Positions 1-64,000 of a DNA stretch of 64,000 nucleotides are shown piece by piece. The DNA comes from Xanthostigma xanthostigma. Its lineage: Eukaryota > Arthropoda > Insecta > Raphidioptera > Raphidiidae. The stretch spans positions 37,778,753-37,842,752 of the forward strand of contig OY754469.1 in assembly GCA_963575645.1 (NCBI GenBank), in the 5' to 3' direction. Position 1 is the first letter of the stretch. Each line of letters opens with the position of its first letter. The notes beneath the pieces were generated by a model. That model was not told the origin of the DNA. It did no database searches and saw nothing but the letters and a program-made list of their open reading frames with translations. The position numbers were made by a program, and so were the translations under genes.

Positions 1-315
1 ATATACTAATATATTATAAAGCTGAAGAGTTTGTTTGTTTATTTGGTTGAACGCGTATCTCAGGAACTACTGGTTCCAATTGAAAATTTTTTTTTGTTGG
101 ATAGTCCATTTATAGAGGAAGGCTATACGCTATATAATCACGCTACGACCAACAGGAGCGGAGCATCAATGAAAAATGTTGCAAAATGTAACTCAAAATT
201 TGTCTCTCCGACAAAAACTTTTGAAATTTGAAAAAAACTCATGAAATTTGGACACAACATTCATCTCCCCCCATTCGTTATTTTGCATCCGGGTGAAACC
301 GGGCGGGCCCGCTAG
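1..315 (+). mobile_element. Non-autonomous Helitron, short form (5' end at window edge)
   Basis: The segment opens with a TATACTAAT...ATAAAGC 5' signature and ends in a GC-rich hairpin region followed by CTAG at 312-315 and then T. This is the Helitron 3' rule (CTRR with insertion between A and T). The body contains phrases such as GAACGCG and TCAGGAACTACTGGTT that recur at 30.9, 34.3 and 40.6 kb. It lacks the tRNA-like module found in longer copies. The first bases of the element may lie just before the window. Family assignment rests on the ends; no Rep/helicase is encoded. Confidence 0.72.
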
Positions 316-706
316 TATTATATAAAGATGGAAATATAAAAATGTGATTACTACACAAACAGCATAATATTTGTATTATAAAAATAGTTGTGTCACACAA
401 AAAAGCCACAAATGACATCAATATTTGCTGAAAGTATTTTATTATGCGATTGATCAATGAATGAACGCGTGAGCCAATTTCGCAACTTCGCGAGACGAAA
501 GTAAATCTGTTCAGTCTTCAAAAAATTCGACGAAGAAAATAATAAGTTTATGTATCAAGATCGTAATGCAATATTTTATGTGCGAGTAGTGACATTATGG
601 AAAAATGAGCGCTGTTTATTATCAATTTCCCGAAAATTATAGCTGTTGGAAACATCGCATTAGTAGATTATATTCTAGTTGCCAAATGATATATTTATAA
701 ATAATA

Positions 707-960
707 CTAGCGGTTTGTCCCAGTTTCACCTGGGTGCAACAGATATAATTCTGCAAAAAGTATTTCGATGGCGTCCCGGCGTGTAAACTAATAGCTTTGA
801 ACAAATTCTACCAGATTTGCTTCTGAACTAATAGCTTTGAGCGAATTCTAACAGATGTCACTACTTGGTACTAAAACAGTTTTTTTTTGTTTACTTCTGA
901 ACTAATAGCTTTGAGTAAATTCTATCAGATGTCGTTACATGTTACTAAAATAGGTTTTTT
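707..960 (-). mobile_element. Helitron 3' end with internal minisatellite
   Basis: Read on the minus strand, the segment ends in CTAG (plus 707-710) next to a T, preceded by a GC-rich hairpin region like that of the other Helitrons here. Inside it, at about 786, 826 and 899, are three copies of a roughly 40-bp unit containing AACTAATAGCTTTGA; the last spacing is longer. The same unit and terminus recur at 41.6-42.2 kb. The 5' end could not be fixed. Confidence 0.6.
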
Positions 961-2065
961 TAGAAAATACCGTAATTTTATACAAAATATTTAATAAAAG
1001 TTATCCTATAGCGTAAGTTGCACCACTGAACCGATTTTCACATTTCACATTTTTTATGTTTAATAATTATTGACTGCAGATATCATTCAGGTCTATCGCT
1101 ACACTAAATATTTTACGGCAATGGGAGCGCCACTTATTGAATGTAACAGCAACACACTCAAACCAGACTGAGCCACTGCAACGCGCTCTTAATATAAATG
1201 AGATAATAAACTTTATAACTGTGTCAAATTTTAGCTTAATAATATCTTAGTTTAGCTTGGAGAAATTCGATTGAGATAGACATACGGATTGAAAAACGAG
1301 TGATCCTATAAGAATTTTATAAAAATTATGGAACGAATTAAAATTAAAATTCGTGATGGCACAATTCAATTTAATAAAAACAATTGTAAATAGATTGAGT
1401 CGGATCCGTTTAAAGAATGCGACCTGTGCTTTTAAATTTTTGCTAGCTTGACAACCCTATTCAGAAATAACCGCACTGCAATACTGAGAAGTTGCAGAAG
1501 GTGGTTTCATCTAAAGCAAAGTGAAACATTCAGACAAGTGTCCGACGTGTAGAACGCTCGGTCTACGCATGATAAGTAGACAGCGGCAGAGCAGCCATCC
1601 TCGGACATTTTCTTTCCGACTGGAAAAGTGCGTATTCTTAACGGTTGAATTAACCGAAGGTCATTGACGCGAACCACAGACCCATCGTCAGAGGCGCGTG
1701 TCACGCTCGGCCACCATCTTTTTCACACTAATCATTTCCACGCCATGTAACATGATGACACCGTAACTTTGACTCTACGAGACCGGAAACGTTGGGATCA
1801 CTTCTTATATATTATGTTTTGTTGTCGGACCACCGTTTTGGTTGACCCCCAGTCTGATATTATCGCATGGGGGGGCCACCCCTTGCATTAGATCTGTTCT
1901 CTCCCAAAAAAGTGTCTTATTAGCTAAAATTGTAACATTACTGGTCAAACGTTTGCTTACAAACAAATTTTAACAAACTTTAATTGCCTACTGACAGCGT
2001 ACAGAAATAGTTATAATTTAATGGCAATATGAAAATCCCTAATGTCATATTCTAATCCTTATTCC

Positions 2066-2567
2066 GGCACTTCACATGGCTATTTGTATTTGTGTATTTG
2101 GCAAACAATTACAATGTGTGGACAGTCGGTCTTATTTGCCTATTTGACAAATAAGACCAATACCATTACCATATACGCGTTACCGTGCGCTTGTCGGTTT
2201 TTCAAGGCACATCAAAGGAGTCAAATAGGCAAATACGCAAATAAACCGTCCACACAATGGCCATATTCAGAAGCGCACGCGCCGTGAAGCCCGTGAACCT
2301 GTACGGACGTGCAGTATTTTTGTGCCTGTGCTGTGAGCGAGAACTAGAACAATTACTATTGAAAATGAATTGGGACAATGAAACAGTGCTAAAATTCCTG
2401 AAATTTTGAACCTTGCGTTCTGCTGCCAAATGTTTGTGTGTTTGTTATTTACTGTCATGTGTGGAAGGTCGTATTTGCCTCTATTTGCATGTTTGCCTTG
2501 AACGTCATATATTTTGCCAGATACAACAAACACCCAATAGCGAACACAAATAGCCATGTGAAGTGCC
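2066..2567. mobile_element. TIR element (MITE) with a MADF-like start codon region
   Basis: A 22-bp perfect terminal inverted repeat beginning GGCACTTCACATGGC lies at 2066-2087 and 2546-2567. Further imperfect inverted matches rich in TATTTGCC lie inside. Around 2364 on the plus strand an ATG opens a short frame reading MNWDNETVLKFLKF before a stop. That resembles the beginning of MADF-domain proteins encoded by Harbinger transposons, so this may be an internally deleted derivative. No convincing target duplication is visible. Confidence 0.6.
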
Positions 2568-2987
2568 ACCATTAGATAAGGGGTTCGTAGTCGCACATCA
2601 AATTACAAAATAAGTCTAAATTGTATTAATATATTATTTAGAATCCTCAAAATCCCAAAACGAACCAACTTTCGGGGTACATTTCTGTGAAAGTGTAGGA
2701 ATGTCTTTGGCTCATGCTTACTGTGACAGGATAAATAGATAAAAAAATTTCACTCACCAACATTTTGCAATAGACCCGTCAGCTTCTGTAACAAAGAAAC
2801 AAAAAATTATTAATAAATAATTAGCAGCCATTATTATATTGAGGTTAAGTTTTTAGCGATGAACAAAATAAATCAAAATTATAAACTGGCAGTGGCTGAG
2901 CTGATTTAACACATTTCATTATTACCTATAGTTAAAATAAAGATTTGTTTAGTAACTCCCAATATAATTGTACTTTGTCATCTTTAC

Positions 2988-3293
2988 CAAGAGTGGCAAA
3001 CCTGTCTACATCTACGTGCCAATTTTTTTCAAAATTTTTTAATGTAATCATGACGTGCCGGCAAGCAGCCAAAGAAATTTAGTTGTCAAAAAATTGAATT
3101 AAACATAGATATAAAGAATAATTTCGATAATACATAATTGAGCACCATTAAACTTTTTCGTATTTGTTCTTTGGTGATTTTTTGCGACATCTAGCATATT
3201 TATAATTATTTCGATTTTGCACTTGAATCAATGACGTGTCCTAATAATGTCGCGTGCCACCTGTGGCACGCGTGACATAGAGTCTTACCCCTG
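2988..3293. mobile_element. hAT-like MITE
   Basis: The ends read CAAGAGTGGCAAAC...CTTACCCCTG, a decayed form of the CAGGGGTG...CACCCCTG ends at 52,435. The interior matches that copy in reverse orientation (TTTTTTGACAACTAAATTT, AAATCGAAATAATTAT). Flanks ATCTTTAC (2980-2987) and ATCTATAT (3294-3301) agree at 6 of 8 positions, as expected for an old hAT 8-bp duplication. It has no coding capacity. Confidence 0.65.
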
Positions 3294-3680
3294 ATCTATA
3301 TAAATATATAAAACTGAAGTGTCTGTTTGAAATATACATTACATATAATATAGAAGGCTTCTCCTGTGTCTTTATATATAGTAAGAGATTATAAAATTCA
3401 CATACTGCGAGAGTTGTTTTTTTAATGAATTGTACAGACGTTAGCTCAATTAATAGAAAAAAGTGGTAAACGTTCGTGTTTTATAGTTATTTATTATTAT
3501 TTGAAACAAGTGAAGAAAAATTAAAATCAAAATACAAATACATACTTGCAACGAATATCTGTAGGTAACATTCCCTAGTCAATTCCTGGTGTCTGATTCT
3601 TGATTCAGTTCCGAAGACATGTAAAAGTCACGAACTACTGTTATTGTGTTAATTTAGACACTGCACTGGATAATAATTTG

Positions 3681-4419
3681 GGTAATTATACACTTTCGCG
3701 GTCACCTGGTTTTTTGGCTCTAGAAAATCGAAAAATCATCCGATTTCGATGAATTTTTTTTTTAAATCTTCGTTTTTATGGCGGATTTATGGAAAAAAAT
3801 ACGAAAATTGAAAAAATCAATATTTCTCACAGTTTCATGACTTTAAATGCAAAAAAAAATTGACTTTCTACATATAATCCTTTATAACTGTTTCTGACGT
3901 CGTGGAATCAAGTTCGTATATTTTTTTTCGCAATCTACATAAAAAAATGAATATTTTGAAAAAAAAATTTTCAAAAAAGTTAATTTTTCGGTATTTTACA
4001 GCCTAAAATGTAGGGGTATGCGAAAATTGTCTCGCAGTGAAACGGGAAGGGGCAAATGTGGAGTTTTTAAAAAAACAATTCCGGGGTGAACGATAAACGG
4101 GTATGCGAATTGTAATTCCGGGGTGAACGATAAAGGGGTATGCGAATTGTAATTCCGGGGTGAACGATAAAGGGGTATGCGAATTAGATAGTTAATTGTT
4201 TGAATAGAATTGCGTTTTCTAAAAAATGTATATTTAATTGACAGTCAATTAAATAAATATTTTTTAGAAAAAAAAATTTTATTTTAGCTACTTCTACTAA
4301 TTTTTTTCATAAATCCGCCGTAAAATGGAACTTTTTGAGACCGAGATCATTGAAATCCATGTATTTTTCGATTTTCTAGAGCCAAAAAAACCAGGTGACC
4401 GTGAAAGTGTATAATTACC
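3681..4419. mobile_element. TIR element with internal minisatellite, copy 1
   Basis: Long terminal inverted repeats begin GGTAATTATACACTTTC and run through about 55 bp containing TTTTTTGGCTCTAGAAAATC at both ends. The centre, about 4040-4190, has roughly three tandem units of about 37 bp containing AATTCCGGGGTGAACG. A second, inverted copy with more units is at 36,989-37,834. Flanks are AATAATTT and GATAATTG (6 of 8). It is non-coding. The superfamily is uncertain; an 8-bp duplication would fit hAT or a similar group, but the termini are not typical hAT. Confidence 0.72.
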
Positions 4420-4770
4420 GATAATTGTTTTAATGTATCAATTTATACGAATATAACGAATTAAAAGTCGCGAACAATTGTTAAATTATTATTTTTAACA
4501 CTTTCACTGGATTGGTCGCTGTTGATTAAAATTTGATTTAAACAATCGCGCGAACGCGGAGCCAGGGTCGAATCAGCCTAGGGATAGCGTCGTCTTTGAA
4601 GAAAAAAGTAAGTGCTGTAAGGTCAAAACCAAAATTATCCGCGTTTAACGGTTAAATATGTGCACTGTTTCAATTGAACAAAAGTATTCCTCCATAAGAC
4701 AACACCGTCACGACTCAATCGAAAACGACGACACTCCCGCACTTTTTGTAAATAGTAACTATAGGTACTA

Positions 4771-5138
4771 TAGCGGTCCGGTCCGGCTTCTCCCGAATTT
4801 GTAGATTACCACCGTTTTTTCGTCGACTTACGTTGCAAAATTGGTCTCCTCGAAAAGCGCTTTAATTTTAATGAGATAATATAATCTATGGCCATCCTGA
4901 AGGTTCATTCTATATATTGGTAACAAAAATGTTAGGAGCACTGTGGTCTGAACCTAATAAAAAATAGAGAATAGTTACTTCTTACCACAACAAGTTTATT
5001 AGTGGATGTACATTTCGAGAGCTATGCTCTCATCTTCAGCAATACAATATATTGGTAATTTTTTTTTTAAATCGGATAGGTAGTTTCGGAGATTACCTCC
5101 TACATCCAAACTTTACCTCTTTATAATATTAGTTTAGA
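4771..5138 (-). mobile_element. Helitron-like element with a nested insertion
   Basis: The minus-strand start TCTAAACTAATATTATAAAG (5138 downward) and the body (AGGTAATCTCCGAAACTAC) match the Helitron at 61,957-62,382. The 3' end near 4771 retains the GC-rich region but its CTAG is degraded to CTAT. The element is interrupted at 4924-5046 by a foreign segment flanked by a perfect 12-bp repeat. Confidence 0.6.
4924..5046. mobile_element. Short retroposed insert inside a Helitron
   Basis: This 123-bp segment interrupts the Helitron copy. The 12-bp sequence ATATATTGGTAA occurs at 4912-4923 and again at 5047-5058, and the uninterrupted Helitron elsewhere has only one equivalent site. A 12-bp duplication is typical of target-primed reverse transcription. 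The insert contains CGAGAGCTATGCTCTC, a short hairpin, and ends in an A-rich tail (AATACAA). It is probably the 3' end of a LINE or a SINE; the source is unknown. Confidence 0.5.
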
Positions 5139-5799
5139 AGAAAAAGAAATATCCATCAGTTCATTAACTACACAAAATTATAACAGAAATAGTACATAAA
5201 GAAAGAAAGAATATAGTTTTGCGGATAACAATTGGCATTGTTACATAAGAAAAATAATTTGACATTAAATTAGGTCAAAATAATCAAATGATTGGTTTTG
5301 TCACAGTTTGTTCTTAAACCCGATAATAGATTTTCGTGTAGCCAGTGCGGTATAAATAATAAAGAAATCCTGTGCATCTCCTACGCTAATTCTATACACG
5401 ATACTTCGTACGCGCGTATTTTGTGCAAGATTGAACAGCTATCAGTTTTTGGCCTCGCGTTCATTGGATATGCAATTTTGTTTTGTTAAACCTTGTAAAA
5501 TGTATTAATAGTGTTAAATTGTGTATGATTAACTTTAATTTAGATGTTAATTATCTTAGTTGTTTCATTATAGGACTTGTGATTGGTGTGTGTTTAAGTG
5601 TCGTTTCGAGTTTTCGACGCTAACATAAACTGTCGAACGTGGATAATCTAGTTTCTCTCTTTTTGAGTTGGAAATAGCCGCTGTAATGGAAGGCTAGGTA
5701 AGCAAAGCTTGCATAATCTTTTGTCGTTTTACTCATTAACACGAAGAAGCTTTAGTTCGGTATTTGTTGACGATTGTTACCATACTTTTAGCTAATTTG

Positions 5800-5958
5800 C
5801 ACTTATATACATAATATATAGCCTATGTTGATCTGAAGTAATGTACCTTTTAAGTGCTGAAAGAACTTTTCAAATAGGTGCAGTGATTCCGGAGATTACC
5901 TTCCACATACATACAAACTCACAAAATTCGCACTCTCCCTTTATAATATTAGTATAGA
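5800..5958 (-). mobile_element. Helitron 5' fragment
   Basis: On the minus strand the segment starts TCTATACTAATATTATAAAG at 5958 with T on the plus flank, then continues with the TCCGAAATC-type body shared with the 61,957 and 4,771 copies. It fades out near 5800 without a CTAG end, so it is truncated at the 3' side. Confidence 0.5.
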
Positions 5959-5959
5959 T

Positions 5960-7260
5960 AAAATCTTTATTTCGCTGTAAGTAGTCATTGATATCGATGC
6001 CGTAGTTTGTTCTTGATTGGATATTTTGTAAAAAATGTGCCCGATGCGTGGACAATTTCAATAACATGTGAAATAATGGAAACGAACCCCGTGTGTATGT
6101 GTGTGTTTTCCAAGAACTAATATAGATATTGGATTTGTGTTCAGTGGCTACGAGATGTCACTACTTCCTAATTTTAGATAATACCCTCACCTTAATAATA
6201 TTAATACCTGTTTCTAAATTTTTGACAGATTGTTTGGGTAAACATATTTTTGCTTGTTCAGATCCAAAGAATATTTAATTATTGTTAAAAGATTAGCTTG
6301 CAGACCGACGAAGAACTAAAATTATATGTGATGATATTTTTATTGTACATCATGACGTTTTCCGGGTCGTTGGTTTGTGTAAAAAAATTAAAATAACCAA
6401 AAATCGTGTGCCCAAAATCTGCAGAAAATTACATGTCGTTTTGTTTACAAAACTGTAACAAAGTGGCATCACAAAAGGAAAGTATATACTTATTTTAAAA
6501 TTTATAAAAAGACACCAATGTTCAAATTGTTATTATATTACCAGATGTACCTAATTCAATTTATTATATTGACAGGAGTTATTATTATTTTTGTAATACA
6601 GATGCTGTTGAAATAGCTCAAACTTTAACTACACAGCTACATATAACTTGTGGACATGTCGCTTAAAAAATGAATATTATCCAATTCATCAGGCCGTTTT
6701 ACACGATAGCAAGTTTGTAGAATTGACTATCGCTGTCGGTATTGACACAACAGGCAGAAATCTGTTATATACGGGTAAGTTGATATTTGACGGCGCAGCC
6801 AGAAATTAAAATAGAAGGTTGCAATTTTATTTGTATCTACGTAAAACCAATCTTAGAGTCTACGCGCGCATTGCAACTTGACAAATCAATCAGCTACTAG
6901 AAATTTCTGTAAGTTTTAAGCTTCATATGAATCCGTGACATGCAGTAGCACGTATCCGAAGTGTTGTCGACTGTCGATCGTCTTGATGCATCCGTGGTAT
7001 ATTTCGACTGAGGATGTACGACGTTACGATGCTGATAGCTCTATAAAACGGTTTGCAGACGAATTTATTTATAAAATTTTGGTACGAAAAGTGACGTCCG
7101 CGCGCCTGTTCGTGAAAAGTGCAACCTCAATCGGAATCCATGGCACGGAACGGCACGAGTCCACGAACGAGTGTCCGAAGTGTTTCCGACAATCGAGCGT
7201 TCTTGATGCATCGATAACCACGGTGATTGCCAAATAAGCACTCTGACCATAGAGATATAA
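5960..7260. other. Intergenic, no gene recognised
   Basis: No credible exon or RNA gene was seen. At 6950-7000 and 7160-7215 there are two related stretches sharing GTCCGAAGTGTT and CTTGATGCATC, an old partial duplication. A weaker relative (GTCCGACGTGTAGAACG) lies near 1540. Confidence 0.4.
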
Positions 7261-7270
7261 GTACACCTAT

Positions 7271-7712
7271 CCCCCGATTTACACGGTAGATACGTTCCTG
7301 AGAAAAACGTGTAAATTGAAAAATTAAAATTTTTCAAGTAAATACCGTGTAAATCGAAAAGCTTGCAGAAAATGCATAATTTTGCTATTTAACAGTTGTG
7401 ATTTTTTTCAATATTTTTGGGTGTACACAGAAATAAAAATAAAATGCATTGACAGGTTCTGAAACTGTGAAACTTTCACTCAAATACAATTTTCCGTAGA
7501 TAAAACTTTAATTTTATGCGAAGAAATACAGACACAGTGTGCGTGTGCAGCAAGTCAGCACATAAGCTCGGGATTCCCCGTGAGATGTGTACACAGCGCA
7601 CGTGTTCAATCACAGTAGCATTTAGTAGAGTGCGATAAAAACAAAAAAAAACTCATTTGGAAAACCGTGTAAAAGCGAAAACGTGTAAAACAAGTACCGT
7701 GTAAATCGGGGG
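7271..7712. mobile_element. MITE with 18-bp TIRs
   Basis: Perfect terminal inverted repeats CCCCCGATTTACACGGTA lie at 7271-7288 and 7695-7712. Subterminal motifs GTGTAAAT and ACGTGTAAA are repeated in both orientations. The 442-bp element has no coding potential. I could not identify a clear target duplication (flanks ACACCTAT and ATGGATGT), so the superfamily is open. Confidence 0.68.
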
Positions 7713-7994
7713 ATGGATGTACTATAGTAGGCTAGCGGGTATCCTTGCCATAAGTGAAAGTGTCTGCCGTTCAGAGAGAGAACGCTGCAAACGTTCCGTA
7801 TCATTACCTATATATGTTTACTCAAATCAGCATTGTTTTGTATAATTCGTTACCATGGAGATCATTAGTTACCATAGCACGTTAAGCATTAGTAATTATA
7901 AAGAGTGTTTTCAAATTTTGTTGTCATTGTGGTTACGTAAGAACAGTAATTAGTACTCAAATAGTAGAATATGGCTAAAGGAATCAATTTTTAA

Positions 7995-8502
7995 CCAGCT
8001 TAAAAAAGGAGGAGGTTCTATGTTCGACTGTATATATTTTTTTCTTTTTTTTTATGTATGTTCACCGATTTCTCCGTCAATTATGGACCGATTTTCAAAA
8101 TTATTTTTTTTTATTCGAGAGTGCACTTCCGAGGTGGTCCCTTCGGAACCAAGTCAGGACCGGATGGTGGAATCCGGAGAAATCGAGGGAAACTCTCAAA
8201 TTTCAAAGGCACGCATACTTGGCCTACTCATTACAATACTTTATCTAACACTAAAAAGAGAAAATTAAAACATTTTTAAGAAAAAAATTGAATCGACTTC
8301 AAAATATGCCCTAAAAAGTAAAAAATAATTATTGTTATTTTTGGAGTCGGTGTCAACCAAAATGAAATCTATTCCGAGAACTAGAGACATGTAAGATTTA
8401 AATTGCTACTTTCGAATTCCGATGTGACACCGACTCCAAAAATAACAATAATTATTATTTTTTACTTTTTAGTGCATATTTTGAAGTCGGTTCAATTTTT
8501 TT
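7995..8502. repeat. Dispersed repeat with terminal stem-loop
   Basis: The left part has a motif series (AAAAAAGGAGGAGGTTCT, CCGATTTTCAAAATTATT, TTCCGAGGTGGTCCC) of a type I recognise as a common invertebrate interspersed repeat. It abuts an inverted repeat with arms 8281-8354 and 8426-8502 around a 71-bp loop; the arms share GAAGTCGGTT and TTTTTGGAGTCGGTGTC. The reading frames here are short and carry no domain. Confidence 0.5.
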
Positions 8503-8599
8503 GTTAAAAATATTTTATTAATTATCTTTAACGAAATTCTCTCCTTTTTATTTCAATATTATGACAAAAATGAGCCCTATGTTAATTTGATGTACGATT

Positions 8600-9063
8600 C
8601 AATGCTTTAACACGTTATTTTAAGTTTATTGACGTGATAACGTCTTATAAATTGATGAAACACCAGCTGCACGCACGAAAAAGTGTAACGTTCCGCCTGA
8701 CCCTGTGCGTGCAAGCGAGAGCGCAGTAATGTATTATTAAATATGATATTCGAGCGGAATACGTTATCACGTAAAACTATCGTCCGTAAACCGACTTTAC
8801 AGACAACCAATTTTTTTTTTTTAACCGGCATTGCAGCCGATTTCGTCTCTGTGCGATTTAGAACACTAGCGCGCAAACTTTTTTCAAAAATGTTTTATAT
8901 GGGACCTCAAACCGAAAAAATATTGAAAAGTTTGGAAATTGTATTACAAAAGTTTCTCCGACTCGAATTTTACAGTACCTACTATACAACCTTGGTGATG
9001 GTCAATATAAGATTTTTGTCAAAAACGACATCATTGCGAGCGAAGCCACCGGTAAAAGGATAG
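8600..9063. repeat. Possible dispersed repeat
   Basis: The segment contains GACGTGATAACGTC and ACGTTATCACGT, an inverted pair at about 8632 and 8760, and ends with GCGAGCGAAGCCACCGG, which resembles the GC-rich 3' end of the local Helitrons but without CTAG. Repeat status is inferred from style; no second copy lies in the window. Confidence 0.3.
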
Positions 9064-9329
9064 TTTGAATAAATGAAAGGCATTGAAATAATATTTTTAC
9101 ACTTTTATAAAAACTTCAATATTTACATACAAATTCAAAATCAACAGATTCAAAAAAACATTATTCATAAAATAATACTTTGGTACTCTTTAGCCTTACA
9201 TAACTATATGTACAAATTTACACGCTACGACGTTTAGATAGTACAAAATTGCAAAACTAAATGTAAAATAGAGTATATTACGATATTGCTAGTGAGCACA
9301 CATGTTCTCCATAAGATAGCATTGGAGAA

Positions 9330-9577
9330 ATTTCAAATCAACCATGTTAGAAAAATAATTGGTCTATTGAAACAACTTTTTACGCATTTTGATAAAAATT
9401 CAGTGAGGAAAACTATCTTCTTCTATGTAAATCAGTCATTTATTTTTCTATGAGTATATTCCAATGTTCCACGTAACAAACGACTGTTATGTCCCTGCGT
9501 AAATAAGAAATGTGATTTATTATCACAACTTAAAGTCCTTGTCAAATCAAATTTTAATGTGTTCTGCAACCCAACAT
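9330..9577. mobile_element. Fragment of GGTTGCAG-type TIR family
   Basis: It shares ATAATTGGTCTATTGAAAC and the right end TTCTGCAACCCAACAT with the copies at 33,204 and 45,010. The left terminus is missing, so it is a 5'-truncated copy. Confidence 0.45.
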
Positions 9578-9650
9578 AAACATATGATACGCGTGTTTGG
9601 TGTTGTGCTAAAACTTTTAACACTACTGCGTTTGTTATACAAAAAAGTAA

Positions 9651-10084
9651 AGGCCACTGCACACGAGGCTAGAAACGGTGCTAGATTCCTTCCTAGATTT
9701 GCCTACTAGTTTTCTAGCGCTGGTTTTCTTGATTGCTGTTAAGTGCTCGCTTCACACGAGACTATTTATCAAGTTTGTTTTGGGGATAGATCTGGTGCGC
9801 GCGCAGTGACAGAATATAAACACAGAGCAAAACGTGTCTGGTGTCTGGCAGAATGACGCCATGTGGGCGTTTGTTCAAGTGCCCACGTGAAGATACTGCT
9901 TCCTGATTGGTTCTTGCTCATACCTAGCCGCAAATCTAGCAGGGAAAATAGCCCCCGTTCTAATTTTAAAACCAATCTTCTGAGCTAGCAAGGCAGCCCG
10001 CAGTGACGTCATTTCCAGCTTCGTACCCAGCCTACCGGCTAGCAGAACTCGTAGCAGAGTTTCTAGCCTCGTGTGCAGCGGCCT
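9651..10084. mobile_element. Harbinger-like MITE with TAA duplication
   Basis: Terminal inverted repeats AGGCCACTGCACACGAGG and the reverse complement CCTCGTGTGCAGCGGCCT differ at one base, and the similarity continues through CTAGAAAC. TAA flanks both sides (9648-9650, 10085-10087), which fits the 3-bp TWA target rule of PIF/Harbinger. The interior shares AGCAAGAACCAATCAG with the larger relative at 21,390. It is non-coding. Confidence 0.62.
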
Positions 10085-10558
10085 TAAGATACATTTCAGT
10101 GTCGGATTAAAAATGTAAGCACTAGCAGTCCCCGGCTGTTGAGCAGAGAAACACAGTGTAGTATGTGTAGATCACGTGATAGATATCTGCATTTGACCAT
10201 TGCTAGAAAGAATTAATACTTTTGGTAAATCTAACGTACACTTTTTAGAGTTAATTTCACTGACTTATCACACTACACTAATATTCAAATACAGCTCGAG
10301 AACTATCGATGGTGACGCATACATTATTAACACAAAAAATATATCAGAAAAATCGAACGGCGCGATTAGGAATTCATATATATTATTTGTACCATCCAAA
10401 CGCACTTTAGGAAACGTTCTATTTTGATACTGTTTTAACTTCACTATTTTTCAACGACCATACGGGAGGAATTCAACGAAATTCCTTGCTCATCACACCA
10501 GCTTCTCGTGGATCAACTCGATCCACCTTTAAAAATGATCAACCGAAAATATCGATAA

Positions 10559-13500
10559 TCAAATCTGTAACGCGTGCATTTCACTGTAGAGTCCACCCCT
10601 GGCTACCAGTTCGTCGTGCGATCCTTTCTCAACGACTTGTCCGTTTTTCACGACGCAAATCACGTCGGCTGTGCGTATTGTCGCCAGTCGATGCGCAATT
10701 GTTATGCAAGTACGGCCGGCACGTGCTTGATCCAGAGCTGTTTGCACCACCTGCAATCAAATCATATTATTTAATACATCCTAATATTATAAATGCGAAT
10801 GTGAGTTGCTTGTTTGTTTGTTATGCTTTCACGCGTAAACTGCTCAACAGATTTCGATAAAATTTGGCAAAGACATAGATTGCACCCTAAAGAAGGACAT
10901 AGGCTACTGTTTTTCTCAAAAAACAACTCTGAATGGGTGCAATAGAGGATGAAAGTTTGTATAGAGAATCAATCATTTCTCAATTTCTCAAGTTATGGAT
11001 AAGAAAATGCATATTTAAGTATAAGAAATAAAGAATTACGTGTTTTAGCGTTTTTGCAAAAATATCCCTCAAAATGGTAACAAAATTCACACATAATATA
11101 CCTGAATATATCGCACGCAAATACTGCCGGCAAAAATGTCAAAGTGTAAAAACATTGTTTTTTAAAGTGATATTACAAGACTCTGTTTCATCTCAATCGC
11201 ATGCGGAGCCGCGGGTAGTAGCTAGTGGCCTATATATATCTCCCTTGACGTTCTAAACGGGTTATTTGCATTTTCGAGTATGCTTTTCTCAACAAATGGA
11301 ATATTTTTGGATGAGAACTGTCAGTTAAACCTTAAACCCGTTCCCAGTTAGGAGCCACGAAATGTATCGGTGTGAGCATGGAGGTGGAAGAACCACTAGT
11401 TTGTACGTGAGTACTTAACTCCGCCCACTATTATTCACGTCACGCAGGTCCGTACTATGAATAAACTAACTCCCTAATTACAATAGTAATCTAACTTGTT
11501 AATATTCAAATAGTTTATTGATTCATTTAAAAATTCTCAGTTGTTTTTAATAACGTATTTAAAAAAAAATTGGGTAATAAAAATGTTTACAATTCCTTCA
11601 GGTTTATTATATTTGTGTACGCCGGTGGTCCACGAGTTTACCATCTCTCTCTCACGTTTCGTAATTCCCTGCCTAGAGGAATCTCTTGCATCTCCTGAGT
11701 AGGAATTCAGGGTCAACTGGGTAAAGGTTATCACCGATGATATGATATTACAAATTTAGTATTCATCATAGTTGAAACGGCAAGCTAAGCAGTTTTGTCA
11801 CTCAAGCAATATTTTTATTTTAAGCCACTCGTATATGATTGGCTGAGCGAACGCGTGAGCAGTGCGTCTGGTCAGCCATTCGCATATGATTGGTTGAACG
11901 AACTCAAGGTTGTGTTTGCACAGGACAAAACTTGGTGACAGAGCATCAACGATTTTAAATGTTTTTAATGTTTCACGGTAGGGCTCTGTTATGTACCTTT
12001 TCACTTTCAGCATCCAGTGCTGATGTAGCTTCATCCAAAAGAAGTACTTTAGGATTTCTGACCAGTGCTCTTGCAATGGCTATCCTCTGTTTCTGACCAC
12101 CGGATAACTGAGTTCCTTTCTGCCCTAATCTAGTTTCGTATCCCTGTGTAAAGAAAATTAAAACGTTGTTAGTAAAAGCCGCAAATCCTTTTTTATTAAA
12201 TTTATAGGATTGTGTTAAAGTATTGTCCAAACAGTTTGTCGTATGATGCATTTCGATAAGATTATGATATGAGAATGGTACAAATCGGTTGTGTAACTGA
12301 TTTGTGAGCGAAACAACGGATTCTCGCTTCTCTCCAGGCGAGAATTTAATTGCACTTACAGATGTCATTTGCATTCAAGGCAGAAAGTGATTTTCGCCTC
12401 TCTAGAGAAGATAATCTCGTATTTGTTTGCACAGTGCAATTTTTAATCATGTACAAGCGATCGAGAAACTCAATTCGTATAAATGTGCCTTTTGGATTGT
12501 TAAGTTTGAAAATTATAAACGACATGTTAGCATTGTACCTTCGGTAAATTGACGATGAAATTATGAATGTTCGACTGTTTGGCAGCTTCAATAATCTCCT
12601 CCATCGACACATTACGAGTATTGTCACCGTAGGCAATATTTTCAGCTATCGTACGATCAAAAAGCACAGGCTCCTGCGATACGATACCTAATTGACGCCT
12701 TAATGTAGTTAGTGACAGATCTTTTTTGATGTCTTTATTGTCAAGGTACTAGAAATAATGAAAAAAAATCAGATAACATTCCCTGAAAACGATATAGCCT
12801 TTTCGATCAGATTCCCATAATTTCTTAAGCGTGTAAGTTAATCTAACTCCTAACTGTTAAATGCGTTAGATCAGTTTCCGTGAATTCGCATATTAACGAT
12901 TATTTCCGTGGATTATAAAATGGATTATTATAGAATCGTACGAGGGAAATTATTATTCCCATAGATTTCTAGGCATTTGTCAGTGAATTCGCTTCCTGTC
13001 AATATCATTTGGGCCTAGTGCCGATTCATGTTAACAATGACTTGAAAATCCATTTGATACTTTGACCAGTTCTGGAATTAAAACTAGGCAACTAAGTATT
13101 TTTAATAGAGAAGTAGTATAAACGACTACATTGTTACACACTCAGCTATCCTCAAACCCACTAATGGACTCTCATCAATTAATGTAGTTTCTTGTGGATC
13201 CTACGCAATATTGTTAAAAATAAAGAAAAACTTTCAGTCATTTTTCTGTGTCTATCTAAAAAACTCTGATATAATCAATTATTATCTTTTCATAAAATAT
13301 TATCTACCACACAAAAAGAAGTTGGTATTTTAATGGAAGAGTAACGGATTATCCTTACCAGAGTGCCATCATCTGGATCGTACATCCTCTGTATCAATTG
13401 AATGCAAGTAGACTTTCCACAACCACTTTGACCAACCAACGCTACTGTCTGTCCGGGTTTGACTTCCAAATTCAAACCTTGAAGGACTTGTACGTCTGGC

Positions 13501-16500
13501 CGACTCGGATATCGAAATTCTACCTTGGAATACTTGATATCTCCATGTGATTTCTACAATCAGAATTTCAACCATTAAACACAACCTTTAAATATTCCAG
13601 AAACTTTGAAATTAAAAAAAATTACCCATTTTTCCATAGCGGGCAATGTGGCGATGGAATGCATTAGAGGAATTCGATCCAATAATTGAAATATTCTATC
13701 GGCGGCGTACATCGCAGAACTAAAATTTGGTGCATGCGCAAGGGCTTGTCCGGTCATCCAACTTCCGAAAATTAAAGCTTCGCTTACTCTGAAAAATAGT
13801 AAGATTTCCTTTAAATATAGCCAAAAAACCCGATTGACGTGTTATATTTATTCTTTTCAATTTCGTGCATAAATGATAGTTTTTAAAAAAAAATAGAGTT
13901 TTGTATTTCATATCTTTGAAAACATTACTTTTGCTAATATTTTGTATTATATTATGTAATACATTAATACACGGAATAAAATCTTATCAGTCTTAAAAAA
14001 AAAATTTTGAAGTATCTTGGTCATCTTGGTAATTCATGATGGCGCCTACATTGGAATGCGGAAGAAAATACTACGATACAGCTATTTAAAATTAGTAGGT
14101 CAGTAGGTTCCTGGAGGAAACAAGACAGCGCTATGCTTGTTTAATGCTACAAAATGAGATGGGCTGTTTGAAATTTTATCTTTGGCATTCCAATGTCAGT
14201 TGGCATATTTTGCGTCTGATATCGCCACTATATAAAATTAAAAATAGCCACCATGCGAAAGTCGATCAAAACATTAAAATTTGATCATTAGCGTAGCAGG
14301 AGTGGGGGGGGGGGGCAAGTGGTCCTGGCTCACCCTACAATATTAATTGTTCACATACAAATAACAAGATAAATCTACAATAATCTGTTTTCTTTGTCGT
14401 GAAATTTTTCCAGAAAATCGTGTTGATCGATTTCGCTGCTATGAACAGTTTTCAAATGATTGTAAGTGGCAGCTGGTAATGGTAGGTAGAGCTGAAAATT
14501 TGCCCCCCCTAGGATAAAATCGTTGTTACGCCCATGTTGATAATAATGAAAGTTAAATTGCTCCTACTTACTTGATGACGTTTTTGTATTCCAAATTTTC
14601 TCTGGCGACTAAATAGCCACCATAGTACATGCTAACAGCGTAACTGAAAAATGGCGCAGCCTGTCCAAACGAAAAAACAATGCCTCTCAGCCTCGTCTTA
14701 TTACGCAATGCGTTATTAACTGTTATCAGTTCGTTTTCAAACCGTTCCAGAACATATTTCTCTTGACTTAAACCAGCTACAGTTCTTATATTGGCTATAG
14801 CTTCAACTGCGATTTTGGCCAAATCTGACATAGCACTTTTTTCGATTTTACTATAGTAATTTGCTAGTTTTCCTTCCAAAACTACGGCTAGGTATATCAG
14901 TGGGATACAAGTAATTGCAACCAAAGACAGCTTCCATGAAAAGAACATCCCAACACAGAAACCGACTACTAAAGTTGAGAACGCTTGGAGCAATACGCTA
15001 ATTCTGGAACCGGTTGCACCTTAAAAAAAATAAACTATTTGTAATTTCATATCGAGCACTATTTCTCTGCGCCTAGTTAAAATTAGCGCAGTTTTTCTGT
15101 TATATTTTTAATGCTAAAGTAATTATTGGATTGGAAGTACGTCTTGTTTTCTGCTGAAACCTGGAGATGATTTGCAATATCTGTGCGAAGGAACCGTTTG
15201 CAACTATAATGGCAGCTAACATAGTTTACAGTCATCGCGTAGGACCCGAAAAGAAGGGACGAAAACACTTTATTTTTGATCTGCGCTTGCGCGACTTTTA
15301 TTTTGCGTCATTAGCATGAAACAGTCAACTTTCCGCTTTGAAAAGAAGTATGTTAAAAATAGTATATTTAAAAAAAATAGGATTTTTACCCATGATACTT
15401 CGGAAGAGTACGATGGAACCTTCGATACGAAAACACTGCATATTAAAAGAAACAAATCAGTATCACTTTTCACTCGTCGTACGCGTCGCTAACTTTGTTG
15501 GCACAATCAGGAGATTTATTAAAATTTGATTTTTACCTTGTACAGTAACGGCGTCATCAGCTAACCTGGCGCACAGGGCACCGACGCTATTCTTGACTTC
15601 ATCAAACCAGCCCATTTCCTGTCTAATTATTGTTTCGAACGTCTGCTGACGCAATCTAGTTGTCAGTTTAACGCCGGCTGTGTTGAACATAGCAGCTTGC
15701 AAGAAACCTGCCAATCCAGTAATAATTCCGACAACCAAGAAACAGATTGAATAAAACAACGTCTGTTTCAATATTTCGTCACGATCTTCGATCACAAATA
15801 CCTTTGAACAGAAGAAATGTTTATTTAGATAAACAAAATTATTGAAGTAAAACTTCTTTGATAACTGGGGACGTGTAATGGAGAATGCATAGAATAAAGA
15901 ATTTATTGTGCTCTATAGTCTATACCAGGCCCCGGCAAAAGGCGGCCCGCGAGCCGAATCCGGCCCGCAGCACAATTATGTCGGGCCCGCGAAACATTTT
16001 ATAAATTTTAGAAAAATAGTAAAGAAATAGAAAGGCCCAGAACAGACGAATAAAGGACCTAAGGAGCTTTTTTTTTGCTCTCCAAATGCGGAAATAGAAT
16101 GTGAGGACCTTTTTTTTTGCTCTGCAAATTTTTGGCCCGTGGTCAAATTTACATCAGTTATGTGGCTCGGCGATCAAAAGAATTGCCCGCCCCTGGTCTA
16201 TATTATCCTACGGCATTGCTACGCGCCCAGCTGTTTTCAAGCCCTTGATGTTTTGAGTTATTACAACAAAATTAATTTACCCCAAAAATTTCACCGAAGA
16301 GTACAGCAAAAGCTGGAAATGAAGTTCCAACTACTATGGCAGCAATAGATCCAACAACGAGATATGGCCACTCGGGTTTGTTCATTTTAATAAGCCTAAA
16401 CAGTGACGTATCATATTTTCTGTCCTCGTCTATTACTGATTCACTGGTTTCTGATGATTTCGTCTCTTTTAGAGCGATGTTTGAGAGTGAATTTCTGCCA

Positions 16501-19500
16501 ATTGATTTTCTGCCCTTTTCTACAGATTCGCGTTTCTTGGGATCTGTCGGTTAAAAAAATATTATTAAAATAAATAGAATTAAATTCCCAATCCCGATTC
16601 ACTATATCCCATTGAACCGTGCGAAGTAAAATAGCCAGTATTCACAAGTTGATCTTTATCAAACAAATAATACAAACCTTGTTTCTTTTCGTCATGACCG
16701 GTCGAAACCAAATTATAATACAGTCCCCGTTTGCTCAAAAGTTCTGCATGCGTTCCAGTTTCAACAACGGCTCCATTTTGTAACACAATAATTCGATCTG
16801 CATTTGTTATTGTTGATAGTCTGTGAGCGACAATAATCGTGGTGCGTCCAACTCTTGCTTGATCTAATGCTTTCTGTACTTTAGCTTCACTGTCCAAATC
16901 CAGGGCTGATGTTGCTTCATCCAATAAAAGGATGGATGGTCGTCGGATCAACGCTCTAGCTATTGCTATCCTTTGCTTTTGACCACCAGATAATTGCGCG
17001 CCACGATCTCCTACCATAGTATCGTAGCCCTGAAAAATGTATATATAATCAGTCGAAATTCTTATCTACCTTTTTAGCTTTCTTGCAGTAAGTCCTTCGT
17101 TAAAAATGTTAAATTCTATCTTGATCTATTTCCTATGGAATTTAATTTTTACTGCATTTTGATTTCCAAAATTTATGTCTCTTACATTTGGTAATTTAGT
17201 AATAAACTCGTGGCAGTTGGCTTCCGTGGCCGCTTGTTCAATATCTTCTTGCGTCGCATCAGGTCGGCCATAACTAATATTATTACCTATTGTTGTGGTG
17301 AACAGTACAGGTTCTTGACCAACAATACCAATCTGAGTCCTGAGCCATTCGATATTCAGCTTGGATATATCGTTTCCATCTAAGCTAACTAGTCCACTCA
17401 TCGGATCATACAGACGTTGAATTAGTTGTACGATTGTTGATTTACCACAGCCTGAACTTCCCACCAGAGCCACCGTTTCTCCAGAATTGATCTTCAAATT
17501 AAGACCATCGAATATCTGTAAGGTACAATAATTATAACTAAGTCCTGCTTTTGCTAGCGAATTAAAATCGGGGATCGTATCTTAAATGACATTTCACAGC
17601 TCCGCGTGTCGTCTAATGATGCATTTCACAGCGACGAGCGGTCGGCGAATCGGCCGAGACAAGTCCGATTGGCCAACATCCAAACCGACGTTCTTGTGTC
17701 CCGCGTGCATTGATCAAGGCATAGGCCAGTATAGCGTTCAGAGTAAGACGTAAGGGGCGCGCGCGCGGGATACAGCCATCAGAATAAATACTGAGGGTTT
17801 GGTTTATTCTCCTCCATTGCATACGTAAAATAGTGAAAGCGAGGACAACGCAATTCTGGGGCGACAAGAAACACGTGGAGCTGTAAAAGAAGCCTAAATA
17901 TAAAATTAACGTACCGTAACGTCAGGCCTTGCTGGATAATGGAAATTAACGTTTTTGAATTCTATATTTCCTATAATCTCATCAGGCTTCAAGCCTGCGG
18001 TGCCTAGAGGATCTATTTTTGATTCTGTATCTATAATTGAGTATATGAATGCAGCTGCCCCACGGGCTACAGTGAAAGATTCCATATGAGGAGCCGTCAT
18101 ACCCAAGCTTTCTGCTCCAGACAATACGCCGAAAAACACCTGCACAAAAAGGAAATTGTTGCAAAGAAATTTTTAAAAAAGGAAGTTATTGTGCTGGCAG
18201 ATAATACATACAATCATTAAAATTTCAGGCGTGTATTGAGGATTTTCAACATTCCGGTCGTCCAAAATTAAATTAACACCATACCAAAAACCAACCGCAT
18301 AACTTAAATATACAATTAACCACATCAAACCGGTTCCAATTCCGGAATATGTACCTTTTTTCATGCCAGTTTGAATGGCAGGTTTCATATTTTCTTCAAA
18401 ACTAAAACAAGAAGAAGTGCGTAAATTAGATCATACAAAACGTTTTTTTTTTTTTAATTGGCATGTAAGAAAATTATTAATGATGATTAAAAGACCTACC
18501 GCCTACTTTCCTTGTCTTGCCCTTCAAATGCTACAACCGTCCTAATTGAACCCAGGACTTCTTCAGCTACTGTTCCAGCTTTACTGTACGCCTCCAGCTC
18601 TTTAGCTGTTAAATTACTCTGAACCTATAAAATCAACATAAAAAACGTCTTTTTTAATGGATACAAATCACTTTCACATCTAAACATTTTTGAACGTCCA
18701 GTTAACAGGGATATTAGAAGGAAGGAAAACGTAGTTGATTTGTCGACTATGCAATTATTTTCCTTCCGTTGATAGTTATTTGTAAGGGTTTGGGGAGAAA
18801 CTAGTGGCAAACATTCCCACAACCCGACGTGGCAAATATGGCTCAAGGACACCAGTCGTGGGACTATGGTTGAAATAACAGAATGAAATTCTTACCTTCG
18901 CTACAATTGCTGTTGCAAAAATATTAATCGGAGCAAAACTAAGCATAACGAGAGTGAGTTTCCAGCCGTATATGAAAGCCATGATGACCGAGATAATAAA
19001 AGATGACAATAAAAACCCGCATATAGGTATCTTTTCGCCTATGCCTTCTTTTATTTTCTCCAAATCTCTAAAATCAGAATAAGTCGCGTTAATGAATTTG
19101 TAAGAAATTAATTTCTTAATTTCCCATCAAAATCAATGCCTTAGTGGTACGCTAATTTCGACCAGAAGTGTAGATTCAATCTGGATGTGATTTTTCACAG
19201 AATTTAATGGATTAACAGGTCCAAGGATTTGTTGACGTGCTGCAATTGATTAAGTGTTTACTATTGAAAATATTCGGATTGGAACCCAGTTCATATTTTA
19301 CTGAAATCCGTAAGAAATAAATTAAACTGGAGGCATGCTTTGTTTTCTGATAAAACTAGGGTACGTTTCAGATCAATGAATGAGTATGAACACCAAATAG
19401 TTCCTTTGCAGCTGTATTGATATATTTGGTGGACTTTGTTTCGGCGCCCGCAGAAAATATTTTTCCAGTTTGAAACTATCAGACGGTCTTAAACGAAAAT

Positions 19501-22500
19501 GATGAAATTTTCGTTTAAGATCGTCTGACGGTTTCAAACTTACCCTGATTTTATCTGAAAAGAAACTATGCTTACAGTTCAATTAATTCCTGTAACACTG
19601 AAAATAATAGCAAAAAAACGCTTTTATGTCACGCGCAGACATCAGTTAATGATCTAAATATCGAAGGAGATTTATTTAGTTGAGGAACAATTGAAAAATA
19701 CGCTTTACCAGAGTATCGCTTGTGGCCAACGTATCGAAAAATATATTTTCATCAGGGCCTCAATGCAAGTTGAGATGTTAAATTGTGCAAATTATTGTAA
19801 TATACATGATCATTTATTATGAATTTCCACTGTTTTTAATTTACAAAATTGTTCTGTCCAATATGAAAATAAATATTGTACTGACTTCCAAATAAATATC
19901 CTTCAATACATATTTTTGGAACAAAACTTCTACTGACGATCTAAATATCGTTACTAACTCTGTTATTCTGCCAGCAACGTTGACTCCAGCATTCACATCG
20001 AACCATTCCATATCTTGTCTAAGCACTGAACGTAGAAACAGCTGGCGTATCCTGTTTATTTGCCTTAAAGCTGAATAATTTGCAAGGTCAACCGCAATAG
20101 CACCTACAATTAATTCGTAGATAGCAATGCAAGTTATTCCAATCCCAAATGCTTTGGAGTCTTCTATCAGAGCGTCCATAAATTGGTCATTTGTTGCGTT
20201 TTCTCTAAAAACGATTCAATCATTTGAGTTCAACCTTTAAACACCAACATTCAGTCAATTCATATTGTCAATTTTTTAATTTTTAAAAATTTAGATAGTT
20301 TATCAGTTCTCGAAATAGAACCTAATAATTTGTAATAGAGGAGCAATATAAACACAGACATCGCTCTGCATGTCCAATTTTCTATTATTAATGCAAAAGT
20401 CATTTCTTACTGCAGAATTTTTCCACCGCCGAATATCGGTAAAATAATGATTCGCTGAGAACTCTCAATGTTATTGACTCGATCGATCATCAAGGAAATA
20501 AATTCTGCATACAATATCGTGAGAATTGGTAAATATAGCCCACTCAATATTCCGAAGAACACCCCTAATAAGGTGGAAAAAAGCTCTTTCCCAGTTGCGA
20601 AACGAAACTGAAAATCAAATTAAATTATTATATTTAACAGTTAGAACTCGTGGTGGCTCTTAATAATGTAGGTCAATATTTTAATAATTTAATAACTTGA
20701 CAAAACAAAATGATTTGACACATTGGAAAATAAAGTGTTTTACCATTTTTGTCTTGTTCTACTTAAATATCTGGTATTAAACTTTGATAGTTGTTAAGTC
20801 TATATGAATCAAATTTATACACAGTTTTCTGGTTTCACGTCCATTATAATGATGTTGGTAAATGATAGCGGGAAAGTGGACAGGTACACAAATCAAACAC
20901 CTTATTTAGCTGTGTATAACGTTTCGCTGGTGATCTCAGCTTCTTCAGATACTTATGAATAGTTTTTACAACAACAATAACATCTTTCAGCTAAGTATCT
21001 GAAGAAGCTGGGATCACCAGCGAAACGTTATACACAGCTAAATAAGGTGTTTGATTTGTGTACCTGTCCACTTTCCCGCTATCATTTATACTACACAGCG
21101 GCGACTCATGGGTCCCGAGGTTGCTGAAGTGCTAGGAGAAGATTTGTTCTTGGTTTTCGTGGGGGTGAAATAATAAGTAAATAATATTTTTAAGGAATTC
21201 AACAACGATTTATTCAGACCTATTAAAAGTTTATATTTTCAATTTATTATTTGTCTCAATAATAATGTGAAAGTCTCATTGTTCTCGGAAGAAAGCCTGG
21301 AAACTGAAGACTTGTAATAGAGACGTCATGGAAACGCAATATAAACGACAGCATCACTACACGCTCCGCTATTCTCAAATTAAATCTAAAGGCCGCTGCA
21401 CACGTGGCTGCTTTTGCCGCTGGAATCGTTGCTGGGACTTACGCGGGCTACGAGGATGGAAATGACGTAACAGCGGACTCCGTTGCGTGGTAACCAGCTT
21501 TCAAAATTAGAACCGAGGCTATTTTATGTGCTCGATTGTCTGCTGGCCTTAAGCAAGAACCAATCAGAAAACAGTATCTCATCAGGTGGGTGAGATTGGT
21601 AAACGTCATAAACAAACATTGCGTCATAGTATGGTGTTCTGTTCAGACACAATAAACGCCCGAGGTCACTATTTCAGAGGTTACCTCGTTCCATGAATGA
21701 CGTTCATATTTTTATCAACCACACAATATCAATTGACAGGTCGGCCGGATGACGTCATCCCTCCATACTAACGGAACGAGGTAAGCTCTGTAATTTACTG
21801 ATCTTGCATTTTTGTTAACATTCGAACTGTCACTGCGCTTCCAAACACCCATCGTGTGAAGCCAAAAAAAAAGCCGTCATAAAATCCATAGCATCACAGC
21901 AGCGATCCAGAAGCAAACCCAGCCTCGTGGGAAGCGGTCTTTAGAAAAATATATTTGTTTGCATTTACCAACCAGCATTCTTTTTAAAAAAATTTGTAGT
22001 TATTATCAGAGTTTGAACACAATTTCTTTCTTTTATTTTTAGAGGAAGTTCCATGCTTTTATCTTCATGCTTTTATCGAGACATTTGCAATTAAAAAACT
22101 TAATAGTCGAACGAATAAAATCACTCGTTTTGACATAATTAGTGGCAATTTCTTTTTAGAAAAACCACCAACTGCCAAACTTATCTGAACCAAATATCAT
22201 TTCATATTTTCAGTTTATGATTATTCTGAGTTAATACTTTTGCCAATTCTTCGATAAATACCTAGGAAATGGAATTTCGTGATCAGTGTCACAATATTTT
22301 GAATATTTCTTTTTGTGAAATCTCATTGACGTATTATTAATAAATCTGAGAAATTAAATTAAATTCAACGGTTACTTACCAGTTCATAAAAAGAAATAGA
22401 AGGAAGTGAACCTTCATCGTCTTTCTTTTCTGGTTTTTCCACGGTAAAAGATCTGAAATGAAATGCACATTTTGTTTGTCCATAATTTTTCCTTTCAAAA

Positions 22501-25176
22501 TCTTATTTTGACTCAGATGTCATATAATTAGGTTTTTAGTAAATAAAAGATTATGATTTAACTTTAGATTATATATTTTCATTTCTATTTTTCAAGTAAT
22601 TATAAAAAGTCAAATGCTTTTTTAAGTTAAATAATACTGTGGGTTGCTACAGAAATAAATCAAAATAGGAAAATGTCAACTAGTAGGTAGTAAAAAAAGG
22701 ACCAACCCCACATGGGCTAAGGGCTGGCTACGGAGAAAATGGGTGACTCGGTGCAGAGCTGAAAATTTGCAGAATAATAGGAGATAGTACAAGTAAGTAG
22801 GGAAAAAATTGCCAGAAGGCTAAGAGGAAGATAAAGAGCCGCCAGAAGACGCTAATGTTGCGAAAAATCAGTGCTCGTCTGGCAATTTCTTTACTTATTC
22901 TGTAATACAAAACTAGATTATATATTATATATATTATACATTATATAGTTATAAGGGCATACTGAAAATTCAAACATGATATAATAATGACATTTGACAA
23001 TTAATAGTCAAAATTATTAATGTCATTTTGATAGAAATAAAATTAATCGTCATATGTTTTCATTAATAAAATTACGTAACAGCGTAATTTTATTAATTTA
23101 TTTAATTTTATTTCTATCAAAATGACATTAATAATTTTGACTATTAATTGTCAAATGTCATTATTATATCATGTTTGAATTTTCAGTATGCCCTTATAAC
23201 TATATAATGTATAATATATATAATATATAATCTAGTTTTGTATTACAGAATAAGTAAAGAAATTGCCAGACGTGCACTGATTTTTCGCAACATTAGCGTC
23301 TTCTGGCGGCTCTTTATCTTCCTCTTAGCCTTCTGGCAATTTTTTCCCTACTTACTTGTACTATCTCCTATTATTCTGCAAATTTTCAGCTCTGCACCGA
23401 GTCACCCATTTTCTCCGTAGCCAGCTCTCCGTCTAACATTTAGGGATGTGTACGGGGATCAGTGATGATTTTAAAACTTAAATGAAGCATTAATTTTGAA
23501 CACGAGTTTAAGCATTTTTTAATTGATGTTTTAATTTTTTTTTGTTAAAATTGGCAACAATGATAGCACGTTATTTTAAGCAGACAAACAAGAAAAACGC
23601 TTTAGATTATTTAATTTACATAAAATTAGTTTTATTTATATTTCATGTAATATACGGGTACAAAGATAAAAAAATTAAAAAACCAAATACTTAATGTATG
23701 ATCAGTGTGCGATTGAAATTATCTAAAATTTCAATGCTAAAATGTTTCTTATTTTTGATTCATACCACTTAGTTATTGCTCGCGACTTCGTTCGAATTGG
23801 ATGTTAAATATTATAGCTCAAATACCATTTTCACGTCTTTTGAAAAACACTCTTTAATTAGTTTTAAAGAATGTAAGAAAAACTTCTTTCGAATTGAAAT
23901 GTTTCTCAGACCAGTATAATGGATGGAATTATTAAATCTACATGTTGTTGGGTCTTTTTAAGTCGACAGTGATTCTATATTTACTAATAGTCCAAGAGCC
24001 CGTAACACTAAAATCCTATGGATCTCCGAAGGCCAGTTCCCGGATATTTGGGAAATTTAAACCCTGTTTAACAAAAAAATACAATGGTTGGCAGGCTGGA
24101 GTGGGCCGGACCGTGCAAAAGGGGTCACTTCCGGTCACAAAAAAAAAAAAAAATAAACGGTTATCCTATGCATCTCCGAATAGAATGTTGATTAATTTAT
24201 TTTAAAGTTTACGTTCTGAACGTGCTTAAACTCGGTAGGTTGGTGGGTTCCGGTTAATGGATTTTTTTACATAAATTGAAAGATCACATACTACTTTTAT
24301 AACAAAACTACGTTTATTTTATTTTTTAGCCTCATAATTAAAAAGTTATATGGAATTTAAAAATACTTTTTAGCTAAGGTCCGATGACGTCGTAATATTT
24401 TTATAGCTTTGTATTCGTAGTTTGATAGCACGTATATACATGTAGGTACACAAAATAAACTTAGTTAAAAAGTATTTTTAAAATCCATATAACTTTTTAA
24501 TTATGAGGTAAAAAAATAAAATAAACGTAGTTTTGCTATAAAACTTGTATGCGTTCTTTCCATTTATGTAATAAAAAAATTCTGTCAAAAATCCAATTGC
24601 GGTTGGCGAGGGTTTCGGCCCATCGGAACCCGCCAACCTACTGAGTTTAAGCACGTTAAGAACGAAAACTTCAAAATAAAGTAAACCACATTCTATTCGG
24701 AGATGCATAAGATAACCGTTTTTTTGGGTGACCGGAAGTGATCCCTTTTTCACGGTCCGGCCCACTCCAGCCTGCCAACCATTGTATTTTTCTTTTAAGC
24801 AGGGTTTAAATTTTCCAAATATCCATGAACTGACCTATTCGGAGATCCAAAGGGTTTTAGTGTTACGGGCTCTCGTACTATAATTGCAGTTTTTTAGAAA
24901 TTAAAAAAAAATTGTATTTAATAATTTAGTTTCTTACATTTCTTAATTAATATAATAATAATACGAATAAATTTAATTTAAAATTTACTGAATTTATTGT
25001 TTTTTGTGTATGAGCTTCCATCGTGAGTCCACGAGCTGACGCACCTCTTTTTTTCAAGTTCTTAATATTTAATTTACTTACGGATTAGTGATATGCCCAT
25101 TTTCTTTTTTTAGATCTGGATTAAGTTCCCCTATAAAAGCTTTGTTATAGTGGCCTATTCCCGAATCTTCTTTCAT
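10559..25176 (-). CDS. ABCB1: Full-length ABCB transporter (P-glycoprotein / multidrug resistance type), 18 coding exons
   Basis: Plasma-membrane ATP-driven exporter with TMD-NBD-TMD-NBD order. Exons 5' to 3': 25082-25176, 22380-22452, 20411-20607, 19959-20204, 18896-19067, 18500-18624, 18212-18401, 17915-18139, 17186-17515, 16678-17029, 16281-16543, 15537-15801, 14572-15019, 13626-13788, 13359-13553, 12539-12748, 11997-12143, 10559-10750. They sum to 3,888 nt in frame: 1,295 residues, the usual length for this family. NBD1: Walker [10 protein letters not shown] at residues 460-468, LSGGQ 564-568, Walker B Asp588/Glu589, His620. NBD2: Walker [10 protein letters not shown] 1089-1097, LSGGQ 1196-1200, Asp1220/Glu1221, His1252. 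All catalytic residues are present, so it should be active. The start is ATG 25174-25176, preceded by a 5'UTR splice acceptor at 25200; the frame is open upstream to that acceptor, so an earlier start in an unseen exon is possible. The ABCB1/Mdr subclass is inferred; substrates cannot be read from sequence. Confidence 0.94.
10779..11225 (+). mobile_element. Helitron in last intron of ABCB
   Basis: It starts A|TCCTAATATTATAAATGCG at 10779 and ends GGAGCCGCGGGTAG...CTAG|T at 11222-11225, satisfying both Helitron end rules. It contains GTTTGTTTGTTATG and TTTCACGCG phrases. It lies antisense to ABCB between exons 17 and 18, with its 5' end 28 nt from the exon 18 junction. It is non-autonomous, 447 bp. 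Confidence 0.68.
11226..11996. other. Remainder of ABCB intron 17
   Basis: No gene seen. Near 11,810-11,900 two stretches share ATATGATTGGCTGAGCGAACG and ATATGATTGGTTGAACGAAC (about 65 bp apart), a short local duplication. Confidence 0.4.
12749..13358. other. ABCB intron 15
   Basis: About 610 bp between exons 15 and 16. Near 13,105-13,155 it contains TATAAACGACTACATTGTTACACACTC, related to segments at 20,340-20,390 and 21,335-21,380 in another ABCB intron, so a low-copy repeat has spread within the gene. No extra exon is needed: exon 15 joins exon 16 in phase 0 at GTL/YLD. Confidence 0.45.
13789..14571. other. ABCB intron 13
   Basis: 783 bp between exons 13 and 14 with an A-rich stretch and a G12 run near 14,305. 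No element with clear ends was found. Confidence 0.4.
15926..16195. mobile_element. hAT-like MITE in ABCB intron 11
   Basis: The ends are CAGGCCCCGG and CGCCCCTG, with GGCCCGCG-rich subterminal regions typical of hAT MITEs. Flanks GTCTATAC (15918-15925) and GTCTATAT (16196-16203) form an 8-bp duplication with one mismatch. 270 bp, non-coding, inserted between exons 11 and 12 well away from splice sites. Confidence 0.78.
16544..16677 (-). other. Short ABCB intron 10, readable through
   Basis: A 134-bp intron separates exon 10 from exon 11, splitting the linker after NBD1 (GTTTGT donor, CGACAG acceptor). The exon 10 frame stays open for about 30 codons into it before a TAA near 16,578. Its removal is supported because joining CAAG to ATCCC restores the linker and TMD2 frame. 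Confidence 0.7.
19068..19958. other. ABCB intron 4 with a 34-bp-arm hairpin
   Basis: The intron contains an inverted repeat at 19467-19500 and 19507-19540 with a 6-nt loop; the arms read AGTTTGAAACTATCAGAC... and differ at two positions. No other structure was seen. Confidence 0.5.
20859..21088. repeat. Head-to-head inverted repeat in ABCB intron 2
   Basis: Arms 20859-20955 and 20992-21088 (about 97 bp, nearly identical) flank a 36-bp spacer. The arms contain AACGTTTCGCTGGTGATC and CTTCTTCAGATACTTA. The phrase (GAAACG...CTGAAGAAGCTGAGATCACC) is of the kind found at the ends of Penelope-like or LINE retroelements, but no ORF is present, so the origin is a guess. Confidence 0.55.
21390..21940. 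mobile_element. Harbinger-like MITE, larger relative, with nested short TIR element
   Basis: The left end AGGCCGCTGCACACG follows TAA; the right end GAAGCGGTCT precedes TTAG. It is related to the 9,651 element (shared AGCAAGAACCAATCAG). At 21675-21790 a 116-bp unit with inverted ends CAGAGGTTACCTCGTTCC / GGAACGAGGTAAGCTCTG appears nested. That unit's termini also occur near 32,773-32,800 and 41,350-41,375, so it is a separate small family. Intronic to ABCB. Confidence 0.5.
22723..23425. repeat. Long palindromic foldback in ABCB intron 1
   Basis: Two arms of about 345 bp (22723-23076 and 23083-23425), nearly perfect inverted copies, meet around a 6-nt loop TAACAG with an inner stem ATTAATAAAATTACG. 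Outer ends are GCTGGCTACGG / CCGTAGCCAGC. Each arm can be read as the same 60-residue frame, which is only a consequence of the inversion. A single arm is also present at 34,195-35,025, so this is a mobile family. Confidence 0.75.
23995..24873. repeat. Second long foldback in ABCB intron 1
   Basis: Inverted arms 23995-24375 and about 24470-24873 share AGAGCCCGTAACACTAAAA, GGCCCACTCCAGCCTGCC and ACGTAGTTTTG, with an approximately 90-bp centre. Arms are about 85 percent similar by eye, so it is older than the neighbouring palindrome. Non-coding. Confidence 0.7.
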
Positions 25177-25201
25177 GATTGTATATACTTGCTTCAAAAC
25201 T
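25177..25201 (-). promoter_or_regulatory. ABCB 5'UTR end and splice acceptor
   Basis: Upstream of the ABCB start codon the minus strand reads TATTTTTTCAG and then 23 nt before the ATG. This is a good 3' splice site, so transcription starts further upstream in a non-coding exon (above base 25,201) that I could not locate. The promoter was not identified. Confidence 0.6.
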
Positions 25202-25440
25202 GAAAAAATACAATATAAAAATCAATATAAATAGAATAACCAAAATAGGAATGTTATTTATTGATGGGAAACACCTAGGTCATAGAAGACACAGGCATAG
25301 TATTTTGAAACGTGTATAGCGACTAGTGATGTGCCGGATCGTTAAAAATGTATATCCGCGGATACGGATCTGAATACGGATATTTGGTTTCAAGATCCAC
25401 GGATACGGATCTTAACTTTCTTAGAGTACGCGGCGGTAAA

Positions 25441-25553
25441 TATTGCACATCGACCTTTGGAAAGAGACTATCTGTTATGGGAAAAAGTTATTGACCTCTT
25501 TAAGAGTTAACTCTCATAACAGATTGTCTCTTTCCAAAGATCGATGTGCAATA
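25441..25553. repeat. Small inverted repeat inside the hAT element
   Basis: Arms TATTGCACATCGACCTTTGG... and ...CCAAAGATCGATGTGCAATA (about 41 bp each) flank a 31-bp centre. It is probably an independent foldback inserted in, or part of, the surrounding hAT element. Confidence 0.55.
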
Positions 25554-25841
25554 TCTCATTATAAAGATAGTTTTTTAGTACCTTTGAGTTATGTACACTA
25601 TTGGTATTGGTACTCACTACGATAAATGTTTGCAATATAAAGGAGCCAAATACGATTTTAAAAAATAAAAAATAATCTGAATGGAATTTAACAGTTTTTC
25701 ATTATTACCTAATCGTCTATATATATAAAATTTCATCTATGAATTGAAAATTAATAAGTTTAAAGAATAGCTTCTGTTGCTACATTGTTGAAACACCCAT
25801 TGTTACATGTCTATATTAGAAAAATTTATTTCTCAAACAAT

Positions 25842-25913
25842 GTCACCATCGGGATACGAACCCCGAATCTTTCCACTATCGCGGCGGACTGAGTTACATT
25901 ACTCCACAGTGAC
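25842..25913 (-). other. tRNA-like sequence, left arm
   Basis: On the minus strand the 72-mer begins GTCACTG and ends GGTGAC, which can pair as a 7-bp acceptor stem with two G-T pairs. A D-like stem GAGT/ACTC, an anticodon-like stem TCCGC/GTGGA, and a T-arm TCGGG-GTTCGTAT-CCCGA follow. The T loop has 8 nt and position 33 is G where U is expected, so it is a tRNA-derived relic and not a functional gene. Confidence 0.55.
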
Positions 25914-26170
25914 ACAGTAAGGTCAATTCATCATTCTAATATATAGTCATTTGTAACTGTATATTTCACATCATGCGAAAGCGAGAAATTGTCTTGATTT
26001 AGGAATCAGATTAATATAAGAAAACAACTTTCATCGTTGATTCACCCACAGCTCTCACTTCTGTGAAGGTTCATATCTGCCGTTATCTAAGATAAAAATT
26101 AGCTCTCGCATGATGTGAAATATACAGTTACAAATGGCTATATATTAGAATGATGAATTGACCTTACTGT

Positions 26171-26242
26171 GTCACTGTGGAGTAATGTAACTCAGTCCGC
26201 CGCGATAGTGGAAAGATTCGGGGTTCGTATCCCGATGGTGAC
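26171..26242 (+). other. tRNA-like sequence, right arm
   Basis: Identical in structure to the left-arm copy but on the plus strand: acceptor GTCACTG/GGTGAC, anticodon-like loop CGCGATA, box-B-like GGTTCGTATCC. The inversion places two potential pol III internal promoters facing the foldback's outer ends. Confidence 0.55.
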
Positions 26243-26481
26243 ATTGTTTGAGAAATAAATTTTTCTAATATAGACATGTAACAATGGGTGTTTCAGCAAT
26301 GTAGCAACAGAAGCTATTCTTTAAAGTTATTAAATAGTAGTACGCACTATACCGTATTAAAATTCACATTTGTTAAAAATTAATAAGGTAAAAGATCCGT
26401 AAAAGATCCGCCAAAAACTTTCTTCTCCCTCGGATATCCGCGGATACGGATACGGATATCCGGCACATCACTAATAGCGAC

Positions 26482-27539
26482 CATCAATTGATATACCTCT
26501 GTAGACGAGCGTCTATAATTTACAATATCTACTGTGACCATCGGTTTAATTATTATAATAAACATTTCAGTTGCAATATACAGCATAAATTACAGTGTTG
26601 TACAATTTTTTAATAACAATTCACTATAATTTGCAGTTGATCATTTATACTACCTGTTATAAATAATTTAATAATAATAATTTGAATATTTTGTTTACCC
26701 CTGTATCTTTGTAACGGTTGAGAATACGACCCATGTTTATAGGAACGGTCATGTTTATTTTGGGTCCCCGAATAATAATAATAATAAGTTTTATTTCATA
26801 TACTATGACTACAGAGCCGTGAAATAAGTCAAAAATTGGTACAAATTTCTATATATATTTTTTCAGATCATAATTTGTATGAGCTATTAAAAAAGTTTTT
26901 AGTTCTTTTTTAAAAGTTCCTGTGTTCTAAATATGTAAAATATTAACATTTCCTCCTGAATCATTCTGTATATATGCCAAAAAGGAAAAAACAAACATGA
27001 AAGTTTAGTTGAAAAAATAAATTTGCTTGATTTGAGAGCGACAAAACGGCTAGTTTTTATGGTACTAATAATTTAGGTCAAAATTCTCTTTTCTCAATTT
27101 TACAGTATTCTTTTTATTTTTCATTAATTAATACTTTTTTATTAAAATTAGCTATAAATAAACACCATCTACTATTGCATGTATACAAATAATTTATGTT
27201 AATAAATAAATTTTAAAACGTTCTTGAAAAAAAAGATTTAATTAATTATAATATGATCGGTACCATTTTCTTAGCTGATTCCAGCAAAAAGATTCAATCG
27301 TAAATTAACTCGAATCGACTGCGCCCATATCGCTTGATCTAAATTATACCTTCCTGCAAATTACTATTTACAAATCAAGTCGCCTTTGAAAGTTAAATAA
27401 GCGGTAATTCCATTTTTCTGACGCAAAATCTTTTAATTACATCTGTCAGTCACATCACAAAGTTTCATGTATTTTAATATAAAGTCAAGGTATACGAAGC
27501 TGAATGATAATAATTTGTGTTGCATTTTATTGATTTTTT
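26482..27539. other. Intergenic, no gene recognised
   Basis: AT-rich DNA with a short (AAT)n run near 26,770. No exon, RNA gene or bounded element was seen. Confidence 0.4.
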
Positions 27540-27860
27540 AAGGGTTAAAAGGAACAAAGGAACCCTTATAGGATCACTTCGTTGTCCGTCCGTCTGTCTG
27601 TCAAGACCCTTTTTCTCAGGAACGCATGGAGGTATCAATTTAAAATTAGTATCAAATACCCAGGTCTGTAATCCTTTGGAGCTGTGAAAAAATCAAACTT
27701 CTAAGTTAACGCAATCAAAATATACGGCTGTTTATTCGCACATTTTGACATTTGCAAAGGAATCAAACCTATAGCCCTATAGAATCATGAAATTTGGTAA
27801 AAAGCAATGTCTTATAAGATAAGTAAAGGGAAAAATATCGTAAATTTGTATAGTTACAGC
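27540..27860. repeat. Dispersed repeat (AACCCTTATAGGATCA family)
   Basis: It contains GGAACCCTTATAGGATCAC, GTCCGTCCGTCTGTCTGTC and CTTTTTCTCAGGAACGC in order. A shorter relative at 45,850-45,990 keeps the same order (CCTTATAGGATCA, GTCAAAGCCC, TTTCTCAGGAA). I recognise the pattern as a common insect interspersed repeat; ends and class were not determined. Confidence 0.5.
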
Positions 27861-28178
27861 ACAAAATTTTTTTATTTAATAACCCCACATGAATTAATCT
27901 GCTGGGTTAAGATCAGGCAATCTTGATGGTTTTGAATATTGCTTATAACACGGTCTTGAAAAAACGTCAATTAACAATTATTTAACTGGTCTTCTCCATC
28001 CTGGATAAAAATCATGTTTTTAATTCCTATACGCGAGAGATCACTATTAATTTGTGTTAGGAATAAGATTTAATATATAAGATGCATTTATTCATTTGTC
28101 AGCTGCACGGAACCCTCAGTGCGCGAGCTACACTCGCACTTGATTGGTTTTTTTAATTGTAAACTAAATAAACTAATA

Positions 28179-28668
28179 GCCAGAGTGCCCATCGGCAAAA
28201 ATTTTATTGATACATACTCTCCCCAAACTATATATATGGCTTCATTAGGCCTAGTCTGACACCTATTTCCTATATGACTTTTCTTGATTTTGGGGCGTTT
28301 TCCCTCTAAACTTTCCGAAAGATGTCGTTTTAACGACTTGTAAAAATTTATAGATACTGTTTTTTTTTTAATTGGATAGCTTCGAGGTGTCAGACATTTT
28401 AAATGGTTCATATTATTTGTCAGAGAACATTATTTTAGCGTTTTAGTTGAAGTTTTTGAGCTATCCAATTAAAAAAACAAACAGTATCTATAAATTTTTA
28501 CATGTAGTCAAAACGACATCTTTCGAAAAGTTTAGAGGGAAAACGCCCCAAAATCAAGAAAAGTCATAGAGGAAATAGGTGTCAGACTAGGCCTAATGAA
28601 GCCATATACAAAGTTTGGGGAGAGTATGTATCAATAAAATTTTTGCCGACGGGCACTCTGGCTATAAC
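28179..28668. repeat. Foldback element with ~205-bp arms
   Basis: Arms 28179-28384 and 28460-28668 are inverted copies sharing AGCCAGAGTGCCC, GGCGTTTTCCCTCTAAAC and AATTGGATAGCT, separated by about 76 bp. Similarity is about 93 percent by eye. No coding content. Confidence 0.72.
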
Positions 28669-28689
28669 CAATGAGTATTAAAATTTTAT

Positions 28690-29519
28690 CTTTATTTTTA
28701 CAAAGATAAAACGATTCTGTCTGTTTCACAAAAAGCGATGCATGAGTAAGTCGAAGTGAATGGCGTATATACCTACCTGACCTACGTCAATAATAATTAC
28801 CTATTATGGTGCAAACAAATTAAATTATGCGATTCCCGAAATCATTACAAATTTGTGTAAATATGAATGAGATAATTAAAATGTAATTTTTTCTTTTTAT
28901 ATAATTATTTATGGACGCATCAACATCAAAGGTCATAAAGCGTCCGGAACAATAAATTATGGAAGTAACAATAAATTATGGATCTATTATAACTAAGTGA
29001 AAAAAAAAAATATAATTTAATTTAATGTATTACCTGAAATACTGCCCTAAAAAGGCAAAGAGCAGTAAGTGACATTTGTTGAAAAATGAGTTCATACTGA
29101 AGCCAACGACAGCAGTAAGTGCTGCAGCAATAATTTTATTGTCTTTAAAAAATGTTTCCCCCATGTTTTGGTTTCCATAATCTAAAATTCTGGACGGTCA
29201 AGACATTTTTAGTAAATCTTGATTTACTCAAATTCATAAGTTGGTCACTTACTGCCTTTTACCTTTTTACGGCAGAATAGCATACAGCAGCATTTGTCAA
29301 ACCGTGGGTCGCGACTTTTTGTGGATCGTGACAAGATCTTGAACGTATCTTCTTTAATATTATCTCTATATATACTTTCCCTAAATGGTATAAAACAAAG
29401 TCGCTACTCGCGTCTACATGTTTGTTCGCTTAGTTCTTTTAAACAACAAACGGATTTTGATGCGATTTTCACCAACATTTAGAGAATTTCCTCTGGAAGA
29501 TTTAGGTGCATAATAATAT
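28690..29519. other. Intergenic, no gene recognised
   Basis: Nothing bounded was found. At 29,290 a stretch CAGCATTTGTCAAACCGTGGGTCGCGA resembles the 5' end of a hAT element, but no matching right end was found. Confidence 0.35.
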
Positions 29520-29525
29520 AAGTAT

Positions 29526-30590
29526 AGATAGATAGATAGATAAGAAACTTTATTCTGTTAATACTGTCAGAACAGTGTAGAATGCGTCAGTTACATATAT
29601 AAAATTAAAATTTATGATTAAAAAATTCCTCAACAGAATAAAAATTTGTTTCTAATAAAATAGATTTTAATTTTTGTTTAAATTTTGTAGCCGGTAGATT
29701 TTTGATTTCAGGGGGCAACTTATTGAAAATTTTCAACATAGCATTAACAGGACCTTTGTTCACAGTAGTTAATGACGTGTAGTCTAGTCTAAAGTTTGTT
29801 CGTGTTCTTGTGCTGTATGTGTGACTAGTAGTATTTCTAGAGAAAAGATTAAAATTAAATTTGACAAAACTTGCACATTCTAGTATATAAAGGTCATGAA
29901 ATGTTAAGATCTTTAGTGTTTTAAAAAGGGGGCGGCAGTGTGTTCTCGGAGGAACTTTACATATTGCTCTGATGCAGCGCTTTTGTACAATAAAAAGTTG
30001 AGTAGTATTTACAGAGTTGCCCCAGAAGACAATCCCATATGAAAATATAGATTCAACAAAGGCAGTATAGACAGTGACGAGAACTGATTCTGGAATAAAT
30101 TTTCCCAGACATTTTAATAGATATACATATTTACTAGCTTTTTTAATTATGTTGTCTATTTGATCTTTCCAATTTAAATGTTTATCAATGGTTAGACCCA
30201 AAAAATTTACTGAGTTCGAGAAAGATATTTCACCTACATTTGGTATAGTAAGACTATTTGGGCAGTTCCCATACTCTCCAAATTTAATAAATTTAGTTTT
30301 TTTCCAAATTTAGTCGAAGACTATTTTCAGAAAACCAGTTTTCTAAAAGAACTATTGAATCCTCAAGTGATTTTTTCAAGTTTGCAAGTGACGGAGACTC
30401 ATAAACGATTGCAGTATCATCTGCGTAAAGAATGATATTGTTTTGTACTTTATTTGGAAGATCATTTATGTAGGTAAGAAATAAGAGTGGTCCAAGGATC
30501 GAACCCTGAGGCACACCTCTAGAAATTGATGATTCACTTGAAGAAACCATTGACATAACATTGTTTTCAATTTTTGATTGCTAACTTTGT
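29526..30590 (-). mobile_element. 5'-truncated non-LTR retrotransposon (Jockey-like reverse transcriptase)
   Basis: The minus strand encodes the second half of a reverse transcriptase. The first frame (30293-30556) carries the SRGVPQGSILGPLLF box and the YADD catalytic box; the second (29605-30201) carries the thumb and C-terminal region with FLGLTIDKHLNW and KRCIRAICKVPPRTHC. The two frames belong to one protein split by a one-base shift in a run of seven A (plus T-run 30297-30303). The 5' part, including endonuclease and finger domains, is missing. The 3' end runs into a (TATC)n tail at about 29526-29545. Clade assignment (Jockey versus relatives) is tentative. It is dead. Confidence 0.85.
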
Positions 30591-30936
30591 GAGGAGCAAC
30601 TACAGCCAGTTTGAATCGCATCAATAGTGTACACGAAATAAGGACAACTTGAGTGACATCAAGCCCAATCTAACTTTATACACGAAAAGTCCTATTTATT
30701 GTTGCATCAAGATATTCAATCATATGCCCGATGGAATAAAAAGTATTGCAAATTTTCAGCAGTTTAAAACCTTAAGGCTATCCTTGTTGTCGAATGTTTT
30801 TATTCTTTAGATTTTTTTAATATATAACTATGTGTTGTTTAATGATATTATATATTATATACTGACTTCGCCTGTGATATCTTTGTCTTTTGGACCAATA
30901 AAGAATTATTATTATTATTATTATTATATATTCATA

Positions 30937-31687
30937 CTAGCGGTCCCGCCCGGTTTCACCCGGGTGCAAAAGAACGAATGGGAAAGGGAGGGACATGAGT
31001 ACGCACATTCATCTTAGTTTACCGAGATGAATATTGTGTCCAAATTTAATGATGATCAGAGTTACCGTTCAAAAGTTTTTGTCGATAAAAAGCGGTAATT
31101 ATACTTTTTATAAGTATAGATAACAAATTTCATAAATCAATAATTACTGGAATTAATAAAATATAATAAATATTTAATTGAAAACACTGCAGGAAAATTA
31201 TTTTTATATATAGGTCCCTATAGTTATAACAGTTTTAAAATGAGCTATTAATTAGATTATTTAATTTTTATTAGTCGTAAATAATATTAAAATAAATTTA
31301 AATGTCAGAAAGTAATATAGAAAATAAAAAAAAATAAAAATATATTCGCCCAACGTGGGGCCCAGACCCACGACCCTGATACTAAGAGTCACGTACTCTA
31401 CCGACTGAGCCACCCGGGCTTCTGAATTTGCAACACTAATATTGGTATATTTAGTTACGGCATTTCACCTAAATAGAAAGTTATTTTTGAGATATATTTT
31501 GCAAAATTTTTCATTGATCCTCTGCTCTTATTGGTCGTAGCGTGATATTATATAGCCTATAGCCTTCCTCGATAAATGGGCTATCCAACAAAAAATTTTT
31601 TTTCAATTTGAACCAGTAGTTCCTAAGATTAGCGCGTTCAACCAAACAAACAAACAAACTCTTCAGCTTTATATATTAGTATATAGA
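30937..31687 (-). mobile_element. Helitron, long form carrying a tRNA-Lys-like module
   Basis: Minus-strand 5' end A|TCTATATACTAATATATAAAGC at 31687 and 3' end CTAG|T at 30937. The 751-bp element has the short-form 5' part (to about 31,500), then a segment with a tRNA-like sequence (31347-31419), an A/T-rich stretch, and the common 3' part (AAAAGTTTTTGTC... to the GC-rich hairpin CCCGGGTGAAACCGGGC). It is non-autonomous. An (ATT)n repeat abuts the 3' side. Confidence 0.75.
31347..31419 (-). pseudogene. tRNA-Lys(CUU)-derived sequence inside Helitron
   Basis: Exactly 73 nt. Minus-strand acceptor GCCCGGG against GTTGGGC with G discriminator, D arm GCTC-AGTCGGTA-GAGT, anticodon loop CTCTTAG (anticodon CTT) and T arm GTGGG/CCCAC. 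It reads as tRNA-Lys-CUU along its whole length. Position 7 no longer pairs, the anticodon stem keeps only 2 of 5 pairs, and the T loop has lost TTCGA, so it should not be a working tRNA. Confidence 0.72.
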
Positions 31688-31689
31688 TA

Positions 31690-33200
31690 TTTAAAGATAG
31701 AGAAATGTTAATGTTTTGTAATCTAGTCGTTACAAGACGCTTTTAGGACGCTCCTTACATAATATAAACTGACTAAACCATAAGCGGTATATCAAATTGA
31801 TGTACTTACTATAGAACTGTAGGTTTTCAAAAGTGTACAGAAAAGTTCGCGATAGCATATTATGTTCTATCCACTAAGCATGGTTCACAGTAATCATTTT
31901 TATCTTTCAAAAATGTGATTAAAAATAATAATTTGAGAAGATATTTTGACCGACATGGTATTAATCTTTATCTAATTAGATATGTTAGTTATTATGGGCA
32001 TTTAATTTAGATAAAAATCAACCTTACACCATATCATTTAAATGAATATCTTAAAAGATATCACTGATTTAAAAATTACTCGCAACAAAATAATCATGGC
32101 TTAATTGCTTGGCGAGACTTGTGTAGCTATAGTTTGGGAGCCCCGATATTGAATAATAAATGAATAACAAGGATGCATTTATGTAAGTTAGCTACCAACT
32201 CTATTTTTTATTTTTTTGGTTGTAGCGAAAACTCTTAACCGTGTGTTTTTCCATATGCATTAAGTAACATGTTCCAAGTTCAGGGATTTATTTAATTGCG
32301 GAATATTTTAACATATTTTATCGTTTTATGTACCTAATAATTAAATTTGATAAATTTATCATACTTGATGCTGTAAAGCTGCAAAAATTAACACGATATT
32401 CATTATTATTAATTCATTACACGTTTCAATGAATTAAAATTTCTCCCTTTGCTATTATGACCCATCAAAACGCGAAATAGGCGAATTTTCTCAGGAGTTA
32501 GTGAATCGATCGATATAAAAAGTAGCCTTTGTATTAATTCGAGTTATAAATAACATGCATTCAAAAATTTCATTCAAATCCGTTCATCTGTTACTGCGTG
32601 ATTGAGTAATAGACACCCATACTAATTCCAAATACCCAAACTTTCGCATTTGTAATATTATTATGCGATAATAATGATTAATTCAATAACCAGTGCCCAA
32701 ATATTGTAAAAATTTTCTTAAGATCAATATTTTGAGATTACCTAGTATTTTTTGTACATCAAGGTTAGAATTCTACAGAGGTTACCTCGTTCCGTTGAAT
32801 AGTAGTGAGGGATGATGGCATCCGACGAGACAGTGCAAGTGCAAAAAATATATTATACAATTAGTCAATGAATAAATAAACCATTTGGCTTGAAATTTCT
32901 AGATATTGAATGTTATTTATATTAATCAGACAGAAAATAATTTTAAAAAAATCTAGTGACGTATTACGCACTAGTACGATAAAGTAAAACAAAACCGACC
33001 GTATACTATATATCCATAGTAAATCACGGTTTGTCCGTCAGTTGTTTATTGTTCAAAAGTCACTGTCAAAATGTAGAAGATACATGTAGAAATGCCATAA
33101 TATATATCTCGTATGTAATAGTATTTCAGCTCGTATGACTATTAAACCTCCCTGACTAGTTTGAAACATAATGTCATCGTAATTATAACCCATTACGACA
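31690..33200. other. Intergenic, no gene recognised
   Basis: AT-rich, no exons. At 32,773-32,800 lies one terminus (CAGAGGTTACCTCGTTCCGTT) of the small TIR family seen at 21,675. Confidence 0.4.
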
Positions 33201-33203
33201 CTA

Positions 33204-33600
33204 ATGCTGGGTTGCAGGAAGTATTGTCAGAAAATCTGATTAGACAATAGCCTTTGTGAACATATACATATTTCTCAATATGAAAAACATTGCAGAGTTT
33301 TTTAAATCGACCCTGCTCGAAAAATAATTGATCTATTGAAACGATATTTTTCTTAAACCGTGTATACATATATTTAGCAGCGTTTTTTTCAGTTTCCATT
33401 TCAAAACAACGTTTTTCTATGCATTTTGATAAAAGTTTAGCTTATCTTTTTCTATGTAGAGCAATCATTTGTTTTAGATAACAGAGATTTTCACAACATT
33501 AGACTATTCTTGATGTATGGAAACTGTAATTATATGCTTACATATAAGATTATTGTCAAATCAATTTTTTTTTTTGACAACCCTTTCTGCAACCTAGCAT
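33204..33600. mobile_element. TIR element, GGTTGCAG family, copy 1
   Basis: Inverted ends ATGCTGGGTTGCAG and CTGCAACCTAGCAT, then inward GTATTGTCAGAAAA and TTTTTTGACAACCC. The body (AAATCGACCCTGCTC, AATAATTGATC, TTGAAACGATATTTTTC) matches the 45,010 copy. It is non-coding. The duplication at the ends was not resolved. Confidence 0.6.
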
Positions 33601-34266
33601 AGATAATCTATTGTTATTTTGACACTTAGTGACACCAACATTGACGAAGCCATATTTTTGTTTCAGTAATTTTGGAGCAATAGAAGAGTTATTATTTCGA
33701 TTCCCACTCATTCTTACTTTTTGGCAAAAAAAAAATACCTGCTATTTAACTATCATACTTTTACCGAATATTTAAATTCAAAACTTACCAAATTTTTTTG
33801 GTATATCCTTTTCAACACCTAAATATATCTTGTAAAAAAACTTGTGACACAAACGAAATGTTCATAAGGAGATAATAAAACACTATCAGCGCATAGTCCA
33901 ATTGGTGAAAAAAAATAATTTAAAAAACCGAAACGAAAAACGCACGTGTCGAATAATTGCGTATACCAGCGCAATCCCGCAAAACAGTTGATCAACACAT
34001 CTCTTTAAAAAATGGTCTACTGCCGTTTTAATAGATTCGCGGGAACTATATATTAATAACTAGCCGGCGTACCGGGCCTGTCAAACCTCTCAGGTATGAG
34101 GCTATATTGTTGCATTGCATCTAATACCTTGTCAGTGGATTATGAGCAACTCTCTATGTGGCGCTAACTAATTTGTGAATAATTTTGAATATTTGTCGAA
34201 TGTAATTATTATATCATGTTTGAATTTTCAGTATGCCCTTATAACTATAATATAATGTATAATATA

Positions 34267-34870
34267 CTAGCAGTACCGCCCGGTTTCACCCGGGTGCAAA
34301 AGAACGAATGGGGAAGGAAGGGACATGAGTACACACATTCATCTTAGTTTACCGAGATGAATGTTGTGTCCAAATTTCATGATGATCGGAGTTACCGTTC
34401 AAAAGTTTTTGTCGATAAAGAGCAGTATTTAAACTTTTTTTAACTAATATTTTTTTTTAAATGAATTAAATAAAATTAAAATAAATTTAAATGTAAGCCT
34501 TAGAAGAAAGCAATGTAAAAAATAAAAATATATTCACCCAACGTGGGGCTCGAACCCACGACCCTGATATTGACAGTCGCATACGCTACCGATTGATCTA
34601 CCTGAGGTTGTGTCCGTACCATCACTAATATTAGTATATCTAGTTAGTGCATTTCACATGAATAGAAGCTTATTTTTGAGATACTTATTGCAACATTTTT
34701 CATCAAAGCTCCGCTCCTAATGGTCGTAACGTAATATTATATAGCCTATAGCCTTCCTCGGTAAATGGGCTATCCAACAAAAAAAAAATATTCAATTTGA
34801 ACCAGTAGTTCCTGAGATTAGCGCGTTCAAACAAACAAACAAACTCTTCAGCTTTATATATTAGTATAGA
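34267..34870 (-). mobile_element. Helitron, long form with tRNA-like module, nested in a foldback arm
   Basis: Minus-strand 5' end A|TCTATACTAATATATAAAGC at 34870 and 3' end CTAG|T at 34267; 604 bp. The order is the same as in the 30,937 copy: 5' common part, tRNA-like sequence (34535-34607), AT-rich spacer, 3' common part. The interrupted host sequence is known, so the boundaries are firm. Confidence 0.8.
34535..34607 (-). pseudogene. tRNA-Lys-like sequence with GTC anticodon, inside Helitron
   Basis: 73 nt aligned position by position to the 31,347 copy. The T arm is intact (GTGGG-TTCGAGC-CCCAC; box B GGTTCGAGCCC). The anticodon loop reads CTGTCAA, giving anticodon GTC instead of CTT. Acceptor and D arms are degraded. 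Confidence 0.65.
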
Positions 34871-35039
34871 TAATCTAGTTTTGAATTACAGAATAAGTAT
34901 AGAAATTGCCAGAAGTGCACTGATTTTTCGCAACATTAGCGCCTTCTGGCGGCTCTTTATACTTGTACTATCTCCTATTATTCTGCAAATTTTCAGCTCT
35001 GCACCGAGTCATCCATTTTCTCCGTAGCCAGCTCTTAGA

Positions 35040-36985
35040 CATCATGAATACTCGACTTCTGCAAAAGATTGAATTTTGTTCAGGAAACACCACGTATTTT
35101 AATTAATATTCATTTTTTTTTTGTTTCACCCTATACATTTAATTTTAGTTTGTTATGAAATTGTCCTTACTTTATTGTATAACCTTTTTTATACATTTTT
35201 GTGTTAAAAATCATTTTATTTTATTAATTCCAATTCAGATATCGATCAAATACAATTGCAAAAAGTTAAAAGTGTTCGCTTCAATTAAAAACTAATTATC
35301 CAAACATTCCTTTCACGAATCCATCATACATAAAAAATTCACTTGTTAATCCTATACAAATTTAGTGATATTTCAAGTAACTTAAAAATAATAAAATAAA
35401 AACCTGTTGCAGAAGGTTCTTCTATTAAATAGATTTGTACTGAGAGCAGTGTTACATGTGATACTTTTTCAAAGATCAAAAAAGACCGATTGTGACGCAC
35501 GCTTTTGCAGACCGCGGATATTCGTCTACTTAATATCTTTGTACCAAATTGCAAGAATTGTTTGCCAGGCCTACTGTAGACAGAATCGCGCATGTGTGTT
35601 AATGTTTCAGAGATAGTATTGTTATAATAAATCACTTGAATAAATTAAACGAAATTTATAACAATGTACAAAAAATATTGTTACGTAGAATTTTATGTAA
35701 TTCAAGATAACAGTGATAACTTTATTTCTAGTTGAAATATTGTGTAAAAATATTCATTTAATTCAGCTTCAGACGAACTGGTTTAATTGTTATTGCTTTA
35801 AGAATCTTTTCTTAGATTTTTTTAACGCTTTTCTTTCAAATCGGTTTAATAGTTCAGTACTTTTAAATTCTGATAACCTGACGTCGGCAATGATTGTTTT
35901 TATTTATGGCAATGGATAGATTATTCAATCCACTTGTTCTTTATTATATTCGACCACGAAATTTTGGTAAAAACAAATCTGAAACGCTATTAAACAGCGA
36001 CATCCCTTTGAGCTCGCGACAATATCGATGTAATGACTTTTTTATTTATTGTGGACGCAAAACAGCTGAGATCATTAGCGTTTTATTTATTAACATGTAT
36101 CATGTTTTAGCCCTGGGGTACTAAATTTTTTTGAGCGTCAATTTTGAGCGTCAATTTTTTCCGCGCAGAAAAAAAAAAACAAGTTTATAGAATTTCGAAT
36201 CAATATCGAGGAGAAAACATGATACATGGTTGAAATTTTTGGTTCTAGAACAGAAATTTGAATACTAGCCATTACCCGCGTTTTCGCGTTACTCCCTGCA
36301 CATGTATTTTTTTGAGATTACCAATTGTCAGGTTTATCTATAAACCTATACCTTTTCAAATTATTATTCATAAATTGAAAATATAATTCGTTTCTATTTG
36401 TTCTCGAGCTTCCAAATTTTTTTCTTCATACCTCGATCGAAAGTACATACTTTCGGCATCAATTGTAAGACAGCGTCCCTATGAGCTCGACTATTTAGTC
36501 AAACTGTTATGAAATAAATTTTTGGGTGCGTAAATTACTTTACTAACATCTATAGAAATATGGTTGTCATCCCTGACCTTGATATTAATGTTTTCATTGA
36601 CAGATGTTGTATTGTGAAACAAATGAAGTGGTAAATTGTTTTTTGTGGTACCGTGAAAAATATGTTACTTACAAATCTTGTCTTTCTGTTGATTTGTTCC
36701 GTAATTTAAACAGTCCAACTCTACAAGTGGCGAATACTACTAATTTAGATCAAAATTTGTTTTCCGAAAGTTCCAATACCTTTGTCCACTTGAACTCTCC
36801 GAAATATCAAATGTGTCTGTTCGTCTTTTTGGTCAAGCAGCTAACTACATTAGATCTGTGTTTCTTTCGATCCGATCGGATTATGTGGTTCGATATCGTC
36901 CGGCGTGAGTGCCTACCCTGACATCAGTTACAACCACTCGGGAAGCAGTTGTGTTGTGAGGTTATTATGAGTGACTCATAACGAT
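35040..36985. other. Intergenic, no gene recognised
   Basis: Several short open frames occur but none has a recognisable domain, codon bias or splice context. No bounded repeat was identified. Confidence 0.4.
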
Positions 36986-36988
36986 TTT

Positions 36989-37834
36989 GGTAATTATACA
37001 CTTTCACGGTCACCTGGTTTTTTGGCTCTAGAAAATCGAAAAATACATGGATTTCAATGATCTCGGTCTCAAAAAGTTCCATTTTACGGCGGATTTATGA
37101 AAAAAATTAGTAGAAGTAGCTAAAATAAAAATTTTTTTTCTAAAAAATGTATATTTAATTGACAGTCAATTCTATTCAAACAATTAACTATCTAATTCGC
37201 ATACCCCTTTATCGTTCACCCCGGAATTACAATTCGCATACCCCTTTATCGTTCACCCCGGAATTACAATTCGCATACCCGTTTATCGTTCACCCCGGAA
37301 TTGTTTTTTTTAAAAACTCCACATTTGCCCCTTCCCGTTTCACTGCGAGACAATTCGCATACCCCTTTATCGTTCACCCCGGAATTACATTTCGCATACC
37401 CGTTTATCGTTCGCCCCGGAATTGTTTTTTTAAAAACTACATATTTGCCCCTTCCCGTTTCACTGCGAGACAATTCGCATACCCCTTTATCGTTCACCCC
37501 GGAATTACAATTCGCATACCCGTTTATCGTTCATTAACTTTTTTGAAATTTTTTTTTTTTTAAATATTCATTTTTTTATGTAGATTGCGAAAAAAAATAT
37601 ACGAACTTGATTCCACGACGTCAGAAACAGTTATAAAGGATTATATGTAGAAAGTCAATTTTTTTTGCATTTAGTCATGAAACTGTGAGAAATATTGATT
37701 TTTTCAATTTTCGTATTTTTTTCCATAAATCCGCCATAAAAACGAAGATTTAAGAAAAAAATTCATCGAAATCGGATAATTTTTTGATTTTCTAGAGCCA
37801 AAAAACCAGGTGACCGCGAAAGTGTATAATTACC
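36989..37834. mobile_element. TIR element with expanded minisatellite, copy 2
   Basis: Same termini as the 3,681 copy (GGTAATTATACACTTTC...GAAAGTGTATAATTACC) in the opposite orientation. Flanks ACGATTTT (36981-36988) and ATGATTTT (37835-37842) match at 7 of 8. The centre (37195-37530) holds about eight 37-bp units (TTCGCATACCCCTTTATCG, CACCCCGGAATTAC) in a higher-order pattern: blocks of units are separated by a second motif, CCCCTTCCCGTTTCACTGCG. Long apparent frames here are artefacts of the repeat. Confidence 0.78.
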
Positions 37835-37839
37835 ATGAT

Positions 37840-39150
37840 TTTTCGTGTTGGCTTCTGCTAGAGAAAAACATTCTTCTAGACGTAGAAACATGGCATGCTA
37901 TTTAATGAAAATAGATCTGAAGGGAAGTTTAAAACTTACGTGCCTACAAGAAATTACCCAGATAAATTCAAGGATGACTACAGAAACTTTTGATCCTCTT
38001 TGCGTTTGACTATATTGGACAACTCTCATCTGCATCTTGGTTTCCGTGTTTGTAGGCCATGGTCTATTGGTATTTCGTCTAGAACTACGGTAGACATACC
38101 GTGGTTGTATACGAAACTTCAGACAGAATTGCCAATTAACTACGGTCTACAAGCCTGGAAATCAAGAAAATGTGGAACCACACCGGCTATGAAAGTCTAT
38201 ACACACTTGGATAACTCGTCTGAGTCAATTTTCTCCGTCATTATGTGACGTCGAGATGAGATATTGGACTGAACACAACTATGTTTGAACGGCCAACCCA
38301 TCGGTCCCTGAACGGTCGACATCTTTTATTGTCGTATCGGTTTTCCCTATCCAATGTAGACACCTATAACATTATAATCTTTATGTTTGCCTTTCTTCCG
38401 ATATCGTTCGATAGAAATACGACTCTAATGTAGGATATAGATGCAGCAAGTGGATCGAAATCCAAGAGTGGAAATAATGCCCGTTTTTTGGGTCTACAAA
38501 TAGCCTACTGTTTGGGTTGCTCAACACTGATTAAAGTTGGTGGCTCATTGCGAGCAAACATACACCAACATCATATTTTTTTACATATTGGTATTAATTT
38601 TTGAGAAATGCAACATGAACATCAGTGCAGTAAAAATCTATAGAAGTCATACTTGCTGAATACTGGATTTCCACTTTTATCTTTCGTATTTCTAATAATT
38701 TTTCTATTTAAATTTGATGAACCGAAAATTACACTACTTGTTCCACAGTTTTTTTTGTATAAATAGATACAGGTTATTAACATTATTATCGTTACTATAT
38801 TTTGAAACTATGATACGAGTACTGATTATGAGATATCGATTTTTCAAGTACAATTCTTTGTAATCAAATTATCGCAATAACAGAATGATTCTACGCTATT
38901 ATTTATACACTAACTACGTTTAAAATATTTCACATATTATGAAATTATTTATAACAATAGGTAATATAATTAATCGTTTTAATGATCCTTTGTATTTTTT
39001 TAGTTTTACATATATGAAGTACACAGGGTGGGCATGTTTGTCCTAATTTTGTCAAAATCAAGCTTTTAGAAACATTACACGAGACGTAATACCATTGCGC
39101 ACGAGTTATACATGGCATTTTTTGCATTTACCACATGAGCCCCAATGTTC
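37840..39150. other. Intergenic, no gene recognised
   Basis: A frame at 38000-38248 has no recognisable domain and no flanking exon. Nothing else was seen. Confidence 0.35.
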
Positions 39151-39154
39151 ACTC

Positions 39155-39531
39155 TCTATACTAATATTATAAAGAGAAAAGATTTGTATTTTTTTTGCAA
39201 TGAATAAACTCAAAAACTACTTGACCGATTTTAAAAATTCTTTCACTAATAAAATGCTTCATTATCACTCAATAACATAGGCTATATTGTTAATCGAGTT
39301 AAATTAGAGATCCCTACGAAAACTCCAATAATGTAACTCAAGGTGTAAATAATAATCTATATACCTATATATAAAACTCAACATTTGTCCGTCCGACAAA
39401 AACTTTTAAACAGTAAGTGCGATCATCATGACATTTGGACACAGCATTCATCTCGGTAACTAAAATGAACGTGCGTACTCATGTCCCCAATTCGTTTTAC
39501 ACCCGGGTGAAACCGCGGGACGGACCGCTAG
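39155..39531 (+). mobile_element. Chimeric Helitron (family B 5' half, family A 3' half)
   Basis: It starts TCTATACTAATATTATAAAGAG and follows the 61,957 element (AATGAATAAACTCAAAAA, AGGCTATATTGTTAATCG, AATGTAACTCAA) up to about 39,345. It then switches to family A (CGACAAAAACTTTTAAAC, GACACAGCATTCATCTCGG, ACCCGGGTGAAACCG) and ends CTAG at 39528-39531 followed by T. 377 bp. Confidence 0.68.
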
Positions 39532-39997
39532 TATTTAATATTAGTGTTCCAATGTTTGTCAAAGCGTTTTATATTAACAGAATTAATGTTTAATTTACTA
39601 TTATTATTATTACTATTATTATTATTATTATTTTATTTTCATTTTCATTTTCTTTACCAGACAGCACAATATACCTAAACAATTAGCTCGTAAGAATCCC
39701 TACCCTATAAATATTGTATTGTATCGTATAATAAAAAAAATAAATGAATAGATGACTACGATTCTATACGGGCGCGACTATCGACAATTTTTTTTTGTCG
39801 CGAAACAGACTAAATTTTGTGAACACAACCTGCTTCGCACGGTTATTTCCTGCGGGTTATTTTCACAGTTTACCAGGGGTACACAATGTTTGTATTAATT
39901 TCTCTTTGGTTTCTAAATAATCAAAAAGATAAAAGGTTTCGCCGGTTGTAAAGGGATAAGACGTTATTGCTGATATTTTTGTGTAAATGAAGTTAAT

Positions 39998-40202
39998 CTT
40001 CAAATAAATAAAATTGTCGACCAATTTTTCTCAGACCAATATATTGACAAAAAATAATAAATTACAAATCAATATAACACAAGATGACGTTTAGATCCGG
40101 ATTTGGAAACGTCATCATGTGTTATATTGATTTTGTAATTTATTATTTTTTTTTCAATATATTGGTCTAAGAAAAATTGGTCGGAATTTTATTTTCGAAG
40201 AT
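39998..40202. repeat. Foldback, ~80-bp arms
   Basis: Arms sharing CCAATTTTTCTCAGACCAATATATTG and AATCAATATAACAC run toward a centre GATGACGTTTAG...AAACGTCATC at about 40,085-40,118. No coding content. Confidence 0.65.
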
Positions 40203-40569
40203 TTCTATTCAGACGTTAATCAAAGATTTAAATGAAGTTAATTTAATAAAATTTCAAATGCGTATTTTTTTATTTTGAAACAGTCTGTATTTTCGCACAG
40301 TCGTCTCATTTGTTATCACTTAAACGTGAAACAGTTTTCTTGTGCAAATATCTGTTTATGTCTATATAAAAACAATAGCGCAAATTTTTAAGAACGTGTG
40401 TTATATATTTTTACGCGATTTCTGGCCACTTAAAGTATAATTTAATACTTAACGCAAACATTGTAACCGTTACAACGAAAATATATATTAGTCTGTGAAT
40501 CTCAATTTTGAGTGAGTAATTTTCACTTGTGTAGTGTGTTGTGCAAAAACATAAAATCATTGTTCCATA

Positions 40570-40922
40570 TCTACACTAATATATAAAGCTGAAGAGTTTG
40601 TTTGGTAGAACGCGTTTATCTCAGAAACTACTGATTCCAATTGAAAAATTTGTTTTTGTTGGATAGTCTATTTATCGAGGAAGGCTATAGGCTATATAAT
40701 ATCACGCTACGACCAATAGGAACGGAGCATTTATGAAAAATGTTGCAAAATATAATCTCAAAATTTGTTCGTCCGACGAAAACTTTTGAACGGTAATTCT
40801 GATCATCATGAAATTTGGACACAAAATTCATTTCGATGAACTAAAATGAACATGCGTACTCATGTCCCTCCCCCCCCCCATTCGTTTGTTTGTTCCCGAG
40901 TGAAACCGGGACGGGCCGCTAG
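40570..40922 (+). mobile_element. Non-autonomous Helitron, short form
   Basis: A|TCTACACTAATATATAAAGC at 40570, CTAG|T at 40919-40922, 353 bp. It contains both the common 5' part and the common 3' part joined directly after ATAATCTCAAAA, with no tRNA-like module. It is the cleanest short form in the window. Confidence 0.78.
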
Positions 40923-40964
40923 TCACTAAGAGAATCACTGTTTGTTGGACAATTCGATCGATGA

Positions 40965-41006
40965 TGGGTAAAAGCCATACAGCTCGTACTGTATGGCTTT
41001 TACCCA
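40965..41006. repeat. Perfect 18-bp stem, 6-nt loop hairpin
   Basis: TGGGTAAAAGCCATACAG pairs exactly with its reverse complement across CTCGTA. It lies 42 bp downstream of a Helitron 3' end. Role unknown. Confidence 0.6.
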
Positions 41007-41585
41007 TTTACAAATTGTCTTAAAGATTGGTCGTCGGTCGACAAAATAAAAATCAAATCGAATTAATTTGCAAGCAAGGTTAGTAGAGTACAGATGTTGT
41101 TTATTCCATACCAAACAGAATAAACGCGGGAATGACGCTAGTTGACGGACCGGTCATATTTTTATCAACCGATAAAGACAATATCAAAAACGTCTACGCT
41201 TAATGATGACTAAGTAAAAATCTTAACTTAGAAATTCAATTGCAAATAATATCATTATTCTGCCTTATATTTTTTTTTATAAACAACAGCCGTTGCCACG
41301 CAATCAATTGACAGGTTCTCCGGAAGACGTTACTCTCCCACTACTAAACAACGGAACGAGGCAACCTCTGTAATCTGGTAGCCTTGTCTGAAACTAAATT
41401 TTTAATTTAACATATATTGCGCAACACTATTTCGTAATGATTACGCAATATAAGCAATATTACATTTTTGTTTTTATTTTTTATTTGCAACGATTTACAG
41501 TAAATTCGATATATTTCTTAGAAATATAATAATAAGTTGACGGCTGAGCAAATAAAATATAACGTCAATTCATATAGGTATTTAA

Positions 41586-42245
41586 CTAGCGGCCCTGCCT
41601 GGTTTCACCCGGGTGCGATAGATATAATTCTGCAAAATGTATTTCATTTGCGACCCGGCGTCTGAACCAGGGATGTTGAGAATATTTGCTTCCGCATATG
41701 CGGAACATTCGCATCGATTTAGACATCCGCATCCGCATAAATCGATGCGGAGCTGATGCAAATGCGGATGTGAAGCAGGTTGCGACAAGAAACAAAGTGT
41801 TCCAAGTGAACAGTTATTTAGTTACGAACTCTTGCGAAACAGACTGGAGCCCAAAAATGCGGCTATCCTACTTGTCATTAAATATAATGCTCCACTGTTC
41901 AAATTTAATTACAAAAATAATTAATTATAATTAGTAATAGTAGGTAATTTACTCACTACTTTATTATTAAATAGGGAAAGGATAAGGATTACTGTCTTTT
42001 TATTTTTTTTACCCACACTTAATTTTTTTTGTACAGATCCGCATCCGCATCCGCAGATGTCAGCCTCCTAAAATCCGCATCCGCGGATGTGAAAAAATCT
42101 GCATCCGCAACATCCCTGGTTTGAACTAATAGCTTTGAGCAACGTTTACCAGATTTGCGTCTGAACTAATAGCTTTGAGCAACTTTTACCAGATTTGCGC
42201 CTGAACTAATAGCTTTGAGCGAATTCTATCAGACGTCGCTAGTAT
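41586..42245 (-). mobile_element. Helitron 3' end with minisatellite, split by a hAT MITE
   Basis: Minus-strand CTAG at 41586-41589 with the same GC-rich 3' region (CACCCGGGTGCGATAGATATAATTC on plus) as the 707 copy. After the inserted hAT element come three tandem units containing GAACTAATAGCTTTGAGC (42,121-42,240). The 5' terminus is not identified. Confidence 0.6.
41668..42118. mobile_element. hAT-like MITE nested in Helitron repeats
   Basis: Ends CAGGGATGTTG and CAACATCCCTG are exact inverted repeats. Flanks GTCTGAAC (41660-41667) and GTTTGAAC (42119-42126) form an 8-bp duplication with one mismatch. Subterminal regions are packed with ATCCGCATCCGC repeats. 451 bp, non-coding. Confidence 0.82.
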
Positions 42246-42249
42246 AAGC

Positions 42250-43110
42250 ACGTGTTTTATGCATCTACCTTTAGAACCTGTTATCTCTAAAAGGCCCCGC
42301 TTTCAAGCTAGCAAATTGGCATACGTTTTTAATGAAATATTGTACATTTACTGATAAAATCTTATCAGTACTGAAATGACATAGGTCTGACGGGTCTGGC
42401 TCTTGGCCTAGTTGTTAACATAAAATTATTATATTGTATAACTGTACAATTAAAACTAACAGCAAAACAAAACATTCAAATCACTGATAAATCTCTAAGT
42501 TATGTAGGTTGTCAAAATACAACTTTGAGTTGCGAAGGGCCAATGCTCAAACTATTTGTTGTTATAGAGGGTTCGTATTTTAAGTAAAGGAGGTTTTAAG
42601 GCTCTGAGGGAAAGGGAACACGAAATTTTATTAGCTTATAACAGCTTTTACGTTATCGAGTTTCTAGTTATCGGGGTTCGACTGTGTTTACAAATATTTA
42701 AATTCGCAATAGTCGTGTGAAGAACCATCGCTCGAACAACGCCGGGTTTAACAGCTGGTAAATTATGTAAGTCCATAGTTCAAGGAAAATAACTGCCGCT
42801 TCTAAAAAAAAATATTTTTTGGCTATGTCCTCAGGAGTACATATCACAGACAAGGTCCATCTGTGTAAATAATAATGTTGTGCAATATCTAGGAAAGACC
42901 AAAATAGTTCATAGCTTAGCTATCGTGAAAATGGGTGATATTGAACTACATCAGAGGTCGTCAAACTTTTTTGTCCCGTAGACCACTTGTTATGTTTTTC
43001 GGTTTTGGGTAGATCCCCGCTTATCTAGTATTGAATTTTTGCAAATTCACCAACTTCGAATGTGTTTTTGACAGCTGGTATTGTGCTACTCACTTTGAAA
43101 GATTTAAATT
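42250..43110. other. Intergenic, one truncated hAT-like end
   Basis: At 42,951 CAGAGGTCGTCAAACTTT followed by GTCCCGTAGACCACTTG resembles a hAT 5' end, but no right end or duplication was found before the Helitron fragment at 43,121. Confidence 0.35.
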
Positions 43111-43120
43111 TTTGGCTGTA

Positions 43121-43477
43121 GTCGAGGAAGGCTATAGGCTATATAATATCACGCTACGACCATTAGGAGCTGAACATTAATGAAAAATGTTGCAAAATGT
43201 ATCTCAAAAATAAACTTCTATTCAGGTGAAATGCACTAACTAAATATACTCATATTAGCTTTGTGAGTACCAGAGTGCCTACACAACTTCGACTGGCTCA
43301 ATCGGTAGAGCATGCGACTGTCAATATCAGGGACGTGGGTTCGAGCCCCACGTTGGGCCAATATATTTTTATTTTTTTTTATTTTCTACATTGCTTTCTT
43401 CTAAGGCTTACATTTTTTATTTTAATTTTATTTGATTAAAAATTATTAGTTAAAAAAAGTATAAACACTGCTTTTTT
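43121..43477 (+). mobile_element. Helitron fragment carrying the tRNA-like module
   Basis: It begins inside the common 5' part (GAGGAAGGCTATAGGC), contains the tRNA-like sequence (43287-43359) and the AT-rich spacer (TCTACATTGCTTTCTTC), and breaks off near CACTGCTTTTTTC before the common 3' part. Both ends are truncated. A (CA)n run follows at about 43,500. Confidence 0.68.
43287..43359 (+). pseudogene. tRNA-Lys-like sequence with GTC anticodon, inside Helitron fragment
   Basis: Intact D arm GCTC-AATCGGTA-GAGC and T arm GTGGG-TTCGAGC-CCCAC give good box A and box B. The anticodon loop CTGTCAA (GTC) matches the 34,535 copy. The 5' acceptor strand CTTCGAC no longer pairs with the GTTGGGC 3' strand. 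Confidence 0.65.
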
Positions 43478-43499
43478 CATTGATATGTGTTCGTCGCTT

Positions 43500-44197
43500 C
43501 AACACACACACACACACACACAACAAGCACTAACACAGAGCAATCCGAAGCATACACACAGCAAGCGCAAATGAAACGTAACACGTCCCATAAACAGCGT
43601 CGCGCCAATTGCACGGTTTTACTCGCCATTAGATGTTTCACATTAAAAAAGTAGGTAAGCGGTAGGTACCTTAAAAAATATTATTGAGACATATTATACT
43701 TTGTATTTTATTTGTTATCATTTTACTATACAGAAAGATGATTAGACAAAATATTTAAATGACTCAAATAGACTAATTATTATTGTGATAAAGTGTTGTA
43801 ACTACTTGAATACTAAGAATATTATAAGTCCATTGTTTTCTCTGTCAGGTCTACTTGAATTTATGATTAAAGTACCTTAAACTTTAAATGATATTTAAAT
43901 TGAACAGTCAATTCTCAATTGTCAACATTGTATAATCTTTATTTAAAAGAAGCACGTTACATATAATTAATTGAAATAATAAAACTGTGACTTTGTCTGT
44001 ACATAGTCACATGACGGTGCATTATGGTAAAACATTTTTTCAAATTTACTTTTTGTACAAGTTCGAGCCGTTTAGCGTTTGCGTTAAATATTTAACACTA
44101 AAGGTGTAACCATAGCAACGAGAAACAAATCATATTATGTTATTTTTACGTAAGTAAACTCTTTTGTAAAATGAAATCGACTAATTTTTCAGACAAT

Positions 44198-44229
<32 letters not shown>

Positions 44230-44420
44230 AATAATAATAATGCGTTTAACGTCCGTTTCTTGACTTTATGTCATAACAGACGCCATTCGAACCATTTCCA
44301 CACTTCCCGTTATTTTCTACATTTTTAAACTTCAACTTAATAAATAGCAATGGGCGAATGAAGGAATTTTTAGGAAATTAGGATAAGGTAGGCAAATTTT
44401 GAGCATAAGAGTTTGTCAGG
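43500..44420. other. Intergenic, simple repeats only
   Basis: (CA)n near 43,502-43,522 and (ATA)n/(A)n near 44,198-44,240. No gene seen. Confidence 0.4.
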
Positions 44421-44454
44421 TAATCGGCCTTGGCCTTGAATAAGAAACCATCTC

Positions 44455-44635
44455 GATATTTATCTGGAATTGTTGAGGGAAACCACGGAAAACCTCAACA
44501 AGATGGCCGGTACAGGAATTACCGTTTCTCGGCGAGAGGCAGTGGGAAAAACTCCCAGCCACATCTGCTCCCGCCGGGATTCGAACCGGGTACCTCCCGA
44601 ATGTGAGTCTAGTGCTCTCACCGTAAAATTTTTTT
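44455..44635 (-). repeat. SINE-like repeat with tRNA-type B box
   Basis: On the minus strand GTGAGAGCACTAGACTCAC and GGTACCCGGTTCGAATCC (box B) are followed by GGCGGGAGCAG and then TGGGAGTTTTTCC and TTCCGTGGTTTCCCTC. This is the layout of a tRNA-derived SINE head and body. No tail or target duplication was delimited. Confidence 0.5.
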
Positions 44636-45009
44636 TTTTCAAATTGCGAATTTCATAAGCTTAAAATTGATAGAAACAAGTTAAAAGCATAGAATTATGG
44701 GGGAAAAAATTGAATTTTACAATCAACACTCTTATTGAAAATTGGACTCTCTTATAATCGGTTCTTAGGCATTTTTATACAGTTAAAGTTAAAAAAAATT
44801 CGATTTCATTTTCAAAAATAAATTATTGTTTATTGTTAACTTCTATACTTCTAAAGACTGTTTTGTATATCAGTAGATAAAATTTTTGAGTACCTACATA
44901 ACAAAAAGAAAATTTGTTGACACAGTGTGGTGAGGTATTTTTCATTTCTGAGTTATGATTTTTGGTGCCCCCTGAGACGTGGTGTCCTAAGCAGCTGCCT
45001 ACTTTGCTT

Positions 45010-45366
45010 ATGTAGGTTAGGTTGCAGGAACGGTTGTCTAAAAATTTGACAATGATTTTAGATTGTGAATATTCTCCACATGAAAAGCATAGTAGAGTTT
45101 TAAATCGACCCTGCTCTAAAAATAATTGACCGGTTGAAACAATGTTTTTCTTAAACTGTGTATTTATATATTTAGCATCGTTTTTTGTAGTTTCCACTTC
45201 GGAACGTTTTTTTGTGAGTACAATATAATGTGTTAGAATCTATATGACAGGGACTTTGAATACGATATTAGACTGCCCCTGATGTATGGAAACTGTAATT
45301 ATATGATCACAATCTAAGGTCATTGGCAAATCAAATTTTTTGACAATCCTTTCTACAGCCCAACAT
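45010..45366. mobile_element. TIR element, GGTTGCAG family, copy 2
   Basis: Ends ATGTAGGTTAGGTTGCAG and CTACAGCCCAACAT; interior AAATCGACCCTGCTC and TTTTTTGACAATCC match the 33,204 copy in the same orientation. Non-coding. Confidence 0.6.
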
Positions 45367-45849
45367 TAATGGTTCAGGTGGTAACCAAATGAACAAAACA
45401 ATAAAAGTAAAATTAAAATAAAACAAATAAATTACAAAAGCATACATAAACACAAACAGTATGTCAATTGTTTGGTCCATATTAGTGCTGTAAAGTGTTT
45501 TATTGCCAATTGAAGTGTTTAGTCGCACAAAATATTACCAAACAGTAGCGTAAAATATCACCAAAACTAATTAAGAATTGCGCCACTGTTTCTATTCTTA
45601 TGCGAGTCGATTTTTATTGTCAACAATTATTTCCGCGTTTAACTAATCGAAATAACTGAATTGTATTTTTTTGAAACGAAAATTTTATTGCGATGGTAAA
45701 TCCGTATGGCGATGAAATATGTTAAATAGAACCAACTACTGACGCACTATTTATGAACGAGTTTGGTTGGGACTGCCATTTCTAATTGGGTAGGCAAAGT
45801 AGTCAATAAGTTTCACCTCTATCGTGAGGGCCTTGCAAGAACTGCTTTG

Positions 45850-45990
45850 TTTTTGGAGCTCCGTACCTCAGAATAAAAAAACGAAATCCTTATAGGATCA
45901 TTTTTTGTGCGTCTATCCGTCAAAGCCCTTTTTTCTCAGGAATTGCGGAATGTATTAAAATGAAATTAAAATCAAATAATTTGGAAATTG
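45850..45990. repeat. Short relative of the 27.5-kb dispersed repeat
   Basis: It keeps CTCCGTACCTCAGAA, CCTTATAGGATCA and TTTTCTCAGGAATTGCGGA in the same order as 27,540-27,860, and ends early. Confidence 0.45.
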
Positions 45991-45999
45991 TTTATTGTT

Positions 46000-47695
46000 T
46001 ATTTAATCAATAGTAATCCATTCGGCCTGACCTGCCCCGGGGCAGTTTTCGATGCCGAAAACGCTGTTATTTTCCACTAATTCGAAAATTAGAAGAACTT
46101 TTCCATGCTTTAGTGGAAATGTTTACGGTTAAAATATCATCTTTATTCTACTGGCCTAAAAAGTGACGTTTGTTCAAAAATGAACTGTCAAAAATGTTAA
46201 AAATGAACTGTGTTATGGTAATAAGTCTCGTGTGACTACTAAAACTCTCTAAAGCTTTAAAAAAGTGAAAAAAAATCTCAAATCTGTTCTATAGTTCCTG
46301 AGTATTTGGTTTATTGTGTTATTTATTTTGCAGTATAGTGTACAACTTTTTATGAAATCAGTTTTAAACTAGCAGACATACGCTGTGTGTCTAATTTATC
46401 TGATCTTGAACTATTTATTATTTTTAAAGCTTTTTACGTCATCCGTTTCAAGCCAAGTGTCAAATAAAAAATGCAGTACTATTTTAATGATGTCACTTCT
46501 GCGTATTTCGTTTATGCTTCGTCATAGGCATTTAGTTTTCCCGTTTGCCAAGCTTACGTCAATAAACAAAACTTATTTTTAACCGACGCGAGGCGACGCC
46601 TAAGACGTCTAGTTTATAGTGACTACGGGTAAACATACTAAATGGGTGCAGAGTTATCCGCAGGTACCTCCGAATACGGACTATAGGAATGAGAGGGGGG
46701 AAGGTATTTAAATAATGAATCAAATCCATGTTTATGATGTTTTAATTATATTATTAAATATTATTAATAAACTGCAATATACACTGTAACACTAGTCACT
46801 ACTGCCATAAGCCGTGTGTCGTGTATCATGTATGTGTATGTACCGATATACGTACCGCCGAGTCAAAGCAGTCAAAGGTGTTTACTGAATGCATAGCATA
46901 TGACAATGATAGATGCTTATTTGTAGTAATGTGCTGCCGGTAAATGCAGCTCAAAAACGATCTAAATAACACGCTATAACTTGTGGGTCAGGAGTTGCAC
47001 GGTGTACACCGGAGGTATCTATAATTAATCTGTCGATGATGTTTCATCTGCTGCTTCGAAATGCAAAACAGCGCCTGCGTACAAGACAGTCTGCCACACA
47101 GAACACATACGAGTATTGTTATTTGCCAGTGGCTGTTGTTGATTGTGTAACTATTTCTTAACATTCAGTGGCGTAACTTCCCGTTTAAGGCCCGCGGCAA
47201 ATTTTACTGAATGTTGTAATAATAAGTGTTAGGATCAACGTTGCCAAACGTCCCAATTTTGGCGGGACGTTCCGATTTTTAAATCAAAATTAAATGTCCC
47301 GCGCGGGACTGGCTCAGTCCCGCTTTTTGGGGATAACTCGTGGATAACTTTAAAAGAAGTTAAATCTTCACAGAAACATCATGAATAAGTAATTCTTATA
47401 AATAATTATTCTCTTATTGTAAGTTGCAATTTGTAACACTCACTCCACAGACTATTGTTTGAAACGCCATATTTTTCTAATGAATAAAACTTTTTTAATT
47501 TTGATTTCTGTTTTTCTTTTATTCTGAAGACGAATAAGACTCAACTATTTAACGATAGGGTAAATCTGATTCAAAAATATTATTTTTTTTTAAATACATT
47601 TTCTATGACTATTTTTGCTATCTATTGTCACGTAAACGTAATTTTAATTCAAATAAAAAGATAAATAGATATTTGAAAACTTCTGATTATATACG
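46000..47695. other. Intergenic, no gene recognised
   Basis: No exon or RNA gene was supported. Short GC-rich stretches (CCTGCCCCGGGGCAG near 46,030, GGGACTGGCTCAGTCCCG near 47,305) form small hairpins only. Confidence 0.35.
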
Positions 47696-47701
47696 TTTTT
47701 A

Positions 47702-47831
47702 GTGTATTTGCCATAAGGCACTTACACTATTGGCGTCGGTCGGATGGCGGGACCTAGGGGTCGGACCAAAATTTCTCGACGTTTCATAGCCTCCTAAACA
47801 CTTTGGCACAATTTTTGGAAAAGTATGTTTA

Positions 47832-47880
<49 letters not shown>

Positions 47881-48351
47881 ATAGGTACGGGCAATAACTT
47901 TCGAAGGAGTTAATTGATTTTAACGAAATTTGGACCACATGTTAAAATCCATCACCGCACGAAGCCTATTTAAAATGGGCCCAATCGGGCCACTTTAAGG
48001 GTGGGATTTAGGGGTTGAAAAACATTTTTGGGCCCAAAAATACCGAAAAATTTCTTAGAATCGTTTCAAAATTGAAATTTAACCCTTTAGTAATGATTAA
48101 AATGTGCTACCAAAATTTTATTAAAATCGGCCCGACAGGACCGGACTTAAAAATTTTATGAAAACGTTAGTTTGTAGATATGGGTATATTTAGAGAAGGG
48201 TGAATTTAATTTGTTGTATTGACAGTAATATTAAAATTAAGAAGAAAATATTATTTTAAGGGGTGTATTAAGGGGTTAAATTTTTTATTTTGTTAAAAAA
48301 TAAAGTTAAGTTTATATAAGGGAGCCACACTGCCTATAATAGCAAATACAC
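47702..48351. mobile_element. TA-flanked TIR element with AT microsatellite
   Basis: Ends GTGTATTTGC and GCAAATACAC, each flanked by TA (47700-47701 and 48352-48353). The interior has a (TA)n run at 47,835-47,885 and a phrase CGAAGGAGTTAATTGATTTT. 650 bp, non-coding. A TA duplication fits a Tc1/mariner-type element, but a 10-bp TIR is weak evidence. Confidence 0.5.
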
Positions 48352-48696
48352 TATATTGTCGACAGGGTTTCGCACTGCGACCCGAGTTTTTTTACTATGT
48401 CCCGCTTTCGACGAAAGAATCCCTCTGTTTTCACTCAAAGAGTTCCAAAATCCAGACTTGGCAAAAAAAAAACCTGGCACCGTCCTGCCACCCTATAATT
48501 ATAATATGATTCATTCTAAAAGTATGAAGTACCTAAGATTTTGGTTGTTCTGCAGCTCTTCAGCGCTCATTGAGGAACCGCCGCTTATCTGACACAATCA
48601 CTTGTTGCATCATATATTAGCACAGACCGTTTCACGTAAAATATTAATGAGTGTTTTTTTATTTTAATGTTACTATATTCCCAAAATTGACCTTCC

Positions 48697-48778
48697 TTAA
48701 GGCCTAGCACACATGAAGAGCGTTCAACGCGCGTTGGCGCAACGCGCGTTGAACGCCTCTCATATAAACTAGGCCTAA
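48697..48778. repeat. Compact palindromic repeat 3' of ABCA
   Basis: AGGCCTAG / CTAGGCCT ends enclose an inner palindrome GCGTTCAACGCGCGTTG-GCG-CAACGCGCGTTGAACGC. TTA lies at the left and TAA at the right. It may be a minimal Harbinger-type MITE; it lies about 225 bp beyond the ABCA stop codon. Confidence 0.5.
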
Positions 48779-48976
48779 GCCTAAAAGTCAAATGGACGAG
48801 AAAAGAAGTCAACTGTGCATTTTGTGTAGGTAACGTTTTTCTTTTTTTTTTTTTGTTCATAGAGAGATCGATGGTGAGTTCAAAAAAGTGTTTTTCATCT
48901 GAAATATAATTCTCTAATAAAAAAGGATAATTAGTTCTGGTTACAAAAAAAAAAAAAATTATCCGATTACGTCAAA

Positions 48977-48982
48977 TTTATT
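48977..48982 (-). promoter_or_regulatory. ABCA polyadenylation signal
   Basis: AATAAA on the minus strand 19 nt after the ABCA stop codon, followed by a T-rich region. The 3'UTR would be very short. Confidence 0.55.
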
Positions 48983-49000
48983 AAAAAAAAAAATTGTACA

Positions 49001-52000
49001 TTATACATGCGTCCATTCATCATCTTCTAATTTAGATGTCTTCAGTGAAGTCATTAAAATACTTTCAGGTTTCAGTCCGTTTTCTAGGTTAATTTTCACA
49101 CTTTTGTCTTGAGTATTCGTTAAATTTACAAAAACCTGAAAAAAATAAGAAACTAGAAACGTTGTATTATTTAGATCGGTGATGTCAAAGATATTCAGAC
49201 ACCTGACATAGCTTATCAAAAACAACAGACCTCAGGTGTCTGGATCCTCAATCTCAAGATAATTTACCATTTTTATTACCTTTATATAAATAAATGAAGA
49301 TTTTAATTAAGTATCTGTTTTAGTTTTTAATTTAGAGTTTGGCCCGCTAACATACCCTAAATCTTATAAATAGTCCTTTATAAAGATCAGTCTGACACTC
49401 CTGATTTATATAACTATATTCAATTTGCTGTATACTGACAGTAGGTACCTGTCTTCGAGCAATTCCAAACTCCACTTTGAATTAAGTTTTGTTTACGGTT
49501 ATTATGATTTTGTGTAAGATGCGTTTCACAATAATTCAATCATCCACGATTTAGACGCTTTTTTTGAAAGTCAACTTACCTGATCTAAGGTACTGTGACT
49601 TATAGTAAAATCTTCGATGTCCACAACAGCAGATATCTGCGTCATCCTGTCAAACAATTGACTGACGGACAAATGATCAATTGGCACTAAATATCTACTA
49701 AAACAATGATGCTGATACTGCAACGACAATCCGGGGAACTTGGTCATCATCAATGTATTCAAATCAGTTTGTTTCTTTGGCTCTATTGTTTTTATGTCCA
49801 CGATATACCCTGCTCCATATCTGTTGAACATTTACCAATTAAAAATACATTCATCTTGATCAATATTAACGCCCTACTCGTTTTTTTATTGTTATATTTT
49901 TAGTATTGCACGGAAAACTGAACCGGGCCCATGTTTTTTGTTCTAATGAAACCAGATATTGCTTTGAAATTATGAGTAAACAAGTGTGCTGCCTGCAATA
50001 TCTTTATACAACTGTTAAATAAAAAATATAAAATCAATCAAATGTTTCAAACAAAATTGCAAAAAAATATTATTAGGAAAATGCTATTATAATTATGAGG
50101 AATTTTTAAGGGACACTTTTTAAAAAACGTACTTATTATGTAATCTATGTTTCACTAATGTATTTTAATGTATTTTATTCTTTGACGAATCCACATGCAC
50201 GCGTGCATCACGGATCTAAATAAATTTGAATTTGAATATTAATGTTCATGTCAATACAATATAGATTCCTTCCCAGAACAATAAATGGTTCCCTTGAAGA
50301 TAGTTGCAGATTGCAAATGTATATCCAGGAAGATAGATTTGTCTCCAGACTCTGTGCTCACGTCGAAGCAAATCCCTCCGTAAAAGACTGAATATTTGAA
50401 TGTCTGTAAGGGATCTATTTGGTGTTCTGGAGAGGGATTTACTTCGACGTAAAGACAGCAGACAGCAAACCTTTCTCACGATCTTCACCATACTCATTCA
50501 CAAACATCTGACGATCTCAACACTGGTTTCATCAAAAACAAAGCATGATTCCAGTTCAGTCATTCCTTTAGCACTAAAAGTATTGCAGAAAAATGGAATG
50601 GTACGTTTATTTTGACCAGATGTTTGATATAAATTTTGCCGTTCACTAATTTTACTTCAAATTACCTATCTTTCAAGTCTTGAGGCGTCCCGGTGCATTC
50701 AGCACGACCATCAATAAGAATGGCGACTTGAGAGCACAGGGTTTCCGATTCTTCCATACTGTGTGACGTCAGAATTACTGATCGGTTGTCTTTTATTACT
50801 TTGCGTATAACAGAAGCCATCATTTGTCGTGAATGGGAATCCATACCACTGAAAAATAAATCAACACCAATGCTTCAAGTTCCGGTACGACTTCGAAAGT
50901 AGGTTTAAGATTTACTTTAGTACTAAATTTTACAAGGTATTTTTTTAGTACTAAAACTGTTTAATCTAGTTACTAGAATTTCGTTAGATGACGGCGAAAT
51001 TTAGTTACCAAAATTACTCTTAAATTTATATTTCACATCTACCAGGCGCTTCATGCCGACTCACATTTTTTTTTATAAAACTTATATCACTTGGAATCGA
51101 AACTTAAAATATAGGGTATCTTTTATCTGGCTCTATTTTTGCCACAATCGACAATAACGTGAACAACTTAATTCCGCAATTTACGGAATATTCCATAAAA
51201 CAAATAAGTATAATTATACCTGGTTGGCTCGTCCATTAAGATTATTGGAGCTTTTCCTAACAACGCCACGGCTGCACATAGTTTTCTTTTGTTTCCACCG
51301 CTTAAATTTTCCACTCTTTGGTTAGCATATTGTTGAAGTCCAAACATTGTTAAAGCGCGTTTTGAATACTAAAAGATGAAGATTCCGTTTTCAAGTAGCC
51401 AACATTTATTGCTTTTCAAAAATATTAAAGTTAAGCAGAAATGTTTAGTATAATAATATGCAAGAAAATGTTAAGTGAAGATACAATTTATCCCTTTCGA
51501 ATACCGCAAACCCAATCTTAATTGGTCGATTCAAAACATTACGAAGGTACGATTGAAATTTGTTTACAAACGCACGAACATACACGAACATCACTCTAAA
51601 AACAACCAGAATAGGTTCCGGGGTCTTCAAAACGTCGACAACTATTGAAACTTCTATTTTCGAAAATAGGACTAAAAACAATAACTTCCCGAATTAAAAA
51701 AAAACATTTTTTTAGCAGGAATCTAGTTTTAATGCATTTATAGTGAACTTTACTTCTAATGATTTTTTTTTTAATTTAGGGAAGAAAAAAAATGTGCTTC
51801 AACTGCTTATTATGATATAATAAAAAACACCTCAAAGAAACTTCATCAAAGTCTTGAAAAAACTATTTCTGTTATATATTTATATTAAAATATATCAAAT
51901 TTTCCCGCTAGTTTCAAAAAAACGCCACATCAGAATGCGGAAGCATCTATTGTTATGATGTTTACATCAGCTATAAACACTTGACATACTTAAAATTGTG

Positions 52001-55000
52001 GGAGGAAATGAGATAATGCTATGCATGAATAAAGCTCTAAAGAAAAACAATAAAGTTTGTTAAATTTCTGTGGCGTTCCATTGATAGATACTCCATCAGA
52101 TGTCGTCACGAGACAAAATGTTTACAATGCTATTATTTATATGTTAAACAATTGTAAATACTTATATTATTTACTACAGAGTGTCGACCGTTGATCCACT
52201 AAATACTTTCTGGTTGATGAACTTCTCTGTTTACAATATAAATACACATAATATCAGGAGCTATGCGATAAAAACATGAAAAATTATTATGTTTCTTTGA
52301 ATAATTTTGAAACTTCTTGATCTATTGACCCCAAAATCTAATCAAATCTAAGACTCAATAAACCCTTTCGAATATCGCAAACCCAATTTCTATTAAGCGA
52401 TTCGTTCAAAAGATATCGTACGACAAACATATACCAGGGGTGCGCGAATCTATGGCACGCGTGCCACAGATGGCACCGCTACAAATTATTATTGGCACGG
52501 CATTGATTGAGGCACAAAATCGAAATAATTATCACCAAACAACAAATACGAAAAAGTTTCATGGCGCTCGAAATTATTCTATTTATCTATGTTTGATTCA
52601 TTTTTTTTGACAACTAAATTTCCTTGACTGTTTGTTGGCACGTCACAACTACATTCAATATTTTTGAAGAAAATTGGCACGTAGGTGCAGAAAGGTTCGC
52701 CACCCCTGTCATATACGAACATCACTCCAAAAACAACCAGAAACAATTCCTGGCCTGGATCCTCAAAATGTTGACATCAGCTGTTAAAAATTTGATTTTC
52801 GAAAATCGGACTGAGAACAATAACTTACTGAATTTTTGAAAATTTTGATTTTCTTAACTCGTAATTTGTAACGTTGATTTTTGACACGGGGTTATTTTGT
52901 TGATTATAATTTATGAACAAAACAGTCATCATTTTCATAAAACTGGCCTAGACAGCAGTCGGTAGAAGATTGAAACTTCTACTATTCTCTGTTGTCGAAC
53001 GTCTATAGTTTAGAATATACTATGTATAATTACACCCTAAATACTAGCTTATCTCAAAATATTAGCCTTTACCAAAAGCTCTTGTAATATCCGTGTTGAA
53101 AAAATGATTAAAAAGTCCCAAATCAAATCACCAAAATAAGTGTATAGAAAATCGCAAGAATTATGCAGGAAAAAATATTTACAATACTTTTATACAAACC
53201 ATTTGAATATTGGTGATACCTTTGAGGGTTGCGTAAAAGTTCAAACATTGCAGCGTCGTCAATTTGGGATCCATGGCGTCCCCTTGGGGACAGTACCCCA
53301 GCTGGCCGTCGTACAAAGGTTCTCTACCAATATCGTTACCGTTAATCAATATCTTACCGGAAGTGGGTTTATGTTCGGTGGTAAGCATACGGAATGTGGT
53401 CGATTTGCCAGCCCCATTTACACCGAGCAATCCAAAACACTGAAAAATACACAATTATACCAAAATAGCCGTACGCAAGGCACTCTACGAAAAATTATGG
53501 GAGCAGTAGTATCACAAAGTCTTAACCAGGAGACCCAGTTCGAGCGTAGCGATGGACTGATATCTGTCGCATGAACCAATATGGCGTTAGCTACTGGGTA
53601 ACGCACACATGTTCATGGCTTACATGTGTGTAGTGTCTGCGAAGGTAAACAACTTTGGTAACTATGACGAAAACAAACGGAAAGAACCGCAGTTTTCCCG
53701 GGTAGTGATAACAGCGCCATCTCGCGTGCGCCAGAAAACGGTCCGTCTCGAAACACAGCAAGCATAGGAAGCTCCTGGTTACAGACTTCATGAGCAGTTA
53801 CGCCACTGCGTAAGGACTATAATGCTTTATAAATAATACTAATAGCATTTATTCACACTTATAGAGTAGCTATCGCTCGAGTGAAGGTTCATACTTCTAC
53901 ACTAATGTAAAAATTAGTTCTCGAAGTATGTGAAATACAGTTTGAGCCTACAGGAGAACAATGATCTTTGGATGCATTAATGAGAGCGGATAGTATAACC
54001 ACAGGATAGTCTAGCCACCAATCTTCATGAAAAGATCCAGACTATTGGAGAGTTAGATCCAGGATAAGGAGGAGCACAAAGATTCTTATAGGGTGACGTG
54101 TATTAATGGACTTATTAACCATAAGCCCTAATTCATGGAAAATGCAGTTGCAAATATGATTTATTACGAGATTGATTAGTTGTTTAGATGTGTCACTAAC
54201 TGACTTGTCATCCGCCGCGATAGTGGAAGTTTCGGGTTTAAGCCTCGATAGTGATATTGTATGGAAAATAAATTTTTCTTATATAGAATGTGTGTTTCAT
54301 ATAACATTGTTGTATAATAACAAAGAAATGCATTTTAAGAGTTTCGTTCGACGTACCTGCCCAGGATACACTTTTATTGATAAATTGTTTACTGCAACTT
54401 TTGTACCAAGTGCGGTTTCAAATTCCTTTCTCAATAAAACTGTTTCTAAAAGGCAAGTTCCTTTTGGCGATTCGATCGTTCTGAAATAATAATTATTTTA
54501 AGTTTTTAACTGGCCCTGGCTAAATTCTTGTTAAAGTAAATCTTTCCGTTTTACTCAAATAAAATAATTGTAACAGAAACTGTTCCAACACTTACTTTGA
54601 ACGATATTTTAATGAAAAATTATTTTCAATATATAATTTCACCGCAAACAAAACGGCTCCAACTATAATTAAATACGTATAATGTATCCCCATTAAACCC
54701 CATTCAAAAGGTGAATCGTAAGCATCGATGTGGAAACGTGACAGAATATCGGCCTGAAAATAAAAAAAATCAAAAGTTCAAATCTTTTTCAATCACAGAT
54801 TTGTTACTAATTATTTTACCTTAATATTATTTTTCGAAATTTCAACAAGTCCGTCTCCCAAATTGAACTGCGGTAAGATAAGAAATATTTTATGTAAAAT
54901 ATATCTAAGATCTTCAACTTCCTATAAAAGAAAAAGAGAAAAAATAATATTAAGAAAACGAATTATCGCATAAGAAGTTTCACTTCAAAAATCGTACTTT

Positions 55001-58000
55001 AGTTTCGCCCAGTATATCCATTAACAAAATGCAAACCAAACTGGACAAGCCAATGGAAACGTTTCCGCAAAAAGCGGCGATGTTTGCAACACTGGCGTCT
55101 TTGAAGAACGATTCAGCCAAATAAACCATTGGAATGCATGCCCATCTAAAAAAAATATTATTTTATAGGGTTTTGATAAAAACAAATTATTATGTAAAAA
55201 AATGAATCTTGCAATTCCGCAGTTTTAAAGTAAGCCCACCCTAAGATGGCGTCTAACTGAAGATGCGAGTGCAACAATAGCATGTGTAATTGCAATGTAG
55301 GCAAGTTTTCATAAGTGATTACGGGCCAATAGCTTCCCTCTCAGAAAAAGTCATTCTGCCTATAATAATGCTCATTGAAATGATGAAAACTTATCTCAAC
55401 GAAGAGATGAATATGATCCTTGGTTGAAGAAATTCTTCATTGCATAGGATCAGAAATAAATATAGTTTAAAAAAAACTAAAAAACACGCTTTATATCGAA
55501 CTAGAAAGTAAAAAATATTTTTTTTTAAAATAAGCTTAAAACAATAATGAATAAAAAAATACAAATACTATAATTGTGAAAAAAGCGTGGGGCGCTATGT
55601 TCCACATTTTCGTACATCGAACGCCCCACGCTTTATTCACAATAATACTTGTATTTTTTTATTCATTATTGTTTTAAGCTTATTTAAAAAAAAAATATTT
55701 TTTACTTTTTAGTTCGATATAAAGCGTGTTTTTTAGTTTTTTTAAACTATATTTATTTTCCACTTTTTAGTTCGATTTATTGTCAAAAATTTGCCGAAAA
55801 AAACAATTTTTTTTTCGGCGTGGACGGGATTAGAACACACGACCCGTGATTCCGAGAGTTAACGTCAGCGAAGACCCGTGCCTTAGACCGCACGGCTAAC
55901 CACTGTAGTTACAGTGCTAGCATATTATACTACTGTAATAAACCACTTGCTGTAGTTCAAACGAAGGTTACAAACAAACACACATACATACATACAAACT
56001 TACATGTGAAGTTAATATAAAGCGTGTAAAAAATACTATAGTAGAAATTGCATTTATTATGCTGACGTTTCGATAATTATTTTTGTCATCTTTGGAGCTC
56101 AAATACGGTTTAGGATAGTATTTTTGTTACTGTTAATGTTAATGTTAATTCCTTCCCAGAACAATAAATGGTTGCAAATGTATATCCAGATGCTCGCCAT
56201 ACTCGTTCACTAAATTATAGACGCTTGACAAGATCATAAGCGTCTAATGTATAATAGAAATACCTAACAAATAACTACAATGAGAGGTCAATGCTATAAA
56301 ACTTACCCATACAAGAACAACAAAAGTGTAACTGCACTTAGATTTTGCTTCGCAACATAAATTGGTAAACCAAAGATCTCGAATACGACTATGGCTAAAA
56401 TAATTGATCCAATAAACATCTGAAACAAACACAAATTATTTTCGAAAGAAAGATGTTCGAATTTTAGTGTATTGTGGAAACTTTTTTTTAAATATTTAGT
56501 GTCTTCACATCGAAAGTTCCATATTATTCATTTACAAGAGACTCGTTGATGGCTTGTGAACTCACAGGCGGATTTTTAAGGAAAAAAATATTTTCATCTA
56601 TTCCGAATGATTTGGGTGGATTTATATGTATGTTTCAGCGTCGGTCTGGCCTCAGGGAATACCGGGACTTTTCCTGGTGGGCCGCCGGTCCTCTGTGGGC
56701 CGGTCCGGAGCTTTTTTTTAGTTACATGGTCACGTAAAGGCGTGATGAGTTCATTTAGAACAATTGTTTTACAATTTTCCCGGCAACTTTTTAGGTCCAT
56801 TGAATTTTCATTCAGTCATATATTTTCAAAGTAAATCCCAAAAAGCTGAAGGTTATTATTAATAGTCTGGTGTTTTATAGAGTGTGAAAAGCATGTTTGC
56901 CATTAAATACGCAAAATCACAAAAACCTTAAACAAAACGTTATTCAGAGTGCCGTTTGCGATTACATGAAGATATAACAGAGTGGGAAGCATACGTTTTA
57001 CGGTTTTACAATTTATAGACTTAAAAGCTTTTTGGCACTAACCCCTAAATCCCAAACAAAAGCAGTCGTCCAATACAAAATCGGATTGACGCCGCTCAGA
57101 TACTGTATCCTCTTTTCTTCCCTGACTCTTTCTTCAACCAGGTAAATAACTCCACTGGCTGAAACCAAACTGAACGCCAGGACGATAATTAAAGCTATAC
57201 CGACGTCAGCTATATGTTGAACACTGTAACCAAAACAACAATATTTTACTGCCAATTATACATTTTTATTAGGATACCTGCTTTTATCCAAAACGAAGAT
57301 ATACAAATTCATCAACACTCTAAAATATGCAAAACTGTATTGTACAGTTCACTAAAGTAGCTGTTAGAATAGGTCCAAAAGACTGTATCAGTCACCCAGT
57401 CCACGAACTGTGCCAGCTAGTACAAGGAACGAGGATATTGGATCGGGTGCTATAAGAGATTAGGCGATAACACTAAGCCCTAGAGGCTGCAGTATTCCTG
57501 GTCACAAACCGACTCCCATTGAAAAAAAGTATCTGTTCAAATTTATTTTCCATATACTATAGAGGGCCCACCATAAAAGTGTGCCAGGGCACCCTGATTT
57601 GTAGTTACGTCACTGACTGGCCCGCAAAAACATGCATTCTGAAATTGCATATGATCTTATATTCGAAATTTAAAATGTGAGTCATACATATTGTTGTAGT
57701 ACATAAGCGGCACAGATTTTACGAGTGGAACGGATATGCGGTACATTGTTTCACTGCTTTGCCGCTCTATTTAGCGAAGCGTACTATAATGATGAGTCAC
57801 TCTTTGAATTTCGGTCACAGACTATAGTAAATTTTAACCAACAGATAAGTTAATTTGAGAGCTAACTTACACCGTACTTCGGCTGAATTGCTCTTTGGAT
57901 AACCTGACAGGATGGTTAACCGTGGTTATGCTGCAATTATCGCATTGCGTGCGTAAGACGGCGTTTGTTAACCGGTTAACATAAGATGGCAAGGCATGAT

Positions 58001-61000
58001 AACCTTTATTGTTGTACCATGCAGTCATGGTAAGGTAGCTATCGCTTGTTTCATTGTCTTGAGCAGTTGAAAGTTTGTTTTCAATTATTGACCAGCCGCC
58101 GTATCTGAAAATAAAAACGTTTTTGAAGTCAAACTTCTCATGTGGCGCCACTGCCTCGATGATTTGTAGGGTAAAATGGTAGTTTGACGAAATGGAAATA
58201 TGTGATAGATTTGACCGCGGTAATGTAAATTGTTTAACGTCCTGTTTTATCCGGTTATTGTTTTAAACGCGTGGCGGATTTAACTATGGTAACAACGCCT
58301 TTAAGGTTGTTATAGATTGAAAATAGAAAAAAAAAACATTATAGTGCATATCTCTTGTGCGCATGCGCAAAAGAGATATGCGCTAGAATGTTGTTTTTAA
58401 TGGAATACTTTTCATAATGATTGGCTGCGCGAACTCAGATTGTGTCTGCGCATGTGCTAGATTGATTTTATAAAATATCGACCTTAAGAAATTGTATATT
58501 TTTTTATTGAGAAAATAAATAAATAAATACATAAAAAAGAAAATATTGTCTGAAGACACAAGTAATTCAAGAATTACAAGGCGCGAATTTTACATAATAT
58601 ACCCCAACGTTATGTTCGAAAATTGATGTATATTTTTAACGACACTTTGAGCTTAATAATATAATTTAATTAACTTAATCTAATAAAAAAATAACAGTTG
58701 AAAGTATTGAAACACAGAAAGGAAAAAATCATTTTAATAATTTATTAATAATTAATTTAGGTTCATAAATATAAAAGCGTTAGCTGTAAACTCTATGATC
58801 GTTTATTAGTCACAGTCAATAATATAATTGTGACCCTAAATTATAAAAATTATATTTTCTTTTTGGTACATTTCAATAAAAACTTTCTTTTTATTAGTAT
58901 TTTATTTTTCTTGTTTTTATAGTCTTTCAAAATTTTAACTATTATGACATTAAATTATAAAAATTATTTGATTATTTTATTCAAGATGGTTGAGAAGGAA
59001 AAGGTATTCCGTCATCTTGGGGCATCCGCCATATTGGATATATACATTGTCACCAGACTTGCATGTGTGTGAAATTTCAAAGCTTTAGTTAATTTAATCT
59101 AGTCGAACAAATTGCAGCAATTAGATTATGGGGCCTTTCCAACTAATAAATTATAATATTGACATTTGACATATAATAACAAAGAAAATAAAATTTCCGT
59201 TAACGCGTATAGTAACGCGTATAGTTACCACTAAATATTATAAAATTTGCTGTTCGTGTTCATGGTTTTCTATATGTTATCACGTTATGATGTTAAAAAT
59301 AAACAAAGAATGCTTGTCAAATACCTAACTAACATCTACGGAACAAACTAACATTAGATTTTTTTTATTTTCAAAATATTTCTGAAACTAAGTACAAATT
59401 TAGAAAAACACATTTTTTCATGACTATCTTGTAAAAATATACAGGCTAATAAACTGTTATGACATGTAAGTATATCATAATTATAAAAAAAACAACATTG
59501 AAAGGTAGGTACTTCTTTTTGTCTGTTGCGCATGCGCCGATTTTCCCGAAAAATAAATTACAAAACTTTCTTGTAAAACATATAGAATAATAATCCGTTA
59601 TGAAAAGTTTACTATTATTATATAAAAAACATCATAGCATATAATATCTTTTGCGCATGCGCCGATTATCCCCAAAAAAAATTACAAAAATTTCTAGTAA
59701 AATATGCAGAATAATAAGCCGTTATAAAAACTATATTATTATTTTATAAAACAACATTATAAAAGATATACTCTTTTGCGCATGCGCCGATGTTCCCCAA
59801 AAAACAATAAATCACTTTATATTTGCATATCAAACATCCTCCCAAAATTTGGTTACAATCCGATCATCCGTTGTGTCGGAATGGTAAGAAATGTCAAAAA
59901 TGACGTTTGCAACTGTCAAAGTATTATGTTCTAAATTAGTTATTCAAATTGTTGACTCAGAAGGCGTTGCATTTCACCAATATTAATTATAATGGCATTC
60001 GTTTTTGAACAAATGCAAACTTTTTATTTTAGTACACCAAGGCAATTTTAAATGAAAGGCTTGCCTTTTTTTAATATTTTTTTATAATTAAAAAGATATT
60101 TATTTAATTAAATATCTTTTTAATTAGTCGGGCACAACGGGTTTTTTTGTTTTCAATAATTTATTAATGTTTTAATTTTAATTTAAATAGTTTTTTTTTA
60201 ATTTCCACCGACTAGTTTTGGAGAAATCAATGAAAACATATCATCCATCTACCGTTTTACCATAAAGCCAATGTTAAATATGCCTACTTTTGAAGTCATT
60301 TATTTATATAAATAATCGGGCAACCCCCCCTAAAATTTTCAGAATTGGTTTAGACTTAGTCCAACTTAAAAAAAAATCAATCCTTTCTATTTCAAATTAC
60401 CTTGGTGCTCGTATTTTAAATTGTCATGTTAAACCGTGCAACAATTAAATTGAATTCATTTCTATATAATTATGTATAAAATGAATTTATTTCTATATAA
60501 ATCGGGATAAAAAAACTGTTTGGGCAAATTCTGTTACACGAAATATATGTAAAATGTTCTCCTCTTTCGTTTAAGACTGGTTTCAAACCGATCTGATTTA
60601 AATTGAGCGAGAAATAAGCAAAAAACTTTTTTTTTTCCTAATTTTCTCCCCTCTGGGACAAAAATTCAAAAATCGGGCGACGTTAGGATTTAAGTTACCC
60701 GGAGACGAATCGAACAAAAAAAAGTTTTTTAAAATCGGTTAAGGCGTTTGGGCTGTACGCTGGATACAAAAAGCGTGACTCACAGATTCACAGACAAAGC
60801 GAGTACATATAGGCGCTTTAGCTTACGCTATTCGCGCCTAATAAGACAGGCGTTGACACCGAGTGCAGTTACTGTAATCACGAAGTCCTTCTGCACTGTG
60901 GTATAGGAGTGAAGGAATTTTTAAAATCTTACCTTTTTTCGACATATTCTTTTTGGGTATCGATCAGCCAATTTTTCGTTTCTTTAATAGAAGATAATAC

Positions 61001-63936
61001 AACAACTTTTCTTTCGTACAATTTTTTATATTCTACATTTGAACATTCTTGCGCTCCGTTGAGTGAACATTTACATTTCTGAGAAAGCTGTCAAAAATGA
61101 AATTTATTAATAAGATGTCAACTTTCTAAAAGCTTCTTTTACTGTACGTCCAACCAAAGAACGTCTGTGCGGAAGGAGAGTGAGACAGCTAGAATTCTGC
61201 GAAAGCATGAAAAGTAGTAGGTGACAAAGAAAATAATATTTTATCACAAATTTGATCAACTACAAGTTCGGTCATTATTACTCACTAGCGCCGCTTAAAG
61301 GTGCATCAATGAATCAACACCCTACATTGACACAACTGGATATTGCATAAGAGAAGATTACTATATATTCAAATATGTCTGGGTTACTGAAATGTCACAA
61401 TGTTACAGGAGCGTTTTGTATAAAAACAAATACTTGCTGCAAATTGATCAATTGTTTTCATTCGTTTTTACTATGAAGGGATCTTATATACACATTCTTT
61501 TGGTAGACTCTCTTTGGTTGGTCGGATAATACATTTCTCTCTCTTGGTGTACGAGAGCTTCATGATAAGCTGGTATCTTAAAATACAGTGACAAATCTGA
61601 AGTCAATCTACTCTGACGCCATAAAATTATATCGCTACTATCTACTCTTAACTAATAAAATTAATCTTACATTTCCATATTGGAGGTCTTCAAGAGGATA
61701 ATTTTCAGAGTTGATTTTTGGAAGTAGTTCATCCGTTATATAGCTGCTGTCATCAAATTTTTGATAACTGAACATTAAAAAAAAATTCAAATTAAAAAAA
61801 AATAGATATGGTTTCAATGCTTGAAAAATATTTGAGATATTTCCAAGGCTATTTGCCTTGCGTTTTATAACGCTTTAAAATATTATTGGTAAAAATTATA
61901 TCCTGAATTGGGTTCGGCGAATTTATAATTTTTTTACTATTTCTGGTCGATTTTAATCTATACTAATATTATAAAGAGAAAAAATGTGTTGTTTTGTATT
62001 TTTGTAATGAATAAACTCAAAAATTATTGGATCGATTTTAAAAATTCTGTCACTAATAGAATGCTACATTATCACTACATAGGCTATATTGTTAATCGAG
62101 TTAAATTAGAAATCCCTACGAAAACTGCAATAATGTAACTCAAATCAAAATATTATATAAAGAAGTAAAGTTTGTAAGTTTGGATGTAGGAGATAATCTC
62201 CGAAACTACTCATCCGATTTCAAAAATGTTTTCACCAATATTTAGATCGGACCTTCAGGATGGACATAGGCTATATATTATCGCGTTAAAATAAAAGCGC
62301 TTTTCGTGGAGCCCAATTCTGCAACGTAGGTCGACGAAAAAACGATAACAATCTACAAATTCGGGCGAAGCCGAACCGCTAGTAATTCTATAACAAAATG
62401 TAGGACGATTTCATCATAAATTGATTTTTTTTGTGCTTGCCTTACGAACTCTCCGAAATGTGGTTTGTAAATATCCGGACTAAGAACAAGTGCCGGTTCA
62501 TCAACGGTAGGTGGTCTGATCAACGAAAAACCCATCGCAACTGCCGTAAATATAGTTGGAAGGATCAACACGTAAACTAGCGCCCTCCTGTCACGAAGAT
62601 AGTGAAGTACGCGCTTGCGCAACAAAACCTCGAAAATGGTCTTCATCGATGCCTTGATTGGATCGTCTCGACTGTACAAATCCGTATCGTCGTCAAATTT
62701 GAAATACTTATCTGAAAGAAAGGAACAGCCGAACTGTTATTTATTCTATTGAAGCACCAAGAAATTCCTCTTCTTCTTCTCGACGTAGGTGTAGTGAGGA
62801 GGCCATTGATTAGCGAAACATGAATAGTGAAAAAAATTATTGTTTTTTAGTAAGTTGTTTTCATATCAAAAGCACAATGCTTTTCATGAGATTCGTTGCA
62901 AATGGTATTCAGTTGTTTGAAAAAATTAAAAAATTAAAGTCCCAATATCTGAATACTTACCGGGATCTGGTAAATATGAATGGTTAATGTAACCATTATC
63001 AGCAATTAATTCCCCGCTTTCGCCATTTTGATTTTTGTCCGATTGTTCACAAATATTTAAGAACACTTGTTCTAAAGTACTGCATATCACCCTGAAATGT
63101 TCAAAACCGAGCCTCACCTGATCACTTTCCAATATTTTTGAAATTTGACCAACACTGAAAAAAGCAATGAATGATATTATCCATGGAGAAAACTGTATGC
63201 ATTATACATAGAAAGGAACGTGCCAAAATTTTAAACCGAGTATTTAGTTTAATTTAGTGGATGGTGACACATTACATTTTGGTCACCCCTTGAATTTTTG
63301 CATTATTTTGCGTGTTGAAAGGATAATTGAATTGGAAACAATTTTGTTTTCTGATGAAAACAGGATACGCTTTGAAATCACCAGATTAACAAGAATGAAG
63401 AAGAGCTGGTGATACATTTGTTATTGCAATATCTCTGTAAATGAACCATTTGATGTACGAAGGAGGAATTTCTTTCGCCGCCTACACCGAGCTGCAAATA
63501 AGCCTCCGTCATACTCGTTGTCGATGCTTTCCTGGTTTTATGAAGTTAGATTATTCCTTTAACAGTTACACTAAAAATAGCGCAGAGAAACCGTGTGATG
63601 TGGTAATTTTAACCAGGTAGTTACTACCTGTTGCAATTCTAGTTTAAATTATTTTAAAAACAGTAACCCATTAAAATTATTTACGCATGTTTTTAAAAAA
63701 TCTGCTAACCTGTTACTCAAAACCGCTGATTTTTCAAAAGGTATTTGAATTGTAATAACGTCATCATTAATATCAGCAATACTCGCATTGGGAACTACAT
63801 CTCTGATAGTCATCAAGAGTGCCGTGGAATTAGAGCTATCGCGCGCTTTTTGTTTCGGATACGTCACACATATTTTGTATCCGAATCCATAAGTCTGCTT
63901 CAAGACGTTTGATGAACCTGTACAGTGAACCTTCCC
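49001..63936 (-). CDS. ABCA-type lipid transporter, C-terminal 983 codons (17 exons; 5' end outside window)
   Basis: Full ABCA transporters move lipids across membranes. Exons 5' to 3': 63710-63936, 62961-63154, 62441-62711, 61671-61767, 60933-61087, 57871-58104, 57043-57223, 56307-56419, 54998-55145, 54820-54921, 54596-54753, 54357-54480, 53200-53439, 51220-51368, 50666-50848, 49580-49820, 49001-49135. Total 2,952 nt, in frame to TAA at 49001. The first two exons are the post-NBD1 regulatory segment (GSSNVLKQTYGFGYK, STLEQVFLNI). TMD2 follows: a first membrane span (ALVYVLILPTIFTAVAMGF), a cysteine-containing extracellular loop, then the remaining spans. Exons 53200 to 50666 form NBD2: Walker A GVNGAGKST (fragment residues 674-682), LSGGN 770-774, Asp794/Glu795, His827. 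All intron ends are GT-AG except a GC donor after 62441. Order and length fit the ABCA3-like group; the exact orthologue is not determined. Confidence 0.92.
51369..53199. other. ABCA intron between Walker A and signature exons
   Basis: 1.8-kb intron. Besides the hAT MITE at 52,435 it contains two related stretches flanking it, near 51,540-51,660 and 52,385-52,830. Both read AAACCCAATTTC/CTTAATTGG..CGATTC, CGAACATCACTC.AAAACAACCAGAA and TTTTCGAAAATCGG/AGGAC, so a segment of at least 100 bp is duplicated, and the MITE landed in the second copy. Confidence 0.55.
52435..52708. mobile_element. hAT-like MITE in ABCA intron
   Basis: Ends CAGGGGTGCGCGAA and TTCGCCACCCCTG. Flanks ACATATAC (52427-52434) and TCATATAC (52709-52716) match at 7 of 8. 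Subterminal GGCACGCGTGCCAC palindrome. Same family as 2,988-3,293, in opposite orientation. 274 bp. Confidence 0.8.
53870..54300. repeat. Degraded arm of the tRNA-bearing foldback family, in ABCA intron
   Basis: GTGAAGGTTCATA, AATTAG.TCTCG and GATGTGAAATA-like motifs, then a tRNA-like remnant with CCGCCGCGATAGTGGAA and GATATTGTATGG.AAATAAATTTTTCT, recur in the order seen at 26,050-26,290. It lies between the exon starting at 53439 and the exon ending at 54357. The tRNA part has lost its T arm. Confidence 0.5.
55458..56035 (-). mobile_element. Stem-loop element with tRNA-like SINE head in ABCA intron
   Basis: Arms 55458-55580 and 55625-55752 are inverted copies (ACACGCTTTATATCGAAC, AAAGTAAAAAATATTTTT, AAAACAATAATGAATAAAA) around a centre with GCGTGGGGCG...CGCCCCACGC. 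Next to it, 55817-55905 on the minus strand is a tRNA-like sequence with a long variable region (GGTTAGCCGTGCGGTC, TGTGTTCTAATCCCG), and the outer end repeats TTTTTACACGCTTTATATTAAC. The whole looks like one composite element. Confidence 0.55.
56420..57042. other. ABCA intron, no element delimited
   Basis: At 56,630-56,720 a GC-rich stretch (GGTCTGGCCTCAGGG, GTGGGCCGCCGGTCC) resembles a repeat end but has no partner. Confidence 0.3.
57224..57870. other. ABCA intron, nothing recognised
   Basis: 647 bp between exons; no repeat ends or RNA genes were seen. Confidence 0.4.
58346..58381. repeat. Palindrome centred on GCGCATGCGC
   Basis: 11-bp arms GCATATCTCTT / AAGAGATATGC flank TGCGCATGCGCA (58358-58369), a full match to the known NRF-1 consensus (YGCGCAYGCGCR). 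It lies in the 2.8-kb ABCA intron. Confidence 0.5.
59420..59810 (+). repeat. 125-bp tandem repeat, three units, each with GCGCATGCGC
   Basis: GCGCATGCGC occurs at 59528-59537, 59653-59662 and 59778-59787, exactly 125 bp apart, each within TTGCGCATGCGCCGAT followed by CCCCAAAAAA-like A-rich sequence and a shared TTCT.GTAAAA.ATA segment. Located in the ABCA intron 58105-60932. Confidence 0.72.
60060..60860. other. Rest of the 2.8-kb ABCA intron
   Basis: It holds a perfect AT hairpin at about 60,084-60,128 (AATTAAAAAGATATTTA and reverse complement). At 60,700-60,840 a stretch TCGGTTAAGGCGTTT...GCGAGTACAT and GGCGCTTTAGCTTACGC looks like dispersed-repeat sequence. No exon. Confidence 0.35.
61088..61670. 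other. ABCA intron, nothing recognised
   Basis: 583 bp between exons ending in phase 0; no bounded repeat seen. Confidence 0.4.
61957..62382 (+). mobile_element. Helitron, family B, in ABCA intron
   Basis: A|TCTATACTAATATTATAAAG at 61957; GGGCGAAGCCGAACCG then CTAG|T at 62379-62382; 426 bp. A second Helitron-like 5' start (ATATTATATAAAGAAGTAAAG) lies inside at about 62,147, followed by the body shared with 4,771-5,138. It looks like two elements joined under one pair of ends. Antisense to ABCA. Confidence 0.75.
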
Positions 63937-64000
63937 CTGGAAAGAGACACATATCTTTGAGTTCCTGTGAATCAATGTAAATAGATGTGTTATTAGTCTT

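Follow-up and report, generated by a model that had tools for sequence, protein, structure and literature searches.

The 64,000-nt stretch analysed here (the window) contains copies of a non-autonomous Helitron family in which a tRNA-Lys gene appears to have been captured, a known process with an unusual cargo. We consider it quite probable that a short non-autonomous Helitron captured a host tRNA-Lys(CUU) gene, likely as filler DNA, and that the chimera was amplified in trans and diversified with the tRNA as a passenger. The element would have gained the tRNA gene plus its flanks, about 60 nt on the upstream side and several hundred nt on the downstream side with the pol III terminator, most likely while a break inside the element was being repaired. 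The rolling-circle machinery of another, autonomous Helitron would then have amplified the chimera, which diversified into at least six subfamilies, a process in which template switching with short Helitrons lacking the module may have played a part, and the tRNA would have lost its folding and promoter elements while the copies kept spreading.

Helitron copies in the window

Two long copies were found on the minus strand, both running TC...CTAG between A and T: a subfamily A copy at 30937..31687 (751 bp), whose limits in the first-pass annotation proved exact to the base, and a subfamily B copy at 34267..34870 (604 bp). Their termini agree with the Helitron rule that this annotation had cited, a start with TC and an end with CTRR. 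The 73-nt tRNA-Lys-like stretch that it had placed inside three copies, in Helitron orientation, was recovered in both long copies and in a truncated module-bearing fragment on the plus strand (43122..43448). The tRNA-Lys(CUU)-derived core, 73 nt, is located at 31347..31419 (minus strand) in the subfamily A copy, where it scores below the Rfam threshold, and at 34535..34607 (minus strand) in degraded form in the subfamily B copy; the tRNA match of the fragment, at 43287-43359, is the only one of the three reaching the Rfam tRNA gathering score (32.4 bits). Both long copies already carry a damaged tRNA part with an altered anticodon stem, and in the 34267 copy the acceptor stem and A box are damaged too.

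In the subfamily A copy, the core is accompanied by a 56-nt 5' flank (31420..31475, minus strand), which travels with the module and is fast-evolving between subfamilies, and by an A/T-rich 3' part of the module (31085..31346, minus strand, inner end approximate), which starts with pol III-type T runs. The Helitron 3' end at 30937..30966 (minus strand) includes a predicted 5-bp hairpin (CCCGG/CCGGG) and the CTAG terminus.

Module-free relatives lie on the plus strand. The short Helitrons at 1..315, with the 5' tip cut off by the window edge, and at 40570..40922 have the same ends and no module, as had been described; a 3'-end fragment of the same family at 39394..39531, without a module in the fragment, was absent from the earlier description. 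Through pattern matching with a 26-base sequence of the 5' part, allowing up to two mismatches, we found four occurrences in the window against 0.00 expected, so this repeat is more than chance.

Helitron ends and class membership

Besides both long window copies, the TC 5' terminus was observed in the 40570 copy and in the subfamily consensus sequences, with single copies departing from it (e.g. L077). Among ends matched by a strict motif, which leaves out mutated ends, A preceded TC in 61 of 63 and T followed CTAG in 53 of 53; with a looser motif, CTAG followed by T was found in 45 of 55 3' ends, and the others were mostly CTAT or TTAG. In aligned B and S (short form) copies the flanks look unrelated beyond the A and T between which the element is inserted, and no target duplication was seen. 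The 5-bp stem is predicted 12 nt from the 3' end, and its stability is no better than that of shuffled sequences (z -0.07). The first-pass annotation had asked whether the shared ends occur only together with the module; the same ends are widespread without it, since the module-free short form is abundant genome-wide (6160 first-look places, best 40 scored, ten aligned).

No autonomous Helitron with matching ends was found in the stretches around 4 of the 89 genome PF14214 matches, stretches that may not extend to both ends of those elements. Numerous Helitron_like_N reading frames, about 1555 aa long, uninterrupted by stops and equal in score, were also present, three of them on one contig (G000:C16 25398, 49277, 74286), which suggests recently active Helitron-like elements.

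Copy number and genome-wide distribution

The searched genome comprised 623 Mb in 28 contigs. A search with the whole 30937-31687 element recovered, apart from the element, 39 scored matches of 88-93% identity that were nearly all full length (best 40 of 6940 places), and the B form gave full-length copies besides itself at 94-97% (best 40 scored of 2811 first-look places); the first-look counts (6940, 6160 and 2811) represent unverified copies. A 28-base anticodon pattern had 818 exact matches genome-wide and none in the reversed control, and all 14 loci fetched among the 100 listed of the 818 matches were Helitron modules. One exact-pattern search returned 14 places, of which 13 were fetched and proved to be modules, while the 14th was L110, already in the locus set; another returned 20 places, with 19 fetched modules, two of them badly damaged, and L020, already in the set, as the 20th.

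Over all fetched loci and the window, we obtained 142 tRNA-like matches of at least 40 nt, 137 of them distinct. Module context was found for 124 of the 137, and the other 13 came from 12 host Lys-UUU loci, one of these matches falling outside the called gene. The Helitron 5' part lay upstream of the tRNA in 105 of the 124 module matches; of the 19 without a visible 5' part, 17 were in loci only 176 nt long, and L041 and L044 were interrupted or truncated. The tRNA-carrying Helitrons look as if they have spread to hundreds of places. Exact patterns of the family had no matches in viral contigs or other genome contigs.

Two arrangements were observed at single loci. In L033 (501-3090), short and long Helitrons of the family form a run in the same orientation within 2.6 kb, and in L060 (1371-2100) one Helitron copy contains two modules in a row.

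Subfamilies and insertion junctions

The copies were told apart into the short form S and the subfamilies A0, A1, A, B, D and E, with at least six bearing the module. The alignments comprised 20 A copies (19 loci and the window), 10 A1 and 7 A0 copies from 68 loci, some of which represent the same place, together with 8 of 14 D loci, 8 of 13 E loci and 10 of 10 B loci, the window B copy being added in some analyses. Incomplete or interrupted copies were excluded by eye, and E was cut at the 3' side.

Across the insertion site, the short form S reads CTCAAAATTTGTCCGTCCGACAAAAACTTTTGAACGG. The junctions of subfamily D read ...GTCCGTC[CGACAAA]TATTATCAGG...GCTTTTTAA[CGACAAA]AACTTTTG, compared with GTCCGTCCGACAAAAACTTTTG in the short form. 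A check for duplications of 7-20 bp around the module, as proposed in the earlier annotation, revealed none in the A and B consensus sequences and the 7-bp CGACAAA in D, the only subfamily with a repeat resembling a target duplication. CGACAAA was exact on the 5' side in 9 of 14 D stretches (L125 has the repeat too, elsewhere than in the stretch picked by script) and on the 3' side in 6 of 8. This repeat could be a target-site duplication.

Downstream, about 210 nt of A0 and about 70 nt of E are missing from S, while D, A1, A and B rejoin the S sequence at one common point. What separates A0 and E from D, A1, A and B is a swap of the 3' internal part against the short form's, for which exchange between long and short elements is the simplest account. 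The extra internal sequence of A0 (AAAACGTGAAAGTACTTAGAGCC...GGGAACTGCCGAAAACTGC; e.g. L065, L052 and L043) is partly shared with E and may be more of the captured host segment. Filler-DNA repair of the kind proposed for insect Hel1 in the accessible text of PMC6544945 agrees with the 7-bp repeat and with the exchanged segments.

Origin and decay of the tRNA module

The distance from the module start to the tRNA is 58 nt in D and about 65 nt in A0. Of 81 modules whose 3' half could be recognised, 80 have a run of five or more T no further than about 40 nt downstream of the tRNA. With these terminators directly after the tRNA, a pol III transcript would be a pre-tRNA and not the whole element. 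No solo module copy occurred among the 124 distinct Lys(CUU)-type matches, which come from the fetched loci and the window. The upstream start, the T runs and the lack of free copies together favour a captured tRNA gene with flanks over a SINE. It had been supposed earlier that a tRNA gene or a tRNA-SINE was captured and then amplified; acquisition and amplification held, and as to the source, the module looks, from its layout, more like a tRNA gene captured with its flanks than like a tRNA-SINE.

A host gene is the likely donor. We found no host tRNA-Lys(CUU) gene through the DNA search of the genome (best 40 of 1557 candidates scored) or through genome-wide exact patterns, the results for one pattern being those among the matches listed (100 of 818), and the donor locus of the captured tRNA was likewise not found in these searches. 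Host Lys-UUU genes were present (L094-L103, L109 and L112), and every near-canonical Lys(CUU) sequence fetched sits in a Helitron module. A host tRNA-Lys(CUU) gene should exist, and it may have diverged or be missing from the assembly.

Compared with a 73-nt reference that we take to be the canonical tRNA-Lys(CUU), the consensus sequences differ at 1 position in A0, 2 in A1, 5 in A, 7 in D, 8 in E and 12 in B. The base changed in A0 is kept in D, so the ancestral module was probably the canonical tRNA-Lys(CUU). The Rfam tRNA threshold was passed by 9 of 9 A0 loci (47.7-57.6 bits) and 10 of 10 A1 loci (32.8-50.7 bits), both sets having been chosen by tRNA similarity, which favours intact tRNAs and high scores. 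It was passed by 5 of 8 A, 7 of 12 E and 2 of 7 D loci, counting L132, by two loci without a subfamily assignment (36.6 bits, and 41.2 bits for L110), and by 12 of 19 short loci at 30-40 bits, a mixed set with several B-like members that was chosen for an intact 3' half; the decay is therefore uneven. Even the A0 consensus has four of five anticodon-stem pairs and no intact cloverleaf, and the A0 scores compare with 66.7-74.9 bits for the 22 best of 63 scored genome tRNA candidates.

None of 10 B copies passed the threshold, so transposition does not need the tRNA. Mean divergence from consensus in the Helitron 5' part was about 5-6% in A0 and A1, 4% in A and D1 and 1% in B, which was sampled by best match in a way that favours young copies; the youngest sampled subfamily thus has the most damaged tRNA. 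Within these limits of sampling, amplification continued after the tRNA had been spoiled, and the cargo is dispensable for spread.

Two other accounts of the module were weighed against these data. A tRNA-Lys SINE might have landed in a source Helitron and hitch-hiked from then on; the CGACAAA repeat flanking the module in D would suit such an event, and a composite of a tRNA-SINE and a Helitron-like element with 21,461 copies is reported for Heliconius melpomene in the accessible text of PMC4016481. However, the insert already begins about 58-65 nt ahead of the tRNA instead of at a pol III start, whereas a SINE would begin at the tRNA head with no terminator before its body. The T runs, the lack of solo copies among the 124 matches and the lack of flanking duplications in the A and B consensus sequences also argue against a SINE, no SINE-type tail was recognised in the consensus sequences, and a tRNA-derived repeat of other layout exists in the same genome (L111 and the L065 flank). 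We therefore regard this origin as unlikely. Still less probable is that the module is a pol III promoter under selection that aids Helitron transposition or expression. Its B-box half hardly varies between A0, A1, A and B (differences at 0-1 of 33 positions), but this is about as slow as the neighbouring spacer and not clearly slower, and the B box of D is altered. B is without A-box and acceptor pairing, yet it is the youngest sampled subfamily; moreover, the T runs would end transcription at once, and module-free short forms are abundant. The suggestion of the first-pass annotation that the module could give the element its own pol III promoter is not supported, given the terminators in 80 of 81 modules and the damage in B.

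The different tRNA-derived repeat at L111 and in the L065 flank has the common body ...CGCCGAGAAACGGTAATT...CTGTACCGGCC and looks like a genuine tRNA SINE of this genome.

Rapid evolution at the tRNA start

A zone from -56 to +40 of the tRNA gene has changed about 2-7 times faster than the rest of the element in 14 of 15 subfamily pairs (differences in zone versus rest: A1-A, 13/96 versus 11/602; A0-A, 14/96 versus 14/601; A0-B, 25/96 versus 17/463; D-A0, 10/96 versus 16/581; A0-E, 15/96 versus 27/531; D-E, 16/96 versus 39/501). The A0-A1 pair showed next to no excess (1/96 versus 5/602), and in D the tRNA 3' half has diverged as much as the zone (4/32 from A0). These ratios use region counts, while the 'rest' counts based on the scan include non-homologous columns. 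In a scan of 10 of the 15 pairs, the densest 96-nt window covered most of the zone in nine (permutation p 5e-5 to 1.5e-3, values that are somewhat flattering since the two zone parts were grouped after looking and the subfamilies are not independent samples). The densest windows start about 16-36 nt upstream of the zone and take in the 5' junction; that of A0-D sits in a non-homologous stretch, and windows around A0 601-660 and 801-840, where non-homologous internal parts are compared, were disregarded.

Over 64 copies, net divergence between subfamilies was 0.16 in both zone parts, compared with 0.05 for the spacer and for the tRNA 3' half, 0.04 for the Helitron 5' part and 0.02 for the 3' part, with a peak at about -39 to +21 that declines on both sides. 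Within subfamilies, divergence by region was even (0.055-0.081, pooled over six subfamilies). The zone was not faster within subfamily A (69/1898 versus 432/11739 in 20 copies; 23/768 versus 158/4798 in the 8 copies found by whole-element similarity, including the window copy), and within B it gave 14/1056 versus 63/5028 in 11 copies. D1 (4 copies) was a partial exception, with 14/220 in the 5' flank versus 31/774 in the Helitron 5' part; the separate within-subfamily tables cover subfamilies other than D2 and E.

The even divergence within subfamilies lends no support to transcription-linked mutation acting on all copies. Ascertainment was considered as the whole cause of the fast zone and rejected: for A and B, both taken from the window, the excess is still about fivefold (27/96 versus 26/454), so choosing D, E, A0 and A1 by their tRNA does not account for all of it. 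Mutagenesis at the start site or selection on the promoter in transcribed masters, constraint elsewhere in the element, and exchange with unsampled lineages are candidate causes, none of them strongly favoured.

We consider constraint elsewhere less likely than not: the zone would be neutral and all else, including the spacer, constrained, and the excess divergence would need no special cause. Transposition presumably requires both Helitron ends, where some constraint is thus to be expected, and the split times of the subfamilies lack an independent estimate. However, the spacer is module-specific, A/T-rich and without known function, and the A1-A divergence outside the zone (11/602, 1.8%) agrees with the gap in copy age (about 6% versus 4%) and is near neutral; against such a rest the A1-A zone stands at 13/96, on the assumption that A arose from A1. 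Mutation is high in tRNA genes and in the sequences flanking them. We might speculate, although we give this somewhat less credence than constraint, that the captured tRNA gene was transcribed by pol III in the germline from source Helitrons and that its start zone was repeatedly remodelled in new master lineages, either by start-site mutagenesis or by selection that silenced or altered the promoter, while silent daughters mutated evenly. Start-site mutation hotspots are reported for the human germline in the accessible text of PMC12658150. If this speculation were true, the family would be a natural record of a mobile element handling a live tRNA gene. The fast-evolving tRNA start is the part worth following. 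Fast change in source lineages, set against even change in the daughters, makes it possible to test directly for transcription-linked mutation or for the silencing of promoters in mobile DNA.

Comparison with known Helitrons

Module-bearing Helitrons produce false tRNA calls and are an annotation hazard: ARAGORN returned 20 tRNA-Lys calls over the 30 loci L039-L068, and 18 'tRNA-Stop' calls (anticodon TTA) over the 30 loci L009-L038. In the literature searched, a body of text with most subscription papers outside it, no description of Helitron capture of a tRNA gene was found.

Lep1 and Hel-2 of Lepidoptera are non-autonomous Helitrons (PMC4038834, PMC4344730). As far as their accessible descriptions go, the present family resembles them in being short and non-autonomous, in the TC start, the insertion between A and T, the acquired sequence and the 3' hairpin, which is predicted here; compared by description, Lep1 ends in CTRY and carries its acquired DNA on the 3' side, whereas here the end is CTAG and the acquired DNA is internal. 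The word tRNA is absent from both main texts.

For Hel1 Helitrons, the accessible text of PMC6544945 describes stepwise internal acquisition and a filler-DNA model. There, as here, exemplars have sequence in common and are told apart by captured pieces inside them, and the short matches at Hel1 junctions measure 2-13 bp; source loci were found there for part of the captured DNA, but none here. Its main text does not contain the word tRNA. The Metulj SINE/Helitron-like composite of Heliconius, for which the source paper notes data not shown (PMC4016481, accessible text), is alike in that a tRNA-derived sequence was amplified along with a Helitron-like element. Its tRNA part is a free-living SINE, whereas the present one is a tRNA gene with flanks, of which no free copies were seen.

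Silkworm Helitrons also captured and amplified host sequence, and new ones arose there by combining two (PMC3789558, accessible text). Since BLASTX was used there to look for captured genes, an RNA gene would have escaped notice; that study, as far as its accessible text goes, covered protein genes only, and here it is apparently a whole tRNA gene, with promoter and terminator, that was captured and spread.
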